Shown piece after piece: positions 1 to 64,000 of a stretch of DNA of 64,000 bases. This stretch comes from Bacteroidales bacterium (lineage in GTDB: Bacteria; Bacteroidota; Bacteroidia; Bacteroidales; WCHB1-69). The first letter of the stretch is position 1; each line of letters begins with the position of its first letter. The stretch lies in contig JAFYNM010000033.1 of assembly GCA_017549765.1 (NCBI GenBank), forward strand, positions 1 to 64,000, written 5' to 3'. The notes beneath the pieces were generated by a model. It searched no databases, had not been told where the DNA came from, and saw only the letters and a list, made by a program, of their open reading frames with translations. Both the position numbers and the translations under genes were made by a program.

Positions 1-3000
1 CACCACATTGGCCACATAGTCCACATTCGGGGTCAGGTCGGTCAGCGTGTAGGTGGTGCTGGTGGCTGTGGCCGTGCTCCACGTGCTCTCCGTGCTAATA
101 CGGTAGTTGACCTGCCACTCGTTGGCCGTGTTGGCCTCCTGCTGCCACGTCAACACCACGGTCGTGTGGCTCGTGGCGTCGATGGTGGCCGTCAGGTTCG
201 TAGGAGCCGGACAGGTCTGCTGCTCCTGGTTCGTCGTGAAGGAGACAGCCGTCGTCCAGTCGCTGGTCGTGCTGGCATCGCATACAGCCTGTACGCGTAC
301 CTGATAAGCGGTGTTCGGTGTAAGGCCCGTCATCGTGTAGGAGGTGGCGTTGGCCGTGGCGCTCTGCCATGTGCTGGCGGAAGCGGCCTTGTACTGCACA
401 TTCCAGGAGGTCTCGGTGCCGCCGGCGGTCCAGGAGGCCGTAGCGGTGGTCGTCGTCACGTTGTTGACGGCAAGACCCGTGGGAGCGTTGCAGGTGACAG
501 GAGCAACCGAGGAGTCCATGGTAATCACCAGGTTGTCAAGGTAAGCATAGGCAGAAGTGGTGGTGTACTCATTCTTGAATGCCACATAGTGACCCGTGCC
601 CGTGTAATTGGCAAAGGAGACCGTTTTGGACGTCCAGGTTGAAGCACTGGCAGCAGGGTAAACCGTATCCACCGGCACAAAGGTGGTGGCATCAGTCGTA
701 CTGCCAATAACACCCACAATCAAGCGGTCAGAGCTACTGGAGCCTTTGTACATGAAGGTGGCTGTCAAACTATTCATCGGGATAGAGCTGCTGAACTCCG
801 GAGAGATAGCGATGTTGTAAGTGCCGGAAGTGCCTGTAAAGAAATAGAGACATGCACCGTTATATCCGCTAGCATTCACATACGGACGATCCGCAGAATA
901 GGTATTGATCTTGCTCCAGCAAAGAGGATACACGGTAGTACCTGATCCGTAGGAGTCGAAACCTTCGCTATAAGGCATGGCGGTAATCTCGCCACATGCC
1001 GTAGCGCCCGTTCCAGCGTTACTCCAAGAGCTGGTATCGCCGCCACCGCAATCGGCTTGCACATACACATCGTACGGTGTGCTGGCGCTGAGGCCGGAGA
1101 TGGTGGTCGGGTTGGTGTTAGCCGTAATGGTGGTACCAGTACCCGGGGTAAAGCCTGCAGGACCATACTCAAGATTCCAGTTGGTTTCGCCATGCGCTGT
1201 CCAGCCCACGGTGATGCTATTGGTAGTGGAACCGGTAATGGTCACATGGGTAGGTTTCACGCAGCTCGGGATCTCTTCCACCAACACATTATCAATACTC
1301 AGATAGTAGTTATTGGAAGTACCTCCCGTGTATCTGAACGCCAAGTTGGCAGAAGTCACAGAAGCAGGGATGCTATCCAGCACCTCGGTAATTTCCGTCA
1401 AGGTGGTGATTCTAGGATAGGTGGCAATCTGCGTAAAGGTCGTAGGATCTGACGGGTTGGTCATATAACCCAGAGAGAGGGTTCCATTATAATCGGTAGT
1501 TCCCTCGTTACGATAGGTAAAGGTGATTTGCAGGGACTGCAGCGGCATCGTGAATGAAGGCAGTACCGCATAGATTGGCGTAGTGCTGCTGGACTTGAAG
1601 AACAGCGTGTTGCCGGAAACGGCGTATGCACTGTACGAAGAGAGGAACACCATCGGATAGGTGGACGAGGAGGTACTTCTGTTAAGGAACGTCCAGCAAG
1701 TCGGCATAAAGTCGTTCGGGTACAGAGCAGGAGCTGTAGAAGAGGTGGCTGTTGTAGTATAGGAGTTGAAGTTCTCGGAATAGGGAACAGCCAAGGCATC
1801 ACACAACGTTGCAGCCTGCGTGGGGTTGCTCCAATAGCTATGGTCTGTCGGGGAGCACACGGCACGCACATAGAATTGATACAATTCGGAGCCGTTAAGA
1901 CCTTGCACTTCATAAGGATTGGTGGTCACCGTCAACGGAGTGACTGTATCAGGATCGAAGCCCGGGGTGCCATAGGCAATCTCCCACTCCGCCTCAGAAC
2001 CGCCGTCAGTCCAACCCAAAGTTACAGAGTTGGTGGTAATACCAGTGACGGAAAGGCCTGTGGGTTTCGGACATGTCGGGATCAAACCCAAGAAGACATC
2101 ATCCACGTATGCGGAGTATGTGCTGCTTGTGTTCACCAGCTTCATAGCCACACAGTTGCCCGTGCCCGTGTAAGAGGCCAACGAGACATTCATCTCCTCG
2201 AACAATGCAGTGGCTGTATTGTAAACGGTAGTAACAGGAACGAAGGTGTTAGGATCCGTCGGGTCGGTCATCACACCCACCTGCATACCGGTAGTTGTGG
2301 AAGAAGTGGAGCGCATCTGGAAGGTTAACTGCAACGTATTGATGGGCGTAATATTCACATCCACAGGAGGCAGCACCGCCATAGAATAGGTAGAGGTGGA
2401 GTTGTAGAAATACAAGGATGCATTACCACTGGTATGATACGAACTGCTCACATACGGATAGTTCGTGGAGGTGGAATAGGTATTATGATGCTCCCAGCAA
2501 TCCGGATAGACAGTAGTACCCGAACCTATGCCGTCAAAATTCTGTGAATAGGGTATAGTGATCACATCGCAAGTGGTCTTGAAGCTCATAATCGGGGACC
2601 ATGCGCTGGTGCCACCGCTGGCGCAGTTCGTCTGAATAGCATAATAATAGGTGGTGTTGCTCGTCAGGTTGGTGAACTGATAGCTGGTGGTGGATGTTAT
2701 AAAGAGGTTGGTGCAGGTATCTGGATCAAAGGAAGGCTGTGTACTCATGGCAACATTGAAGCCTGTGTAAGAAGACGGTGCATACCAGGAGACGGTGGCT
2801 TCTGTGCTCGTGACATTCGCCAATGATGCACCCAGAGGAGCCATACAGGAGTCGGTAGCCACACAGCTGGTGGTAGCCACAAAGCCTGCATAGACCACAG
2901 AACCGTCGGAGTGGAACAACAATGTCAGAGGACCTGCCGTGGAGGTGAACGGACCAAAGCTCAACTGCGTGCCGGAAGAACCACCATTCATGGTTGCATA

Positions 3001-6000
3001 GATATGACCTAGCAAGTTGCTGGCATCAGTATTCGCACCATTGAAGATCTTCAGATAGTCAAGAGAGGATTCACCGGTGAAGGTACCGGATACTGAAATC
3101 ACAGAGTCCATGGAAGGATAGATGGTCACCGAGTATTCGCAGTTGTTGGAATAGGAACCGTTCATACCACCGTCATCGGTAATCGTCCAGCCACATCCTT
3201 GGATAGAAGAGGAGCCGGTGACGCCCATCTCGAAGAGATACGGAGCGGCAGTGGCAGGCATCGTGGACCAAGGACTCACATCTCCATTGCCGCAATCGGT
3301 ACGCACATAGAAATCATACACCGTACCGGCAGGAAGATCGGAGAAATAATATGGATTCTCCGTGACACCGTATTCAACAGTAGCTGTCGTAGATGTCTCA
3401 GGATTGAAGCCGGTAGGACCATAGATCACATCCCAAGAGGTGGCCGTCATAGACGGGTCGTCCCAGCTCAGAACAATGGTGTCTCCCATAGAAAGCGCCA
3501 TGACATCGGTCGGCTTCGGGCACTCCGGAATCTCTTCCAGCAACAGATCGTCCAGATAGACGGAATAGGTGCCGCCCGTGTTGAACAACTTCAGGGCGAT
3601 ATAGGCACCGCTGCCGTTAAATTGAGCCAATGACACTTCCATCATCTCAAAAATGGCTGTCGCGGTGTTATGCACGGTATCAATCGGCGTGAAAGAGCTG
3701 TAGTTGGTCGGGTCGTCCATCACACCAATCACAATACCGGACGTGACACTGGAAGTGGAACGCATGGCGAAGGAAAGCATCAACGTATTAATAGGATGCA
3801 ACACCGTATCCATAGGCGGCAGGATAGCCAGATTGTAGGTAGATGTTGAACTATAGAAATACAAGGATGCATTACCGCTGTTGTGATAGGAGGAGGAGAC
3901 GTATGGGTAACTGGTGGTTGTAGAATAAGTATTGTAGCGGCTCCAACATGTAGGATATACCGCACTACCGGTACCCATACCGTCAAAATTCTGGCTGAAA
4001 GGCAGGGTGGCGATCTCGCCGCAAGCCGTCATAAAGGAGGAGTACATCCAGGCACTCACATCCGAAGGAGAGCAGATGGCACGGACATAGACATCGTATT
4101 CCGTGCTGGCGTTCAGGCCTGTAAGGTCAACGGTAGGAGAACCGGACACCTGAGTGGCTGTTTCCATATTAGGATCGTTGATGCTGCCGGCAGGACCATA
4201 CACAACCTCCCAATCGGTCTCGGAACCACCTGCGGCCCACACCAGCGTGGCTCCCGAGGTGGTGATAGAAGTAGGATCAACCGTGATATTCGTCACATGG
4301 TCGCACGTCGGGATGATATCAATCTCCACATCGTCGATGTACATGTAGCTGGTGATGCCGGAGGTCGGGCGGAAAGCGATGTAGCGTCCACTGCCCGTGT
4401 AGAAGTTAGTGTTCACATCAAAATACTCCCAGTTGGAGGTTGCTGACGGAGAGAACTGGCCCAAGGTCTCAAAGGTATTGATATCGTTAGGGTCTGTCAT
4501 CACGCCGACCTCAATGGAATAGTTGGCGCTGGTCTTATAAGCATAGAATCTCACCTGCAGGTTGTTCATCTGCACGTTGTCGTCGATACGCGGAGATGCG
4601 ATATAAGAATAGTATGCGCTGGTTCCGTAGAAATAGACGGAATAGGTACCGGAGTGAGCATACGAAGAAGAGGTATAAGGATAAGCCGTGGTGGAGTTGG
4701 TGCCACGAGTCCAGCAGGAGACCATATTGCCGGCGCCAGAGCCGGGAGCGGTGTCAAAATGCTCGAAATAGGGAACTGTGATGCTGGTACACGGCGTAGT
4801 AGCCTGCACTGTCGTCCAATTGCTATTGTCACCTCCACCGCAAACGGAACGCATCCGGATTAAGTACGGCGTGTCAGAAGTCAGATTGTAGATAGTATAG
4901 GGAGAAGTGGTCACCGTACCTTCGGATGTCCAGTTGGTGGCGTCTGTACTGTACTCCAGCTCCCAGGAAGTCTCGGAATAGCCAGCCACCCACGCAATCG
5001 TGACGCTCTCGTCAGTAACGGCTGACACATATACATTGGGGCTCACACAGGTGGAAGTACTGTCGCAAGGAATACCGAAGATGATATTGTTACGGGTGCT
5101 CAAAGATGTACCAGTAGCACTTGGGACAGGATTAATGGTATATACAGTACCGTCAGAATAGACATAGCGGGCACTACCGGTGAAGGCGCTATGGGTGCGC
5201 CATGTATTACCACTTGTATAGGATGCATTAGAGTCCACGGCAATCAAGACCAGGTTGCGGACACCATCATATTGGAACGGCGTGCTGAAGTTGAAGGTGT
5301 TCCAGCCTGTCGCATAGGTATGCGAGGAATCAAACACCAACACAGCAGAGTCCGTAGGCAGCCAGCCTGACGAGAGGTTGGCGCTGGTCGTGTGCATCAG
5401 ATAAAACTTTATGTTTCTCTGCTGGCCCAAAGCATTCATGTAGAGGGATATGGAATGGATTTCAGCCGCTCCGCCCATCTCAGCGGCAGTAAAAATCTGC
5501 TGTGTAAAGGCATTCTTGTATAAGCTATAAGAGGGAATATAGGAACTGGTTGTGGTACCATTGCCGATGGCCACGTCGCCACCCAGAAGACAGCCCGTCG
5601 TAAAGGTAATGGCAATGGTATCGGCACTGCTTTGCGTACAGTTAGAGAAAACCCGCACATCGTAGGCTGTGTTGGGCGTCAGGCCGGAGAGCATACATTC
5701 TGTGGCCGTCACAACTTGGGATGTCCAGACATTGGCACCGGCTTCAGAATACTCCACCGTATAGTCGTTAGCACCTACCAAAGCAGCATTCCACTGGATC
5801 AAAGCGGACGAACCTTGAATCTGAGAGGCATGCACGTTCACGGGAGGAGTGCAATACGGGTCAGTGGTAAAGGTAACGAAAGGAGTCCAGTAGCTATTTT
5901 CGCCAGTGCCGCAATCGGCACGCACATAGACATCATATTGTGTATTATCTGACAAGTTCATGATGGTATATGGGGAACTCGTCGCATATTCTGGGGTAGC

Positions 6001-7095
6001 AGAACTAGGGTCAGCCCCATGCGGCACACAGACCACTTCCCAACCCGGCTCCACACCACCCGGAAGCCATGAAATCGTCGCCTCCTCAGCTGTATGGCCC
6101 ACGAGGGTAAGATTTAACGGTGTCGGACAAGCCGCCAGCGTGGTAAAGGTGCGCGGGGAAGACCATGTGCCATCCTCGGTAGAACAATGAGGTTTCATAT
6201 AGACCGTATAGGAAGTAGCAGACGTCAAGCCCGTCAAACTGTAGAAAGTATCCGTAATGCCTGTGATGGCAGAGCCTGTCAGCGTGTCAAAAGTACCAGT
6301 CTCACCATACATCATGTCCCAACTATTGACAGACTGCTGGAAATTAATCCAGTTAAGATCAGCCGTGTAAGGTCCGATATTGGCTACATTAGGCGTCAAG
6401 CTCGGACAACCGGAAACTATGTAGGTGATTCGAAGATTCGGACGATAGGTGGAAACAGTAGGTTGAGTTGTAAAGGCCGTCCCGCTGGGCGTGGATGTGG
6501 CCGTATATTCCGGATAGGAAGCATACACCGCATCGACAGGACCATTATTTAATCTGCACCCTCTTCTCCAATGCCGGTTCTCTGTCTGAGTGGTATAATT
6601 ATACCCGATATTTGTACCAGTCAGAGAAGCTCCTCCATAGGAGACTGCAACCAACAAGTTCCCTGTACCGTTCCACACATAAGGGTTGGTCAAGTTCACC
6701 ATAAACCATCCCGAGCCAGTAGTAACCCAGTCACTGGAATCCACCAACGTCAATTCGTTATAAGGGGTATAGTCCGTTGCACTGGAAAAACTGGTGGTGG
6801 ACCGGTGAGCCATATAGGTGCGGCAGTTTTGCAGGACCAAACTTGCGCCAGTGCCATTGGAAAATTCAATGGCTATAATGACGGCTCCTGCCGGGACACC
6901 CGCAGCGGTAAGCTCCGCAGCCGTATAAATGTTCTGGGTGTAGGAGAATACAGTTCCTCCACTCATGGGGGAACCAGCACTACCGCCAGCTTGCGACGAG
7001 GAAGTTCCCGTTCCAAAGGTCGCTGTAGACTGTGCATTCATTACCAACGGTATACTTAAAATGACCGTCAGAAGTAAGAGTAAAAACTTTTTCAT
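1..7095 (-). CDS. Giant modular surface adhesin-like protein (FN3, choice-of-anchor J, CUB-like), C-terminus beyond window
   Basis: The frame stays open for 2365 codons from ATG at 7095 to the window edge, so the C-terminus is missing. Residues 1-21 are a signal peptide (MKKFLLLLLTVILSIPLVMN then AQ). By window coordinates the modules read: beta-sandwich 7030-6450, three fibronectin III-like units to about 5600, a second similar sandwich 5580-5090, then alternating FN3 and choice-of-anchor J (cleaved-adhesin/MAM-like) modules beginning near 4770, 4005, 2560, 1800 and 985. Each anchor-J module starts with a PYSQNFDG-type motif and has a conserved CW. A CUB-like domain (CGWTITDDGG...DYLKIFNG) sits at 3220-2870. 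Known biology: such Bacteroidetes proteins are usually exported by T9SS and bind carbohydrate or protein. The T9SS tail would lie outside the window, so export by T9SS is inferred. Ligand unknown. Confidence 0.88.
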   Translation of the reverse strand, partial: MKKFLLLLLTVILSIPLVMNAQSTATFGTGTSSSQAGGSAGSPMSGGTVFSYTQNIYTAAELTAAGVPAGAVIIAIEFSNGTGASLVLQNCRTYMAHRSTTSFSSATDYTPYNELTLVDSSDWVTTGSGWFMVNLTNPYVWNGTGNLLVAVSYGGASLTGTNIGYNYTTQTENRHWRRGCRLNNGPVDAVYASYPEYTATSTPSGTAFTTQPTVSTYRPNLRITYIVSGCPSLTPNVANIGPYTADLNWINFQQSVNSWDMMYGETGTFDTLTGSAITGITDTFYSLTGLTSATSYTVYMKPHCSTEDGTWSSPRTFTTLAACPTPLNLTLVGHTAEEATISWLPGGVEPGWEVVCVPHGADPSSATPEYATSSPYTIMNLSDNTQYDVYVRADCGTGENSYWTPFVTFTTDPYCTPPVNVHASQIQGSSALIQWNAALVGANDYTVEYSEAGANVWTSQVVTATECMLSGLTPNTAYDVRVFSNCTQSSADTIAITFTTGCLLGGDVAIGNGTTTSSYIPSYSLYKNAFTQQIFTAAEMGGAAEIHSISLYMNALGQQRNIKFYLMHTTSANLSSGWLPTDSAVLVFDSSHTYATGWNTFNFSTPFQYDGVRNLVLIAVDSNASYTSGNTWRTHSAFTGSARYVYSDGTVYTINPVPSATGTSLSTRNNIIFGIPCDSTSTCVSPNVYVSAVTDESVTIAWVAGYSETSWELEYSTDATNWTSEGTVTTSPYTIYNLTSDTPYLIRMRSVCGGGDNSNWTTVQATTPCTSITVPYFEHFDTAPGSGAGNMVSCWTRGTNSTTAYPYTSSSYAHSGTYSVYFYGTSAYYSYIASPRIDDNVQMNNLQVRFYAYKTSANYSIEVGVMTDPNDINTFETLGQFSPSATSNWEYFDVNTNFYTGSGRYIAFRPTSGITSYMYIDDVEIDIIPTCDHVTNITVDPTSITTSGATLVWAAGGSETDWEVVYGPAGSINDPNMETATQVSGSPTVDLTGLNASTEYDVYVRAICSPSDVSAWMYSSFMTACGEIATLPFSQNFDGMGTGSAVYPTCWSRYNTYSTTTSYPYVSSSYHNSGNASLYFYSSTSTYNLAILPPMDTVLHPINTLMLSFAMRSTSSVTSGIVIGVMDDPTNYSSFTPIDTVHNTATAIFEMMEVSLAQFNGSGAYIALKLFNTGGTYSVYLDDLLLEEIPECPKPTDVMALSMGDTIVLSWDDPSMTATSWDVIYGPTGFNPETSTTATVEYGVTENPYYFSDLPAGTVYDFYVRTDCGNGDVSPWSTMPATAAPYLFEMGVTGSSSIQGCGWTITDDGGMNGSYSNNCEYSVTIYPSMDSVISVSGTFTGESSLDYLKIFNGANTDASNLLGHIYATMNGGSSGTQLSFGPFTSTAGPLTLLFHSDGSVVYAGFVATTSCVATDSCMAPLGASLANVTSTEATVSWYAPSSYTGFNVAMSTQPSFDPDTCTNLFITSTTSYQFTNLTSNTTYYYAIQTNCASGGTSAWSPIMSFKTTCDVITIPYSQNFDGIGSGTTVYPDCWEHHNTYSTSTNYPYVSSSYHTSGNASLYFYNSTSTYSMAVLPPVDVNITPINTLQLTFQMRSTSSTTTGMQVGVMTDPTDPNTFVPVTTVYNTATALFEEMNVSLASYTGTGNCVAMKLVNTSSTYSAYVDDVFLGLIPTCPKPTGLSVTGITTNSVTLGWTDGGSEAEWEIAYGTPGFDPDTVTPLTVTTNPYEVQGLNGSELYQFYVRAVCSPTDHSYWSNPTQAATLCDALAVPYSENFNSYTTTATSSTAPALYPNDFMPTCWTFLNRSTSSSTYPMVFLSSYSAYAVSGNTLFFKSSSTTPIYAVLPSFTMPLQSLQITFTYRNEGTTDYNGTLSLGYMTNPSDPTTFTQIATYPRITTLTEITEVLDSIPASVTSANLAFRYTGGTSNNYYLSIDNVLVEEIPSCVKPTHVTITGSTTNSITVGWTAHGETNWNLEYGPAGFTPGTGTTITANTNPTTISGLSASTPYDVYVQADCGGGDTSSWSNAGTGATACGEITAMPYSEGFDSYGSGTTVYPLCWSKINTYSADRPYVNASGYNGACLYFFTGTSGTYNIAISPEFSSSIPMNSLTATFMYKGSSSSDRLIVGVIGSTTDATTFVPVDTVYPAASASTWTSKTVSFANYTGTGHYVAFKNEYTTTSAYAYLDNLVITMDSSVAPVTCNAPTGLAVNNVTTTTATASWTAGGTETSWNVQYKAASASTWQSATANATSYTMTGLTPNTAYQVRVQAVCDASTTSDWTTAVSFTTNQEQQTCPAPTNLTATIDATSHTTVVLTWQQEANTANEWQVNYRISTESTWSTATATSTTYTLTDLTPNVDYVANVV

Positions 7096-7277
7096 AAGTA
7101 CAGTATTTAGTTAATAAAATCTCTATTGCTCATATTGCAAAACAACCTGCAATAGTAGCAATTTTACCAACACGATACTGTTAAAAAAATCAACAGGATA
7201 TGAACAGAAAACGACGGCAACCAAACGTCCCCTTGTCCATAGCTAACAGCAAATAGCCAACAGCCAATGGCTAACGG
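7096..7277. other. Intergenic region between the adhesin start and capD-like stop, with inverted repeat
   Basis: About 180 AT-rich bases. Reading toward the adhesin, a weak -7-like box TTGTTTTGC (7145-7137) differs by one base from TAnnTTTGC. It is flanked symmetrically by a 7-bp inverted repeat, CTATTGC at 7123-7129 and GCAATAG at 7149-7155, which could be an operator or a leader hairpin. The left end of heptamer array A begins at 7241. No gene was found here. Confidence 0.35.
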
Positions 7278-7282
7278 CTAAC
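7241..7282. repeat. Heptamer array A, overlapping the capD-like stop codon
   Basis: Six contiguous 7-bp units on the plus strand: AGCTAAC, AGCAAAT, AGCCAAC, AGCCAAT, GGCTAAC, GGCTAAC. On the minus strand this reads as TTRGCYR units. The TAG stop of the adjacent minus-strand sugar dehydratase gene (7280-7278) lies inside the final unit. Confidence 0.85.
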
Positions 7283-9188
7283 GCCCCACATCATACTGCT
7301 CAAACACCGAGTTTTTGCTGATGAACTCCGGCACGACCTGCTTCATCTTGATCACCATATCGGGAATATTGACCTTGACAGACAAGTCCTCCAGCTCGAG
7401 GATGTCGGGGAGAATCTCCTCGTAGGTGTATTTGCGCGCCTTGGCGATGAAGATGCTCTTGTGCTCCGTCTCGATGGTGTTCTCACTGTTGGAGAGGACC
7501 TCTTCATACAGCTTTTCACCAGGACGCAAGCCCGTATATTCTATTTTAATGTCCACATCGGGCTTGTAGCCAGCGAGCTCTATCATGTGGCGCGCCAGAC
7601 TGTCGATCTTGACCTGTTGTCCCATATCGAATGCGAATATCTGGGTGCCGGTACTGAGGGTGACGGCCTCCATCACGAGACGACAGGCTTCGGGGATCGT
7701 CATGAAGAAACGGGTGATCTCGGGATGCGTCACGGTCACGGGGCCGCCTTTGGCGATCTGCTCCGCGAAGCGGGGGATGACGGAGCCATTGGAGCCCAGC
7801 ACATTGCCGAAACGGGTGGTCACGAAAGTGGTGTTGCCCTCTCTCCTACCCGACTCCAAGGCGTGCCCCAACGACTGGATATAGATCTCGGCCAGACGCT
7901 TGGTGCAGCCCATGACATTGGTGGGATTCACCGCCTTGTCGGTAGAGATCATCACCATCTTCTCAATGCCGTACTCGATGCACTTGTCGGCCACATTGTG
8001 CGTGCCGTACACGTTGACCTGCATAGCCTCGCAGGGGTTCTCCTCCATCAAAGGCACATGCTTGTAGGCAGCGGCATGGAAGACGATCTGCGGCTGATAT
8101 TTCCGGAATGCAAAATCCAGACGCGCGGGCTGCCGTACATCGCCGATGACCGGCACAAAGTCGAGGTCGGGAAAACGCTCCTCCAGCTCCAGCCGGAACT
8201 GATGCATCGGGGTCTCCGCATTGTCGAACAGAATCAGCCGCTTGACGTTGAAGTTCACCAACTGGCGACACAACTCCGAGCCGATGGAGCCCGCCGCACC
8301 CGTGACCATCACCACCTTGCCCTGGAAAGTGGCCGTGATCTTGTCGGTCTCTATCTTGATCTCTTCTCTTCCCAACAGGTCTTCGATGCGCAGCTTACGC
8401 ACCCCACCCTTCAAGTTGCCATCCGGCGAGATGTCGTCAATGGAAGGGATGATCAACGGACGAAGATTATGATCGTAACAATAACGCACCAAACGGTCTC
8501 GCTCATTCTGCGCATCCAGATCCGTCGTGAACAGGATACCCTCGACGGAGAAGTCATGCACCACCTGATCGATGTCTTCATAGTCATAGATGGGCAAATC
8601 CGACAGAATCATCTGGTTACGCTGCTTCTGGTTGGAGATGAAACCCAATATCTTATAGTGCTTGGAGTTCTTCAGACGAACCACGGCAGCCAACGACTTG
8701 TCAGAAGTGCGATATACCAGCACCCGCAGCGTGTTCTTCGCCTCTTTGCGCTTGTTCCTGTAAAACTGATAACCGGAGATCATCCCCAGTCGAAGGAAGA
8801 GCACCAGGAAGATGGTCAGGAAGAAGTCGGCAATCAAGGCAAAGACCACCCCGTTGAACAGTTCCTTGAACAAGTAAAGGGCCAGACTCATCAACAGCAC
8901 CTTGGCGAATGCCTCCACCACAAAACGGATCATATCGTTGAAGGTGGTATGCCGGATGACCAGCTGGTGGCTCTTAAAGATGAACTTGGCTGCCAGCGTG
9001 CACACCAGCGAGGAGAGCAACCATATCAGCGCAAAACGCCCAGTGGAATAGGTGGTGCCCCGCAGATAACCCAATAGCAGCAAAGCAATGAGAGAGGCTA
9101 CCAGCGACAGGATCGTATCCATCACGAAAATGACTTCCGCATCCAGAAACTTGTTGAAATAGCGCGCAATCTTTTTAACTATCGACAT
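7278..9188 (-). CDS. Membrane-anchored nucleotide-diphosphate-sugar dehydratase/epimerase, FlaA1/CapD/WbpM type
   Basis: A 636-residue protein of the long CapD/WbpM family, which typically performs UDP-GlcNAc 4,6-dehydration for capsule, O-antigen or glycan synthesis. Four hydrophobic segments occupy roughly residues 17-135, followed by a CoA-binding-like domain. The short-chain dehydrogenase domain has the NAD motif TGAAGSIG (about 296-303). The catalytic segment is TDKAVNPTNVMGCTK (about 416-430), where MGxxK replaces the usual YxxxK, as is normal for this subfamily. I chose the ATG at 9188 (MSIVKK) because the upstream in-frame ATG at 9245 would overlap rel. It is last in a minus-strand run after rel, with a 34-base gap. 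Exact sugar substrate unknown. Confidence 0.9.
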   Translation of the reverse strand: MSIVKKIARYFNKFLDAEVIFVMDTILSLVASLIALLLLGYLRGTTYSTGRFALIWLLSSLVCTLAAKFIFKSHQLVIRHTTFNDMIRFVVEAFAKVLLMSLALYLFKELFNGVVFALIADFFLTIFLVLFLRLGMISGYQFYRNKRKEAKNTLRVLVYRTSDKSLAAVVRLKNSKHYKILGFISNQKQRNQMILSDLPIYDYEDIDQVVHDFSVEGILFTTDLDAQNERDRLVRYCYDHNLRPLIIPSIDDISPDGNLKGGVRKLRIEDLLGREEIKIETDKITATFQGKVVMVTGAAGSIGSELCRQLVNFNVKRLILFDNAETPMHQFRLELEERFPDLDFVPVIGDVRQPARLDFAFRKYQPQIVFHAAAYKHVPLMEENPCEAMQVNVYGTHNVADKCIEYGIEKMVMISTDKAVNPTNVMGCTKRLAEIYIQSLGHALESGRREGNTTFVTTRFGNVLGSNGSVIPRFAEQIAKGGPVTVTHPEITRFFMTIPEACRLVMEAVTLSTGTQIFAFDMGQQVKIDSLARHMIELAGYKPDVDIKIEYTGLRPGEKLYEEVLSNSENTIETEHKSIFIAKARKYTYEEILPDILELEDLSVKVNIPDMVIKMKQVVPEFISKNSVFEQYDVGR

Positions 9189-9222
9189 CTTGTTCTTTTC
9201 TGTTTGAGTTACTAATTCTGAA

Positions 9223-11484
9223 TTATATCCGCTCCACCTTCTCAATCTGATCGATGGCTTTCAACTTGTCAATCAGATTGGTGAGGGCACGCACACTCTG
9301 GATGTAGAGCATCATCGTGCCGGTGAACACATTGTTTTTACTCTCTATATTGAGCAAACGGATGTTAAGGTCCATCTGGGAGGAGACCACATCCACAATC
9401 TCCTTGATCATGCCCTTGCGGTCGAAACCCGAGATCCGGATGCCGGACAAAAAGGCGATATTCTGTCCCTTGCGCCACTTGGTCTTGATGATACGGTTAC
9501 CGAACTTGGACATCTGCTCAATGGCGTGCCTGCAGCTGGTCTGGTGGATGACAATCCTGTTGTCAGCCACCTGGAAACCCACCACCTGGTCGCCTGGCAA
9601 GGGATTGCAGCAGTCGGCCAGCACATACTTGATCTGCTCGTAGTCGTCGTCCAGCATGAAGACGTTCGGAGTCTCGGTGAGCTGCTCTTCTATCAGCTGG
9701 TCCAGCGACTTGTTGGCAATCTCCTCGGAGACTTTCTTCTGAAACTCCGCCATCTCCTTGGGGTTCTTCATGGAGAGTATCTTGGCAACTCTGTCTTTCG
9801 TGATTTTGTTGGTTACAATGTCATTCCAGAACTCCTCCTGCGATTTCTTGAGAGTCGCCGTCATGATCTTGTTAAGGTTCTCCTCATTATACTCCACCCC
9901 AAATTGGACAAAGTACTCCCGAAGGATCTGCTCCCCGGAGACGTTCATCTGTTTCTGCTCGTTGCGGAAGAAGTCGCGGATGCTGCGGCGGGCCTTGGGG
10001 GTACGCACCACCTCAAACCACTCCATCTTGGGCATCTGTTTCTTGGAGGTGATGACCTCCACCTGATCCCCATTGCGAAGCTCCTTGTCCACAGGGACAA
10101 TATTATAGTTGACTTTGGCACCAATACAATGGTCGCCAAGCTTGGTATGCAGCAGATAGGCGAAGTCAAGCACCGTAGAGCCGGCAGGCAACGTCTTCAT
10201 ATCCCCTTTGGGCGTGAAGACATATATCTCCTTCAACTCCAGGTTCAGGCGCACCTCCTTGAGGAACTCCAACGCATCGGCATCCTTGCTGTTGAGGATC
10301 TCCCGCGTCTTGGAGAGCCAGTCTTCCAACTTGTCGCTCACCTCAGTATCCGTCACGTTGGCCTCTTCATTCTCCTCTTTGTAGCGATAATGGGCAGCCA
10401 AGCCCTTCTCAGCGATCTCGTCCATCCGTTTGGAACGGATCTGCACCTCGACCCAGCGCCCAGCCTTGCTCATGGCGGTGACGTGCAACGACTGGTATCC
10501 ATTGGCCTTGGGATGCATCAGGAAGTTCCGGTCGCGGGAAGGATTGGTCTGATAGAGCAGGCACACTACCTTGTAGATGCGCCAGCAGATCTCGAACTCC
10601 GACGACTCCGGACTGTCGAAGACAAAACGCACAGCGAAGATATCGTAGATGTCGTCAAAGGGGATATTCTTCCGGATCATCTTCTGATGGATGGAATAGA
10701 TGGACTTGGTCCGGCTGGACACCTCCACTTGGATGCCCTCCTTCTCAAGTTCCTCGATGATGGGCTTCACGAAGTCCTGGATCAGTGTCTTGCGTTGCTC
10801 TTCCGTCTCTCGCAGGCGGTCGGCGATGGAATGGTACTCCGTCGGGTTGGTATAGCGCATGGCATAATCCTCGAGTTCGCTCTTGATGCTGTAAAGACCT
10901 AATCTATGGGCAAAAGGCACATAGAAAAAGGATGTCTCTGAAGCAATCTTCAGTTGTTTCTCGGGCGGCATCGACTCCAGGGTACGCATGTTGTGGAGCC
11001 GGTCGGCCAGCTTGATCAAGATGACACGCACATCCTTCAGCATCGAGAGAAAGATCTTCTTGTAGTTCTCTGCCTGCAGGGAGATGTTCTTGTTGTCGAT
11101 GACCAAGTCGCTGATCTTGGTCAGCCCGTCGATAATCTCCGCCACGGTGTCGCCGAATATCTCGCGCAGATCATCCAACGTGTACTCGGTATCCTCCACC
11201 ACATCGTGCAGCAAGGCGCACACCACCGAGGTGGTGCCAAGGTTCATCTCCTTACAGCAGATCATGGCCACGGCGATGGGATGGTAGATATAGGGTTCGC
11301 CACTCTTACGGCGCACGCCATTGTGGGCGTTGGTGGCCAACACGAAAGCTTTGCGGATCAGTTTTCGGTCGGCCGGCGTGGTGCGATGATAGACCACCTC
11401 CAACAACTCGTAATACTTTCGGACGATGGTCTTGTTCTCCAACGCCTCGTTAGGAATGTATGTGGTAGAACTGTCTTGACTCAT
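9223..11484 (-). CDS. rel: Bifunctional (p)ppGpp synthetase/hydrolase (RelA/SpoT family)
   Basis: A 753-residue long RSH enzyme that makes and degrades the stringent-response alarmone (p)ppGpp. The HD hydrolase domain is intact, with H54, H68 and HDVVEDT (about 93-99) plus DRLHNMRT. The synthetase domain carries the GYQSLHVT signature, followed by TGS (EIYVFTPKGDMKTLPAG), a Cys-containing linker (DCCNPLPGDQ) and a C-terminal ACT domain. Both catalytic halves look functional, as expected when a Bacteroidales genome has one long Rel. It sits 30 bases after the subtilase stop and 34 bases before the capD-like start on the same strand, so co-transcription is likely. Confidence 0.96.
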   Translation of the reverse strand: MSQDSSTTYIPNEALENKTIVRKYYELLEVVYHRTTPADRKLIRKAFVLATNAHNGVRRKSGEPYIYHPIAVAMICCKEMNLGTTSVVCALLHDVVEDTEYTLDDLREIFGDTVAEIIDGLTKISDLVIDNKNISLQAENYKKIFLSMLKDVRVILIKLADRLHNMRTLESMPPEKQLKIASETSFFYVPFAHRLGLYSIKSELEDYAMRYTNPTEYHSIADRLRETEEQRKTLIQDFVKPIIEELEKEGIQVEVSSRTKSIYSIHQKMIRKNIPFDDIYDIFAVRFVFDSPESSEFEICWRIYKVVCLLYQTNPSRDRNFLMHPKANGYQSLHVTAMSKAGRWVEVQIRSKRMDEIAEKGLAAHYRYKEENEEANVTDTEVSDKLEDWLSKTREILNSKDADALEFLKEVRLNLELKEIYVFTPKGDMKTLPAGSTVLDFAYLLHTKLGDHCIGAKVNYNIVPVDKELRNGDQVEVITSKKQMPKMEWFEVVRTPKARRSIRDFFRNEQKQMNVSGEQILREYFVQFGVEYNEENLNKIMTATLKKSQEEFWNDIVTNKITKDRVAKILSMKNPKEMAEFQKKVSEEIANKSLDQLIEEQLTETPNVFMLDDDYEQIKYVLADCCNPLPGDQVVGFQVADNRIVIHQTSCRHAIEQMSKFGNRIIKTKWRKGQNIAFLSGIRISGFDRKGMIKEIVDVVSSQMDLNIRLLNIESKNNVFTGTMMLYIQSVRALTNLIDKLKAIDQIEKVERI

Positions 11485-11514
11485 AGTATCAATGGTTCGA
11501 GAAAAAGAGTATTG

Positions 11515-13422
11515 CTATCTGACAATCAGTTTTTTAGAGATTACTTGACGATGGTCTTCTATACGCAGGATATAGCATCCCGGCGTAAGATGGGCGATGT
11601 CGAGGCGGGTTACGCCCGGAGTGATGGTCTGCTGCAGGACTGCGCGTCCTGAGAGGTCATAGACCACACAAGGCACCGCCGACTCGTTGGTGTTGGCAGT
11701 CACGTAGGCCTCCCCGGTGGCGGGGTTGGGATAGACGGTATATTCTCCTGCTTCGGGGGCGGTATGTTGTTCCACGCCCACCGTGTTGAGTGCAAGGAGC
11801 ACAGCCGCATGGGCGTCCACCTTGCCATGACCGAAGCGCAGCTCCCCTGCCGACTCGGTAAAGCTGTCCTGATAGGCTGTCTGTCCGACGATGTCCATCA
11901 CCTGTGCCGGAGAGAGATAAGGGTTGGCCTGCAGTATCAGGGCACAGACGCCGGCCACAAAGGGACCCGACATGGATGTGCCGGAGAGGGAGACGAAACG
12001 ATAAGTGCGGCCGTTGAAGGTGATGGTTTTCGCGTAGGTTCCCGTGTATGTGCTCGTAAAAGAAGAGAGCGCAGAGACCACGTTCTTGCCGGGAGCGGAG
12101 ACCATCGGCTTCATCGACATGGTGAATCCGGGGCCTGAGCTGGAGAAATCGGCGATACCGCCCCCGATGCTATAGCCCGCGTTGTTGGTATAGCGCGACT
12201 GATGGGCTGCCACGGTGATGACTTGCTCGATGTTGGACGGCGTGCTCACGGCATACAGCCTGTCGCCGGCGACGGAGTTGGTCCATTGGGGTATGGCACT
12301 AAAAGCACCACCCCAGTTGCCCCATGCCTTGGTCAGCTCGGCCAGATTCCAGGCGTGGAAGACGCCCGCCTCGGCAGTAAAACCGATGGCATACTGGAAA
12401 TGGGAGTTCTTCTTGACACGCAAACGCACATTCGGGGCATGGTTGTATGGGTTGGTGGAGACCACCTCATAGTTGAAGACCACCGTGTCGCCGTCGATGA
12501 CGAACACCGAGTCAACGTAGGTGTCCTGTTGGGTAGAGACAAACGGTGTAGAGGCCACCACCTGATAACTGCTGTTCATCACCAACAGCTGGAAAGCGAA
12601 GGGTATGTTGACAGTATTAGGGGCATTGGTGATATTGTCGTAGTTGGTCATGCTGATAGAGGCTCCCCAGTAGGCACCGGAAACGCCAGGGAAATTAAAG
12701 CGGCTATAGACCGTGTCGCGTTGGGTAAAGACCTTGCTGAGATGGAAGTTGACATCACCGTTGTTGCCGGCGGAAGAGACGAAGACCACACCCAGGTCGG
12801 TGAGGCGCTCCACCTCGTCGGCGAGCATGCCCGTGCCATCCATATTGTCCATGTAATAGACGCCCCAGCTCATGCTGATGACGAGACGCTTGCCCTCTTG
12901 CTGGGCCACATCGTACATCCAGCGCCAGGCATCGATGACGCATTGCACGCTGTTGAGGTTGATGGTGCAGAACAGCAGGTTTGCCTCAAAGGCCACGCCG
13001 CGGTACTCGGTGCCGGCACCAGCGCCCGCCGCGATGGAGGCACAATGGGTACCGTGATAGGCAAAGTCGTAGTCGTTGGCCGTGTCACACTGTGCCGTCA
13101 GCAACTCCTCCGGCCCCACATACTCGGTGCCATAAGTGAATCCCGCAGGAGCAGGACCCGACATCTTATACTGATCCCATGCCCGCAAGACACGGTAGCT
13201 GACCATGTTGGTGTCGTAAAAAACCGGATGGGTGTAGTCGAAACCCCAGTCGGTGACCCCGATGATCACCCCGTCACCCGTGAACCCACGAGGCAGGCCA
13301 ATGGCATTCCACACACTGTCCACTCGCCCGTCAGGCACGGCATGATGCAGCCACATCTGGCCAAAAGCCATCTGGAGCGTGAGGATCAATGCAAGGGTAG
13401 TCGTAATTCTTTTCATACTCAT
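11515..13422 (-). CDS. Secreted S8 (subtilisin-like) serine peptidase with T9SS sorting domain
   Basis: A 635-residue secreted protease. The signal peptide is about residues 1-21 (alternative ATG two codons in, at 13416). The subtilase triad is visible as D58 in GVTDWGFD, H123 in YHGTHCAS and Ser in SLSGTSMSGPFVAG (around 485). A long insert, probably an inhibitor-like or beta domain, lies between His and Ser. The last ~75 residues form a T9SS type A sorting domain (YTVYPNPATGEA ... LSGRAVLQ ... GCYILRI ... KKLIVR), so export by the Por machinery and surface anchoring or release are expected. It lies 14 bases after the dnaX tail frame and 30 before rel, an odd position for a secreted protease among housekeeping genes. 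Confidence 0.93.
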   Translation of the reverse strand: MSMKRITTTLALILTLQMAFGQMWLHHAVPDGRVDSVWNAIGLPRGFTGDGVIIGVTDWGFDYTHPVFYDTNMVSYRVLRAWDQYKMSGPAPAGFTYGTEYVGPEELLTAQCDTANDYDFAYHGTHCASIAAGAGAGTEYRGVAFEANLLFCTINLNSVQCVIDAWRWMYDVAQQEGKRLVISMSWGVYYMDNMDGTGMLADEVERLTDLGVVFVSSAGNNGDVNFHLSKVFTQRDTVYSRFNFPGVSGAYWGASISMTNYDNITNAPNTVNIPFAFQLLVMNSSYQVVASTPFVSTQQDTYVDSVFVIDGDTVVFNYEVVSTNPYNHAPNVRLRVKKNSHFQYAIGFTAEAGVFHAWNLAELTKAWGNWGGAFSAIPQWTNSVAGDRLYAVSTPSNIEQVITVAAHQSRYTNNAGYSIGGGIADFSSSGPGFTMSMKPMVSAPGKNVVSALSSFTSTYTGTYAKTITFNGRTYRFVSLSGTSMSGPFVAGVCALILQANPYLSPAQVMDIVGQTAYQDSFTESAGELRFGHGKVDAHAAVLLALNTVGVEQHTAPEAGEYTVYPNPATGEAYVTANTNESAVPCVVYDLSGRAVLQQTITPGVTRLDIAHLTPGCYILRIEDHRQVISKKLIVR

Positions 13423-13436
13423 ATTTTTTGTGATGA

Positions 13437-14120
13437 TTAATATTTCATTCTGAATTTCAAGATATCCAAAAACTCCAACAACTCCGGATTCTGCTCCTTC
13501 ATACGCTGGAACTGCTCCTCAGAGGTGAGGATGGCCGTCTCCGTCACTTTGTCCTCGTTCAGCACAATCTCAAAGTCGTCCACATTCATCTTAAAATGGT
13601 TGCGCCAGTACTCCAGCACCGCCCGTTTGCGCTGACGAAGCTCCTCTTCCTGGATGCTGTTGGAGACCTCCACCTTGAGAACGTCCTGCTCGTAGGTCGG
13701 CACTGTCTTCTTCAGCGAGTAATAGAGCATGGGCAGGTTCTTGAAGATGGCCTCCACCACCTCGTCCCAGTTCGACTCCAAGGTCTCTTCCTTCTCAGGC
13801 TCCGGCTCGGCGGCAGGTGATGACGCCTCAGGTTCTGGCACTTCGGAATGCTGCTCGGTGGCAACCGATGCCGGCGAAGGTCCAGGGGCGCTCCCCTGCT
13901 CCACATGACCCACCGTCAACGGACGGGACACTAGGTCCTTGATGGAGGGCATCTGCTTCACCGCGGGATATCCCGGGAAGCTGAAAGAGGCTTGCGACAT
14001 CTTCGGGGCGATGGATGGCGTCGTGGCAGTCTGTGATGCTGCCTCAGCGTTCGACGCTACACTTTCTGGGTTATTTTCGCTCCTGCGATTGCCTGACTTT
14101 TTTATAGACGTAATTAGCAT
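13437..14120 (-). CDS. DnaX tau-like C-terminal domain in a shifted frame
   Basis: A 227-codon frame overlapping the 3' end of dnaX by 50 bases in the +1 frame. After a Ser/Pro/Glu/Ala-rich linker (about residues 8-115) comes a compact domain: NWDEVVEAIFKNLPMLYYSL, then VPTYEQDVLKVEVSN, ending EEQFQRMKEQNPELLEFLDI. In pattern and position this resembles the C-terminal part of Bacteroidetes DnaX (tau domains IV-V). I therefore read it as the missing dnaX tail rather than an independent gene. It could be reached by frameshift or slippage at the A6 run (14103-14098), or start at its own ATG at 14120, which directly follows an in-frame TAA. A sequencing or assembly indel is the alternative. Confidence 0.75.
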   Translation of the reverse strand: MLITSIKKSGNRRSENNPESVASNAEAASQTATTPSIAPKMSQASFSFPGYPAVKQMPSIKDLVSRPLTVGHVEQGSAPGPSPASVATEQHSEVPEPEASSPAAEPEPEKEETLESNWDEVVEAIFKNLPMLYYSLKKTVPTYEQDVLKVEVSNSIQEEELRQRKRAVLEYWRNHFKMNVDDFEIVLNEDKVTETAILTSEEQFQRMKEQNPELLEFLDILKFRMKY

Positions 14121-15198
14121 TTATCTGCATCAGACAGAGTTCTATCGTCAACCGCTTGTTGTTGGCCTCTTTATAGTTGAGATCACACTGGTTGGTCAGC
14201 TCCAGAGCCCGGATCAGCAGGGTGCGGTCACAACGCCGCGCCTGATCCTGCATCCGTGCCTTGACAACATCCGACATCTCCAACAAAGGCAAGGTGGCAG
14301 GGTTCATCGACATCAGCAGATTGCGGAAATGGCTGGAGAGCCCCGACACGAACTTCTGACCATCGAAGCCTTTGGCCAGGATATCGTCCAAAAGCAACAG
14401 GGCATCGGACACATTGTCGCTGAAGATGAAGTCGGTGATACGGAAATAGTTTTCCTGATCCAACACATTCAGATGGGCCGCAGTATTCTGGTAGGTCAGT
14501 TCCCGACCCACGGAGGTCACCAGCTGGTCGAAAATGGAGAGCGCGTCACGAAGAGCACCGTCGGCCTTGGCCGCAATAAGACGAAGCGCGTCCTCCTGCG
14601 CGTTGATCTGCTCCTGCGAGGCCACATACTGCAGATGCTTCACGATGTCCTGGTCGGTGATCCGTTTGAAGTCATACACCTGACAACGCGACAGGATCGT
14701 GGGCAGAATCTTGTGCTTCTCGGTAGTCGCCATAATGAACTTGACAAACGCCGGGGGTTCCTCCAAAGTCTTTAGGAATGCATTGAAGGCACTCTGGGAG
14801 AGCATGTGGACCTCATCGATGATATAGACTTTGTAAGGACCGTCTTGCGGCGGGATGCGGACCTGGTCCACCAACATGCGCATGTCATCCACGGAATTCT
14901 TGGAGGCGGCATCCAGCTCAAACACATTGAAAAGGGTGGATTCATTAAAAGAGCGGCAGGAGGGGCACTCGTTGCATGGCTCTCCCTCCGCTGTCAGATG
15001 CTGGCAGTTCAGCGCTTTTGCCAGGATACGCGCGCAGGTGGTTTTACCCACGCCACGAGGTCCGCAAAAGAGAAAAGCCTGCGCCACCTGATTGGTCTTG
15101 AGCGCATTCTTCAACGTGTCCGTAATGGCCTCCTGACCTACCACAGAGTGAAAGTTGGAGGGTCTGTATTTACGTGCCGAGACGATAAAATTATCCAT
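14071..15198 (-). CDS. dnaX: DNA polymerase III clamp-loader subunit DnaX, gamma-length frame
   Basis: A 375-residue AAA+ clamp-loader ATPase that loads the beta clamp. Visible features are the P-loop GPRGVGKTT (about 46-54), four zinc-ligand cysteines (C64, C77, CPSC), the Walker B IIDEVHML and the sensor/Arg-finger LSRCQVYDF. The collar domain ends near IELCLMQINANYVYKK. The frame stops at 14071, just after domain III, whereas Bacteroidetes DnaX is normally around 600 residues. The remainder is in the overlapping downstream frame. The start MDNFIVSARKYRP is typical. A -7 box lies at 15232-15224, shared intergenically with divergent ftsY. Confidence 0.93.
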   Translation of the reverse strand: MDNFIVSARKYRPSNFHSVVGQEAITDTLKNALKTNQVAQAFLFCGPRGVGKTTCARILAKALNCQHLTAEGEPCNECPSCRSFNESTLFNVFELDAASKNSVDDMRMLVDQVRIPPQDGPYKVYIIDEVHMLSQSAFNAFLKTLEEPPAFVKFIMATTEKHKILPTILSRCQVYDFKRITDQDIVKHLQYVASQEQINAQEDALRLIAAKADGALRDALSIFDQLVTSVGRELTYQNTAAHLNVLDQENYFRITDFIFSDNVSDALLLLDDILAKGFDGQKFVSGLSSHFRNLLMSMNPATLPLLEMSDVVKARMQDQARRCDRTLLIRALELTNQCDLNYKEANNKRLTIELCLMQINANYVYKKVRQSQERK

Positions 15199-15223
15199 AT
15201 TCTGTCTATATTATTTTAAGGCT

Positions 15224-15232
15224 GCAAATATA
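15224..15232 (-). promoter_or_regulatory. Bacteroidetes -7 box for dnaX
   Basis: On the minus strand this reads TATATTTGC, a full match to TAnnTTTGC, 26 bases before the dnaX ATG. No clear -33 TTTG is seen. Confidence 0.55.
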
Positions 15233-15244
15233 AAATTTTTTCAC

Positions 15245-15253
15245 TACCTTTGC
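15245..15253 (+). promoter_or_regulatory. Bacteroidetes -7 box for ftsY
   Basis: TACCTTTGC matches TAnnTTTGC and lies 25 bases before the ftsY ATG at 15278, back to back with the dnaX box. Confidence 0.55.
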
Positions 15254-15277
15254 CGCCGCATTTTTAAATCAAATACC

Positions 15278-16237
15278 ATGGGTTTCTTTTCCATATTTTC
15301 CAAAGAGAAAAAGAAAGAGTTGGACGACGGATTACAAAAATCCAAAGAGAATTTTTTCGCCAAACTGGCCAAGACCGTCGTCGGCAAATCCAAAGTGGAC
15401 GATGATGTGCTGGACCGTCTGGAAGAGGTCCTGGCCACTTCCGACGTGGGCGTCACGACCACCTTGCAGATCATTGAACGTATCGAGCAGCGTGTCCAAC
15501 GCGACAAATACATAGGCACCGAACAGTTGAACGCCATCCTCAAGGAGGAGATCGTAGGACTTCTGTTGGAGAATGACATTGAGAAAGTCAATGACTTTGT
15601 CATCCCGGAACAGGAGGGGCCCTACGTCATCTTGGTGGTGGGCGTCAACGGTGTGGGCAAGACCACCACGATTGGCAAGTTGGCGCATCAGTTTAAGAAG
15701 AAAGGATATTCTGTGATGCTTGGGGCTGCCGACACCTTCCGTGCGGCTGCCATCGAGCAGTTGGAGGAATGGGCCCGACGGGCGGATGTGCCCATTGTGA
15801 CACAGCAGATGGGCTCCGACCCCGCCGCCGTGGCCTACGACACCGTGGCCTCCGCCCTCTCCCGCAAGAGCGATGTGGTCATCATCGACACCGCCGGTCG
15901 TCTGCACAACAAGACCAACCTCATGAACGAGCTGGTCAAAATCAAGAACGTCATCCGCAAGCTGGTGCCCAGCGGGCCACATGAGATTTTGCTCGTGCTG
16001 GACGCCTCCACCGGTCAGAACGCCTTCGAACAGGCCAAACAATTCAGCGCCGCCACGGAGGTCAACGCCCTGGCCATCACCAAACTCGACGGCACCGCAA
16101 AAGGCGGTGTGGTCATCGGCATCTCCAACCAGTTCCAGATCCCCATCAAATACATCGGCATCGGAGAAGGCATCGACCAACTGCAGGTCTTCAACCGCGC
16201 CGAGTTTGTGGACTCCCTCTTCCCCGACAACTGGTAA
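15278..16237 (+). CDS. ftsY: Signal recognition particle receptor FtsY
   Basis: A 319-residue SRP receptor GTPase that docks Ffh-ribosome complexes at the inner membrane for co-translational insertion. The short N-terminal helix is KEKKKELDDG, with little of the acidic A domain found in E. coli. The NG domain shows GVNGVGKTTTIGKLA (G1), DTFRAAA, DTAGR and TKLDGTAKGG, and the C-terminus ends in IGEGIDQLQVF...FVDSLF. An in-frame upstream ATG at 15155 was rejected because it lies within divergent dnaX and upstream of the promoter; MGFFSIFSK at 15278 is the natural start. ispH follows after 6 bases. Confidence 0.96.
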   Translation: MGFFSIFSKEKKKELDDGLQKSKENFFAKLAKTVVGKSKVDDDVLDRLEEVLATSDVGVTTTLQIIERIEQRVQRDKYIGTEQLNAILKEEIVGLLLENDIEKVNDFVIPEQEGPYVILVVGVNGVGKTTTIGKLAHQFKKKGYSVMLGAADTFRAAAIEQLEEWARRADVPIVTQQMGSDPAAVAYDTVASALSRKSDVVIIDTAGRLHNKTNLMNELVKIKNVIRKLVPSGPHEILLVLDASTGQNAFEQAKQFSAATEVNALAITKLDGTAKGGVVIGISNQFQIPIKYIGIGEGIDQLQVFNRAEFVDSLFPDNW

Positions 16238-16243
16238 TATCCG

Positions 16244-17134
16244 ATGCGCATCACCATTGACGACCATTCGGGTTTCTGCTTCGGCGTGATCCACGCCATA
16301 GAGACAGCGGAACGCTATCTCCAAGACCATGACACCCTCTATTGTCTGGGAGATCTGGTCCACAACAACGAAGAGGTCGCCCGTCTGAAAGGCATCGGCC
16401 TGCGCGTCATCACCCATGAGCAGTTCAAACTCTTGCATGACACCACCGTCCTCATCCGCGCCCACGGGGAACCACCCAGCACCTACGACATCGCCCGCCA
16501 GAACCACATCACCCTTATCGACGCCACCTGCCCCGTAGTGCTCAGACTACAGCAGAGCATTTTCGATTTCCACCACAACCACCAGCACCAAGAGTGCCAA
16601 ATCCTCATTTTCGGAAAAAAAGGACATGCGGAAGTCATCGGCTTGCTGGGACAGGTCGATGGGCAAGGTCTTGTCATCTCCTCTGAAGAAGAGCTGGACC
16701 GCATTGACTATACCCGTCCGGCCATGCTCTACTCCCAGACCACCCAGGAGCTGGAGCAGTATTATCGGCTCATACAAGCCATCCAGGATCGCTACGAGGC
16801 ATCTGGCAATGGAGCGCTTTTCCTATACAAGGACACCATCTGCCGCAAGGTTGCCCTCCGCGCCGAACAAACCGCCGAGTTCGCCCGACAACATGATACA
16901 ATCCTTTTCGTCTCCGACGAGAAAAGCTCCAACGGACTGTACCTCTTCAACATCTGTAAAAAGCATAACCCCAACAGCCATTTCATCACCCGAGCCGAGC
17001 AGGTGCTCGACCTTCCGCTATCACTAGCCGAATCCGTCGGCATCTGTGGTGCCACCTCCACACCCCGCTGGCTGATGGAAGAATGCGCAAAACGCTGTCA
17101 GGAATCTGCATCCGAGGAGAATTTCTCCTTGTAG
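16244..17134 (+). CDS. ispH: 4-hydroxy-3-methylbut-2-enyl diphosphate reductase
   Basis: A 296-residue IspH/LytB enzyme, the last step of the MEP pathway, converting HMBPP to IPP and DMAPP. The three cysteines for the iron-sulfur cluster are visible in SGFCFGV (near 13), DATCPVV and ICGATSTP. The substrate-binding motifs IRAHGEP and TQTTQEL are also present, and length is typical of the Bacteroidetes type. It lies 6 bases downstream of ftsY and probably shares its transcript, and it converges on the nuclease-like gene at 17155. Confidence 0.95.
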   Translation: MRITIDDHSGFCFGVIHAIETAERYLQDHDTLYCLGDLVHNNEEVARLKGIGLRVITHEQFKLLHDTTVLIRAHGEPPSTYDIARQNHITLIDATCPVVLRLQQSIFDFHHNHQHQECQILIFGKKGHAEVIGLLGQVDGQGLVISSEEELDRIDYTRPAMLYSQTTQELEQYYRLIQAIQDRYEASGNGALFLYKDTICRKVALRAEQTAEFARQHDTILFVSDEKSSNGLYLFNICKKHNPNSHFITRAEQVLDLPLSLAESVGICGATSTPRWLMEECAKRCQESASEENFSL

Positions 17135-17154
17135 TGCCACCCGTGGACACTCTT

Positions 17155-17877
17155 TCAAAACTGCTTCCGCTGATTCGGCTTGTCCAAAGAAAACATCCCA
17201 TCGCCAGACGGATGCAATACATAAAATCCTTGTCGCCGCGCATAGACATCAGAACCATTGGCAAACCGCAAGGCTGCCATCGCCACATATACCTTCTTGT
17301 CAGCAAATTCCCGGAACAGTGTTTTGAAGTTCTTCATCTGCTTGAGAAAGTGGTCCACATCCTTTTTATAACAGGCAGTTTTCACTTCCACAGCCACCAC
17401 TTCTGTTGTATTACAATAGATGATGTCCACTTCAATCTCATCTCCGCTTCTTCTGACATGACGAGGGCCTTCATACAGATGATCCACTTTAACGCCTTCT
17501 GCTATAAACAATTTCAGCGCGGATGGTTTGCACAGTTCCTCCACCATCCTACCCCACTCCGAAGAAAGACTACCATACCGTTTGTCTGTCTCCCGCATCT
17601 GCTCGAAAGTCTTCTCTTGTGAGATTCGCAGCTCTGCCATGGAGGCAGTCGTCTCTGAAACCTTCCGCGACATCTCTTGTACCAGACGGCGTGTTTCTTG
17701 CAACTGGAGGTCCGTCTCCCGCATCTGACGATCTGTCTCCCGCATCTGGCGGTCTGTCTCTTTTCTTTCCTCTTCGATGCTTTTCATCAGCAGGACATTC
17801 TCCTTCATCAATTCTCTCGTATGGCGAAGAGATTCCAGATGGGCTTCCCAATCAAAATTCATTACTTTGTTTTCCAT
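17155..17877 (-). CDS. Coiled-coil plus PD-(D/E)XK nuclease-like protein (DUF3782 type)
   Basis: A 240-residue protein. The N-terminal half (about 35-90) is a coiled coil with near-exact heptads ETDRQMR/ETDLQLQ, encoded by a 21-bp tandem repeat. The C-terminal half resembles PD-(D/E)XK nuclease folds: RSGDEIEVDIIY, then VVAVEVKTA, giving the D...E-x-K core. This architecture matches the DUF3782 group common in Bacteroidetes and cyanobacteria, whose role is unproven. Nuclease activity is inferred only from the motif. An alternative start is MNFDWE at 17862. It has its own -7 box (17920-17912) and converges with ispH. Confidence 0.75.
   Translation of the reverse strand: MENKVMNFDWEAHLESLRHTRELMKENVLLMKSIEEERKETDRQMRETDRQMRETDLQLQETRRLVQEMSRKVSETTASMAELRISQEKTFEQMRETDKRYGSLSSEWGRMVEELCKPSALKLFIAEGVKVDHLYEGPRHVRRSGDEIEVDIIYCNTTEVVAVEVKTACYKKDVDHFLKQMKNFKTLFREFADKKVYVAMAALRFANGSDVYARRQGFYVLHPSGDGMFSLDKPNQRKQF
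17703..17762. repeat. 21-bp in-frame tandem repeat encoding coiled-coil heptads
   Basis: GTCTCCCGCATCTG recurs at 21-bp spacing (about 17713 and 17734) with a related copy near 17588. Each period encodes one heptad (R-Q-M-R-E-T-D) of the nuclease-like protein, so copy number could change without shifting the frame. Confidence 0.7.
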
Positions 17878-17911
17878 CTTAATATTCTTTTAATATTTAA
17901 CATTTTGTGCG

Positions 17912-17920
17912 GCAAAAATA
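17912..17920 (-). promoter_or_regulatory. Bacteroidetes -7 box for the nuclease-like gene
   Basis: Minus strand TATTTTTGC, 35 bases before the ATG at 17877. Confidence 0.5.
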
Positions 17921-18011
17921 CAACAATATTTTGTAAAGTCAAGTATTGATTAACAAAATATTTATTTTATTTCTTTTTGAAAAAGGATTCATCACGGAGA
18001 GATAAATATTG

Positions 18012-18020
18012 TATTTTTGC
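18012..18020 (+). promoter_or_regulatory. Bacteroidetes -7 box for purH
   Basis: TATTTTTGC, about 80 bases before the purH ATG at 18100, implying an untranslated leader of roughly 70 bases. No purine riboswitch fold was recognised in it. Confidence 0.5.
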
Positions 18021-18099
18021 GCTTCTGCCTGTCAGCAGTCTTCCTCATTTCAAAAGAAGCTTGCAAAGTGCATTATCAGATAGTAAATACCCACATAAT

Positions 18100-19635
18100 A
18101 TGAAACGAGTTATCATCAGCGTAAGCGACAAGACCGGCCTCATCCCCTTTGCGGTGGGACTGGCAGAATCCGGATTTGAAATCATCTCCACAGGAGGAAC
18201 CAAGAAAGCCTTGGACGCCGCGGGCGTGCCCACCATCGGCATCAGCGACGTGACCGGCTTCCCCGAGATCATGGACGGCCGCGTGAAGACCCTACACCCG
18301 AAAGTGCACGGCGGCCTGCTTGCCATCCGCGACAACAAAGACCATCAGAAGGCCATGAAGGACAACGACATAGACCCCATCGACATGATTGTCGTCAACC
18401 TCTACCCCTTCAAGGAGACCATCTCCAAACCGGATGTCACCTGGGCTGACGCCATTGAGAACATCGACATCGGCGGTCCCACCATGCTGCGCAGCGCCGC
18501 CAAGAACCACCAGTTCGTCACGGTCGTCTGCGACCCGAACGACTACGGCAAAGTGTTGGCAGAGCTCCGTGACAATGGCGAGACCTCCCTGGAGACCCGC
18601 CGCAAGCTGGCCGCCAAGGTGTTCCGTCACACCGCCGCCTACGATGCCTGCATCTCCGGCTATCTGACCGAGCAGGTCGGCGAGAACGAGCCCGAGAGCA
18701 TCACGCTGTCGTTCAACCGGAAGCAATCGCTCCGTTATGGCGAGAACCCACATCAGGAGGCCACCTTCTATGCCGGTCGCAAGCAGGGCTACTCCATCGC
18801 CTGGGCCGAGCAACTGCACGGAAAAGAGCTATCATACAACAACATACAAGACGCAGACGCTACCTTGCAGATCCTGCGCGAGTTTGACGAGCCCGCCGTG
18901 GTCGCCGTCAAGCACAAGAACCCCTGCGGCGTGGGCTTGGGTGCCAACGCATTGGAGGCATGGCAACGCGCCTACGAGGCCGACCCCGTCTCCATCTTCG
19001 GCGGCATCGTGGCCTCCAACAGGGAGATAGACCTCGCCACGGCTGAGGCTATGAAGCCCGTCTTCCTGGAGATCATCCTCGCCCCCAGCTTCACGCCCGA
19101 AGCACTGGAGCACCTCTCCACCAAGAAGAACATCCGCCTGATGACCTTCGACACCAGCAAAGAAGGTGCCGACGACAAGATGTTCATCAGCGTACAGGGC
19201 GGCATGCTTGCACAGTCCATCGACCGCTACTCTACGGAAAACTATGATATAAAAGTCGTTACAGAGAAAGCGCCCACTGATGAGGAGATGAAGACCTTGC
19301 TGATGGCGATGAAGATCTGCAAGCACGTACGTTCCAATGCCATCACCGTGGCTGCCGACAACAAGATCGCCGGCATCGGAGCAGGACAGATGAACCGTGT
19401 CGGGGCGGCCCACATCGCCCTGGAAGAGGCCAAAGCCAAGGGCATCACCCAGGGACTCTGTCTCGCCTCAGACGCCTTCTTCCCCTTCGACGACGTAGTC
19501 AAGATGGCCTCGGAATACGGGGTCACCGCCATCATACAACCCGGCGGCTCCGTCCGCGACGAAGACTCCATCAAAGCCTGCAACGAGCTCGGCATCGCGA
19601 TGATCTTCACGGGAGTGAGACATTTTAAACATTAG
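18100..19635 (+). CDS. purH: Bifunctional AICAR transformylase/IMP cyclohydrolase
   Basis: A 511-residue enzyme for the last two steps of de novo purine synthesis. The N-terminal IMP cyclohydrolase domain (about 1-195) begins [13 protein letters not shown] and has STGGTKKAL and [13 protein letters not shown]. The C-terminal transformylase domain has LRYGENPHQ, the KHKNPCGVG catalytic Lys-His segment and the terminal [11 protein letters not shown]...[12 protein letters not shown] 18100 was chosen over the upstream in-frame 17977, since the extension does not belong to the family and would cover the promoter. The TAG stop lies inside the first unit of heptamer array B. Confidence 0.97.
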
Positions 19636-19701
19636 CCATTAGCTGTTGGCTGTTAGCTATTAGCTATTAGCCATTGGCCATTGGCTATTAGCTGTTGGCT
19701 A
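19632..19701. repeat. Heptamer array B, carrying stop codons of both convergent neighbours
   Basis: Ten contiguous 7-bp units of consensus TTRGCYR: TTAGCCA, TTAGCTG, TTGGCTG, TTAGCTA, TTAGCTA, TTAGCCA, TTGGCCA, TTGGCTA, TTAGCTG, TTGGCTA. The purH TAG (19633-19635) is in the first unit. The ung TAG on the other strand (19701-19699) is in the last. The array exactly fills the space between the two genes. Confidence 0.92.
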
Positions 19702-20382
19702 TAACTGCCAATCAATGGGGGACTTGCCCATCGACACCAACAAGGCATTCGTCTTGGAGAAATGGCGACATCCAAAGAAACCTCTGGAAGCTGACAGGGG
19801 TGACGGATGTGCGGCAGTCAGCACATAATGCTTTGTCTCATCAATCAACTCTCGTTTTCGAATGGCATAATTTCCCCACAAAAGGAACACAATTCCTGAG
19901 CGCTGCTCTGACAAGCACTGGATCGCGCAATCGGTAAAGGTCTCCCATCCATGATTCTGATGTGAGCCAGCTTGGTGCGCCCTTACCGTGAGCGTAGCAT
20001 TCAGCAAAAGGACACCTTGATTTGCCCACTTCTGAAGATTGCCGCTCCTCGGCATCTGAAAGCTCACATCGTCTGACAATTCCTTAAAAATATTGACTAG
20101 CGATCGAGGAAATGGCACTCCGTCTTGGACAGAAAAACACAATCCGTGCGCCTGCCCCTCCTCATGATACGGATCCTGTCCGATAATGACAACCTTGACA
20201 TTGTCAAACGGACACGAGTCGAAAGCATTAAAGATGTACTTCCCCGGCGGAAAGACTGCATAATGCTTCTTCTCTTCCACTAAAAAATCCTTAAGTGCTG
20301 AGAAGTAGGGAGCTTGAAATTGATCCCACAAGATCTTTTTCCATGATTCTTCAATGCGAGGTGTTATGATTTGAGCAGACAT
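19699..20382 (-). CDS. ung: Uracil-DNA glycosylase (family 1)
   Basis: A 227-residue base-excision repair enzyme removing uracil from DNA. The water-activating motif GQDPYHEEGQAHGLCFSV, LLLNATLTVR and the minor-groove loop AAHPSPLSASRGFFGC with terminal HFSKTNALL are all present. MSAQIITP at 20382 is preferred; the longer in-frame start at 20406 would be encoded by heptamer array C sequence. It converges on purH, and its stop codon is the last unit of array B. Confidence 0.95.
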   Translation of the reverse strand: MSAQIITPRIEESWKKILWDQFQAPYFSALKDFLVEEKKHYAVFPPGKYIFNAFDSCPFDNVKVVIIGQDPYHEEGQAHGLCFSVQDGVPFPRSLVNIFKELSDDVSFQMPRSGNLQKWANQGVLLLNATLTVRAHQAGSHQNHGWETFTDCAIQCLSEQRSGIVFLLWGNYAIRKRELIDETKHYVLTAAHPSPLSASRGFFGCRHFSKTNALLVSMGKSPIDWQL

Positions 20383-20391
20383 AATGAGATA

Positions 20392-20440
20392 TAAGCTGTT
20401 AGCCATTAGCTGTTAGCCATTAGCTATTAACCATTGGCTT
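20392..20440. repeat. Heptamer array C, between ung and the four-helix-bundle gene
   Basis: Seven contiguous 7-bp units: TAAGCTG, TTAGCCA, TTAGCTG, TTAGCCA, TTAGCTA, TTAACCA, TTGGCTT. It lies just upstream of the ung ATG and ends next to the -33 element of the 20496 gene. Confidence 0.85.
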
Positions 20441-20444
20441 TTAT

Positions 20445-20476
20445 TTTGATTTTTATAAAATTATTTATATTTTTGC
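20445..20476 (+). promoter_or_regulatory. Full Bacteroidetes promoter (-33 and -7) for the four-helix-bundle gene
   Basis: TTTG at 20445-20448, a 19-base spacer, and TATTTTTGC at 20468-20476, 20 bases before the ATG at 20496. This is the best match in the window to the TTTG-N19-TAnnTTTG consensus of the Bacteroidetes primary sigma factor. Confidence 0.75.
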
Positions 20477-20495
20477 AGAATATTTATAATTAATT

Positions 20496-20825
20496 ATGAG
20501 AAATTATAGAAATTACGAGGTTTGGAAGAATTCAGTATTGTTATCTGTTGATATTCATAAGGTTTTAGGGGCAATCTCAAGACAGGAAGCGTATGGATTA
20601 TTTGATCAAATGAGACGGGCAAGTGTTTCTATCGCATCAAACATTGCAGAAGGCGCAGGGAGAAAATCACCCAATGAATTCCAACATTTTCTTCATATCA
20701 GCATCGGCTCCGCCTTTGAATTGGAAACACAATTGTTAATAGCCTTAGAGAGTGGTTACTTAGCACTGGAAACCTACGAGAAACTTAATGACATGTTGAT
20801 TACTATCGAAAAACAATTAAATTAA
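20496..20825 (+). CDS. Four-helix-bundle protein (23S rRNA intervening-sequence family)
   Basis: A 109-residue protein of the S23/four-helix-bundle family, first found encoded in intervening sequences of 23S rRNA and later as free-standing genes near many bacterial loci. Hallmarks are the start YRNYEVWKNSVLLSVDIHK, QMRRASVSIASNIAEGAGR in the middle and SAFELETQLLIA near the end. Function is not established. The gene is visibly more AT-rich than its neighbours, carries its own strong promoter and is bracketed by heptamer arrays C and D, so it looks like an independently acquired unit. Confidence 0.88.
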   Translation: MRNYRNYEVWKNSVLLSVDIHKVLGAISRQEAYGLFDQMRRASVSIASNIAEGAGRKSPNEFQHFLHISIGSAFELETQLLIALESGYLALETYEKLNDMLITIEKQLN

Positions 20826-20862
20826 ATGAAATGATATCCGTGGTAAGCAATTCAAAGAAACC

Positions 20863-20925
20863 AGCTAAAAGCTAACGGCTAACGGCTAATAGCTAATGGC
20901 TAATAGCCAACGGCCAATGGCTATT
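20863..20925. repeat. Heptamer array D, containing the murG stop
   Basis: Nine contiguous 7-bp units on the plus strand: AGCTAAA, AGCTAAC, GGCTAAC, GGCTAAT, AGCTAAT, GGCTAAT, AGCCAAC, GGCCAAT, GGCTATT. In murG orientation these read TTRGCYR. The murG TAG (20923-20921) lies in the last unit. Confidence 0.9.
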
Positions 20926-22033
20926 GTCCAATCACCCCCTCTATCTCCTCATAAATACTCTGAATCGCCTCTGGCTTGGCAAAGGTCAGGATATTCTTCG
21001 ACATGTCGGCGCAATGGGCTTCGTCTTGAATGAGCTCCATCAAAGCAAGATAGAGTTTCTCTTTGGCCTCGGCATCTGGGATCAAGATGGCAGCATCCTT
21101 TGTGGACAGAGCCTTGGCATTGAAGGTCTGGTGGTCTTCGGCAGCATACGGGAAGGGAACCAGAATGACAGGCTTGCCGACGATGGAGAGCTCCGAGATG
21201 GCCAACGCGCCGGCACGCGACACGATGACATCGGCGATGCTGTAAGCGTCATTCATATTCTTGATGAACGGCACAATGCGGATGTACTCGTCCTGCTCGG
21301 CTAGCAGTTTGGAATCGATATTGCGGAAGAACTGTTCGCCCGTCTGCCACAGCAACTGGACACCAGCCTTGCGGAAGTCGTCCAGGTGGGCGGCCATAGT
21401 CTCATTGAGTGTGCGGGCGCCCAAACTGCCGCCCACCACCAGCACCAACTTCTTGTCGGGCACGAAGTTGAAATACTGATAGGCCTTGGCATTCTTGTTT
21501 TCAATATGCAAGATCTCGGCACGCACAGGATTGCCCGTCTTGACAATCTTGTCGGCAGGGAAGTATTTCTCCAGACCGTCGTACGCCACGCAGATCTTCT
21601 TGGCTTTAGGCGCCAGCATCTTGTTGGTCACTCCGGGATAGGAGTTCTGCTCCTGCAAGAGTGTGGGCACGCCCAGACTCGCGGCAGCCTTCAAAGCGGG
21701 ACCACTGGCGAAGCCCCCCACCCCGATGGCGATGTCGGGTTTGAACTCCCGGATATAGCGCTTCACCTCACGCATGGCTTTGAACAAGACGAACGGAAGT
21801 TTCAGATTGCGACCCAAGGCCTTCAAAGAACGATCCCGGGATATACCATAGATAGTCAGTCCTTTGATGTCATAGCCCGCCTCGGGCACGCGTTGCATCT
21901 CCATCTTGTCGTTGGCTCCTATGAAGAGGAACTCGGCATCTGGTTGTTCGCTTTTGATCTTGTTGGCAATAGCCAAGGCCGGAAAGATGTGTCCGCCCGT
22001 GCCGCCGCCGCTAATGAGGTATCGTTTAGCCAT
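20921..22033 (-). CDS. murG: UDP-GlcNAc:lipid I N-acetylglucosaminyltransferase MurG
   Basis: A 370-residue peripheral membrane glycosyltransferase that makes lipid II for peptidoglycan. The glycine-rich lipid-binding loop SGGGTGGHIFPALAIA is at residues 8-23, with GVGGFASGP, LLQEQNSYPG and VVGGSLGA following. The donor site includes VSRAGALAISEL and PFPYAAEDHQTFNA. It is isolated from the usual mur/dcw cluster and sits downstream of folD and ffh on the same strand, each separated by repeat-filled gaps. Its stop codon is inside heptamer array D. Confidence 0.96.
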   Translation of the reverse strand: MAKRYLISGGGTGGHIFPALAIANKIKSEQPDAEFLFIGANDKMEMQRVPEAGYDIKGLTIYGISRDRSLKALGRNLKLPFVLFKAMREVKRYIREFKPDIAIGVGGFASGPALKAAASLGVPTLLQEQNSYPGVTNKMLAPKAKKICVAYDGLEKYFPADKIVKTGNPVRAEILHIENKNAKAYQYFNFVPDKKLVLVVGGSLGARTLNETMAAHLDDFRKAGVQLLWQTGEQFFRNIDSKLLAEQDEYIRIVPFIKNMNDAYSIADVIVSRAGALAISELSIVGKPVILVPFPYAAEDHQTFNAKALSTKDAAILIPDAEAKEKLYLALMELIQDEAHCADMSKNILTFAKPEAIQSIYEEIEGVIGQ

Positions 22034-22036
22034 ATC

Positions 22037-22128
22037 AATTACTAAATTATTAAACTATTAAAAATTAAACTATTAGATTGTTGAAAAACAGGGAAAAGTT
22101 AAGAAACTAAGAAGTTAAGAAATTAAGG
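22037..22128. repeat. Two octamer tracts upstream of murG
   Basis: Six 8-bp units at 22037-22084 (AATTACTA, AATTATTA, AACTATTA, AAAATTAA, ACTATTAG, ATTGTTGA) and four at 22097-22128 (AGTTAAGA, AACTAAGA, AGTTAAGA, AATTAAGG). The 8-bp period differs from the 7-bp arrays nearby. These fill the space directly upstream of the murG ATG, so any murG promoter must lie in or beyond them. Confidence 0.7.
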
Positions 22129-22161
22129 AGGGATGGTAAGGAAAAATTGGTTTTATCCAAT

Positions 22162-22231
22162 TATCAATGTATCACTACAAACTTCTAACTGTTAATTGAT
22201 AACTGACAACTGATCACTGTTCACTGTTCAC
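22162..22231. repeat. Heptamer array E, containing the folD stop
   Basis: Ten contiguous 7-bp units on the plus strand: TATCAAT, GTATCAC, TACAAAC, TTCTAAC, TGTTAAT, TGATAAC, TGACAAC, TGATCAC, TGTTCAC, TGTTCAC. The folD TGA (22216-22214) is within it, and the last folD codons (V-N-S-E-Q) are themselves encoded by repeat units. Confidence 0.88.
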
Positions 22232-23098
22232 TTTTTTCTTGTACGCTTTCATCGTGTTGAGCAGGAGGCAGGCCATGGTCATGGAGCCCACGCCGCCGGG
22301 CACGGGCGTGATGGCCTCGCAACGCGGCGACACTTCGTCGAACATGACATCACCACAGACCTTGTAGCCCTTGGGCTGGCTCTCATCGGGAATACGATGG
22401 ATACCGACATCGATGACGGTGGCCTGTTCTTTCACGTACTCGGCCGTAATCATCTCCGGCTGGCCAATGGCGACGATCAGGATGTCGGCGCGACGACACA
22501 CCTGCGGCAGATTCTCGGTACGGCTGTGGCACACCGTGACGGTGGCGTTGGCGTCTTTCTGCAACAGCATCATCGCTAACGGTTTGCCAACGATATTGCT
22601 CCGGCCAATGATGACACAGTTCTTGCCAGCCGTTTCGATACCGCCCCTGCGCAAGAGCTCCATCACCCCGAATGGCGTGGCAGGAGCATAACAGTCCTTG
22701 CCCAAGAGCAGATTGCCCATGTTGATTGGATGGAAACAGTCCATATCCTTCTTTGGATCGACATGTGCCACCACCTTATCCATGGAGACCTGCTTGGGCA
22801 ACGGCATCTGGATGATGTAGCCGTCTATCTCGTCATCGGAATTCAAAAAGTCGATGGTATCCAGGATGTCGCGTTCCTTCACGTCGGCGGGGAACTTGTA
22901 CGCGGATGCGATATAGCCCACGCCTTTGCACTGCTTTTCAATGCTGTTGACATAGCTGAGCGCGGCGCCATCCTCACCGGCAATGATCACCGCCAAATGC
23001 GGAGCCCGCTTCCCTTGGTCCAACAAACTCTTCACCTCGGTGGCAATCTCCGTTTTGATGGTGGATGAAATTTCTTTTCCGTCAATAATTCTGGTCAT
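22214..23098 (-). CDS. folD: Bifunctional methylenetetrahydrofolate dehydrogenase/cyclohydrolase
   Basis: A 294-residue FolD, interconverting 5,10-methylene-THF and 10-formyl-THF in one-carbon metabolism, the pool used by PurH. Visible are the catalytic Y-x-x-x-K (YVNSIEKQCK), GYIIQMPLPKQV, the NADP motif GRSNIVGKPLAMMLL and the C-terminal PVPGGVGSMTMACLL. The final residues KKKVNSEQ run into heptamer array E, so the extreme C-terminus appears to be repeat-derived. Confidence 0.96.
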   Translation of the reverse strand: MTRIIDGKEISSTIKTEIATEVKSLLDQGKRAPHLAVIIAGEDGAALSYVNSIEKQCKGVGYIASAYKFPADVKERDILDTIDFLNSDDEIDGYIIQMPLPKQVSMDKVVAHVDPKKDMDCFHPINMGNLLLGKDCYAPATPFGVMELLRRGGIETAGKNCVIIGRSNIVGKPLAMMLLQKDANATVTVCHSRTENLPQVCRRADILIVAIGQPEMITAEYVKEQATVIDVGIHRIPDESQPKGYKVCGDVMFDEVSPRCEAITPVPGGVGSMTMACLLLNTMKAYKKKVNSEQ

Positions 23099-23131
23099 AC
23101 GTTATTCAAACTTTAACTTTATATTCGGCTT

Positions 23132-23222
23132 TTGGCCATTAGCTTTTAACTCCTAACTTCTAATTTCTAATTTCTAACTCCCAACTGACAACTGACAACT
23201 GACAACTGACAACTGTCAACTC
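23132..23222. repeat. Heptamer array F, abutting the ffh stop
   Basis: Thirteen contiguous 7-bp units on the plus strand: TTGGCCA, TTAGCTT, TTAACTC, CTAACTT, CTAATTT twice, CTAACTC, CCAACTG, ACAACTG four times, TCAACTC. The ffh TAG (23225-23223) touches its right end. In ffh orientation the order is AGTTGTC-type, then AGTTAGA-type, then GCTAAT and GGCCAA. Confidence 0.92.
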
Positions 23223-24563
23223 CTACAAAGGTCTTCTACCCGGGGCGTTCATGGCGCGCATCAGGTTCTTGGCCTTGCCGCTGTTCACCATCTTCATCAT
23301 CTTGCGCGTATCTTCGAACTGCTTGATCAGGCGGTTGACATCCTGGATGTCGCTGCCGCTACCCTTGGCGATGCGCTTGCGGCGGGATCCGTTGAGAATG
23401 TCAGGGTTGGCGCGCTCCTGCGGGGTCATGGATTGGATGATGACCTCAATACTCTTGAACGCATCGTCGTCGATATCCATATCCTTGACCATCTTGCCCA
23501 TGCCAGGGATCATCGTCATCAGGTCTTTCAGGTTGCCCATCTTCTTGATCTGCTGAATCTGGGCCATAAAATCGTTGAAGTCGAACTGGTTCTTGGCCAG
23601 TTTCTTCTGCAGTTTGGCAGCCTCTTCCTCGTCGAACTGGGCCTGAGCCTTCTCCACGAAAGAGCGGATGTCGCCCATGCCGAGGATACGCTCTGCCAGA
23701 CGGTCGGGATGGAAGACGTCCAGTGCCTCCATCTTCTCGCCAGTACCGATGAACTTGATGGGCTTCTCCACCACGGAGCGGATGGTCAGGGCAGCACCAC
23801 CGCGGGTGTCACCGTCCATCTTGGTCAGAATGACACCGTCGAAGTTCAGCTTGTCGTTGAAGGCCTTGGCCGTGTTGACAGCATCCTGGCCCGTCATAGC
23901 GTCCACCACGAAGAGGATCTCGTGCGGGTTGACGGCATCCTTGATGTTGCCGATCTCCGTCATCATCTCCTCGTCGATGGCCAGACGACCGGCGGTATCG
24001 ATCAAAACGACATCGTAGCCGTATTCCTTGGCGTACTTGACACCGTTCTTGGCAATCTCTACCGGCTTTTTGTTGTCCTCTTCAGCATAGACATACACCC
24101 CGATCTGTTCGCCCAGCACCTTGAGCTGGTCAATAGCGGCGGGACGATAGACGTCGCAGGCAACGAGCATCGGCTTTTTATGACGCTTGTTCTTGAGTAG
24201 GTTAGCCAACTTGGCGGCGTGGGTCGTCTTACCGGAGCCTTGCAGACCCGACATCAGGATGATGGCCGGGTTGCCATTGAGGTTGATGTCCACCGCATCG
24301 CGCCCCATCAGGTTGATGAGTTCGTCGTAGGTGATCTTCACCATCAACTGACTGGGAGACACTGCGTTCAGTACATTCATACCCAGCGCTTTCTGCTTCA
24401 CCTGGTCGGTAAACTCCTTGGCAATCTTATAGCTCACATCGGCATCCAGAAGGGCCTTGCGGACCTCCTTCATCGTCTCGGCCACGTTGATCTCGGTGAT
24501 GCGGCCTTGACCTTTCAATATCTTAAACGAGCGTTCTAGTCTTTCTGATAAACTTTCAAACAT
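23223..24563 (-). CDS. ffh: Signal recognition particle protein Ffh (SRP54)
   Basis: A 446-residue SRP GTPase that binds 4.5S RNA and signal sequences and pairs with FtsY, also in this window. The NG domain shows GLQGSGKTTHAAKLA, DVYRPAA, DTAGRLAIDEEM and TKMDGDTRGGAALTI. The methionine-rich M domain has MIPGMGKM and the RNA-binding SRRKRIAKGSG. C-terminal Met-rich helices end MRAMNAPGRRPL. The promoter box is 24631-24623. The stop codon abuts heptamer array F. Confidence 0.97.
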   Translation of the reverse strand: MFESLSERLERSFKILKGQGRITEINVAETMKEVRKALLDADVSYKIAKEFTDQVKQKALGMNVLNAVSPSQLMVKITYDELINLMGRDAVDINLNGNPAIILMSGLQGSGKTTHAAKLANLLKNKRHKKPMLVACDVYRPAAIDQLKVLGEQIGVYVYAEEDNKKPVEIAKNGVKYAKEYGYDVVLIDTAGRLAIDEEMMTEIGNIKDAVNPHEILFVVDAMTGQDAVNTAKAFNDKLNFDGVILTKMDGDTRGGAALTIRSVVEKPIKFIGTGEKMEALDVFHPDRLAERILGMGDIRSFVEKAQAQFDEEEAAKLQKKLAKNQFDFNDFMAQIQQIKKMGNLKDLMTMIPGMGKMVKDMDIDDDAFKSIEVIIQSMTPQERANPDILNGSRRKRIAKGSGSDIQDVNRLIKQFEDTRKMMKMVNSGKAKNLMRAMNAPGRRPL

Positions 24564-24622
24564 ATTTCTCTACAATTTTTCAAATCCAAATAAGGAAATT
24601 CACACAATCAATATTTGCGGCC

Positions 24623-24631
24623 GCAAAAATA
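24623..24631 (-). promoter_or_regulatory. Bacteroidetes -7 box for ffh
   Basis: Minus strand TATTTTTGC, 60 bases before the ffh ATG, beside an 8-bp palindrome GCGGCCGC at 24617-24624. Confidence 0.5.
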
Positions 24632-24716
24632 ATCATTTTTTTCCTGTCGGGAGCCATCCAAAAGCAATATTTTTAAAGACCCGGAAAGAGGCATCCTAAC
24701 GGACGTATTTTTTTTG

Positions 24717-24725
24717 TATTTTTGC
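24717..24725 (+). promoter_or_regulatory. Bacteroidetes -7 box for rfaE1
   Basis: TATTTTTGC, 22 bases before the ATG at 24747. Confidence 0.55.
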
Positions 24726-24746
24726 AACCTTGAAAATTATACCGAT

Positions 24747-25757
24747 ATGGATATTGAAAAAGCAGAAAAAATCTTCAACAAATTCCAGAATGTCAATATA
24801 TTAGTCGTTGGTGACGCCATGATTGACTGCTACATCGAAGGAAAGGTCACGCGTATCAGTCCGGAGGCTCCCGTTCCTATCGTCAACGCACAAATGAGAA
24901 GTCACCGCTTGGGTGGTGCCGCCAATGTGGCCCTCAACCTGAAAGCGCTCGGCGCCAACCCCATCTTGTGTTCGGTCATCGGCAGCGACAACAAAGCCAA
25001 GATCTTTTACGAGTTGTTGGAGGATGCGGACATGGACTCCGTCGGCATCGTGCCGATGTTCGGCCGCCGCACCACCGTGAAATACCGTATCATCGGCAAC
25101 GGCCAGCAAGTGGTCCGCGTGGACGATGAGAAGGTGGAGATGCTGAAAGAACGTGAGCAACGACAATTCCTCACCACTATCGAGCAGCTCATCGAGCACC
25201 ATCCCATCGACGCCATTATTTTCGAAGACTATGACAAAGGTCTCTTCTCCAAGAAGCTGATCGAGGAGATCATCCAATTCGCCCACCGGAAGAACATCTT
25301 CATTGCAGTGGATCCCAAGCATCGCAACTTCCGCAACTACTCCAACGTGAACCTGTTCAAGCCCAACCTCAAGGAGCTTGCCCACGGCTTAAGCATAGAG
25401 GACACGGTGGAGCTCTCTTTGGAGGACATCCATCAGATCGCCAAGAACTTCGCTAACGAGAAGATGATCGACAAGGTGATGATTACCATGTCTTCCAAGG
25501 GCATCGCCTTCTACGACAGGACGGCCGACACATTCTATCATCATCCGGCATTCCCGCGCCACGTCAGCGACGTCTCCGGTGCTGGCGACACGGTCATTGC
25601 CGTGGCCACACTCTTCCTGCTCAAGGACAACTCCATCCAGGACACCTGTCTGGCAGCCAACATCGCCGGCGGTCTGGTGTGCGAATACTTAGGCGTCGTC
25701 CCCGTCAACATCTCCCATCTCAAAAGCGAATTTGCCGCCAACAAAGAGGAAGAATAA
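24747..25757 (+). CDS. rfaE1: D-glycero-beta-D-manno-heptose-7-phosphate kinase (RfaE1, PfkB family)
   Basis: A 336-residue PfkB/ribokinase-family kinase. N-terminal substrate motifs are VVGDAMIDCYIEGKVTRISP and RLGGAANVALNLKALGA; the C-terminal anion-hole motif is DVSGAGDTVIAVATLFL. These match the kinase half of HldE. The nucleotidyltransferase domain is absent, so this is the split RfaE1 form and a separate RfaE2 is expected elsewhere. Product would feed ADP-heptose for LPS core. I chose MDIEKAEK at 24747 because an upstream TTG start would overlap the promoter. Confidence 0.9.
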   Translation: MDIEKAEKIFNKFQNVNILVVGDAMIDCYIEGKVTRISPEAPVPIVNAQMRSHRLGGAANVALNLKALGANPILCSVIGSDNKAKIFYELLEDADMDSVGIVPMFGRRTTVKYRIIGNGQQVVRVDDEKVEMLKEREQRQFLTTIEQLIEHHPIDAIIFEDYDKGLFSKKLIEEIIQFAHRKNIFIAVDPKHRNFRNYSNVNLFKPNLKELAHGLSIEDTVELSLEDIHQIAKNFANEKMIDKVMITMSSKGIAFYDRTADTFYHHPAFPRHVSDVSGAGDTVIAVATLFLLKDNSIQDTCLAANIAGGLVCEYLGVVPVNISHLKSEFAANKEEE

Positions 25758-25839
25758 CCTTTTCAAAGCATCTTCTTCTCCTGACAGCATACTAACTGAC
25801 ACTTTTTCACGTTATACGGAACATTTGAATACAACAGCT

Positions 25840-26568
25840 ATGAAGAAACGAGTTTTGACTGTGGTAATGCTCTTGTCCTTATGTTCTCTCCACCTCATGG
25901 GACAGTCTGACCGGTGGTCTTTCGGAGTCCCCAACTTATTGAAATACGACAAGAAGACATTCCACTTCGGCTTTCTGATAGGATACAACCAGTTCGACTT
26001 CACCATCGCCTCAAAGCCGAACTTGGCGGAATACGACTCTCTGATGGTTGTCAATACCAGTCCGTTGTCCGGCTTCAACCTCGGCATCGTCACCAACCTG
26101 CGGTTAGGCAAGTATTTCGACCTGCGTTTCATCCCCGGGCTGGCTTTTGGAGACCGCATCGTCAACTATTCCATTCTATACCATACCGGCAACCAGCTGG
26201 TGACTGAGAAGCATGCGGAGTCGGTCTATCTGGACCTGCCCCTGATGATCAAATTCAAATCGACGCGTATGTTGAACAACATCCGCACCTATGTCATCGC
26301 GGGGGCACAGTACAGCCTCGACCTCATCTCCGCCGCCAAAAAGCAGGCCTCCAGTCCGCAGGAGATCATCCTGAAGCTCTATCCCAACGACTTCCAAGGA
26401 TTTGCCGGCATCGGATTCGACTTCTACTGCACCTATTTCAAATTCTCCACGGAGTTGAAGATGTCCTTCGGCTTCGTCAACCTGTTGAAAGAGGAGGACA
26501 ACATGTACGCCACCAGTGTCACCTCCCTCAAATCGAAAATTTTACAAATATCATTTACCTTTGAATAA
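25840..26568 (+). CDS. porT: Type IX secretion system barrel protein PorT (SprT)
   Basis: A 242-residue outer-membrane protein with signal peptide KKRVLTVVMLLSLCSLHLMG then Q. The body matches PorT: WSFGVPNLLKYDKKTFHFGF, SPLSGFNLGIVTNLRLGKYF, HAESVYLDLPLMIKFKS, TYVIAGAQYSLDLISA, ending ISFTFE. PorT is an eight-strand-type outer-membrane barrel required for T9SS in Porphyromonas and gliding in Flavobacterium. In many Bacteroidetes it lies near glycine-tRNA ligase or rfaE-type genes, but other T9SS core genes are not adjacent here. Start ATG 25840 is set by the signal peptide; an upstream in-frame ATG at 25732 overlaps rfaE1. Confidence 0.85.
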   Translation: MKKRVLTVVMLLSLCSLHLMGQSDRWSFGVPNLLKYDKKTFHFGFLIGYNQFDFTIASKPNLAEYDSLMVVNTSPLSGFNLGIVTNLRLGKYFDLRFIPGLAFGDRIVNYSILYHTGNQLVTEKHAESVYLDLPLMIKFKSTRMLNNIRTYVIAGAQYSLDLISAAKKQASSPQEIILKLYPNDFQGFAGIGFDFYCTYFKFSTELKMSFGFVNLLKEEDNMYATSVTSLKSKILQISFTFE

Positions 26569-26573
26569 TTAGT

Positions 26574-28088
26574 ATGGCAAACAACGAAGACCTTTTCAAA
26601 CAGATTATAGCGCACGCTAAAGAATATGGATTCATCTTCCCGTCCAGCGAGATCTACGACGGCCTGAGTGCCGTCTATGACTACGGCCAGAACGGCGTGG
26701 AACTCAAGAACAACATCAAGCAGTACTGGTGGAAAGCGATGGTCCAGTATCACGACAACATCGTCGGCTTGGACAGTGCCATCTTCATGCATCCCACCAT
26801 CTGGAAAGCCTCCGGCCATGTGGACGCCTTCAACGACCCGTTGATTGACAACAAAGACTCCAAGAAGCGCTACCGCGCCGATGTCTTGATTGAGGACCAC
26901 ATCCAGAAAATCGAGGACAAGATCAACAAAGAAGTGGAAAAGGCTAAGAAGCGTTTCGAGAACTTCGACGAGAAGATGTTCCGCGAGACCAACGGCCGTG
27001 TGCTGCAATACCAGAAGCAGATCGACGACATCACGGAGCGTTTTGCAGCCATGATGAACGCCAACGATCTGGCAGGTCTTAAGTCCTTGATCGAAGAGCT
27101 GGGCATTGCATGTCCCATCTCCGGTACCCGTAACTGGACCGACGTGCGTCAGTTCAACCTGATGTTTGCCACCAAGTTAGGTTCCGTTTCCGAAGGTGCC
27201 GACACCATCTATCTGCGTCCCGAGACCGCCCAGGGCATCTTCGTCAACTTCCTGAACATCTACAAGACTGGCCGCATGAAGCTGCCCTTCGGCATCGCCC
27301 AGATCGGCAAGGCCTTCCGCAACGAGATTGTGGCCCGCCAGTTCATCTTCCGCATGCGCGAATTCGAGCAGATGGAGATGCAGTTCTTCGTCAAGCCCGG
27401 CGAAGAGCTCAAATGGTTCGACTACTGGAAACAGACGCGTCTGCAGTGGCACACCGACCTCGGCATCGCCCCTGAGAACTACCGTTTCCACGACCATGAG
27501 AAGCTGGCGCACTACGCCAACGCCGCCACCGACATCGAGTTCAAGTTCCCCTTCGGCTTCAAAGAGCTGGAAGGCATCCACTCCCGCACCAACTTCGACC
27601 TGTCGCAGCATGAACAGTACTCCGGCAAAAAGTTGCGTTACTTCGACCCCGAGTTGAATGAAAACTACGTACCTTACGTCATCGAGACCTCCATTGGTGT
27701 GGACCGTATGTTTCTCGCTGTCTTCAGCAACGCCTATACGGAAGAGGCCTTGGAGGACGGCTCGACACGCGTGGTGCTGAGACTCCCCGCCAAACTGGCC
27801 CCTTACAAGGCTGCCATCCTGCCGCTGGTGAAGAAAGACGGACTGCCCGAGATCGGCCAGGAGATCTTCGACAAGCTGAAGAAAGAGTTCATGGTCCAGT
27901 ATGAGGACAAAGATGCCATCGGACGTCGCTACCGCCGTCAGGATGCCATCGGAACCCCCTTCTGTATCACCATCGACAACCAAACCAAGGAAGACGGCAC
28001 CGTGACTGTGCGCGAGCGCGACTCCATGCAACAATACCGGTTGCCTATCGACCAGCTGGCCTCCGAAATCAGCAACAAGCTCCGATAA
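26574..28088 (+). CDS. glyS: Glycine--tRNA ligase (single-chain class II)
   Basis: A 504-residue homodimeric-type GlyRS. Class II motif 1 region FPSSEIYDGLSAVYDYG, motif 2 FRNEIVARQFIFRMREFEQMEM and motif 3 IGVDRMFLA are visible, with the insertion TNGRVLQYQKQ between. The C-terminal anticodon-binding domain (PYKAAILPL ... GRRYRRQDAIGTP) is present. It starts 5 bases after porT. A TACCTTTG sequence at 26556-26563 is too near the ATG to be a convincing promoter, so read-through from porT is likely. Confidence 0.97.
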   Translation: MANNEDLFKQIIAHAKEYGFIFPSSEIYDGLSAVYDYGQNGVELKNNIKQYWWKAMVQYHDNIVGLDSAIFMHPTIWKASGHVDAFNDPLIDNKDSKKRYRADVLIEDHIQKIEDKINKEVEKAKKRFENFDEKMFRETNGRVLQYQKQIDDITERFAAMMNANDLAGLKSLIEELGIACPISGTRNWTDVRQFNLMFATKLGSVSEGADTIYLRPETAQGIFVNFLNIYKTGRMKLPFGIAQIGKAFRNEIVARQFIFRMREFEQMEMQFFVKPGEELKWFDYWKQTRLQWHTDLGIAPENYRFHDHEKLAHYANAATDIEFKFPFGFKELEGIHSRTNFDLSQHEQYSGKKLRYFDPELNENYVPYVIETSIGVDRMFLAVFSNAYTEEALEDGSTRVVLRLPAKLAPYKAAILPLVKKDGLPEIGQEIFDKLKKEFMVQYEDKDAIGRRYRRQDAIGTPFCITIDNQTKEDGTVTVRERDSMQQYRLPIDQLASEISNKLR

Positions 28089-28133
28089 CACCATCAGGAC
28101 GTCATATCATGGCGTCTCATAAAAATAAACATC

Positions 28134-29594
28134 ATGAAAAAGACCATCCTCCTTCTCACCCTCTGCGTCCTTGCCTTGACGGGCACCGCGCAGAACATGA
28201 AGGCCTTTATCAGCCACAAGGCCTACTGCACCCACACCATGCAGCCCTACATTGAGTTCGCCTTTATTGTGGGAGGCAGTTCTGTGGAATATGCGAAAAA
28301 CGACCAAGGCTACTATGCTGCCGAGGTGGAGATACAGGTGGATGTGGTCAAAAACGACACTGTCGTCACCGGGCTCCATTACATCCTATCGTCAGACCTC
28401 TTCACCGACAGCGCCAAGGCCGGGAAACCAGACTTCGCCAACATCAACAATCTGCCCGTGGACAATGGGGACTACTACCTTCATTTCACCCTCAGAGACC
28501 TGCACCGCGACACTGTGGAGCTGAAATATATCGATTTCATCCAGGTCAACTTCCCCAAAGACGAGATCTCCTCTTCCCGGATATCCCTATACTCCTCCAT
28601 TTCCGCGCCTGAGTCCACCGACCTGTTCATCAAGTACGGATTCAGCCTTCCGCCGCTCTTCAACAACTACGTCTCGGAAAATCAGTACGCCCTGCCTTTT
28701 GCCGTGGAGATTTACAACACCAAAGAATTGTTGGGTGCCGACAAAGAGCTGACTGCCAAGTGTTTCATTGAATTCGCCGAGAACCATCTCGTGGCAATGC
28801 CCGAAAACATCATCACCAAGAAGGTCAAGTCCAAGGATGTCATCTTGATTCTGGAGCAGTTCAACACCTTCAAGCTGCCTTCCGGCAACTACAACGCCGT
28901 GGTTGAACTTTATGACGGCGACAAGAAGCTGATCATCAACAAGGTATTCTTCCAAAAGAGCAATCCTTCCATCCATTTTGACATCTCCCATTACAACGAT
29001 GTAGTCATTGACAACTCCTTTGTCAGCGACATGACAGACCGGGCGGTATTGGAAGAGAATGTCCTCTGTCTCTACCCTATCGCCAACACCATGGAGCGGG
29101 AATTCTTCGCCCAACGGATGAAGACCGTCACCACGGAACAGCTGCAACGATATTTCTACTCTTTCTGGCTGGCCCGCAACCCTGCCAATCCCGAGGAGTC
29201 CTGGCTGAAATACAAGAAGATGGTTGACATCGTGCAAGATCGTTTCGGCAGCATCCAGGTCAAGGGCTACCGCACCGACCGCGGGCGTGTCTATCTGCAA
29301 TACGGCCAGCCCAACGACATTCTGGAGATTCCTTCCGACCCCGTGACGCTGCCCTATGAGATATGGCACTATTACTATCTGGACAACCAGACCAATGTCA
29401 AGTTCGTCTTCTACGACCCCGCCCTGGTAGGCAACGACTATGAGTTACTGCACTCCAACAAATACGGGGAACCGCACGACTCGAACTGGAAGATGAGGCT
29501 GGTGCGCAAGTTGCAACCACAACGCGACATCTACGATCCGGAGCCGGAAGACTATTTCGGAGGAGACATCAACGGCAACTGGCGATATCATTGA
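28134..29594 (+). CDS. GWxTD-domain-like secreted protein
   Basis: A 486-residue protein with signal peptide (KKTILLLTLCVLALTGTAQ). The C-terminal third matches the Bacteroidetes GWxTD family: KGYRTDRGRVYLQYGQPNDI, then LPYEIWHYYYL and VKFVFYDP. The namesake motif here is GYRTD rather than GWxTD. The upstream half is beta-rich, with no recognisable catalytic site. Family function is unknown; envelope location is inferred from the signal peptide. A partial hairpin (GACGTCAT/ATGGCGTC, 28098-28116) separates it from glyS. Confidence 0.82.
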   Translation: MKKTILLLTLCVLALTGTAQNMKAFISHKAYCTHTMQPYIEFAFIVGGSSVEYAKNDQGYYAAEVEIQVDVVKNDTVVTGLHYILSSDLFTDSAKAGKPDFANINNLPVDNGDYYLHFTLRDLHRDTVELKYIDFIQVNFPKDEISSSRISLYSSISAPESTDLFIKYGFSLPPLFNNYVSENQYALPFAVEIYNTKELLGADKELTAKCFIEFAENHLVAMPENIITKKVKSKDVILILEQFNTFKLPSGNYNAVVELYDGDKKLIINKVFFQKSNPSIHFDISHYNDVVIDNSFVSDMTDRAVLEENVLCLYPIANTMEREFFAQRMKTVTTEQLQRYFYSFWLARNPANPEESWLKYKKMVDIVQDRFGSIQVKGYRTDRGRVYLQYGQPNDILEIPSDPVTLPYEIWHYYYLDNQTNVKFVFYDPALVGNDYELLHSNKYGEPHDSNWKMRLVRKLQPQRDIYDPEPEDYFGGDINGNWRYH

Positions 29595-29604
29595 TAGCTA
29601 AGAT

Positions 29605-30657
29605 ATGGGAAAGAAGTTCTGTTGTCTGGTAATGGTGTGGGCGGTCTTGGGCTGCCTGACGCTGTATGCGCAACAGGACACCTTGCCTATCACTGACACA
29701 CTCCATCATCAAAAGCGATTCACCAAGAAAGACTACATCCCCAAGTTCACCGCCACGGTGCTGGGGCGTTACGAGCTGAACACCCGCACCTGGGGACAGC
29801 ATTTTGAGTTGCGGCATACCCGTGTGGGCGTCTATGGGAGCGTGCATCCCTGTTTCTCCTACATGGCGCTGGTGGACCTGACCTTCGGCGGCAAGTTCTC
29901 GCCAGTGGCCATCTTCGCCCAATACAAGCCCGTCAAAGGGCTATCCTTCCTCATCGGCTACGACAAGCTGCCCTTCAGCAATGAAAACCTGCTGTCTCCT
30001 TATCAGTACTACTTCTCCGACAAGTCTTTTCTGACCCAGAAGATCACCGCATGGAGCGATGTGGGCGGCGTGGTCAGCTATGAGTGGGACAAGGTAGTGC
30101 CTTTCAAGATTCAGGCCGGCGTTTTCAACAGCGCCGGATTCAGCCGTCAAGGAGAATTCCAGAAACGTCTCAACTATGTGGCACGGGGCACCTTCCAGTT
30201 CTTCAAGGGGTTCATGCTGTCGCTGAACTATGCCGCTGTCATTCCGGAGAACCTGCGGATGCATGTGATGGATGCCGGCATCGCCTATGACATCCGAAAT
30301 CTGCATCTGGAGAGCGAGTACATCTGCAAACTGTATGGCGCCCCCGGCATGCCCGCCACACACGCACTCTACGGGTTTGCCTACTACAAGTTCAACATCG
30401 CCAAGAAAGGACTGTCCAACATCGCTCTCGCCCTGCGCTATGATGCCATCACCACCAACTGCGACGGCAAACTCCACGACCTCGACCATTACACCTATGA
30501 CCCGTTCTGCCAACGTCTCACCGCCGGCATGACCTTCATTTTCGTCGAGAAACCAGTCCGCGCCGGCATCCGCATCGACTATGCCAAATACTTCTTCCAC
30601 CAAGGCTTCCACAACGAACACGACCGGCTCATCTGTGAACTGATTGTGCACGTTTAA
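29605..30657 (+). CDS. Porin O/P-like outer-membrane barrel
   Basis: A 350-residue predicted outer-membrane protein with signal peptide ending LTLYAQQ. Alternating aromatic beta-strands run throughout (ATVLGRYELNTRTWGQHFEL, HTRVGVYGSV, GLSFLIGYDKLPFSNEN, GVVSYEW), ending in a short strand LICELIVHV. It resembles phosphate-selective porin O/P proteins of Bacteroidetes but is shorter than classic OprP. Substrate unknown. It begins 10 bases after the GWxTD-like gene and is probably co-transcribed. Confidence 0.7.
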   Translation: MGKKFCCLVMVWAVLGCLTLYAQQDTLPITDTLHHQKRFTKKDYIPKFTATVLGRYELNTRTWGQHFELRHTRVGVYGSVHPCFSYMALVDLTFGGKFSPVAIFAQYKPVKGLSFLIGYDKLPFSNENLLSPYQYYFSDKSFLTQKITAWSDVGGVVSYEWDKVVPFKIQAGVFNSAGFSRQGEFQKRLNYVARGTFQFFKGFMLSLNYAAVIPENLRMHVMDAGIAYDIRNLHLESEYICKLYGAPGMPATHALYGFAYYKFNIAKKGLSNIALALRYDAITTNCDGKLHDLDHYTYDPFCQRLTAGMTFIFVEKPVRAGIRIDYAKYFFHQGFHNEHDRLICELIVHV

Positions 30658-30683
30658 ACGACGGTTTCTTCAGATTTTTTTTG

Positions 30684-30692
30684 TATTTTTGC
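30684..30692 (+). promoter_or_regulatory. Bacteroidetes -7 box for parC
   Basis: TATTTTTGC, 28 bases before the ATG at 30720. Confidence 0.55.
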
Positions 30693-30719
30693 CCCCTGAA
30701 TCAAACCAAGCCTATCATT

Positions 30720-33422
30720 ATGTCAGAAGAACCAAAAGACGAATTGGAAGAAGAGGTTGTCGGGACTCCTGAAGAAGACACTTCTGATTTACACAAACTG
30801 ATTTATGCAGATGTCATGTACCGTGAATGGTATCTGGACTACGCTTCGTACGTCATCCTGGATCGTGCCATCCCGGACGTCTATGACGGTCTGAAGCCGG
30901 TACAGCGCCGCATCCTGCATTCCATGGACGAGTTGGAGGACGGTCGTTTCAACAAGGTGGCCAACGTGGTGGGCAACACCATGAAATACCACCCGCACGG
31001 CGACCAGTCCATCTATGCTGCCTTGGTGCAGCTCGGCCAGAAGCACTATGCCATCGACACGCAGGGCAACTGGGGTAACATCCTGACCGGAGACCCTGCC
31101 GCTGCCCCCCGTTATATTGAGGCACGCCTCTCCCCCTTCGCCAAAGAGGTAGTCTTCAACCATAAGACCACCGAATGGCAGGTCTCCTATGACGGCCGTA
31201 ACCGCGAACCTATCGCCCTGCCCGTCAAGTTCCCGTTGCTGCTCGCCCAGGGCGTGGACGGCGTCGGCGTCGGCATGTCCACCAAGATCCTGCCCCACAA
31301 CTTCCTGGAACTCATCGATGCCTCCATCAGCATCCTGCGAGGCAAAGACTTTGAGATATTCCCCGACTTCCCCACCTACGGCACCGCTGACGTCACCAAA
31401 TACAACGACGGCGCACAAGGCGGCAAAGTGCTGAACCGCGCCCGCATCAACATCGTCAACAACAAGACACTCTGCATCACCGAGATACCTTACGGAACCA
31501 ACACCGTCAAGCTTATCGCCTCCATCAGCAAGGCGGTCAAAGCCGGCAAACTGAAAATCAAAAAGATTGACGACACCACGGCCGAGCATGTGGAGATATT
31601 CCTTCACCTGCTGCCCAACGTCTCCCCCGACCAAACCGTGGATGCCCTGTATGCCTTCACCGACTGCGAGATCGCATACGCCACCAACGCCTGCGTTATC
31701 TGGGACGGCAAGCCTGTCTTCACCGACGTCAAGAGCATCCTCCGCATCAATACGGAGAACACGCTTAACCTCTTGCGCAAAGAGCTGGAGATTGAACTGC
31801 GGGAGCTGAACGACAAATGGCACAAAATCTCTCTGGAGAAGATCTTCTTCGAAAAACGCATCTATAAAGAGTTGGAGAAGGATACCGAGAGCTGGGAGAT
31901 GCAGATCGACAATATCGAACGTGCCTTCGACCCCTATCGTTCGCTCTTCAAGCAGGAGATCACACGCGACCATGTGCTGGCCCTCTGCGAGAAGCCTGTT
32001 CGCAAGATCTCCAAGTTCGACATCAAAAAGGCGGAACAGGAACTGGCCGACATCGAGCTGAATATCGAGGAGGTGGAGAACCATCTCGCCCACATCGTCG
32101 ATTACACAGTCAACTACTTCAAACAGCTCAAGAAGAAATACGGTGCCGGACGGGAGCGCCGGACAGAGCTCAAGAACTTCAACACCATCATCGCCTCCGA
32201 GGTGGCCGTCACCAACCAGAAACTCTATGTCAACAAGAAAGAGGGCTTTGTGGGTACCGGCTTAAAGAAGGACGACGACGTGGAGTACGCCTGCGACTGC
32301 TCCGACCTGGACGAAATCATCGTCTTCCGCGAAGACGGCAAGTTCTCCGTCAACCGCGTGTCCGACAAGCACTTCTACGGCAAGAACATCATCCAGGTGG
32401 AAGTCTTCAAGCGCGGCGACGACAGACGTATATATAATATGGTATATCTCAACGGTGCCAACGGACCCGCCATGGTCAAACGTTTTGCCATCGGCGGCAT
32501 CTCCCGCGAGAAAGAATATGACCTGACCAAAGGAAAACCGGGGTCCAAGGTGCTCTACTTCACCTCCAACCCCAATGGCGAGGCAGAGGTCATCCGTATC
32601 AAACTCCGTCCCAAACCTAAACTCAAGAAACGGGAACTAGACTTCGACTTCAGCTCGTTGGCTGTCAAGAACCGCTCCGCCCTGGGCAACCTGCTGACAC
32701 GCTACCCCATCTCCTCCATCTCCCTGAGCAAAGAGGGCATCTCCACCCTCAGTGCCATCAACGTCTTCTTCGAGGAGTCCGTCATGCGTCTCAACAACGA
32801 CGGGCGCGGAGAGTTGCTCGGCGCCTTCAAAGAGGACGACAAGATTCTGACCACCTACAAGTCAGGACATTATAGAATCACCGGCTTTGACGTGTCCACC
32901 CATTTCGACGACGACTTGGCCCATATCCGAAAATGGAACCAGCATCTGATCATCACAGCTGTTTATTATCAGAAGTCGGAGGACAAATACTACCTCAAGC
33001 GCTTCAAGCCTGACGTTTTCCAGAAGAAGGTGGAGTTCCTGCCTGCCGACGAGGGTGTCTCGTTGATTGGTGCCTCCATCGACTATCTGCCCCAGATCAA
33101 GGTGGTGTTTAAGGAGAAGAAAAAAGAGGAACTCTCCGAGGTAATCATCTCCTGTGCTGAGTTCATCGACATCATGACCGCGCGGGCGCGCGGCAAGCGG
33201 ATCAACTACCCTGCCATCAAGTCCATCACCTTCATAGAGCCGCTTCCTTACGAGGAGCCCGAAGAGGAGCCTGAAGAGGTGGAAGAGCTTGAGGAAGAGA
33301 CTCCCAATGCTGTCGATGATGTGGACTACGCCATTGCCCAGGCCGAGATGGAAGACATCTCTGTGGATCCCATCGAAAAAGGGGAGTCAACCACGGGTGA
33401 ACAGATGACCCTGGATTTCTGA
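30720..33422 (+). CDS. parC: DNA topoisomerase IV subunit A
   Basis: A 900-residue type IIA topoisomerase breakage-reunion subunit, which decatenates chromosomes with ParE. The catalytic tyrosine is Y132 in AAPRYIEARLSPF. The DNA-gate segment is KYHPHGDQSIYAALVQLG, with Gln95 at the position of the quinolone-contact serine of E. coli GyrA/ParC. A coiled-coil tower (about 340-480) and a degenerate beta-pinwheel C-terminal domain follow, ending in a Glu-rich acidic tail. Bacteroidetes ParC rather than GyrA is favoured by the YIEARLS form and the absence of a canonical GyrA box. parE is not in the window. Start MSEEPKDE is downstream of the promoter box. Confidence 0.92.
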   Translation: MSEEPKDELEEEVVGTPEEDTSDLHKLIYADVMYREWYLDYASYVILDRAIPDVYDGLKPVQRRILHSMDELEDGRFNKVANVVGNTMKYHPHGDQSIYAALVQLGQKHYAIDTQGNWGNILTGDPAAAPRYIEARLSPFAKEVVFNHKTTEWQVSYDGRNREPIALPVKFPLLLAQGVDGVGVGMSTKILPHNFLELIDASISILRGKDFEIFPDFPTYGTADVTKYNDGAQGGKVLNRARINIVNNKTLCITEIPYGTNTVKLIASISKAVKAGKLKIKKIDDTTAEHVEIFLHLLPNVSPDQTVDALYAFTDCEIAYATNACVIWDGKPVFTDVKSILRINTENTLNLLRKELEIELRELNDKWHKISLEKIFFEKRIYKELEKDTESWEMQIDNIERAFDPYRSLFKQEITRDHVLALCEKPVRKISKFDIKKAEQELADIELNIEEVENHLAHIVDYTVNYFKQLKKKYGAGRERRTELKNFNTIIASEVAVTNQKLYVNKKEGFVGTGLKKDDDVEYACDCSDLDEIIVFREDGKFSVNRVSDKHFYGKNIIQVEVFKRGDDRRIYNMVYLNGANGPAMVKRFAIGGISREKEYDLTKGKPGSKVLYFTSNPNGEAEVIRIKLRPKPKLKKRELDFDFSSLAVKNRSALGNLLTRYPISSISLSKEGISTLSAINVFFEESVMRLNNDGRGELLGAFKEDDKILTTYKSGHYRITGFDVSTHFDDDLAHIRKWNQHLIITAVYYQKSEDKYYLKRFKPDVFQKKVEFLPADEGVSLIGASIDYLPQIKVVFKEKKKEELSEVIISCAEFIDIMTARARGKRINYPAIKSITFIEPLPYEEPEEEPEEVEELEEETPNAVDDVDYAIAQAEMEDISVDPIEKGESTTGEQMTLDF

Positions 33423-34522
33423 TGAAACGTCTTCTCTATATATGGACGCTCTCTCTCCTCTGTTTGCTGTTGGCCTCCTGCCGTCACACCGAGGAACCCA
33501 CCCCGTGGGATGTCCCCATTCCTTACGGATTCCCTACCCGCTTGAATATTCCCGACGACAATCCCATGACCGTCGAAGGGATTGCCTTGGGGAAATGTCT
33601 CTTTGAAGACGGTCATCTGAGTGGCTATCAGGGCACCCATCCCGACTCGTTGATGTCTTGTTCCGACTGTCACGCCCGGGCGCACAACTACGACATCGGC
33701 ACGGACAACCCGCGATTCCCCGGCGGGAAGCCTCACGGGCGCACGGGCATCCACACCCGCCACACCGCCATGCCGCTATGCAACTTGGTCTTCAACCACG
33801 AAGGCTATCTTTGGAACGGAGCCGTCGGCTACCAGCAAAGCGCGGGAGCACAGACCATCGAAGACATCGTCAAGGCGGCCATTCTGGCGGAAGACGAAAT
33901 CGGCAGCACTGAGGCACGCACCTTGGCGGCGCTGCGTCAGGACAGTCGCTATCCGGAGATGTTCAAAAAAGCATTCGGCAGCGAAGAGATCACCATGGAG
34001 CGGGTGCAGAAAGCCATCGCCCAGTACGTGCGCTCGCTGGTCTCCGGCAACGCCAAGTTCGACCGCTATCTGCAAGGCTTGGAGCAGCTGACCCCGCAGG
34101 AGCTGCACGGCTACATCCTCTTCACCACGGAAGAAGGAGCCGACTGTTTCCACTGTCACGGCAGCGGAGGATCTCCGCTCTTCACCACCAATCTGTTTTA
34201 CAATAACGGGCTGGACGCCGCCTTCACCGACCCGGCAGACCGCAGTGCCATCACGGGCGATCCTATGGACCGAGGCGCCTACCGGGCCCCGTCGCTCCGC
34301 AATGTCACTGTCTCGGCGCCCTACATGCACGATGGCCGTTTTCTGACCCTCGACGAAGTGTTGACCTTCTATAATGAAGGGCTGCAAAACTCGCCCTACG
34401 TCAGCCCGTTGATGCACAAAATCAACGAAGGAGGCCGCCACCTGACTCCCAACGAGATCGCAGATCTCAAGGCTTTCCTGTCAACGCTCACCGATGAGGA
34501 ATTCCTCTCTGGCGACCGATGA
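33422..34522 (+). CDS. Di-haem cytochrome c peroxidase/MauG-family lipoprotein
   Basis: A 366-residue protein with lipobox LLASC (C20), so a probable periplasm-facing lipoprotein. Two c-type haem motifs are present: C80-SDC-H84 and C242-FHC-H246. The MauG/CcpA-like segments LGKCLFEDGHLSG, APYMHDGRFLTLDEVLTFYNEG and LTPNEIADLKAFLSTLT are also visible. Known relatives reduce hydrogen peroxide using cytochrome or other donors. Its ATG overlaps the parC stop (TGATG), suggesting translational coupling to an unrelated gene. It hints at microaerobic or oxidative-stress exposure. Electron donor not identifiable here. Confidence 0.88.
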   Translation: MKRLLYIWTLSLLCLLLASCRHTEEPTPWDVPIPYGFPTRLNIPDDNPMTVEGIALGKCLFEDGHLSGYQGTHPDSLMSCSDCHARAHNYDIGTDNPRFPGGKPHGRTGIHTRHTAMPLCNLVFNHEGYLWNGAVGYQQSAGAQTIEDIVKAAILAEDEIGSTEARTLAALRQDSRYPEMFKKAFGSEEITMERVQKAIAQYVRSLVSGNAKFDRYLQGLEQLTPQELHGYILFTTEEGADCFHCHGSGGSPLFTTNLFYNNGLDAAFTDPADRSAITGDPMDRGAYRAPSLRNVTVSAPYMHDGRFLTLDEVLTFYNEGLQNSPYVSPLMHKINEGGRHLTPNEIADLKAFLSTLTDEEFLSGDR

Positions 34523-34563
34523 TTTTCACGCATTTTTTTGCATACATTTTCGTATAAAAATTT

Positions 34564-34572
34564 TACTTTTGC
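34564..34572 (+). promoter_or_regulatory. Bacteroidetes -7 box for the tsaC-coaD cluster
   Basis: TACTTTTGC, 30 bases before the tsaC ATG. A TTTG occurs at 34537-34540, but the spacer (23) is longer than the usual 19-20. Confidence 0.55.
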
Positions 34573-34602
34573 CATTTTTCTGGATTATACAATATCAACA
34601 TT

Positions 34603-35166
34603 ATGGAACAGGAAGTTGAAAAATGTGTGGAACTGCTACAGGCGGGCAAGGTGATCCTCTACCCCACCGACACTGTCTGGGGCATTGGATGCGACGCCAC
34701 CAATGACGAGGCGGTGCAGCGCATCTATCAAATCAAACAGCGGCCCGAGAGGAAAAGCATGATCTTGCTGCTCGACTCCTTTGAGCGACTGCCCTACTAC
34801 GTAGAGCACATCCCTTTGGTGGCCTGGGATCTGATCCCGCAGATCTCGCGCCCCACGACCGTCATCTACTCCACCGCCAGAAACCTGCCTGACAGACTTA
34901 TCCATAACGATGGCACCATCGCCATCCGCGTGGTGCAGCAAGACTTCTGCCGCCGTCTTATCCGAAAACTCGGGCACCCCATCGTGTCCACCTCCGCCAA
35001 TTTCGCCGGACAGGAGACCCCGAAGGTGTTTGAACAAATAGACCCCGCCATCATCAGCCTGATGGACTACGTGGTCCCGCAGTCTTACGCCACTTCCGTG
35101 GACTACAAGCCCTCCCGTCTCATCAAGTTCGTCGACGATTACAACTTCACTGTTTTAAGAGATTAG
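34603..35166 (+). CDS. tsaC: L-threonylcarbamoyladenylate synthase (TsaC/Sua5-YrdC family)
   Basis: A 187-residue single-domain YrdC protein that makes threonylcarbamoyl-AMP for the t6A37 modification of ANN-decoding tRNAs. Motifs are YPTDTVWGIGCDATN, KQRPERKSMILL, RPTTVIYS, IAIRVVQQDFCRRL and GHPIVSTSANFAGQ. It lacks the C-terminal Sua5 domain. The first gene of a plus-strand run; coaD starts 2 bases after its stop. Confidence 0.92.
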   Translation: MEQEVEKCVELLQAGKVILYPTDTVWGIGCDATNDEAVQRIYQIKQRPERKSMILLLDSFERLPYYVEHIPLVAWDLIPQISRPTTVIYSTARNLPDRLIHNDGTIAIRVVQQDFCRRLIRKLGHPIVSTSANFAGQETPKVFEQIDPAIISLMDYVVPQSYATSVDYKPSRLIKFVDDYNFTVLRD

Positions 35167-35168
35167 TC

Positions 35169-35633
35169 ATGAAAATTGCAGTTTTTGCCGGCTCATTCTG
35201 CCCCTTCACCAAAGGTCATGAAGACATCCTCCAGAAAGTGATGCCTCTTTTCGACACTATCTATATCGCCATTGGTCACAACATCCGGAAAAAAGACATC
35301 TTCAGCGTGGAAGAACGGATGGGATGGATTGAGCACTTGTATGCCGGCAACGAGAAGATACGAGTCGTCAGCTACACAGGCTTGACAGTGGATCTCTGCC
35401 AGCAAGTGGGCGCTCAATATATGATCCGGGGCATCCGCAACGCCGCCGACTATCAAGCTGAAGAGGAGTTGCGCCTCGTCAATGCCAAACTCAACCCGGA
35501 CGTGCAGACGCTCTTCGTGCCCGCCTCTCCAGAATGGGCAGCTGTCTCTTCCTCCATGGTTCGCGAATTGTGGGCACTAAAAGCCGACTATTCTGCGTTT
35601 ATCTCCTATCCTTTACCTGATAATCGGCCCTAA
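35169..35633 (+). CDS. coaD: Phosphopantetheine adenylyltransferase
   Basis: A 154-residue CoaD, the penultimate step of coenzyme A synthesis. The nucleotidyltransferase T/HxGH motif is FCPFTKGHEDIL (residues 11-22), with YMIRGIRNAADYQAEEEL and SSSMVREL further on. Full family length. Tightly linked to tsaC, with the next gene 3 bases downstream, so translation of the three may be coupled. Confidence 0.95.
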   Translation: MKIAVFAGSFCPFTKGHEDILQKVMPLFDTIYIAIGHNIRKKDIFSVEERMGWIEHLYAGNEKIRVVSYTGLTVDLCQQVGAQYMIRGIRNAADYQAEEELRLVNAKLNPDVQTLFVPASPEWAAVSSSMVRELWALKADYSAFISYPLPDNRP

Positions 35634-35636
35634 CAC

Positions 35637-37094
35637 ATGTCTCGACACCGCAGATCATATCGCACCTTGTTGCTGGGATTGTGCCTGCTGCTCATGCAAA
35701 ACCTCTTTTGCCAGCAGGTCACTATCAGCGGGAACGCCCCCTTTGCCCCCAACGAGGAGATCCGCGTGCTGCTGTTCCGCGACCTGATCCAGAACACCCC
35801 TGAGGTCGCAGCCACGGGAAAGATCGACAAACACGGCCACTTCTCCCTCTCCTGCAAGCTCAACCAGATCACCCTCGCCCAACTCGCCATACGCACCACC
35901 AAAGCGGAGATGTACCTCGTCCCCAATGTGGACTACCAGCTGGAAATCGATGTGGACACTCTTCTCTTCAACATGCTGCACCCCGAGACCTATGGCGGCT
36001 ATCTGATGGTCTCCAATCCCAAAGCCGACTCCAACGACCTGAACTACAAGATCAACCGGTTCGACAACTATTTCGGGCGCGCCTTTGATTACTACGGCTT
36101 CCGCATCACCTACGACCGCGACATCACCGCCTTCGACACGATATCGGAACTGCTCAACAGCCATTTCGACATCCGCTACGAGCCAGACAACTTCTACTTG
36201 TCTCACCTATACTACTCCTATGGCATGTTGGAAAAGATATGTTTCCCCAACGACCGGACACGCATCTACAATCGTTATTTCAACAACGACCGCATCCTCT
36301 ACAACAATCCCGCCTACATGGCCCTGTTCACCAACTATTACACTGGTTATCTTTACAACTCCAAATATATCTCCAAGGACCTGCTCTCCCAAACCATCAA
36401 CGAAGAGCCCGACTACCTGACGCTCTTCAACGAGGTTGGTCGAGACCCGATGCTCGTCAACGAACGCATCCGCGAACTGGTCATCATACAGAACCTCATT
36501 GAATTGTTCGACCATCCCGAATTCGACCGCGGGCATATCATCAAACTGCTCCAATATCTGGATCAGATAACGCATTTTCCAGAACACAAGATCTATATCC
36601 AAAACGGTTTGAAGAAGATGACCCAACCCAACAACACGATCCAGGAAGTCACCTTCACCAACGCCAAAGGGCGGAAAGAGAGCATTAAACATCTGGGAGA
36701 CAAGCCCATCTATGTACAGTTTTTCAGCGCCGACTGTCTGGACTGTATCCGTGAAATGGCCATCATGCAGGAATTATACAAGAAATATAAAGACAAGATT
36801 GAGTTTCTGAGCATCTGCACAGACACCAAAGAAAGTCTATACCTGCGTTTCATGAAAGACTATGGCAGCATGTTTGAATGGCCGATATGGTTTGTGAACG
36901 GACAATACGACTGGCTGATGGAGAATGATGTCGTCACCCTGCCCGACTACCTGTTGTTAGACAAAGATGGCAACGTGACGCTGCGTCGCGCGCCAGAACC
37001 GGAAAGAGAACTACCAGAATATCTATGGACGCGATTCACCCCTGAAGAAGAACAAGACAACAACCCCTTATTCATGAGGAAAAATAACAATTAA
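35637..37094 (+). CDS. Envelope thioredoxin-fold protein, TlpA-like with N-terminal DUF4369-like region
   Basis: A 485-residue exported protein (signal peptide ending NLFCQQ). The N-terminal ~100 residues form a beta-domain similar to those preceding TlpA domains in Bacteroidetes. A long helical middle follows, and the C-terminal thioredoxin fold carries FFSADCLDCIREM (CxxC), with LPDYLLLDKDGNV supplying the cis-Pro loop region. Likely a periplasmic thiol-disulfide oxidoreductase; redox direction cannot be told. It is followed after 12 bases by a second TlpA-like gene. Confidence 0.78.
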   Translation: MSRHRRSYRTLLLGLCLLLMQNLFCQQVTISGNAPFAPNEEIRVLLFRDLIQNTPEVAATGKIDKHGHFSLSCKLNQITLAQLAIRTTKAEMYLVPNVDYQLEIDVDTLLFNMLHPETYGGYLMVSNPKADSNDLNYKINRFDNYFGRAFDYYGFRITYDRDITAFDTISELLNSHFDIRYEPDNFYLSHLYYSYGMLEKICFPNDRTRIYNRYFNNDRILYNNPAYMALFTNYYTGYLYNSKYISKDLLSQTINEEPDYLTLFNEVGRDPMLVNERIRELVIIQNLIELFDHPEFDRGHIIKLLQYLDQITHFPEHKIYIQNGLKKMTQPNNTIQEVTFTNAKGRKESIKHLGDKPIYVQFFSADCLDCIREMAIMQELYKKYKDKIEFLSICTDTKESLYLRFMKDYGSMFEWPIWFVNGQYDWLMENDVVTLPDYLLLDKDGNVTLRRAPEPERELPEYLWTRFTPEEEQDNNPLFMRKNNN

Positions 37095-37106
37095 AAATAG
37101 AATCAG

Positions 37107-37625
37107 ATGAAAAAGTTAATCTTAATTGCCGCTGCGCTGATGATCAGTGCCACATTATGGGCTCAGGAACCTGTTCAAGGAAAGAATCTGGCCAAACTGC
37201 CTTCGGTCACCATCCAGACATTGGACGGGCAACCGTTCAACACGCAAGACATACAAAATGACGGCAAGCCCGTCATCGTCAGCTTGTGGGCCACCTGGTG
37301 TCGTCCCTGCATCGCCGAGCTGATGGCCATCGCCGACGAATATGAGGACTGGGTTGAGGAGACTGGTGTAAAACTGTACGCTGTCTCCATCGACGACGCC
37401 AAGACCTCCTCGCGCGTGGCACCTTTCGTCAACGGCAAAGGTTGGGACTACACCGTGCTGTTGGATGTCAACTCCGACTTCAAAAGGGCGATGAACGTCA
37501 ACGATGTACCTTTCATGTGCATTCTCAACGGCAAGGGCGAGATCGTGTGGCAGCACACCTCCTACGCTCCCGGTTCCGAAGAGGAAGTGTATGAGATCAT
37601 CAAGCAATTATCCAAGGAACAATAA
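37107..37625 (+). CDS. TlpA/ResA-like thiol-disulfide oxidoreductase
   Basis: A 172-residue exported thioredoxin-like protein. The signal peptide is KKLILIAAALMISATLWAQ. The redoxin domain has WATWCRPCIAEL (CRPC active site) and VPFMCILNGKGEIVW around the cis-Pro position. Relatives reduce apocytochrome or cysteine-rich envelope proteins. It sits between a larger thioredoxin-fold protein and an outer-membrane barrel, near the CPNCP-bearing Omp28-like lipoprotein, a possible substrate or partner. Confidence 0.88.
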   Translation: MKKLILIAAALMISATLWAQEPVQGKNLAKLPSVTIQTLDGQPFNTQDIQNDGKPVIVSLWATWCRPCIAELMAIADEYEDWVEETGVKLYAVSIDDAKTSSRVAPFVNGKGWDYTVLLDVNSDFKRAMNVNDVPFMCILNGKGEIVWQHTSYAPGSEEEVYEIIKQLSKEQ

Positions 37626-37637
37626 TAGGTCAGGCGT

Positions 37638-39359
37638 ATGAAGAGATTTTTACAGAGCATCCTCATTATCAGCTTTATAGCTTCTTTTTTCACCACCCAG
37701 GCGCAGCATCAGTTGGGCAACAGCCGCATCAGCGGTGACTTTGGCTTCAACGGCATGTACTACATTCCCGACTCCCTCATCGGAGCCGAGCCAGTGGACT
37801 CCAAAGTGCGCGCCAACGCCTTCCTCAACCTGCTCTATTCCAATGGCGGCTTCTCCGCAGGCTTGCGTTACGAATACTATCAGTTCCCGCTGATCGACTT
37901 TGAAAAACTCAACTACAAAGGCCAGGGCATCCGCTATTTCTTCGCCGACTACAAGAACGACTTCATCCAAGTCACCGCCGGCAATTTCTATGAGCAGTTC
38001 GGCAACGGTCTGACGCTGCGCGCCTACGAGGAACGCCAGCTGGGTATTGACAACAGCCTGCTGGGCGCCCGCATCAAGATCACCCCTTACAAGGGCATCT
38101 ACCTAACCGGCGTCTGGGGCATCGAACGTCTGAACTTCGACACTTATGTGGGGCGTAGAGACTTCGTCCGCGGCCTTGACGGCGAGATCAACTTCGGCGA
38201 GATGATTCCCAAGATTGCCGAGAAAGGCTTCACCTTCAATCTAGGCGGTAGCTTTGTGAGCAAGTTCGAGAAAGCCGATGAGGAGATCAATGTTACGGTA
38301 TTTCCCGGCACTGACACCGCCCGACAGGCCGTCATCGGCACCGACAAGATTCCGCAGAACGTGCCTGTATGGGCCGTGCGTACCAGCTTCGGCTACAAGG
38401 GCTTTCGTTTCGATGGTGAGTTCGCGCAGAAGATGCAGGACCCCACCGTCACCAACGACTTCATCTACCGCAAGGGCAACGCCCTCTTCCTGTCGGCCAC
38501 CTACTCCATGAAGGGTTTCGGCGTCGCCGCCTCCTTCATCCGCGCCGACAATATGGACTACCGCTCCCAACGCATGATGAAGACCAACTCTTTGCTCTTC
38601 ATCAACAACATACCGGCCATCAATCGACAATACTCCTATCAGGTGCTCAGCGACTACAGCTACGCCTCCCAGCCCAACGGCCAGATCGGTGCCCAGCTGC
38701 AGATCAACTATCAGATTCCCAAGAAGAGCAAGATCGGCGGAAAATACGGCACCGACCTCACCTTCAACTACTCCCGCTTCCACAACATCGACCGCCAGTG
38801 GACGCCCGAAGCCATCGCACTGGGCACCCTCAGCGGCACAGACGGCTACACCTCCAACCTCTTCAAGTTTGGTCCCGACCTGATGTATCAAGATATCGGC
38901 ATCGAGATTCATCGTCGTCTGACCAAGAAATGGGAGCTGACATTAGCCTACAACTACATCATCTACAACTTGGAGCTGTTGCAAGGCCACGAGGGCATCA
39001 TGCACGGTCATCTGGTAGCTGCCGACCTGCTGTGGAAAGTGGCTCCGAAGCACGCCCTGCGTTTAGAGCTTCAGCATCTCTACACCAAGGATGACGATGG
39101 CAGCTCCATCTACGGCATGTTGGAGTACTCCATCAGTCCACATTGGTTCTTCTCTGTGGGTGACGAATGGAACTACGGCAATCCCGACAAAGACCACAAG
39201 CTGCATTATTACAACATTGCCGCCGCCTACGTATGGCGCACCACCCGCATAGCCCTTAACTTCGGCAAGACCAAGGAGGGCATCCTTTGCATCGGCGGTG
39301 TTTGTCGCGCTGTGCCCGCCTCCTACGGCATGGGATTGTCTGTCACCACATCATTTTAA
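37638..39359 (+). CDS. Outer-membrane beta-barrel of unknown function (DUF6029-like)
   Basis: A 573-residue predicted outer-membrane barrel with signal peptide ending FFTTQAQ. Aromatic-rich alternating strands span the whole length (FSAGLRYEYYQFPLIDF, FIQVTAGNFYEQFGNGLTLR, WELTLAYNYIIYNLELL), finishing GMGLSVTTSF with a terminal Phe typical of BAM substrates. In position and pattern it resembles DUF6029 proteins that accompany TlpA and Omp28-like genes in Bacteroidales. No functional assignment beyond barrel. Confidence 0.75.
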   Translation: MKRFLQSILIISFIASFFTTQAQHQLGNSRISGDFGFNGMYYIPDSLIGAEPVDSKVRANAFLNLLYSNGGFSAGLRYEYYQFPLIDFEKLNYKGQGIRYFFADYKNDFIQVTAGNFYEQFGNGLTLRAYEERQLGIDNSLLGARIKITPYKGIYLTGVWGIERLNFDTYVGRRDFVRGLDGEINFGEMIPKIAEKGFTFNLGGSFVSKFEKADEEINVTVFPGTDTARQAVIGTDKIPQNVPVWAVRTSFGYKGFRFDGEFAQKMQDPTVTNDFIYRKGNALFLSATYSMKGFGVAASFIRADNMDYRSQRMMKTNSLLFINNIPAINRQYSYQVLSDYSYASQPNGQIGAQLQINYQIPKKSKIGGKYGTDLTFNYSRFHNIDRQWTPEAIALGTLSGTDGYTSNLFKFGPDLMYQDIGIEIHRRLTKKWELTLAYNYIIYNLELLQGHEGIMHGHLVAADLLWKVAPKHALRLELQHLYTKDDDGSSIYGMLEYSISPHWFFSVGDEWNYGNPDKDHKLHYYNIAAAYVWRTTRIALNFGKTKEGILCIGGVCRAVPASYGMGLSVTTSF

Positions 39360-39380
39360 CCATAAATAGTTGCAAAAGAT

Positions 39381-40223
39381 ATGAAAAAGATATTATTCCC
39401 CATCATCACAATATGTTTGACATTGCTGGCCTTCTCCTGCGACCGCGTGGAGGGACCCTATATCGTGCTGGATGACGAAGAGACCATCACGGTCGATTTC
39501 CCGGATTTGGACCCCGCCTCCGTATATCGCAAGGTCCTGATCGAGGAATACACGGGCCACCGTTGTCCCAACTGTCCGGCTGGCCACGACAAGTTAGAGG
39601 AGTTGATCACCCGTTTTGGCGACACGCTCATCCCGGTATGCATCCATGCCACCTCGCTGGCGCAACCTACCACGGAGTTCCCCGACAACCTGATGTCTGC
39701 GACAGGCACCGAGTTGGCTACCGACTGGCAGATTGACGGCATCCCTGCCGGCGTCATCAACCGTGCCAACGAGCCCATGGGCAGCATTCCTGCCCGCTGG
39801 CTCTCCAAAGTCAACGCGGTGGACCGCAGCCATGTGCCCGCCGCCATCCAACTCGTCAACCAGTATAACGATGGTCTTTTGAAGGTCAACGCGAAAGTCA
39901 CCCTGCTGGAGCCCTACAGCTCCCCGCTCCGTTTATCGCTGTTCATAGTAGAAAACAACATCGTCAGTCCTCAAATCAACGGCACCGAGACAATAGAGGA
40001 CTACGTTCACAACCATGTGCTGCGCGGCTCCATCAACGGCACCTACGGCCAGTTGCTCAACGGCACTGGCGAGTTGACAGCGGGCGAGAGCTATCTCTAC
40101 GCCAAGTCCTTCAGCTTTGTCGGCACCAACTGGAAGCCGGAGCACTGCACAGTCGTGGCCATCCTCTACGACAAGAACAACCACGATGTCACGCAAGTGG
40201 AATGTTGCCCCGTCACGAGATAA
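39381..40223 (+). CDS. Omp28-related lipoprotein
   Basis: A 280-residue lipoprotein (lipobox LLAFSC, C20). It has the Omp28 family thioredoxin-like start KVLIEEYTGHRCPNCPAGHDKL, with a CxxC pair, and the central WQIDGIPAGVINR and NHVLRGSINGTYG segments. Porphyromonas Omp28 is a surface-exposed antigen/adhesin, but the CPNC motif suggests a thiol-redox ancestor. Last gene of the tsaC-to-omp28 run. Heptamer array G starts at the base after its stop codon. Confidence 0.87.
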   Translation: MKKILFPIITICLTLLAFSCDRVEGPYIVLDDEETITVDFPDLDPASVYRKVLIEEYTGHRCPNCPAGHDKLEELITRFGDTLIPVCIHATSLAQPTTEFPDNLMSATGTELATDWQIDGIPAGVINRANEPMGSIPARWLSKVNAVDRSHVPAAIQLVNQYNDGLLKVNAKVTLLEPYSSPLRLSLFIVENNIVSPQINGTETIEDYVHNHVLRGSINGTYGQLLNGTGELTAGESYLYAKSFSFVGTNWKPEHCTVVAILYDKNNHDVTQVECCPVTR

Positions 40224-40321
40224 AGTTGTCAGTTAGGAGTTAGAAGTTAGAAGTTAGAAGGCTAACGGCCAATAGCCAACAGCCAAAGTTTATTGTCAAA
40301 GTTCAAAGTCAAGGTCAATTT
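40224..40321. repeat. Heptamer array G, starting immediately after the Omp28-like stop
   Basis: Fourteen contiguous 7-bp units: AGTTGTC, AGTTAGG, AGTTAGA three times, AGGCTAA, CGGCCAA, TAGCCAA, CAGCCAA, AGTTTAT, TGTCAAA, GTTCAAA, GTCAAGG, TCAATTT. The order of unit types, read from the gene's stop, parallels array F read from the ffh stop. Confidence 0.9.
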
Positions 40322-40339
40322 AAACAACACCCATATTAG

Positions 40340-41257
40340 ATGAAAAAGATTGTCTGTGTAGAACCCATCGGCATCAGCGAAGAACGTGCCGCCAATATTG
40401 CTTTCGACTTGGCCGCCAAAGGTCACGAGTTCATCTGCTACCGTGACCGCCGCGAGGATGCCGCCACCCTCATTGAGCGAATGAAAGAGGCCGAAGAGGT
40501 GATCGTTTCCAACATCAAAATCGGTAGCGACATCTTGTCGCAATGTCCCAGGCTGAAGAAACTCAACGTCGCCTTCACTGGGCTGGACCATATCGATCTG
40601 GCCTATTGCCGTGAGCACGGCATCGAGGTCGTAAATGCCTCGGGCTATGCCACAGAGGGCGTGGCCGAGTTGGCCATCGGGCTGATGCTGGATGTTTACA
40701 GACGCATCACGGCATTGGATGCCGACACGCGCAAGGGTGGCAAGCGCAACAACTTTTTAGGTCGCGAGCTGCGTGGCAAGCGCGTGGGCATCGTGGGCAC
40801 CGGCGCCATCGGACAGCGCACGGCGCAGCTGCTCATGGCTTTCGGCTGCGAGGTCGTAGCCTGGAGCCGTACCGAGTACGACGAGGTGGCAGCACAAGGC
40901 GTTGTCTATCTTCCCTTGGAGGAGCTGATGAAGACCAGCGACATCATCACCCTGCATGTGCCGCTGACGGCGAAGACGCACCATCTCATCAGTCGCGAGC
41001 TGCTGCAGCTGTGCAAGCCCACAGCCGTCATCATCAACACCGCCCGTGGCAACGTGGTCGATATGGACGCCTTGGCAGAGTTGCTGAAGGCGGGCCAGCT
41101 CGGTGGCGCCGGCATCGACGTTTATGAGAAGGAGCCTCCCTTGGCCGAAGACCATCCTCTCTTCAGCGCCCCCAACTGCGTGCTCGCGCCTCATGTGGGC
41201 TATGCCACCCGCGAGGCCTTTGACGACCGTATCGACATCGTTCTAAGCCATATCTAA
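40340..41257 (+). CDS. D-isomer-specific 2-hydroxyacid dehydrogenase
   Basis: A 305-residue NAD-dependent dehydrogenase. The Rossmann motif is GIVGTGAIGQRTAQLL (about 150-165). Catalytic residues appear as Arg in NTARGNVVD, Glu in GGAGIDVYEKEPP, and His in CVLAPHVGYATRE. Close to D-3-phosphoglycerate or hydroxypyruvate reductase-type enzymes; no ACT regulatory domain. Substrate cannot be set from sequence. It begins just after array G and precedes the fatty-acid transporter by 15 bases. Confidence 0.88.
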   Translation: MKKIVCVEPIGISEERAANIAFDLAAKGHEFICYRDRREDAATLIERMKEAEEVIVSNIKIGSDILSQCPRLKKLNVAFTGLDHIDLAYCREHGIEVVNASGYATEGVAELAIGLMLDVYRRITALDADTRKGGKRNNFLGRELRGKRVGIVGTGAIGQRTAQLLMAFGCEVVAWSRTEYDEVAAQGVVYLPLEELMKTSDIITLHVPLTAKTHHLISRELLQLCKPTAVIINTARGNVVDMDALAELLKAGQLGGAGIDVYEKEPPLAEDHPLFSAPNCVLAPHVGYATREAFDDRIDIVLSHI

Positions 41258-41272
41258 AAACGACACATCCCC

Positions 41273-42622
41273 ATGTTCCGCCGCATCATCAACTTCTGCG
41301 TCCGTCTTGTGCAGCGATACCTGCCCGAGCCCTTCATCTTCGCCATCCTGCTGACCTTCATCGCCGCCTTGTTGGCGATGCCCATCTGCAAGCAAACACC
41401 GCTTGAGGTGGTGGAGCACTGGGGCAACGGTGTCTGGGGGCTTTTAGCCTTCGCCATGCAGATGGCCTTGGTGTTGGTGTGCGGTTCCGCGCTGGCCTCC
41501 GCGCCCGTTGTCAAGCGGGGTATCAGCGCCATGGCCTCCTTGCCCAAGACGCCCACGACCGCCATCGCGTTGGTGACGGCGATTTCGGCCATCGCCTGCT
41601 GGCTCAACTGGGGCTTCGGACTCATCATCGGCGCCCTCTTCGCCAAGGAGATTGCGCGCAAGCTGCAAGGGGTGGACTACCGACTGCTCATCGCCTCTGC
41701 TTACAGCGGCTTTGTGGTGTGGCACGCCGGACTGTCAGGCTCCATCCCGCTGACCATGGCCACTCCAGGAGAGGCACTCTCCAGAGCCACCAACGGCATC
41801 CTCACCGAGCCAGTGCCCGTGTCGCATACCATCCTCGACTACCGCAACATCCTCATCGTCCTGATCGTCACCATCGCTATTGTCGTGGTCAACACGCTGA
41901 TGCACCCCAAGAAGGAGGTCTGCACCATCGACCCGGACCTCTTGACGGAGGAGCCGCCCGCCGAAGCTGTGGAAATCGCCACCCCCGCGGAGCGTCTGGA
42001 GTACAGCCGCGGACTGAGCATCCTGCTGGCCTGCTTGGGCCTGGGTTATGTCGTGCTGAAGCTCTTCTTCCTGCATGGCAGCTTTGACTTGGGAACCGTC
42101 ATCATGCTGTTCCTCTTCACCGGCGTGTTGCTGCACGGCACGCCCATCGCGTATGTCAGGGCCTTTAACAAGGCGGCGACGGGAGCGGCGGGCATCCTGC
42201 TGCAGTTCCCCTTCTACGCCGGCATCATGGGCATCATCACGGGCGTGGGCCATTCCGGCATCTGCTTTGGCACGGTCATCAGCAACGCCTGCATCTCCAT
42301 CAGCACACCGGTCACCTATCCGCTGTTCACCTTCCTGTGCGCGGCAGTGCTCAACATGTTCGTGCCCTCGGGCGGCGGCCACTGGGCCATCCAAGCCCCC
42401 ATCATGTTTGCCGCCGGCGCCGACTTGGGCGTGGACCCCGGACTGACGGGCATCTCTATTGCGTGGGGCGACGCCTGGACCAATCTCATCCAGCCCTTCT
42501 GGGCCATCCCCGCCCTGGCCATCGCCAAGCTCAACGCCAAAGACATCATGGGGTTCTGCCTCATCGACCTGCTCGTCACCGGCCTCATCATCGGCGGCGG
42601 ACTGCTGCTGTGGGCGCTATAA
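41273..42622 (+). CDS. atoE: Short-chain fatty acid transporter (AtoE family)
   Basis: A 449-residue polytopic inner-membrane protein with about a dozen hydrophobic segments. It matches AtoE: YLPEPFIFAILLTF, NGVWGLLAFAMQMALVLV, NWGFGLIIGALFAKEIAR, HAGLSGSIPLTMATPG, MFVPSGGGHWAIQAP and LIQPFWAIPALAIAKL. The family moves short-chain fatty acids such as butyrate or acetoacetate. Direction (uptake or export of fermentation products) is not determined. Adjacent to a 2-hydroxyacid dehydrogenase and lpdA; no CoA-transferase genes nearby. Confidence 0.9.
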   Translation: MFRRIINFCVRLVQRYLPEPFIFAILLTFIAALLAMPICKQTPLEVVEHWGNGVWGLLAFAMQMALVLVCGSALASAPVVKRGISAMASLPKTPTTAIALVTAISAIACWLNWGFGLIIGALFAKEIARKLQGVDYRLLIASAYSGFVVWHAGLSGSIPLTMATPGEALSRATNGILTEPVPVSHTILDYRNILIVLIVTIAIVVVNTLMHPKKEVCTIDPDLLTEEPPAEAVEIATPAERLEYSRGLSILLACLGLGYVVLKLFFLHGSFDLGTVIMLFLFTGVLLHGTPIAYVRAFNKAATGAAGILLQFPFYAGIMGIITGVGHSGICFGTVISNACISISTPVTYPLFTFLCAAVLNMFVPSGGGHWAIQAPIMFAAGADLGVDPGLTGISIAWGDAWTNLIQPFWAIPALAIAKLNAKDIMGFCLIDLLVTGLIIGGGLLLWAL

Positions 42623-42712
42623 TGATGCAACAAGCGGATTTGCTCGGGGCTAACGCCCCTCGCCGATCAAAAATGTTTATCTTTGCTGCGACTTACTATC
42701 GCAAAATATTGT

Positions 42713-42721
42713 TATTTTTGC
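42713..42721 (+). promoter_or_regulatory. Bacteroidetes -7 box(es) for lpdA
   Basis: TATTTTTGC, 57 bases before the ATG at 42778. A second perfect match, TATCTTTGC, lies at 42678-42686, so tandem promoters are possible. Confidence 0.5.
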
Positions 42722-42777
42722 ACCGCATATTTTGGATGCGAGATTTTTAATGTTACACCTTATAAAAGATATTGAAT

Positions 42778-44175
42778 ATGGAAAACTATGATGTGATCGT
42801 CATCGGGAGTGGTCCCGGAGGTTATGTGGCTGCTATCAGAGCGGCGCAACTGGAGATGAAAGTGGCCGTGGTGGAACGCGCCGAAGTGGGCGGTATCTGC
42901 CTCAACTGGGGCTGCATCCCCACCAAAGCGTTGCTCAAGTCCGCGCAAGTGTACCGTTACATGTCGCATGCTGCCGACTACGGTCTGGCAGTAGAGGGTG
43001 ACGTCAAGCCCGATTTCGAGGCCGTGGTGAAGCGCAGCCGCACGGTGGCGGAGACCATGAGCAAGGGTGTTCAATATCTGTTGAAGAAGAACAACGTGAC
43101 CGTCATCGCGGGCACCGGAAAATTACAAAGCAATCATGAGGTGGCCGTCACCGATGCGGAAGGCACCGTGACCGTCTATGAGGCCAAGCACATCATCCTG
43201 GCCACGGGCGCGCGCTCCCGCAGTCTGCCCAACGTGCCGCAAGACGGTGTGCACGTCATCGGCTACCGCGAGGCGTTAACCTTGTCCAAGCTGCCCGAGA
43301 CGATGGTCGTGATGGGCTCCGGCGCCATCGGCAGCGAGCTGGCCTACTTCTACGCCACCATGGGCACCAAGGTCACCATCGTGGAATACATGCCGCGTCT
43401 GGTGCCGGTGGAGGATGACGACATCGCCGCCACCCTGGCCCGCTGCTTCCGCAAGGCCGGCATCAAGACCATGACCTCCGCCTCCGTGGAACAGGTCGTG
43501 GTGGAAGACGGCATCTGCAAGGTGACCGTCAAGGATGCCAAGGAGAAGATCACGGAGCTGACCTGTGACATCGTCCTCTCCGCCGTCGGCGTGCAGACCA
43601 ACCTCGAAGGACTCGGCCTCGAAGAGTGCGGCGTGGCCGTAGAGCGCGGCAAGGTCATCGTGGACGACTACTACCGTACCAATGTGGAGGGCGTCTATGC
43701 CATCGGCGACATCGTGCACGGACCCGCCCTCGCGCACGTGGCCTCCCACGAAGCGTTGGTGTGTGTGGAGAAGATTGCCGGCAAAGACCCCGTGCCTGTT
43801 GACTACGGCAACATCCCCGGCTGCACCTACACCACCCCGGAGATCGCCTCTGTGGGCATGACCGAGCGCGCCTGCACCGAGCAGGGCCGCGAGGTGCTCA
43901 TCGGCAAGTTCCCCTTCACCGCCTCCGGCAAGGCTACGGCCTCCGGCAGCAGAGACGGCCTCGTGAAGGTCATCTTTGACAAAGAAACGGGCGAGTGGCT
44001 CGGCTGCCACCTCATCGGCGACAACGTAACCGAGATGATCGCCGGCGCCGTCATGGCCCGCCAGAACAAAATGAAAGGCGAAGACATCATCCACGCCGTC
44101 TTCCCGCACCCCACCCTCTCCGAGGCTATCATGGAGGCTGCCGCAGACGCCTACAAAGAGTGTGTCCACCTATAG
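42778..44175 (+). CDS. lpdA: Dihydrolipoyl dehydrogenase (E3)
   Basis: A 465-residue FAD disulfide oxidoreductase. FAD motif VIVIGSGPGGYVAAIRAA (6-23), redox pair GGICLNWGCIPTKALL, NAD motif VVMGSGAIGSELAYFYATMG, VYAIGDIV, and C-terminal His-Glu in HAVFPHPTLSEAI. E3 serves 2-oxoacid dehydrogenases or the glycine cleavage system; no E1/E2 or gcv gene is nearby, so its partner complex is elsewhere. Start MENYDV chosen over a TTG two codons upstream. Confidence 0.95.
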   Translation: MENYDVIVIGSGPGGYVAAIRAAQLEMKVAVVERAEVGGICLNWGCIPTKALLKSAQVYRYMSHAADYGLAVEGDVKPDFEAVVKRSRTVAETMSKGVQYLLKKNNVTVIAGTGKLQSNHEVAVTDAEGTVTVYEAKHIILATGARSRSLPNVPQDGVHVIGYREALTLSKLPETMVVMGSGAIGSELAYFYATMGTKVTIVEYMPRLVPVEDDDIAATLARCFRKAGIKTMTSASVEQVVVEDGICKVTVKDAKEKITELTCDIVLSAVGVQTNLEGLGLEECGVAVERGKVIVDDYYRTNVEGVYAIGDIVHGPALAHVASHEALVCVEKIAGKDPVPVDYGNIPGCTYTTPEIASVGMTERACTEQGREVLIGKFPFTASGKATASGSRDGLVKVIFDKETGEWLGCHLIGDNVTEMIAGAVMARQNKMKGEDIIHAVFPHPTLSEAIMEAAADAYKECVHL

Positions 44176-44184
44176 TCCATCAAC

Positions 44185-45117
44185 GTGAAACATACTCACA
44201 TCATCATCTTACTCCTCGTCTTCGCAGCCCTGACACCCAGACAGCTGCGAGGACAGGAGTATGTCTCCTCCGAACCTGTCCATTACCACGACACAACCTG
44301 GTACGACAAAGGCTTTGATCTCTATATCGGGTCAGGTGCCTTCTTCGCCAACAAACAGAACGCCCTCTATTACAACGGCAGCAGCCGCAACGAGAGCAAC
44401 CTGGACTATATCTTCGGCAATGAGCATTGGTATCGTGAAATACAAGAAGAGGTGATCCGTCTATATCCACATGTCAGTTTCTCCGATGAGATAACCTACC
44501 GCGAGGAGAACCTCGACTGGAACATGCGCTACAAAATCAAAACGATGCTTAATTTGGGACTGCGCTACAAGTTCGGTCACAACTGGGGACTCTCCCTCTC
44601 CTACTCCTTCTGCCGACTCACCACCTCTTGTCAGTTTCTTCTTGACTACTCGTCCGTTTCGGGCAACCTCTTCGACTTCCCCGTCATGGAAATCCACGGC
44701 AAGGAGGACCGCTCCATGATCGACTTGTCGGCCAGCTACCTCATCAGCCAACTCCATCCCATCGCCAAGCCCTTCGTGGAAGTGGGCGCCCAGTTCAACT
44801 TCTGCAAAGCTAAACTCCTGGAAGCACTGGTTGGGGAGAGGAGCTGGACGCTGCAAGACAGATACGGCGGGCATCATTACGTTCCAGGGGCCCAGATGAA
44901 CACCTATGACGTCATCTATGGCGGTGCCGGTTACGGCATCTCTTTCGCAGCAGGACTCAAAATAGTGGTTTCCAAGTCGGTCTCTATCGACCCAGCCTTT
45001 TACGGCTGCATGGCCTCTTACGGCATCAAACCGATGCAGGAAAGGGTTTTCAACTTCAACTATGGCGTCATCATCCGGCTGGTCATGAACGACTACTTCT
45101 TCAGTCGTCATCGATAG
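44185..45117 (+). CDS. Hypothetical outer-membrane protein
   Basis: A 310-residue protein starting with GTG, the only start giving the signal peptide KHTHIIILLLVFAALTPRQL. The mature part alternates strands with aromatic residues (KTMLNLGLRYKFGHNWGLSL, SASYLISQLHPIAKPFVEVG, FNFNYGVIIRLVMNDYFF), typical of a small outer-membrane barrel. I recognise no named family. It lies 9 bases after lpdA and converges on the esterase-like gene with a 6-base gap. Confidence 0.65.
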   Translation: MKHTHIIILLLVFAALTPRQLRGQEYVSSEPVHYHDTTWYDKGFDLYIGSGAFFANKQNALYYNGSSRNESNLDYIFGNEHWYREIQEEVIRLYPHVSFSDEITYREENLDWNMRYKIKTMLNLGLRYKFGHNWGLSLSYSFCRLTTSCQFLLDYSSVSGNLFDFPVMEIHGKEDRSMIDLSASYLISQLHPIAKPFVEVGAQFNFCKAKLLEALVGERSWTLQDRYGGHHYVPGAQMNTYDVIYGGAGYGISFAAGLKIVVSKSVSIDPAFYGCMASYGIKPMQERVFNFNYGVIIRLVMNDYFFSRHR

Positions 45118-45123
45118 AGTTTC

Positions 45124-46830
45124 TCACACATGGTGGGGTTTTGAAATTTTCTTCTGTACGCTGAAGGGCATGCCATTCTTCAAGCGCCCGGTGGCACTGA
45201 TGGTGTGTTTCGGGGCATCCTGACGCCACACCACGACAGCACTCTGATCATCACACCGCAAAATAAAGCCACCCTCCACTTTCCATTGGATCTCCATTAT
45301 ATCCTTTTGCTTGATGGCATATATCAACGGCTTGTCGGACACCTCCTGGATAGGAGCCACCCGCTGTATCTCCTTCAAGAAGAAAGCTTGCAATTTGTCC
45401 TGGATATAATAGTAGTAGCTGTTTGGATGACCCTGGGCATCCTCGTATGGCGCATGCTTTTGTCCCTGCAACGGATAGAACTCGTTGCGGACGTGCAGTG
45501 AGTCCAACAGGTGATGAATGGACTTGGAACCATACATGGTATCAAAGAGTCTCTCGCCAATCTTGCCTTTCACTTCCGAAAACGGAACACCACAGTCAAA
45601 GGGCACAAAGTTGTCTTGATCGCCATGGAAGGAGATCATGGGAATAGGATGGCTGCTGATCTCTTTCAGGTCATAGACAGCTCCCCACATATTGGCTATC
45701 GCCTTGATCTTGAATTGCTGACGGATGGCGTTATCAGCCGTCTTCAGCGAGCCTAGCTTCTTCCTGAAATTATGTTCCTGGACAAAAGCCGGACAGTTGG
45801 CATCGGTCATAAAGGCCATCGATAGCATGGTGATGGAGCCCGCACTCGTGCCTCCCACAAAGACATTGTTGGTGTCGATTCCATACTCCTGGGCGTGATG
45901 TATCAGGAAACGCATCACGGCGTTGGCATCCTGAATAGCCTCGTAGCCACAACGCTGGATGGCTACTTTGTTAGGCTGAAAACCCAATCGGTAATTGGCG
46001 GAAGCCACCACATAGCCCATCTTGGAAAAATGCTCGCACCACACGCGCATCGTCTCGCATCCTTTGTCTCCAAAATAGAAAGCACCGCCATGCATCAACA
46101 CCAAAAGCGGATGCTCACTGAAGGTGTCCTTGGGCATGTAAATGTCCACCCCTAAATCCAACGGCTTGGGCGTAATGGTCTTGCCCAGGCTCTTCAGCAA
46201 CATCTTCACATACTTTGTATCGTTCATTACATAGGAGGACCAGAAGCCTTTGGCATGACCATAAATAACATCCTTCTGGACCTCGAAATCATACAATTCG
46301 CTGTTAAAACGGTTACTCTTCTGGACCTTATAGGCGGGGGCCTTGTATTTTTTGAATGACAGTTTCACCGTCTGGGCGCGCGTGTTGCCGCCCTTGAGTT
46401 TGTAGGAACCCGCCACCGTGCCCTTGTCAAACATCATATCGCAATCCAAAGGCCATCGGTTGCCATCTGAGATGAAAACAATGCCGTCAGACTCCTGCTT
46501 GACAGAAAAAGTGGTCGGAAGCATCCAACAGTTGGTAGTATCTATCCTATAATACAAACCTGACACGCCATTTGACAGGATGTGGTTGACTTTATAGATG
46601 ATGTCTTCACCGCCCACCTGACCGAGAAAGTAATGGAGCGTATCCACTTTGGAAAAATCTATCGGGCTATCACCCGTGATGTGGACAGCATCTTTGGAGA
46701 ATTCAACACCCGTCTGGTCCTGCTGTTTCTCATCAGCATGTCGTGTTTTGCAATTGCTCATCAAAAAGATGAACGAGATAAGAACTATAAAGATCTGAGA
46801 ACTGACTAACTGACGAGAGAACTTTTTCAT
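45124..46830 (-). CDS. Alpha/beta hydrolase (carboxylesterase-like) lipoprotein
   Basis: A 568-residue protein with lipobox FLMSNC near residue 27. After an N-terminal ~210-residue beta-rich region of unknown type comes an esterase/lipase domain: oxyanion motif LMHGGAF, nucleophile elbow GGTSAGS, probable acid in HGDQDNFVPF and His in GQKHAPY. The C-terminal ~60 residues look like a fibronectin-like or Ig-like strand domain. Likely anchored in the envelope and acting on acyl or acetyl esters; substrate unknown. It lies 11 bases downstream of porX and is probably transcribed with it. Confidence 0.8.
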   Translation of the reverse strand: MKKFSRQLVSSQIFIVLISFIFLMSNCKTRHADEKQQDQTGVEFSKDAVHITGDSPIDFSKVDTLHYFLGQVGGEDIIYKVNHILSNGVSGLYYRIDTTNCWMLPTTFSVKQESDGIVFISDGNRWPLDCDMMFDKGTVAGSYKLKGGNTRAQTVKLSFKKYKAPAYKVQKSNRFNSELYDFEVQKDVIYGHAKGFWSSYVMNDTKYVKMLLKSLGKTITPKPLDLGVDIYMPKDTFSEHPLLVLMHGGAFYFGDKGCETMRVWCEHFSKMGYVVASANYRLGFQPNKVAIQRCGYEAIQDANAVMRFLIHHAQEYGIDTNNVFVGGTSAGSITMLSMAFMTDANCPAFVQEHNFRKKLGSLKTADNAIRQQFKIKAIANMWGAVYDLKEISSHPIPMISFHGDQDNFVPFDCGVPFSEVKGKIGERLFDTMYGSKSIHHLLDSLHVRNEFYPLQGQKHAPYEDAQGHPNSYYYYIQDKLQAFFLKEIQRVAPIQEVSDKPLIYAIKQKDIMEIQWKVEGGFILRCDDQSAVVVWRQDAPKHTISATGRLKNGMPFSVQKKISKPHHV

Positions 46831-46841
46831 ATGCTAAAAAA

Positions 46842-48395
46842 CTATTTGGGCATCAACTTGACAAAGGGAACCATCATCTCCTCCATAGAGATACCTCCAT
46901 GTTGGAATGTGTTTTTATATAGATTGACGTATTGGTTGAAATTATTCTGATAGGCGAAGAAATCACTGCGGGTGGCGAAGATGAAACGCTGCGTCATGTT
47001 GGTCTTGGGCAGGAAAGCCTCGTCAGGATTCTTGATCTCGAAGACATCCTTAGCCGGATAATCCATGTTGCTACGTCCCACCTTGTAGCGCAAGTTGGTG
47101 TTGAGGTCACGCTCTCCGACCATCTTGATGGCCCTGTTCACCTTGATGGTGCCATGGTCTGTGGTGATGAATATCTTGGCCTTCTTCTCGGAGAGGTACT
47201 TGATCATATCAAACAGGATGGAGTTGGCGAACCATGAGGCTGTGACACTGCGGTAGGATTTTTCATCATCAGCCAGTTCACGCACCACATTCACATCCGT
47301 GCCTGCGTGGGAGAGCATATCCACGAAATTGAAGACGATGACGTTAAGGGGATTCTTCATCAGATTATGGAAGTTATCGAAGACCTTCTTGCCAAACTCC
47401 GCATTCAGGATCTTGGAATAGGTGTACTTCACATTCTTGCCGAAACGTTTCAGGTATTCGCCCAGCAATTCCTCCTCGAACTGGTTCTTGCTGCCGTTGT
47501 CTTGCTCGTTAAGCCACAGTTCCGGATATTTCTTGGCAATCACAGCGGGCATCAGCCCCGAAAACAGGGCATTGCGCGCGTAATGCGTGGCCGTTGGCAG
47601 AATGCTGTAGCATATCGACTCATCTTCAATATAATAATAGTCGTGCACCATCGGATAGATGCTGCGCCACTGATCATAACGGAGATTGTCGATCACGAAT
47701 AAAAATGATGGGGTCGTATCGCTCAGCTCAGGGAAGAGCTTCTCCTTCATCACGGTGTGCGATTGGAGAGGCTTGTCGCTGCCACGACCGTTAACCCAAT
47801 TCAAATAGTTGGCTTGCACGAACTTGGAAAACTGGATGTTGGCTTCCTCCTTTTGGTCAGCCAGCATCTCCGCGACGCTGCCGTCTTCAATCTTCTCGAT
47901 TTGCAGTTCCCAATCGACCAAATCCTTATACAAAGCATTCCATTCCGACACCGACAGGTGGTCAGACATGCGCATAGAGAGTTCGCGGAAGGCCTGTTGG
48001 TAATCGATGGTCACCTTGTTGGAGACAATGTTTTTCTTATCGATATTTTTCTTCAGACAAAGCAGGATCTGGTTCGGGTTGACAGGCTTGATCAGATAAT
48101 CTGCGATATCGCCGCCGATGGCATCCTCCATAATGTGTTCCTCTTCACTCTTGGTAATCATCACAATGGGGATGTGGGGATAGAGCTTCTTCAGTCGTTG
48201 CAACGTCTCCAGGCCACTCAATCCCGGCATATTCTCGTCCAAAAAGATAATATTGACAAACTCTTTCTTCAAAATCTCAAGCGCTTCCATGCCACTCAAG
48301 GCAGGAATCACATCATATCCTTTGGATTTCAAGAACATTATATGCGGTTTGAGTAATTCTATCTCATCATCCGCCCATAAAATTTTCACATTCAT
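46842..48395 (-). CDS. porX: T9SS response regulator PorX (receiver plus PglZ domain)
   Basis: A 517-residue protein. The N-terminal receiver domain (1-120) has acidic pair D9-D10, phospho-acceptor D53 in FLDENMPG and Lys near IKPVNPNQ. A linker leads to a PglZ-type alkaline-phosphatase-like domain (about 200-517) with FVIDNLRYDQWR, LPTATHYARNALFSGLMP and ITTDHGTIKV. This is the PorX architecture: with PorY it controls por gene expression in Porphyromonas, and the PglZ part has nucleotide phosphodiesterase activity. Metal-ligand residues (D, T, D, H) look intact. porY is not in the window. Confidence 0.93.
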   Translation of the reverse strand: MNVKILWADDEIELLKPHIMFLKSKGYDVIPALSGMEALEILKKEFVNIIFLDENMPGLSGLETLQRLKKLYPHIPIVMITKSEEEHIMEDAIGGDIADYLIKPVNPNQILLCLKKNIDKKNIVSNKVTIDYQQAFRELSMRMSDHLSVSEWNALYKDLVDWELQIEKIEDGSVAEMLADQKEEANIQFSKFVQANYLNWVNGRGSDKPLQSHTVMKEKLFPELSDTTPSFLFVIDNLRYDQWRSIYPMVHDYYYIEDESICYSILPTATHYARNALFSGLMPAVIAKKYPELWLNEQDNGSKNQFEEELLGEYLKRFGKNVKYTYSKILNAEFGKKVFDNFHNLMKNPLNVIVFNFVDMLSHAGTDVNVVRELADDEKSYRSVTASWFANSILFDMIKYLSEKKAKIFITTDHGTIKVNRAIKMVGERDLNTNLRYKVGRSNMDYPAKDVFEIKNPDEAFLPKTNMTQRFIFATRSDFFAYQNNFNQYVNLYKNTFQHGGISMEEMMVPFVKLMPK

Positions 48396-48545
48396 AATTT
48401 TTCTATCATTTATTACTACTTTTCTAACGATAAAAAGTTACAAAATATTTTACGGGAACGATTTTCCTGATTAACTTTTTTATTCATGCCGAGTCTTATA
48501 TCTTTATTTTGTGTAATTTTGCAACTTTAATATTGAACCTTCCTG
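48396..48545. other. Divergent intergenic region porX / hypothetical
   Basis: AT-rich spacer of 150 bases. A plus-strand -7 box (48514-48522) serves the 48546 gene. No clear box was found for porX; TATTTTG on the minus strand near 48447 is one T short of consensus. Confidence 0.5.
48514..48522 (+). promoter_or_regulatory. Bacteroidetes -7 box for the 48546 gene
   Basis: TAATTTTGC, 23 bases before the ATG at 48546. Confidence 0.5.
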
Positions 48546-49097
48546 ATGAAAAGAATTCTGTTGTCCATTCTCTGTTGCGTACTTTTGAGCAGTTGTTTTG
48601 CGCAGGCAAAGCCGATGCGGTTTATGGGTATCGGCATGAACAGCACCCTCTCCACCTTTGTTTCCAAACTGAAGGGCAAAGGTTTTACCGAGGATGTGAA
48701 CCACAACAAGCCCAACCTCGTGGTGATGAAGGGCGTGTTTGCGGGCGAACGGGTGAAATTGGAAGTCCGTTCCGCCGCCAAGACCCACCTCGTATATAGC
48801 GTGAACGTCTTTTTCAATGTGAGCACACAGTTCACCTACGAAGAGTTGCAGAAGCGTCTGACCGACAAGTACGGGGAGGCGGTGCTGGAAGTGAACGACA
48901 TCAAAAACGAGCCTGTCTTCGTGAAATACACCACCGATTACACGCAATGGCAATTGGACACGGATACGGTCACCAACGCCTATAATGCCATCGTGCTTTC
49001 CAAATGCAGCTATCACAGCACTTCGCCAGTCACCATCACCTATCTGGACGGCAAGAACTCCAAAGTGGAGGCATTGGAGGTAAACTCCGATTTCTAA
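48546..49097 (+). CDS. Hypothetical exported protein, 183 aa
   Basis: Signal peptide KRILLSILCCVLLSSCFAQ; the SSC could be a lipobox (C17) but FAQ fits signal peptidase I too. The mature protein begins MRFMGIGMNSTLSTFVSKLK, a start common to a Bacteroidales family of unknown function, and has a mixed alpha/beta pattern with YEELQKRLTDKYGEAV. No catalytic residues recognised. It stands alone with its own promoter, divergent from porX. Confidence 0.65.
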   Translation: MKRILLSILCCVLLSSCFAQAKPMRFMGIGMNSTLSTFVSKLKGKGFTEDVNHNKPNLVVMKGVFAGERVKLEVRSAAKTHLVYSVNVFFNVSTQFTYEELQKRLTDKYGEAVLEVNDIKNEPVFVKYTTDYTQWQLDTDTVTNAYNAIVLSKCSYHSTSPVTITYLDGKNSKVEALEVNSDF

Positions 49098-49113
49098 ATC
49101 TAGTTTCGGGAAT

Positions 49114-49563
49114 CTAGTTTTTTCTCACCGTAATGGTATAGCCATATTGCTGGGAGGCCTTTGAAGAGGTCTCCTCCTTTTTCTTTTTAACGGAAGGTTG
49201 CAAGGTATAGGAGATTGTCCGCTGGGCAGGCTTGGGTGCCAGGTGGAAGTTGATGTTCAGTTTGGTGTTCACCTTGAGCCGGATGCCACGGTTGCGGGCT
49301 TTGTCGTAGCGCAACATTCGCACGAGTCGCAAGGCTTCTTCATCACAGGAGGGACAGAGGCTCTTGACCACCGTCGGGTTCTCCACCAAGCCGTCGTCAT
49401 TGACCTGATAGGCGACCGTCACAACCCCTTCGATACGCTGTTCCATAGCGTCTTGCGGATATTGGAGGTGTGAGGACACGAACTCGCGCAAGGCCTTGGC
49501 GCCACCGGGATACAGCGGCTTCTCCAAAAAGTTCGGGGTCTTTCTCTTTTTCTCTTCCTTCAT
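49114..49563 (-). CDS. TonB C-terminal-domain protein lacking a membrane anchor
   Basis: A 149-residue protein. Residues 15-110 match the TonB_C domain: EKPLYPGGAKALREFVSSHL, YPQDAMEQRIEGVVTVAYQV, DDGLVENPTVVKSLCPSCDE and ALRLVRML. Ordinary TonB proteins have an N-terminal transmembrane helix; here the N-terminus is charged (KEEKKRKTPNF) with no signal peptide or hydrophobic segment. A basic Lys/Ser tail follows the domain. It may be a cytoplasmic relic or a partner-anchored domain; an energy-transducing role is doubtful without an anchor. Confidence 0.75.
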   Translation of the reverse strand: MKEEKKRKTPNFLEKPLYPGGAKALREFVSSHLQYPQDAMEQRIEGVVTVAYQVNDDGLVENPTVVKSLCPSCDEEALRLVRMLRYDKARNRGIRLKVNTKLNINFHLAPKPAQRTISYTLQPSVKKKKEETSSKASQQYGYTITVRKN

Positions 49564-49580
49564 AATCTGGCTGGATGATA

Positions 49581-49606
49581 AAAAAAGACAATTCTGAAGA
49601 ATTGTC
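49581..49606 (-). terminator. Rho-independent terminator of initiator tRNA
   Basis: On the minus strand a perfect 8-bp stem GACAATTC/GAATTGTC with loop TTCA is followed by six T residues, 6 bases past the tRNA 3' end. Confidence 0.9.
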
Positions 49607-49611
49607 TGACT

Positions 49612-49686
<75 letters not shown>

Positions 49687-49698
49687 ATGTTTGAGGTC

Positions 49699-49707
49699 GC
49701 AAAAATA
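49699..49707 (-). promoter_or_regulatory. Bacteroidetes -7 box for initiator tRNA
   Basis: Minus strand TATTTTTGC, 12 bases before the mature tRNA 5' end. Confidence 0.6.
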
Positions 49708-49780
49708 CATTTTTTTTGTATTCAGACGAACCCTTTGCAAAAAATATTTTAATTACCTAACAATATGATTGTTAGATACA

Positions 49781-50854
49781 TTATTCGTGCGGAAACAAGG
49801 GACTGTTGCGATAGTATCCGAAGTTCAAATGGCGAGTAATGGGCCCTAAAACCAGCGTATCCTCATTATGTGCCTGACTGATATCCAGCATCAAATCCAC
49901 ATGGGTGGACGTTCTTGAAGCCAACAAGCCATACGCATCGTTGTCTGTAGAAACAAAGTTGGTGTACTCCAACCGGTTGTCCACAATACTGCTGCTCGGA
50001 GTGGAGACCTGCTGGTAATAGAGATACTCTTGGGAAGCTGCCCAGACGCTCAGGCGGATACAACGGTAAGGCTGTCCGTCAATGGCATCAATATAGCGGG
50101 TGACGTTAGGATTCTCAGGAATATACTGTGCCAGATAGAGGTAGAAGTCATGAGGAGTGAAGGAGGAATAGGACACCAGTCCGGCGGCAGAGGGTGTACG
50201 GATTAAATCCGAATTGAGACGTCGAGTAAAAGATTTGTGCTCGATAGCCCCCGTTGTATTGTTCACTTCTATATAAGCAAAGGTAAAAAGGATATCATAC
50301 GCTGCAGCATTGTCGGATTGGTAGAACTGGATGGAATAGGGCTGCATCAGATTCATATTCCAGGTAGTAGTCGGTCTGCGCACGGAGAAAGGATGCACGA
50401 TAGGCGTCTCTGCATAGACCTCTTCACCTGTGTTCTTATGGTGAATTACCAGACGGTAGGTGTAATCCTTGTTCAGCGTCCAATCGGAATAATAGAGGAG
50501 CTGTTTGGGAGAGGCAAAGATACCGTCCTCTTTGGGTATTGCCGTTGTAGTGTCCAGCACTTGGGAGCGCAACAAAGTATGGGCGGCATTGTACTCTTCC
50601 AGACGCACCTCGACAGAGTCCACCGGATAATAGATGTTATTCCAGTCGGTGGCCTGCACAAAAGCATTCTCATTGGTCAGATAGCCTTTGTAAATCTTGA
50701 AATAGTGCAAGCTGTCTTGACAATCCAGGATAGCATAGGAGAAGGAGATATCCTTGTAGTCCGCGGTCAGGTCAATCTCCCGCTGGCAGCTGGTGCCCAG
50801 CCAAAGGGAGAACAAAACCACAAGAGACCAGAAAAGTGTATGATGATTCTTCAT
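49781..50854 (-). CDS. Hypothetical lipoprotein (DUF4249-like pattern)
   Basis: About 357 residues; lipobox LGTSC after a hydrophobic segment (TLFWSLVVLFSLWL). The start may be ATG 50854 or 50860. The mature protein is beta-rich, with FSYAILDCQDSLHYFKIYKG, YRLVIHHKNTGEEVYAETPI and a C-terminal segment LEYTNFVSTDNDAYGLLASR. This layout recalls DUF4249 lipoproteins that accompany TonB-dependent systems, but the match is by pattern only. It follows the 50863 barrel gene by a few bases, so the two probably form an outer-membrane pair. Confidence 0.6.
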   Translation of the reverse strand: MKNHHTLFWSLVVLFSLWLGTSCQREIDLTADYKDISFSYAILDCQDSLHYFKIYKGYLTNENAFVQATDWNNIYYPVDSVEVRLEEYNAAHTLLRSQVLDTTTAIPKEDGIFASPKQLLYYSDWTLNKDYTYRLVIHHKNTGEEVYAETPIVHPFSVRRPTTTWNMNLMQPYSIQFYQSDNAAAYDILFTFAYIEVNNTTGAIEHKSFTRRLNSDLIRTPSAAGLVSYSSFTPHDFYLYLAQYIPENPNVTRYIDAIDGQPYRCIRLSVWAASQEYLYYQQVSTPSSSIVDNRLEYTNFVSTDNDAYGLLASRTSTHVDLMLDISQAHNEDTLVLGPITRHLNFGYYRNSPLFPHE

Positions 50855-50862
50855 ATTCATTA

Positions 50863-51678
50863 TTAATATTCGGGAATATACTTGATCCATTTGGTACCCA
50901 TCCGGTTGCCCTTACGGTTCACATGATCGTTCAGCTCATATTTTTCATTGAAGAAATAGGAGAGTCGGATGGAGAAAACATGATTGTGCATTTTGATATA
51001 TTCATCGCGGATCAGATTGAAAGAGCCGTCGGACTCTGTTCTGCCCGTCATATAGTGCATAGTCCGGATTGGCACCATTGAATATTCCCAGCGAACGTCG
51101 AGAGACAGATTCTTATAGAGGCGGGCTTCCACATCCACGATAACGGACCAGTCGCTTTTGCGGTAGGTGCCGGAGCGAATGTTGGTGGTCCGGGTAAAAC
51201 CGTTGTAGATCTCTTTGGCGCGGACCAGACGTCCCCAGGCAAAGCCGAGGCCGAACTTGAAACCCGACTGCATATCCTCATAGTGTGCGAGCAAAGGTAT
51301 CTGCACATAGTCCAGGGAGATATTGCACTTCATGGTGGAATCGAACGGAATCGCACGGTTCACATCCAAGAACATGTCTGGATGGTAAAAGATCGTGTCA
51401 AAACATCTTGAAAACTTGGGAGAATAGTGTTTGTAGGAGCCTTTCTGGGCATAGAGCAACTCCAGGCTGAGGCTCCACTTATGGTCGCGCGTCAGGGGCA
51501 ACGCGACACCCAGACCGCCATTCACGCCGACCTTCCGGAAGCCATGGACATCGTCGCCTTCGATCTGGCCCAGGTTGACACCGGCGGATGCAAAACCGAC
51601 AAAACGCTGTGCCTTTGCAGGGAGAGCCACAGAGATCAGCAGCAGCAGAATTCCTATATACAAACAATATTTTCTCAT
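50863..51678 (-). CDS. Outer-membrane beta-barrel (PorT-like/OMP_b-brl family)
   Basis: A 271-residue protein with signal peptide RKYCLYIGILLLLISVALPA then KAQ. Strands with the typical pattern GFASAGVNLGQIEGDD...GVNGGLGVALPL and SLSLELLYAQKGSYKH match small Bacteroidetes barrels (outer membrane protein beta-barrel 2). A positively charged C-terminal tail after FSIRLSYFF is unusual for a barrel. Start at 51678 is dictated by the signal peptide and promoter at 51702-51694; an upstream in-frame ATG at 51705 would precede the promoter. Confidence 0.72.
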   Translation of the reverse strand: MRKYCLYIGILLLLISVALPAKAQRFVGFASAGVNLGQIEGDDVHGFRKVGVNGGLGVALPLTRDHKWSLSLELLYAQKGSYKHYSPKFSRCFDTIFYHPDMFLDVNRAIPFDSTMKCNISLDYVQIPLLAHYEDMQSGFKFGLGFAWGRLVRAKEIYNGFTRTTNIRSGTYRKSDWSVIVDVEARLYKNLSLDVRWEYSMVPIRTMHYMTGRTESDGSFNLIRDEYIKMHNHVFSIRLSYFFNEKYELNDHVNRKGNRMGTKWIKYIPEY

Positions 51679-51693
51679 ATTCAAAAATTGTCG

Positions 51694-51702
51694 GCAAAGA
51701 TA
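51694..51702 (-). promoter_or_regulatory. Bacteroidetes -7 box for the 50863 barrel gene
   Basis: Minus strand TATCTTTGC, 15 bases before the ATG and directly after the rpsA terminator T-run. Confidence 0.55.
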
Positions 51703-51734
51703 CAAAAAAAGCGGTCAATTTGATTGACCGCTTT
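51703..51734 (-). terminator. Rho-independent terminator of rpsA
   Basis: On the minus strand a perfect 12-bp stem (AAAGCGGTCAAT/ATTGACCGCTTT, 3-base loop CAA) ends in a T7 run. It lies about 20 bases after the rpsA stop. Confidence 0.92.
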
Positions 51735-51754
51735 TGAATTTTGTGAAGAGTGGT

Positions 51755-53746
51755 TTATTTACCCTCTTTCTCAAGGTTTTCCTTCAAGGATTGCAGCACG
51801 TCGAGGTCGCCCAGAGTGGCTTTTTCGACAGCATTTTCGTTAGCCTTGTTGAATTCCTTGATTTGTTTTCTTTCCTCCTCGGCCTTCATTCTCTCATCGT
51901 CCTCGCGGTTAGCCTGCCAGGTCTTGGTATGGGAGAGATGAATCTTCTTGGTCTCTTTGGAGAAATCAACCACCATGAAGTCGAGCACATCGCCCTCTTT
52001 CACTTGGCTCTTGTCTTCCTTGGCAAGATTGCGGTTGAAAGCGAAGCCCTCAATGCCATCGGCCAGGGTGACGGTAGCGCCCTTGTCGTTGATGGAAGCG
52101 ATGGTGCCTTGATGGACGGTACCCACAGCATAGGTGGACTCATAAGCGTCCCAAGGATTCTCCTCGAGTTGCTTGTGGCCTAAGCTGAGACGTCTTGCAG
52201 CGGTATCGACTTCGAGAACCACGACCTCGATAGGCTCACCGATCTTGGTGAACTCAGCGGGGTGTTTGATTTTCTTGGACCAGGAGAGGTCGGAGATGTG
52301 GATCAGACCGTCCACGCCCTCTTCCAGCTCAACGAAGATACCGAAAGTGGTGAAGTTGCGAACGGTAGCGGTATGTCTGGAACCGACCGGATATTTGGTC
52401 AGAATGTCTGCCCAAGGATCCGGGATCAGTTGTTTGATACCGAGGGACATCTTGCGCTCCTCTCTGTCGAGGGTCAGGATAACAGCCTCCACCTCGTCGC
52501 CCACCTTCAGGAAGTCCTGAGCGGTGCGCAGGTGTTGAGACCAGGACATCTCGGAGACGTGGATCAGACCTTCCACGCCAGGGATAATCTCGATGAATGC
52601 GCCGTAGTCAGCGATGACGACCACTTTGCCTTTCACTTTGTCACCCACCTTCAAATCAGGATCGAGGTTGTCCCAAGGATGCGGGGTGAGTTGTTTCAGA
52701 CCCAATGCGATACGGTGTTTGTTCTCGTCGAAGTCGAGGATAACCACGTTGATCTTCTGATCGAGTTGGACAACGGTCTCGGGATTGGTCACGCGGCCCC
52801 AAGAGAGGTCGGTAATGTGGATCAAGCCGTCCACGCCACCGAGGTCGATGAAGACACCGTAAGGAACGATGTTCTTGACCACACCTTCGAGAATCTGACC
52901 CTTTTCGAGCTTGCTGATGATCTCAGCCTGCTGGGCTTCGATTTCAGCCTCGATGAGAGCCTTGTGGGAAACGACCACATTCTTGTACTCGTGGTTGATC
53001 TTGACAACCTTGAACTCCATCGTCTTGTTGACGAAAGCGTCATAGTCATGGATGGGCTTAACGTCAATCTGGGAACCGGGCAAGAAGGCCTCGATACCGA
53101 AGATGTCCACGATGAGACCACCTTTGGTCTTACCCTTGACATAACCGGTGATAATCTCCTGATTGTCATAAGCCTCGTTGACACGCTGCCAAGACTTGAG
53201 GATGAGAGCACGTTTGTGGGAGAGTTGCAGCTGACCGTTGGAGTCTTCCTGGCTTTCCACATAGACTTCGATTTCGTCGCCGATCTTAAGATCCGGGTTG
53301 TAACGAAGTTCGGAAGCGTTGATGACGCCGTCGGATTTGAAGCCGATGTTCACCACCACCTCACGGCTGTTGATAGCCACCACCTTACCGGTGATCACAG
53401 CGTTCTCGTCCACAGACTTGAAGGATTTAGTATAGAGATCTTCCAATTTAGCCTTCTCGTCAGCAGAATAATGCTCGTGTTTGTCATCGATATTATCCCA
53501 ATCGAAGTTTTCGATAGAGGCATAGACATTTTCAATCTCTCTCATTTTGCGGGGCTTCGGAGCCTCTTCCGTAGCAGGAGCGGGTTCAGCCACTTCTGCG
53601 ACAGTCTCAGCGACCTCTTCAGCGGCCTCGACAACGGGTTCAGCAGCTTCTGCAACCGTTTCGGCAACGGTCTCGGCAGCTTGCTCTACGGTTTCTTCAG
53701 CCTTGGCTTCGATTTCTTCCGGGATGTTGTTAATTTCTTCAGACAT
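51755..53746 (-). CDS. rpsA: 30S ribosomal protein S1
   Basis: A 663-residue S1 with six S1/OB repeats, recognisable from VVVNIGFKSDGVINASEL, GGLIVDIFGIEAFLPGSQ, GVFIDLGGVDGLIHITDLSW, GAFIEIIPGVEGLIHVSEMS, GIFVELEEGVDGLIHISDLS and GATVTLADGIEGFAFNRNLA. It recruits mRNA to the 30S subunit. The first ~65 residues are a low-complexity Glu/Ala/Val/Pro extension (EETVEQAAETVAE-type repeats), usual in Bacteroidetes S1. Long leader (about 100 bases) from the box at 53860-53852. Confidence 0.97.
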   Translation of the reverse strand: MSEEINNIPEEIEAKAEETVEQAAETVAETVAEAAEPVVEAAEEVAETVAEVAEPAPATEEAPKPRKMREIENVYASIENFDWDNIDDKHEHYSADEKAKLEDLYTKSFKSVDENAVITGKVVAINSREVVVNIGFKSDGVINASELRYNPDLKIGDEIEVYVESQEDSNGQLQLSHKRALILKSWQRVNEAYDNQEIITGYVKGKTKGGLIVDIFGIEAFLPGSQIDVKPIHDYDAFVNKTMEFKVVKINHEYKNVVVSHKALIEAEIEAQQAEIISKLEKGQILEGVVKNIVPYGVFIDLGGVDGLIHITDLSWGRVTNPETVVQLDQKINVVILDFDENKHRIALGLKQLTPHPWDNLDPDLKVGDKVKGKVVVIADYGAFIEIIPGVEGLIHVSEMSWSQHLRTAQDFLKVGDEVEAVILTLDREERKMSLGIKQLIPDPWADILTKYPVGSRHTATVRNFTTFGIFVELEEGVDGLIHISDLSWSKKIKHPAEFTKIGEPIEVVVLEVDTAARRLSLGHKQLEENPWDAYESTYAVGTVHQGTIASINDKGATVTLADGIEGFAFNRNLAKEDKSQVKEGDVLDFMVVDFSKETKKIHLSHTKTWQANREDDERMKAEEERKQIKEFNKANENAVEKATLGDLDVLQSLKENLEKEGK

Positions 53747-53851
53747 GTTATTTTTTGTTCAATTAACCCTGAACAAAGGTTTTTTTAAGGATTAAACAAT
53801 GAGGTTAATTACTTATAAATCAATCCAAAGAGCCTCTTTTGAATTGAGGGC

Positions 53852-53860
53852 GCAAAGATA
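53852..53860 (-). promoter_or_regulatory. Bacteroidetes -7 box for rpsA
   Basis: Minus strand TATCTTTGC, about 105 bases before the ATG. A second TATCTTTG is at 53894-53887. Confidence 0.5.
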
Positions 53861-53912
53861 TAAAAAATATGTATATCTTTTTAAGACAAAGATATAATTT
53901 TTTTCAAAGGTA

Positions 53913-53939
53913 AAAAACAAGGCCCCGACGAAGGGCCTT
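53913..53939 (-). terminator. Rho-independent terminator after rnfC
   Basis: On the minus strand AAGGCCC/GGGCCTT (7 bp, loop TTCGTCG) is followed by GTTTTTT, about 17 bases after the rnfC stop. It separates the rnfBC transcript from rpsA. Confidence 0.85.
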
Positions 53940-53955
53940 GGAGAGGGAATGGCGA

Positions 53956-55368
53956 CTATTTGGCGCTGCGGGCGCGGATGAGGGCGCCGGTCTTGTTCTT
54001 GCCGACCCGGATGTAGTCCAGCAGCGGACGGTTGGCTGGGCAGGTGAAGGAGCAGGAACCGCATTCGATGCAGTTCATGATGCCCAGCGTCTCGCACTTC
54101 TCATATTTCTGTTGTTGGGAGAGCGTGGCTATCAGATAGGGTTCGAGACCCATCGGGCAGCCTTGCACGCACTTGCCACAACGCAGGCAGGGGGCCTCCG
54201 GACCGCGCTTGCTCTCCTTGTCGGTGATGAAGAGCAGGCTCGACATTCCCTTCACCACATAGGAGTTCAAGTTCGCGATAGCCTTGCCCATCATAGGGCC
54301 GCCGGAGATGATCTTGCCGGTATCTTCGGGAATGCCCACGCTGTTCATCACGTCCAGGATGGGCGTGCCGATGCGGAGACGGTAGTTCTTGCATTTATCC
54401 TCGGGAATCGACAGGCCAGACACAGTCGTGTAGGCTTGCACAATAGGTTTGTTCTTCTGCACGGCCAGGTAGAGGGCGTACATCGTGGTGATGTTGTTCA
54501 CGATACAGCCAACGGAGATAGGCAGGGCGCCGTTGGGCACGCTGCGTCCCGTGATGGCCTTGATCAACTGTTTCTCGGCACCTTGCGGATATTTGAGCTT
54601 CAGCGGCTGCACCTCTATGTTGGTGTAGTTCTTGGTCATCTCCACCAGCTTCTGGATGGCGCGGGGCTTGTTCTCCTCGATGCCGATGATGGCCTTGGGA
54701 GCTCCCGACGCGATGAGGGCCAACTCAATTCCGATCAGACATTGTTCGGTACGCTCCAGGATGACCCGGTTGTCGGTCGAGATATAGGGCTCGCATTCCA
54801 CTGCGTTGACGATGAGGAACTCGCATTTCTGTTCCGGCTTGAGCATATATTTAATATGTGTCGGAAAGCAGGCGCCGCCGAGGCCCACCAGACCTCTGTC
54901 TTTCATGCGGGCGATGATCTCGTCTTTGGTCTGCAGTTTAAGTTCACGGACCACGTCGAGGGAGGTGTCAATGGAGTCGTCCCATTCGTCGCCTTCGCGT
55001 TGGATGACGACAGCGGGCTTCTTATAGCCGGTGATGTCGGGAATCATATCAACCTTGGTCACCGTGCCGGAGATAGGGGCATGGATATTGGCGCTCACAA
55101 AGGAGGAGGCCTCGCCGATCAGCTGGCCCACCTTCACCTTGTCGCCCTTTTGGACTACCGGGTTGGCAGGGGCGCCGAGGTGCTGGGTCATGAAGACGAC
55201 CGCCTCATCGGGAAGCGGGAAGGTCTCCACTGGTGCGGAATGGGCAATCTTGTGGGCTGCGGGATGCACACCGCCCATGGGGAAAGTCTTGCGTCTCAGG
55301 CGGCGGATGGCGCGCATGCTCTGTTTGACATCATCGGAAATCTGTTTGGTTATATTTTCTGTACTCAT
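53956..55368 (-). CDS. rnfC: Rnf electron transport complex subunit C
   Basis: A 470-residue RnfC, the peripheral NADH/FMN-binding subunit of the ferredoxin:NAD+ oxidoreductase that pumps Na+ or H+. The N-terminal biotinyl/RnfC barrel is GGVHPAAHKIAHS...ISGTVTKVDMIP. The Complex-I 51-kDa-like domain is GLVGLGGACFPTHIK...VNAVECEPYI. Two 4Fe-4S motifs, CLRCGKCVQGCPMGLEP and CIECGSCSFTCPANRP, complete it. It follows rnfB by about 30 bases. rnfD, G, E and A do not follow; a terminator and rpsA do. Confidence 0.95.
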   Translation of the reverse strand: MSTENITKQISDDVKQSMRAIRRLRRKTFPMGGVHPAAHKIAHSAPVETFPLPDEAVVFMTQHLGAPANPVVQKGDKVKVGQLIGEASSFVSANIHAPISGTVTKVDMIPDITGYKKPAVVIQREGDEWDDSIDTSLDVVRELKLQTKDEIIARMKDRGLVGLGGACFPTHIKYMLKPEQKCEFLIVNAVECEPYISTDNRVILERTEQCLIGIELALIASGAPKAIIGIEENKPRAIQKLVEMTKNYTNIEVQPLKLKYPQGAEKQLIKAITGRSVPNGALPISVGCIVNNITTMYALYLAVQKNKPIVQAYTTVSGLSIPEDKCKNYRLRIGTPILDVMNSVGIPEDTGKIISGGPMMGKAIANLNSYVVKGMSSLLFITDKESKRGPEAPCLRCGKCVQGCPMGLEPYLIATLSQQQKYEKCETLGIMNCIECGSCSFTCPANRPLLDYIRVGKNKTGALIRARSAK

Positions 55369-55400
55369 AATCGCCGTTATAAAGAATGGATGAATGGGTT

Positions 55401-56258
55401 TTAAGCTTCTGCTGCCGGTTCAGACACTGCCACAGGCTCTTTCTTCTCGGGGAAGTTGACGGCATGGATAGCTCCTGTCGGGCATTCGGCCACACACTTG
55501 CGGCAGGCCTTGCATTTGGTATAGTCGATATATGCCAGATTGTCGGTCACCGTGATTGCCTCGAAGGGGCATGCTTTGGCGCACTTACCGCAGCCGATGC
55601 AGGCGGCGGAGCAGTTCTTGCGGGCCACGGCGCCCTTCTCCTTGTTGTTGCAGGCCACATAGACGCGGCGGCCCATGCGTCCCTTGTTGCGAATCTCGAG
55701 CACACCGCGCGGACAGGCCTTGGCACAGGCCTTACAACCGACACAGAGATCTTCGTTAACCTCCGGCAGATGAGTCTCCGGATTGATATGGATAGCGTCG
55801 AAGGCACATGCCTGGACACAATCGCCGCAGCCAAGACAGCCGAAGGGGCAGGAGCTCTCGCCTGCGAAGAGGCTGTTGGCAAAGGCACACGTCAGCGCCG
55901 AGTCGTAGAAGACCTTGGAAGGGGCATTCTCGCAGGTGCCGTTGCAGCGCACCACACATACCTGCGGGTCGCGGGCCTCCGCCTTGATGCCCAGAATCTC
56001 GCCAATCTTGTCATAGTCACCGCCCGGACAGTAGGCGATGCTCAGGTCGAGGGATTGCACCATCGCTTCCGCCATGGCACGGCAGCCGGCAAAGCCGCAG
56101 CCACCACAGTTGGCACCGGGAAGGCAGGCTTGGACCTCGTCAATGCGCGGATCCTCCTCCACCTTGAAAAACTTGGATACAAAATACAAAATCACCGCAG
56201 CAATAAGACCCGTCAAGCCGATAGTCAATGCTGCATAAAGAATTGTAGAGGTTGTCAT
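55401..56258 (-). CDS. rnfB: Rnf electron transport complex subunit B
   Basis: A 285-residue RnfB. An N-terminal membrane helix (TILYAALTIGLTGLIAAVIL) precedes the 4Fe-4S domain GANCGGCGFAGCRAMAEAMV. Further ferredoxin-type clusters are CLGCGDCVQACAFDAI, CVGCKACAKACPRGVL, CIGCGKCAKACPFEAI and CKACRKCVAECPTGAI. This makes it the ferredoxin entry point of Rnf. MTTSTILYAA at 56258 is chosen since the in-frame ATG at 56306 lies upstream of the promoter box. First gene of the rnfBC pair. Confidence 0.95.
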   Translation of the reverse strand: MTTSTILYAALTIGLTGLIAAVILYFVSKFFKVEEDPRIDEVQACLPGANCGGCGFAGCRAMAEAMVQSLDLSIAYCPGGDYDKIGEILGIKAEARDPQVCVVRCNGTCENAPSKVFYDSALTCAFANSLFAGESSCPFGCLGCGDCVQACAFDAIHINPETHLPEVNEDLCVGCKACAKACPRGVLEIRNKGRMGRRVYVACNNKEKGAVARKNCSAACIGCGKCAKACPFEAITVTDNLAYIDYTKCKACRKCVAECPTGAIHAVNFPEKKEPVAVSEPAAEA

Positions 56259-56283
56259 CTGTACAGTTGTTTTTTTAAGAAGC

Positions 56284-56292
56284 GCAAAAATA
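56284..56292 (-). promoter_or_regulatory. Bacteroidetes -7 box for rnfB
   Basis: Minus strand TATTTTTGC, 25 bases before the rnfB ATG. Confidence 0.55.
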
Positions 56293-56339
56293 TAAAATAT
56301 ATCCATACAATATTCATAAGGGTATTTAAAAAAATGATG

Positions 56340-56395
56340 TTAGCCATGGCCATTGCCCAACCACCGTTCACTGATCGCTGTTCACTGATCACTTC
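56340..56395. repeat. Heptamer array I, between divergent rnfB and the TPR gene
   Basis: Eight 7-bp units on the plus strand: TTAGCCA, TGGCCAT, TGCCCAA, CCACCGT, TCACTGA, TCGCTGT, TCACTGA, TCACTTC. More degenerate than the others but still in 7-bp register. This is the only array lying between two divergent 5' ends. Confidence 0.7.
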
Positions 56396-56462
56396 AAATG
56401 TTATTAAAAAAAACATGTTTACAATTAAACCATCTGAAAGAAAATAACACATACTATTTTTC

Positions 56463-56470
56463 TATTTTTG
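56463..56470 (+). promoter_or_regulatory. Bacteroidetes -7 box for the TPR gene
   Basis: TATTTTTG, 38 bases before the ATG at 56509. Confidence 0.45.
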
Positions 56471-56508
56471 TCCGTTTTTAAATTTAAATTTTGAAAATAG
56501 TAGAAAAA

Positions 56509-59500
56509 ATGAAGTTTTTGAGATTCAACCTATTGGCCGTTACGATATGGCTGTGTTGCCTGTCAACCGGCTTTGCTCAGCGGACCGAAAACTACCAATC
56601 CCCGCAATACGAATTCAAGACTGCCATGGATCTGTTCAACAAAGAGAAGTACGGATCCGCGCAGCAATATTTCAAATATGTGTATGAAAACACAGAAGAC
56701 AGGCAGCAGGATCTGAAGACAAACTCCTATTTTTACATGGGAGTCTGCGCCGCCAAACTGGACAATCAGGATGCCGCCTATTATCTGCAGTCTTTCATCG
56801 ACCAATATCCTGTGCATTCCTACGTGCCGGTGGCGCATTTCTATCTGGGCAGATACTATTTCAGCCGCAAACAGTGGAAGAAGGTCATCACGCAGTTCGA
56901 GCCGCTGATGGAGTCGGAAATCTTGCCGGAGAACAGTGCGGAATACAACTTCAAGTTGGGATACTCCTATCTGATGGTCAACGAGTCCGACCTGGCCAAG
57001 TCCTACTTCAAGAAGGCGCGGGAGCAAGCCGGCCCCTACAAGCAGAAAGCCATCTACTACTCGGCGGTGCTGGCCTACCAGAACGAACAATATGAGGCTG
57101 CCTTAGAGGACTTCCTGACGCTTCGCGAAGATCCAGAATACCGCAAAGATGTGTCCAACTATCTGACCCAGATCTACTTCAAGCAGGGCGAATATGAAAA
57201 AGTGCTGCGCGTGGCTCCCGCTGTCACCGACAACCGAGACACCACCCAACTGCACACCCTCCGGTGCGTGGCCGTGTCCAACTACACGCTCAACAACTAC
57301 GAGAAAGCCACCGAGGAGTTCGACCAGCTGGTGAAGGCCGACAAGATCAGCCTGAGTCGCGAGGACAACTTCGCCGCCGGCTTCTCCTACTACCGGGAGG
57401 CCAACTACGACAAAGCCATCGCCCATTTCTCCAAAGCCATCAACACCAAAGAGCCGGATGCCATGACGCAGAACAGCTACTACCTCATCGGCGACTGCTA
57501 TCGTCGGGCTGGGCAATATGCGTTGGCCATCCAGAGTTTCAAAGAGGCGGCCAAGTATGATTTCAACGCCGATATCAAGGAAGATGCGCTCTTCAACTAT
57601 GCCAAGCTGCAGTGCCAGACCTCCACGAGTCCTTTCAACAACGGCATTGACGCGCTGCAGGAATACATCAACACATACCCCCACTCCGCCCGCAGTGAGG
57701 AGGCCTCTTCTTATCTGTCGAAACTCTACATGTCCACCAAGAACTACCAAGCCGCCATCAACTCCATCGAGAAGTTGAGCACCAAGTCGCCCTCCATCCT
57801 GCAGGCCTATCAGCGTTGCACCTACTTCCGGGCGTTGGAGTTGCTGAACAACGGCAACAACAAAGAGGCCATCAAATATCTGGACAAGTCGCTCTCCGCT
57901 CCCCGCGACCCGCAGTTCACCATGAATGCCACCTACTGGAAAGGAGAGGCGCAGTATCGCAACGAGCAATACCAGGATGCCTACTACACGCTGCAATCCT
58001 ACCAGAAGCGTGACGGTGCCGCCTACAACGAGAACTACAACTCCTCCTTCTACTCTTTGGGCTATGCTGCCTTGAAGATCAAGCGCTACCGCGATGCCGC
58101 CAGCGCCTTCAAATCCTATATCCAGAAGACCAACGACAAAGACACCAAGGTGAAGGCCGACGCGTTGGCCCGACTGGGCGACTGCTACTTCATGCAACAG
58201 GATCTCAAGAACGCCATCAAATACTACGAAGAGTGCGAGGGGCTGCATGAGTTCAACAGCGACTACGCCATCTACCAACAGTCGAAGTGTTACGGTTACC
58301 AGAAGAACAACACCAAGAAAATCGCGGCGTTGGAGCGTCTCATCGCCAACAATCCGAACACCAGCTATCGCGACGATGCCGACTACGACCTGGCCGTCAC
58401 CTACCACACCCAGAACGACTATCCCAGCGCCATTGCTGCTTACAAAGACTTCATCAAGCAGCATCCCAAGAGCACCTACATTCGTCAGGCGCACACCCGT
58501 CTCGCCCAGGCTTATCTGAACAATGGCAACACCGACATGGCCATCTCCACCTACAAGTACGTAGTTGAGACCTATCCCGGCTCCCGTGAAGCCAAGGATG
58601 CCATGGCCAACCTGGAGAACATCTACACTGAGGAGGGCAACACCAGTGAGTTCTTCGACTATGTGCGCAGCAAGAACATGAACATCTCCGCCGACCGTCA
58701 GGACTCCATCGCCTTCAAGGCTGCGGAGGCCAAGTACCAGCGCGGCGACTGCGAGGCCTCCATCAAGGCGTGCGCCGACTATCTGCGTCAGTTCCCCAAC
58801 GGCTCTTTCGTCGCCAAGGCCCTCTTCTTCAAGGCTGAATGCGAATACGGACAGAAGTCGTACCACGATGCTTTGGCCGACTATGAGCAGATCATCAAGA
58901 AGTACAAGACCGAATACAACGTCACGGCATTGCACAAAGCGGCCTCCATCCTCTACAATGACAAGCAGTACACCCAAGCACTAACCTATTTCAACAAGCT
59001 GGCTGAGAGCACCACAGACGAAGACGAGCTGATCTATGCCAACAACGGCGCCATGCGTAGTGCTTATTTTATGAAAGACTATCCCAAGGCGCTCAAAGCC
59101 TCTGAATACATCATCCAGTCGAGTGCCTCCGACCTTCTGAATGAAGCCTTGCTCATCGCCGGCAACTCGGCCATGAACCAGAAAGACTTCGCCAAAGCCA
59201 AGACCTATTACGGCCAGTTGGAGAAAAGAGGCAGCAACGACCTCTGCGCCGAAGCAGCCTACCATCTGGCTGAGATCTCCCTGGAGCACGACAAAGATCT
59301 GACAGCCTGTGAGAAAAAGATCCAGGACATCTTAAGCAAAGACTACTCCTCCGAATACTGGTACGCCCGCACCTTCCTCTTGTACGGAGACCTCTATTTA
59401 GCCAAGGGCAACACCTTCCAGGCGCGCCACACCTACCAGAGTATTGTGGACAACTACGATGGCGCTGAACTTGTCAACCTGGCCAGACAACGCATTGCCG

Positions 59501-59541
59501 AGGTAGATGCCATCGAGGCCGCCAATCCAACCCATGATTAA
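56509..59541 (+). CDS. Large exported tetratricopeptide-repeat protein
   Basis: About 1010 residues; signal peptide RFNLLAVTIWLCCLSTGFAQ. The rest is a long array of TPR/Sel1-like helical pairs, for example AMDLFNKEKYGSAQQYFKYV, ATEEFDQLVKADK, AIAAYKDFIKQHPKSTYIRQ and AISTYKYVVETYPGSREAKD, of the YfiO/BamD-like periplasmic type. It is probably a periplasmic or outer-membrane-associated scaffold. The downstream barrel gene starts 17 bases later, so the two may work together. ATG 56509 is preferred over a TTG six codons upstream. I do not recognise a specific named system. Confidence 0.8.
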   Translation: MKFLRFNLLAVTIWLCCLSTGFAQRTENYQSPQYEFKTAMDLFNKEKYGSAQQYFKYVYENTEDRQQDLKTNSYFYMGVCAAKLDNQDAAYYLQSFIDQYPVHSYVPVAHFYLGRYYFSRKQWKKVITQFEPLMESEILPENSAEYNFKLGYSYLMVNESDLAKSYFKKAREQAGPYKQKAIYYSAVLAYQNEQYEAALEDFLTLREDPEYRKDVSNYLTQIYFKQGEYEKVLRVAPAVTDNRDTTQLHTLRCVAVSNYTLNNYEKATEEFDQLVKADKISLSREDNFAAGFSYYREANYDKAIAHFSKAINTKEPDAMTQNSYYLIGDCYRRAGQYALAIQSFKEAAKYDFNADIKEDALFNYAKLQCQTSTSPFNNGIDALQEYINTYPHSARSEEASSYLSKLYMSTKNYQAAINSIEKLSTKSPSILQAYQRCTYFRALELLNNGNNKEAIKYLDKSLSAPRDPQFTMNATYWKGEAQYRNEQYQDAYYTLQSYQKRDGAAYNENYNSSFYSLGYAALKIKRYRDAASAFKSYIQKTNDKDTKVKADALARLGDCYFMQQDLKNAIKYYEECEGLHEFNSDYAIYQQSKCYGYQKNNTKKIAALERLIANNPNTSYRDDADYDLAVTYHTQNDYPSAIAAYKDFIKQHPKSTYIRQAHTRLAQAYLNNGNTDMAISTYKYVVETYPGSREAKDAMANLENIYTEEGNTSEFFDYVRSKNMNISADRQDSIAFKAAEAKYQRGDCEASIKACADYLRQFPNGSFVAKALFFKAECEYGQKSYHDALADYEQIIKKYKTEYNVTALHKAASILYNDKQYTQALTYFNKLAESTTDEDELIYANNGAMRSAYFMKDYPKALKASEYIIQSSASDLLNEALLIAGNSAMNQKDFAKAKTYYGQLEKRGSNDLCAEAAYHLAEISLEHDKDLTACEKKIQDILSKDYSSEYWYARTFLLYGDLYLAKGNTFQARHTYQSIVDNYDGAELVNLARQRIAEVDAIEAANPTHD

Positions 59542-59558
59542 CCGTTAGCATTAAGATT

Positions 59559-61412
59559 ATGAGACACATGAACATAAAAAGCCTTTTCATTACGTTGATT
59601 GCCGCCTTCACTGTGACGGGCGTCAGTGCTCAAGCCGTGGATTCGGCACAGCTGCTTGTCAATTACGTTCCCAAGTTAGCCAAGAGCACCAAGATCAACC
59701 GGGATGCCGTCATCACCGACACCATCCACAACACGGTCACCTACACATATGAGATCAGTCCGCAGAAGCCCGAGCTCAACTTCTCCACGGCCAAGTTATC
59801 GTACAGCAAGTTCAACCCGGAGGTGCCGGAGCGTTTCTACCGCAACTACCTCAAGTTAGGCTTCGGGTATCCTATCACCCCGCTGGCCGAGTTGTCGGTG
59901 CACAACACGCGTAACACCAAATACTCGTACGGCCTCAACTTCCACCACTTCTCCTCCTGGGCTGAACCCATCGGCAAGGTGCAGAAGCAATTCGCCTACG
60001 CGCCCACCAGCGACACCCGCCTGCATCTCTTCTTCAACCGCTACTTCAAGAACTACACCCTCTACTCCTCCGCAGGCTACAACCACGAGCTCGCCAACCT
60101 TTATGGTTATAGTCGCGAATGGGGCATCCCCGATTTCTACTACGCCAAAGACTACCGCGACAGTATCCGCAACAGCTTCCACCACGCCAAAGCAGAACTG
60201 GGATTTCGATCCAACTACACCACCGAGGACAAACGTTTCAAGGAGGACATCTGCTTGCACTATGACTTCCTGCGTACCTATTGGAAGGATATGGAGCATC
60301 AAATCGGCCTGCGCTCTATCTTCGCATACGACTCCCGCTTCATCAAGATCTCCGGATTCCAGCACTACCAGTTGGACTTTGATGTGGATTACTATCTCAA
60401 CAGTTGGAACGACAGCATCATGATCGGTGTCGAGCACAACATCCCTGCCAAGAATATCGACCATAGCTTCAAGATCGAGATGCGTCCCACCATGAGTTTC
60501 AACATCAAGGAATACTTCCTCAAGGTCGGTGTCGGCATCCCTGTGCTGGTGGCCAACGACAAGACCCGATGCCCCGTCTATCCAATCGCGGAACTGCAAA
60601 TGGGTCTGGTACGGAACATCCTGAGCCTTTATGTCGGCGTGGACGGCCAGTCCAAGTACAACTCCCTGCGCGACATGTTGTATGAGAACCCATACGTAAA
60701 GCCCCAGCTGGACAGTCTGCGCTTCTCACGCACCCAGATCAGCGTCTATGGCGGCGTGAAGGGCAATCTTGTCAAGAGACTCAACTATCATATCGCAGCT
60801 CGCTATTCTTTCGTGCAGGATATGCCCTTCTATGTGCTGGACACCCTGTGTCTGTTGAAGAACCAGTATGATGTGGTCTATGTGGACAAAGCCAATGTGT
60901 TGAATGTCAGCGCCAATATCACTTGGGAAGCCATCAATCATCTCTATTTGAACCTGAATGCCAACTACTGGGGTTATTATTTCAAGGCGGAAAATCTGGA
61001 GCACCCATGGTATAAGCCCTCTTGGGAATTAGGCTTTGACGGCCGATATGTGCTGAAAAACAAGTTCATCTTCGACTTGAACGCCAAGGTCGGCTTGGGT
61101 CGTTGGGCACTGGTGCCGCAGACTAGTATCGATGAGAATGGAAACACCTATATTTCCTCTTACGAAGCTGCCAATGACCTGATCAAAAATGAGAATGGCA
61201 AACGCTTGGTAAAACCCGTGCTGAACTTCGGGTTAGGGTTTGAGTGGATCATCACTCCGCAGTTCACCGCCTTTGCCAACATCAACAACATCGGTTGTCA
61301 GTATGCGACCAACTACTATGCCTTCAACAATTTCGGCATCAATGCATTGGTCGGCATCACCTACTCCTTTGGCAATGAACCTCTAAAGGCAACGCGCAAA
61401 AAGAAAAATTAA
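59559..61412 (+). CDS. Outer-membrane beta-barrel partner of the TPR protein
   Basis: A 617-residue protein with signal peptide NIKSLFITLIAAFTVTGVSA then Q. A short N-terminal region (AVITDTIHNTVTYTYEISPQ) is followed by many amphipathic aromatic strands (FYRNYLKLGFGYPITPLAEL, YSYGLNFHHFSSWAEPIGK, PVLNFGLGFEWIITPQFTAF), ending in VGITYSF plus a basic tail. It looks like a TonB-receptor-type or similar large barrel without a plug domain. Function unknown; pairing with the upstream TPR protein suggests a transport or assembly device. Confidence 0.7.
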   Translation: MRHMNIKSLFITLIAAFTVTGVSAQAVDSAQLLVNYVPKLAKSTKINRDAVITDTIHNTVTYTYEISPQKPELNFSTAKLSYSKFNPEVPERFYRNYLKLGFGYPITPLAELSVHNTRNTKYSYGLNFHHFSSWAEPIGKVQKQFAYAPTSDTRLHLFFNRYFKNYTLYSSAGYNHELANLYGYSREWGIPDFYYAKDYRDSIRNSFHHAKAELGFRSNYTTEDKRFKEDICLHYDFLRTYWKDMEHQIGLRSIFAYDSRFIKISGFQHYQLDFDVDYYLNSWNDSIMIGVEHNIPAKNIDHSFKIEMRPTMSFNIKEYFLKVGVGIPVLVANDKTRCPVYPIAELQMGLVRNILSLYVGVDGQSKYNSLRDMLYENPYVKPQLDSLRFSRTQISVYGGVKGNLVKRLNYHIAARYSFVQDMPFYVLDTLCLLKNQYDVVYVDKANVLNVSANITWEAINHLYLNLNANYWGYYFKAENLEHPWYKPSWELGFDGRYVLKNKFIFDLNAKVGLGRWALVPQTSIDENGNTYISSYEAANDLIKNENGKRLVKPVLNFGLGFEWIITPQFTAFANINNIGCQYATNYYAFNNFGINALVGITYSFGNEPLKATRKKKN

Positions 61413-61438
61413 GGCAAAGATACATGAAAAAAAAAGTG

Positions 61439-61447
61439 TATTTTTGC
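61439..61447 (+). promoter_or_regulatory. Bacteroidetes -7 box for tRNA-Met
   Basis: TATTTTTGC, 30 bases before the mature tRNA. Confidence 0.55.
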
Positions 61448-61477
61448 GCCCTCATTGAAAGTCCTACTCAACAGGCA

Positions 61478-61554
61478 GGTCCCATAGCTCAGTTGGTTAG
61501 AGCATCTGACTCATAATCAGAGGGTCCAAGGTTCGAGCCCTTGTGGGACCACCA
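61478..61554 (+). tRNA. tRNA-Met (CAU), elongator type
   Basis: A 77-nt cloverleaf with encoded CCA; acceptor GGTCCCA pairs with TGGGACC. The anticodon loop CTCATAA gives CAU. The anticodon stem TCTGA/TCAGA lacks the three G-C initiator pairs, so this is an elongator. tRNA-Ile2 (CAU read as k2C by TilS) cannot be excluded from sequence alone. Confidence 0.9.
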
Positions 61555-61583
61555 AGACGTTCTTCGGAACGTCTTTTTTTTTT
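61555..61583 (+). terminator. Rho-independent terminator of tRNA-Met
   Basis: Perfect 8-bp stem AGACGTTC/GAACGTCT closed by a TTCG tetraloop and followed by a T9-10 run, immediately after the CCA end. Confidence 0.93.
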
Positions 61584-61612
61584 CTGAGGACGGTACACAT
61601 ACATATATTTTA

Positions 61613-61621
61613 TATTTTTGC
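61613..61621 (+). promoter_or_regulatory. Bacteroidetes -7 box for the FG-GAP protein gene
   Basis: TATTTTTGC, 35 bases before the ATG at 61657. Confidence 0.55.
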
Positions 61622-61656
61622 AGTTTAGTATAGATTGTGACTATTCTTTCTGAAAC

Positions 61657-64000
61657 ATGATGAAGAAAGGCATGAACATACGACGGATTACACTCATGAT
61701 GCTTCTTTGTTGGGGGCATCTCTTGGTGTGCACCCAAAAGCTGTTTGCCCAGTGTCCTCCGGCTATGACTGTCTGCGGGGACATGACCGTCACGGAAGGT
61801 TCCTCCGTGCAGTTGTGGGCGCAGGGGGCGCAGGTGTACCAGTGGACGCCTGCCGCAGGGCTCTCCAGCGACACCGCGCACAATCCGACTGCCTCCCCCT
61901 CCGTCACCACCACCTATACCGTCACGGGCTACAACCTCCACGGCCCCAACCTGGTGACCAACGGCGGCTTCGAGGCCGGCAACACCGGCTTCTATTCCAG
62001 CTACAACTACATGAACAGCTACATCACGGGATACGGCCAATACACCATCAACACCGACGGGCAGATTGTCTGGGGCACCGGCGGGCACATCTACGGCTAC
62101 GGCGGCAGCGGCTACTTCATGTCGGTGGACGGCGCCACCACCCCCAACGCCGTGGTCTGGCAGCAGACCGTCAATGTCACCCCGAACACCCACTACGCCT
62201 TCTCCGCACAGGTCGTCTCCATGCTCAACTCCTACCAGCAGAACGCCCAGGCCCTCCTCCAGTTCTCCGTCAACGGCACCCCCATCGGGCCCATCTTCCA
62301 CGCCCCCGGCGTGCTCAACTCCTGGGTGCAGTACTATGATGTCTGGTACAGCGGCAACGCCACCACCGCCACCCTCACCATCCTCAACCAGAACACCAAC
62401 GGCACCGGCAACGACTTCGGCCTCGACGACATCGCCTTCTACGACCTCGACAGCTGCTCCGTCAGCATGGACGTCACCGTCACGGTGCTGCCGGACACCG
62501 GCTCCGGCACCGGGCTGCCCGACAACATGGAGATGACCGACTGCACGACGGAGGCGCAGCAGCAGCCCTGGGACGCCCAAGTCTTGCATTCCGCCAACGA
62601 CATCCACTGCTACTATGTTCCTCTGGTCGGCGACATCGACGGTGACGGCATCGTGGAGATCGTGGCCGCAAAAACCGTCACCAACGACCACTACACCACG
62701 CAGGTGGGCATCTACCGGGGCACCAACCTGCAACAAATCGGCACCATCAACGTCTCTCAAAAGATTTATGCGGGATTCGCAGGGCCCATGGCATTGGTCC
62801 GTTACCCCGACGGCAACGGCGGCATGCAGGGTGCCATCGTCCTGCACTGCTACGACAACAAGCTACGATCCTACGACATCCACGGCAACCTGCTCGCCAC
62901 CTCCAACGTGAGCACCCCCTGCGAGGGCGTTGTCTCCGTGGCAGACTTCAACGGGGACGGATGGCCAGACATCTACATCGGCAACGTCGTGTACGATGCC
63001 GCCACCCTAAACCGGCTTTGTGCAGGGCCTGCCAACGGCAACATGGGGAGAAGCTGGAGAAACTCCTCCACCGAGGCTGGCCGCAGCGCCATGCCCTTCG
63101 CCGCAAATGTCCTGGGAGACTCCAAACCCGAACTCATCTGCGGCAACACCATTTACAACGTCAACATTGTCAGCCGGACTAACGTGTCTTTGAACAGCGT
63201 GACAGAGATCAAAACCATCGCCATCCCCTCCCGCATCCCCCAGGACGGCAACGTGGCGGTGGCAGACTTCAACCTCGACGGACAGTTGGATGTCATGGTC
63301 ATCATTGACGGCACAAACTCCGTGACCACTGACTCGGCATACATATACGCATACGACCCCGTCACGGAGGACATCCTATTCATCCACGGCAAATACGCTA
63401 GAACCATCGGTTATCCCATGGTGGGAGACATCGACGGAGACGGCCGACTAGAGTTTGTCTACCTCGATTACCAATCCTCCGTCGCAAACTCCAGGATCAC
63501 CGCCATGAAATACCTGCCAACGACAGGGCTGCAGACCAAGTGGCAAGCCACGCACAGCGACGAATCGGGCCAGACTTCCATGACTCTGTTCGATTTCAAC
63601 CAGGACGGCATCATGGAAATCGTCTATCGGGACCAGAGCGACCTGCGCATCATCAACGGAAGTGGCAAAAGTCATCTCACCGGCAACGACACCATCCCAT
63701 TTTACAATCTATACACCAAGTACATGACCGCAGGCACCTGGAAGGAATATCCCGTGGTGGCAGACGTCAACAACGACGGCAAGGCGGAGATTGTGGTCTG
63801 CGGCAAGATGACCTCCGGCCTGGGTTGGGTAGGTGGGCAACTGGTGGTAATCGGGGGAATCCACCCCTGGGCCCCCGCGCGACCCGTGTGGAACCAGTAC
63901 ATGTACAACGTCACCAACGTCAACAAGGACCTCACCATCCCCTCGCCGCTCTTCAACAACGCCACCGCCTTCACAGACCCTCTGGGCGTGGTGCGCCGTC
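61657..64000 (+). CDS. Large FG-GAP/VCBS-repeat surface protein, C-terminus beyond window
   Basis: Open from ATG 61657 (or 61660 / 61672) to the window edge, 781 codons visible. A signal peptide (RRITLMMLLCWGHLLVCTQK then LFAQ) leads to an Ig-like region (VTEGSSVQLWAQGAQVYQWT, TTYTVTGYN). A carbohydrate-binding-like module starts NLVTNGGFEAGNTGF and ends GLDDIAFYDLD. From about residue 320 come at least six FG-GAP/VCBS blades, each with a calcium-type loop: GDIDGDG, ADFNGDG, ADFNLDG, GDIDGDG, DFNQDG, ADVNNDG. This forms an integrin-like beta-propeller. Probably a T9SS-exported adhesin, though its C-terminal sorting domain is not visible. Confidence 0.9.
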   Translation, partial: MMKKGMNIRRITLMMLLCWGHLLVCTQKLFAQCPPAMTVCGDMTVTEGSSVQLWAQGAQVYQWTPAAGLSSDTAHNPTASPSVTTTYTVTGYNLHGPNLVTNGGFEAGNTGFYSSYNYMNSYITGYGQYTINTDGQIVWGTGGHIYGYGGSGYFMSVDGATTPNAVVWQQTVNVTPNTHYAFSAQVVSMLNSYQQNAQALLQFSVNGTPIGPIFHAPGVLNSWVQYYDVWYSGNATTATLTILNQNTNGTGNDFGLDDIAFYDLDSCSVSMDVTVTVLPDTGSGTGLPDNMEMTDCTTEAQQQPWDAQVLHSANDIHCYYVPLVGDIDGDGIVEIVAAKTVTNDHYTTQVGIYRGTNLQQIGTINVSQKIYAGFAGPMALVRYPDGNGGMQGAIVLHCYDNKLRSYDIHGNLLATSNVSTPCEGVVSVADFNGDGWPDIYIGNVVYDAATLNRLCAGPANGNMGRSWRNSSTEAGRSAMPFAANVLGDSKPELICGNTIYNVNIVSRTNVSLNSVTEIKTIAIPSRIPQDGNVAVADFNLDGQLDVMVIIDGTNSVTTDSAYIYAYDPVTEDILFIHGKYARTIGYPMVGDIDGDGRLEFVYLDYQSSVANSRITAMKYLPTTGLQTKWQATHSDESGQTSMTLFDFNQDGIMEIVYRDQSDLRIINGSGKSHLTGNDTIPFYNLYTKYMTAGTWKEYPVVADVNNDGKAEIVVCGKMTSGLGWVGGQLVVIGGIHPWAPARPVWNQYMYNVTNVNKDLTIPSPLFNNATAFTDPLGVVRR

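What the first reader, a model, noticed from the sequence alone, without database searches (positions are those of the whole stretch)
23132..23225. Arrays downstream of ffh, folD and the Omp28-like gene share a polar order of unit types
Read from each gene's stop in its own sense, array F (ffh) goes AGTTGTC x4, AGTTGGG, AGTTAGA-type, AGCTAAT, GGCCAA. Array G (40224-40321) goes AGTTGTC, AGTTAGG, AGTTAGA x3, GGCTAA, GGCCAA. Array E (folD) goes AGTGAAC x2, AGTGATC, AGTTGTC, AGTTATC, AATTAAC, AGTTAGA. Array I on the minus strand also begins AGTGATC/AGTGAAC and ends GGCCAT, GGCTAA. A fixed order (AGTGA - AGTTGTC - AGTTAGA - GCTAAT - GGCCAA) is not expected of random microsatellite growth. It suggests one ancestral directional element, or a templated process that adds units in a set order at gene ends.
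Basis: seen in the sequence. Interest (0 to 1): 0.78.

Follow-up and report, generated by a model that had tools for sequence, protein, structure and literature searches.

The report
Ordered heptamer arrays at gene edges
A gut-type bacterium and its close relatives carry many short arrays of 7-letter DNA repeats that sit tight against gene edges and whose repeat types follow a preferred order; such arrays are a known kind of repeat, but the order is still unexplained.

Summary
In 544 kb of this Bacteroidales genome I found 46 heptamer arrays (0 in three shuffles). AGTTRTC-type units precede AGTTAGR-type units in 15 of 15 arrays holding both; both precede RGCYAAY units (4 of 4 each). Genome-wide the junction AGTTRTC>AGTTRGR outnumbers its reverse 35:2, and 39:5, 15:4, 12:2, 14:7 in four congeners. 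AGTGA-first is only a tendency; GCTAAT-before-GGCCAA is not supported. The order looks lineage-specific: 13 Nostocales genomes with the same units total 52:66, though one Calothrix leans the same way. A second rule is wider: the AGTT end abuts an open reading frame, at stops or starts, and units read outward; two Calothrix genomes share it. Rehm 2015 reported that placement for other heptamers; MacGregor 2015 described TAACTGA arrays. Arrays sit at orthologous gaps in relatives, but unit classes are often swapped. No reverse transcriptase (RVT_1) match in the five order-bearing genomes, no clear excess of copied blocks, no general hairpin excess. Best guess, moderately held: polar growth of slippage satellites toward gene edges, distal units older. 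New variant of a known kind.

The parts
23124..23221 (-). Array F, downstream of ffh: AGTTGAC, AGTTGTC x4, AGTTGGG, AGTTAGA, AATTAGA x2, AGTTAGG, AGTTAAA, AGCTAAT, GGCCAAA, AGCCGAA; begins 1 nt after the ffh stop, ends 25 nt before the folD start
   Evidence: orthologous arrays in G011, G001, G005
40224..40287 (+). Array G, directly after the Omp28-like stop: AGTTGTC, AGTTAGG, AGTTAGA x3, (1-nt shift) GGCTAAC, GGCCAAT, AGCCAAC, AGCCAAA
   Evidence: the same gene end carries a like-ordered array in RGIG7025 (L135, matched by eye), none in G011
40285..40315 (+). AAAGTT/AAAGTC hexamer-like tail distal to array G
   Evidence: sequence itself; similar tails in relatives
22156..22232 (-). Array E, overlapping the folD stop: AGTGAAC x2, AGTGATC, AGTTGTC, AGTTATC, AATTAAC, AGTTAGA, AGTTTGT, and further on an AATTGGA unit
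56366..56393 (-). Array I: AGTGATC, AGTGAAC, AGCGATC, AGTGAAC; a RGCYAAY-type array stands at this gap in G005
7241..7282 (+). K-class array (RGCYAAY on +; reads outward from the minus-strand gene's stop as RTTRGCY)
19631..19706 (-). K-class array overlapping the stop of the gene with AICARFT/IMPCHase domain; the stop TAG lies in its first outward unit
20398..20439 (-). K-class array at the start region of the uracil-DNA-glycosylase-like ORF 19699-20406 (an ORF my gene caller missed)
20863..20918 (+). K-class array next to the stop of the glycosyltransferase-28 gene
23223..24563 (-). ffh (SRP54), the anchoring gene of array F
22214..23098 (-). folD, the anchoring gene of array E
39381..40223 (+). 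Omp28-like gene, the anchoring gene of array G

Best explanation
These are directional heptamer satellites (unit family AGTNRNN, with RTTRGCY as a related branch). Shown: most arrays lie with the AGTT end against a functional edge (stop codon, start codon, terminator T-run), read outward, and in this clade run AGTTRTC then AGTTAGR then (RGCYAAY), with species-specific unit usage and class turnover at conserved positions. Inferred: arrays lengthen by 7-nt slippage mainly at the AGTT end, so that end advances until selection at the gene stops it, while the other end is left free. The class in use in a lineage changes with time, newly added units being templated by existing arrays through slippage and inter-array recombination, so distal classes are older and the order records the succession of classes.
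For: Order: 15:0 in arrays; 35:2, 39:5, 15:4, 12:2, 14:7 genome-wide in five genomes. Anchoring, D/T/M/L arrays: AGTT end within 7 nt of an ORF edge in 28 of 39 (G000), 17 of 31 (G011), 5 of 11 (G005), 5 of 7 (G001), 0 of 1 (G060); free end within 7 nt in 4, 3, 2, 2 and 0. Same in Calothrix parasitica (AGTT end nearer in 30 of 34) and Calothrix C42 (18 of 19). Arrays start directly after terminator-like T-runs (C33:102454, 180523). Species-specific unit usage. Orthologous gaps mostly keep arrays and mostly the order while classes change. In G001 vs G005, by eye, two AGTTGTC units differ exactly at the anchored end of one array, and a T-L-K block is present or absent on the AGTT side of a hexamer tail in another. 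In G000 the gene-proximal half is more uniform (14 arrays against 6, of 23; p 0.024).
Against: The uniformity gradient is absent in G011 (p 0.64) and in G005+G001 (p 0.75), and p is 0.07 overall. G001/G005 differences are not polarised by an outgroup: they may be losses, and other differences lie distally or mid-array. Calothrix shows the anchoring, yet the T>M order is not consistent there (52:66 over 13 genomes; C. parasitica arrays 10:4, C42 arrays 3:8), so growth direction alone does not give the order. No significant excess of copied strings, so inter-array templating is not seen directly. Exceptions: the G011 ortholog of C33:122474 runs M then T; sampled G001 arrays give T vs M 1:1, and G060's few arrays give L before M 2:0 and K before M 1:0. 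In the Akkermansiaceae MAG the AGTT end is nearer in only 3 of 5.
Confidence: 0.4

Rival explanations
1. An ancestral composite (T-M-L-K-hexamer tail) spread through the genome of the clade's ancestor by ectopic recombination or as a small mobile element. Today's arrays are its decayed and re-expanded descendants, so the order is a relic.
For: Similar composites with the tail at unrelated loci (ffh, Omp28, C29:345118, G001 folD gap). The composite predates species splits (Omp28 and 345118 orthologs). The best paralog beats the ortholog in 27 of 31 comparisons, a measure biased by taking the best of 45.
Against: No significant excess of shared unit strings over an order-1 Markov model in three genome sets. 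Whole-array class switches at one gap (D to T-M, T to L, D to K) mostly leave the order intact, which a relic would not guarantee. Constant ends or target duplications were not searched for systematically.
Confidence: 0.27
2. Ordinary slippage satellites plus selection: arrays arise anywhere neutral, unit types are those tolerated next to stops or starts, and the order reflects constraints (stop codons, spurious ribosome or promoter sites) that change with distance from the gene.
For: None of 46 arrays lies inside a called ORF, and divergent gaps rarely hold them (2 of 41, against 31 of 169 tandem and 4 of 20 convergent gaps of 40-800 nt). L, M and K arrays often supply the stop codon in their first units. 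Two AGTGA arrays are conserved almost base by base (C29:350797 against G005, C33:176233 against G011).
Against: AGTTRTC, which has no sense-strand stop, is a gene-proximal class, opposite to a stop-codon rationale. The same distance constraint should apply in Nostocales, where T>M order is not consistent. The placement holds at starts and stops alike, which have different constraints.
Confidence: 0.18
3. A templated enzyme system (reverse transcriptase or primase with an RNA template) adds units in set order.
For: Fixed order and outward polarity resemble templated addition.
Against: RVT_1 has no match in G000, G011, G001, G005 and G060 and matches 9 of the 35 other genomes of the genus searched (one family, draft genomes). 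Unit counts per class vary freely. Anchoring at both starts and stops gives such an enzyme no common landmark.
Confidence: 0.05
4. RNA hairpin or terminator elements: the order M then K makes GTTAG/CTAAC stems.
For: Some arrays with their downstream 45 nt fold well (C29:139777 z -3.8, C33:180523 z -3.6, C33:166603 z -2.9).
Against: Arrays other than K-only, plus 45 nt, have median z -0.02, weaker than 121 array-free 100-nt gene ends (median -0.87, 39 below -2); 9 of 46 arrays below -2 (segment lengths differ between the two sets).
Confidence: 0.05

Closest known systems
TAACTGA direct repeats of marine Beggiatoaceae, cyanobacteria and five Bacteroidetes (MacGregor 2015, PMC4679880; abstract, passages and sections 3 and 10 seen; also passages of PMC4853749, which counts TAACTGA in Thiomargarita)
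   Same: TAACTGA is the other strand of AGTTATC; intergenic, in its main genome mostly abutting starts in 'forward' orientation, i.e. AGTTATC outward; other heptamers mixed in in some species
   Different: There mostly short arrays of one unit before starts; no class order described in the parts seen. Here five classes, mostly after stops, with a polar order
GGGAATC / GGGGA(C/T)T heptamer repeats of two xanthomonads and a Nostoc (Rehm et al. 2015, PMC4692102; abstract start, passages and sections 13, 15, 16 seen)
   Same: [quoted passage not shown] divergent gaps under-represented; mostly the same gene pairs with variable length in the two xanthomonads
   Different: G-quadruplex units. The units here lack G-tracts, so G-quadruplexes cannot be the general cause of the placement; no multi-class order in the parts seen
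Cyanobacterial STRR and prokaryotic LSSR heptanucleotide repeats (Mazel 1990 recalled; Mrazek 2007 as cited in PMC4679880; neither read)
   Same: 7-nt tandem units dispersed in intergenic DNA; slippage proposed
   Different: No directional class order that I know of (recalled, not tested)

Membership tests
Dispersed heptanucleotide tandem arrays (STRR/LSSR kind) | Tandem 7-nt units, many loci, period 7 in clear excess | tested here: met
   period 7 gives 54 runs, one shuffle 0, periods 4, 5, 6, 8, 10, 11, 13 give 0-15 and period 14 (a multiple of 7) 39, at threshold 0.68; 46 arrays, three shuffles 0
Dispersed heptanucleotide tandem arrays (STRR/LSSR kind) | Mostly intergenic | tested here: met
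   none of 46 lies inside an ORF called by my caller; some overlap stops
TAACTGA repeats (MacGregor 2015) | TAACTGA (=AGTTATC) direct repeats, mostly before start codons | tested here: not met
   AGTTATC is one unit among several; 27 of 39 D/T/M/L arrays have a stop and 12 a start at their AGTT side
G4 heptamer repeats (Rehm 2015) | G-tracts of three or more in the 7-nt unit, four units for a quadruplex | tested here: not met
   commonest units AGTTAAG, AGTTGTC, AGTTAGA, AGTTATC lack G-tracts
G4 heptamer repeats (Rehm 2015) | Outward, 5'-anchored placement at ORF edges | tested here: met
Intrinsic terminator / hairpin element | Folding energy below shuffled sequence | tested here: not met
   9 of 46 below z -2, control 39 of 121
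Reverse-transcriptase-templated element | RT gene in the genome | tested here: not met
   no RVT_1 match in the five order-bearing genomes (draft assemblies)
Mobile element with defined ends | Constant termini and target duplication at filled versus empty sites | tested here: inconclusive
   the one array-free site I looked at closely (Omp28 gap in G011) is too diverged to read a duplication

The most novel reading that the evidence does not exclude
Heptamer arrays are stratigraphic records: a bacterial satellite grows in one direction only, toward the nearest gene edge, in several phyla, and in this rumen clade the unit class being laid down switched genome-wide in a common succession (hexamer tail, then RGCYAAY, AGTTAAG, AGTTAGR, AGTTRTC, AGTGATC), so reading an array from its free end replays the lineage's history.
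Probability: 0.16. Interest if true: 0.85.

Novelty: new variant of a known kind. Interest (0 to 1): 0.6.

Why it matters
Heptamers were the most abundant longer simple repeats in most repeat-rich genomes of one survey (Mrazek 2007 as cited in PMC4679880), and the papers I saw leave open why 7 nt, why at gene edges and why outward. This clade adds a measurable directional order that close relatives share and most sampled cyanobacteria do not show. That makes polar growth against copied ancestry testable with strain collections. The outward placement of units without G-tracts also argues against G-quadruplexes as the general cause of a rule reported for Xanthomonas and Nostoc.

Tried and rejected
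Hairpin or terminator function: not a general property. Reverse-transcriptase templating: RVT_1 not found in the five key genomes. Recent block copying between arrays: no significant excess. Universal fixed order: not borne out by 13 Nostocales genomes (52 T>M, 66 M>T; reversed-pattern controls 18 and 9; each genome was picked for holding a T>M>M string, and taking one off each gives 39:66, p 0.011 the other way) nor by MAG RGIG3413 (6:16, p 0.052); but C. parasitica arrays lean the same way (T before M 10:4, M before L 10:3) while C42 leans the other (3:8). Order inside the K class: not supported overall; composites alone give GCTAA first 2:2, 4:0, 2:1 and 1:1 in G000, G011, G005, G001. Age gradient by uniformity: only in G000. 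Replication-strand control of array sense: looked at by eye in the list; sense follows the neighbouring gene; not tested formally.

Limits: gene calls are my own hexamer-score caller and miss some genes (for example window 19699-20406), so some distances are wrong. Unit classes were written, so they are not independent of G000; the whole-genome junction counts in relatives are the better test. G011 and G005 stretches were partly chosen on contigs with T>M or AGTTAGA hits. K-only arrays were re-oriented after the fact (outward = RTTRGCY). The ortholog-versus-paralog score favours paralogs by design. Junction counts count junctions, several of which can come from one array. Four of the 25 genomes are the same as G011, G001, G005 and G060 (identical coordinates). 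In one search arrays without a called neighbour on both sides were dropped before the count (C. parasitica 37 found, 35 tabulated, one of them inside an ORF) and its stretches cover 21 of 23 junction sites of that genome. In one search arrays lacking a neighbour were likewise dropped from the distance counts. My notebook has slips corrected here: one search is 22 of 35 congeners plus the own genome, and RVT_1 matches 9 of 35, not 9 of 40, other genomes; 'K-only 6 of 6 at stop' means the next edge is a stop, not that all abut it.

Full report
What is there. The window is part of a 2.45-Mb draft genome (G000:C33:1-64000) whose closest relatives by Ffh (97-98 percent identity) are G001, G005 and G011. 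By identical hit coordinates these correspond to the MAGs RGIG9735, RGIG9758 and RGIG8246, and G060 to RGIG7025, all titled 'Bacteroidales bacterium' from rumen or omasum samples; that the own genome is a rumen Bacteroidales is inferred from them. The pattern (AGTTAGA)x3 with up to 3 mismatches hits 108 places in the own genome against 5 for the reversed control. With up to 2 mismatches it is in the own genome and 22 of 35 congeners, and in 0 of 24 genomes of other families of the order.

The arrays. I read 544 kb of the own genome (window, C33:64001-184000, C29:1-360000). A period-7 scan gives 54 runs at threshold 0.68, with 0 in one shuffle. A unit-class chain finder gives 46 arrays, with 0 in each of three triplet shuffles. 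Classes: D AGTGAWC, T AGTTRTC, M AGTTRGR and AGTTTGR, L AGTTAAG/AAA, K RGCYAAY; several arrays end in AAAGTT/AAAGTC hexamers.

The order. Of 46 arrays 27 hold more than one class. T precedes M 15:0, T precedes K 4:0, M precedes K 4:0, L precedes K 4:0, D precedes M 5:1; T vs L is 5:2, D vs T 3:2 and M vs L 6:4. Flipping arrays at random reaches the observed asymmetry with p 0.0012 (array level) and 0.0026 (adjacent transitions). The whole-genome test counts the junction T>M against M>T: own 35:2, G011 39:5, G005 15:4, G001 12:2, G060 14:7 (binomial p 1e-8, 1.4e-7, 0.019, 0.013, 0.19). The other 35 genomes of the genus have at most 3 of either and sum to 6 T>M and 11 M>T. D>T/M is 15:9 in the own genome and 39:17 summed over the five. 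M/L>K is 13:2 in the own genome, but that pattern has a high background and a like skew in congeners without T>M order (G004 13:5, G026 11:4). Stretches of G011 give T>M 23:2, D>T 5:1, T>L 9:0, L>K 5:0, M>K 3:0, partly chosen for T>M; G005 gives T>M 5:1 but D vs T 0:2; G001 gives T>M 1:1; 40 kb of G060 gives L before M 2:0 and K before M and before L 1:0 each, against the order.

The order looks like a property of the lineage. One scan of the GTDB-species genome collection for the exact junction T>M>M found 56 stretches: gut and rumen Bacteroidales (and one 'Bacteroidetes bacterium'), 13 Nostocales loci, two Verrucomicrobia and one MAG labelled Oscillospiraceae. In the 13 Nostocales genomes T>M is 52 and M>T is 66 (reversed-pattern controls 18 and 9), although each was picked for holding T>M; in RGIG3413 it is 6:16. 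At array level C. parasitica leans the same way as our clade (T before M 10:4, M before L 10:3) and C42 the other way (T before M 3:8). So the same units are used elsewhere without a consistent order, but a weaker order may exist in single cyanobacteria.

The placement rule is wider. In G000 the AGTT end of T/M-containing arrays lies a median 3.5 nt from an ORF edge, the other end 86 nt, and the AGTT end is nearer in 24 of 26. Over 39 arrays with called neighbours and less than 800 nt of gap, 29 begin within 6 nt of an edge against 6.4 expected from uniform placement (K-only arrays re-oriented). For D/T/M/L arrays alone, 28 of 39 AGTT ends and 4 of 39 free ends lie within 7 nt. Edges are stops (27) or starts (12), so units read outward from the gene rather than along transcription. 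Some arrays begin directly after terminator-like T-runs (C33:102454, C33:180523) or after a CAAAGATACATTTTTT motif that I take, by recall of the Bacteroidetes promoter, for a promoter edge. For K-only arrays read as RTTRGCY the edge at the start side is a stop in 6 of 6, within 9 nt in 5. In Calothrix parasitica (20 stretches around junctions of either order) the AGTT end is nearer in 30 of 34 arrays, in Calothrix C42 in 18 of 19, in an Akkermansiaceae MAG in 3 of 5; of 20 loci examined, both sides were known for 16 and the AGTT end was nearer in 14.

Turnover. Arrays stand at most orthologous gaps found in relatives, with flanks mostly 75-92 percent identical, but unit classes often differ: D in G000 and T-M in G011 at C29:22493; T in G000 and L in G005 at C29:315565; D in G000 and K in G005 at 56366; T-M-L-K in G000 and G011 but L-K in G001 and G005 after ffh. 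No array stands at the Omp28 gap in G011, nor at C29:279833 and C29:299583 in G005. Unit usage is species-specific. The best paralog is more similar than the ortholog in 27 of 31 comparisons, a biased measure. Long shared unit strings are not in significant excess over an order-1 Markov model in G000, G011 or G005+G001. Between G001 and G005, two AGTTGTC units differ right at the anchored end of one array, and a T-L-K block is present or absent on the AGTT side of a hexamer tail in another (by eye); direction of change is unknown.

What it is not. Arrays other than K-only are not structured as RNA beyond shuffles: median z -0.02, against -0.87 for 121 array-free gene ends. RVT_1 has no match in the five order-bearing genomes and matches 9 of the 35 others.

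Known before. MacGregor 2015 (PMC4679880; abstract, passages, sections 3 and 10 seen) described TAACTGA, the other strand of AGTTATC, in Beggiatoaceae, cyanobacteria and five Bacteroidetes, in its main genome mostly right before starts, which is the outward orientation. Rehm 2015 (PMC4692102; passages, sections 13, 15, 16 seen) reported for GGGAATC in two xanthomonads and GGGGA(C/T)T in a Nostoc that repeats lie nearer the 5' ORF irrespective of its orientation, and left the function open. So the arrays and the placement are of a known kind. I found no report of a class order in searches, which cover only open-licence PMC papers; the STRR and LSSR papers (Mazel 1990, Mrazek 2007) I did not read and know by recall and citation.

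Mechanism. Best-supported reading, at 0.4: slippage satellites whose AGTT end advances toward functional DNA and is halted there by selection, with class succession in time giving the order. Shown: order, its limits, anchoring, turnover, species-specific usage. Inferred: growth direction, inter-array templating, age order. The main rival is an old dispersed composite.

Noticed in passing
G000:C29:350797-350824 (L099): An AGTGATY/AGTGAAC array fills a 40-nt gap between two tandem genes and is identical (40 of 40) in G005 although the flanking 500-nt anchors are 87 and 73 percent identical; a second AGTGA array (C33:176233) is nearly identical in G011. These look constrained, unlike other arrays.
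   Followed up: partly
G000:C29:199310 and 299610 onward; L110; G005:C28:303: Variants of an element like CTTGAGCAGCCCCGTTAGGGGCAAGAGCTCGGTAG follow several arrays; function not examined.
   Followed up: no
G000:C33:180440-180730, C29:76300-76640; G001:C2:30500-30858; G005:C10:244: Genes with alike C-termini (a T9SS-type sorting domain by recall, not searched) share stop, K array and terminator, followed in three of these four by a T/M array: a natural set of paralogous array copies.
   Followed up: partly
L101, L113, L118, L132, L133, L140 (G011/RGIG8246): In G011 the M units are in several loci followed by CTCCTCTTTCTCC-like and TAATCGC-like repeats, perhaps arrays pointing in from the opposite gene.
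   Followed up: no
L102, L104, L114, L121, L138 (MAG RGIG3413, labelled Oscillospiraceae): Another ruminant MAG has AGTTAGG/AGTTATC arrays with the opposite junction bias (6:16), some of them followed by an inverted array; its taxonomic label was not checked.
   Followed up: partly
window 19633-19635 and C29 loci: Several L, M and K arrays supply the gene's stop codon in their first units, so the array boundary and the end of the protein coincide.
   Followed up: partly
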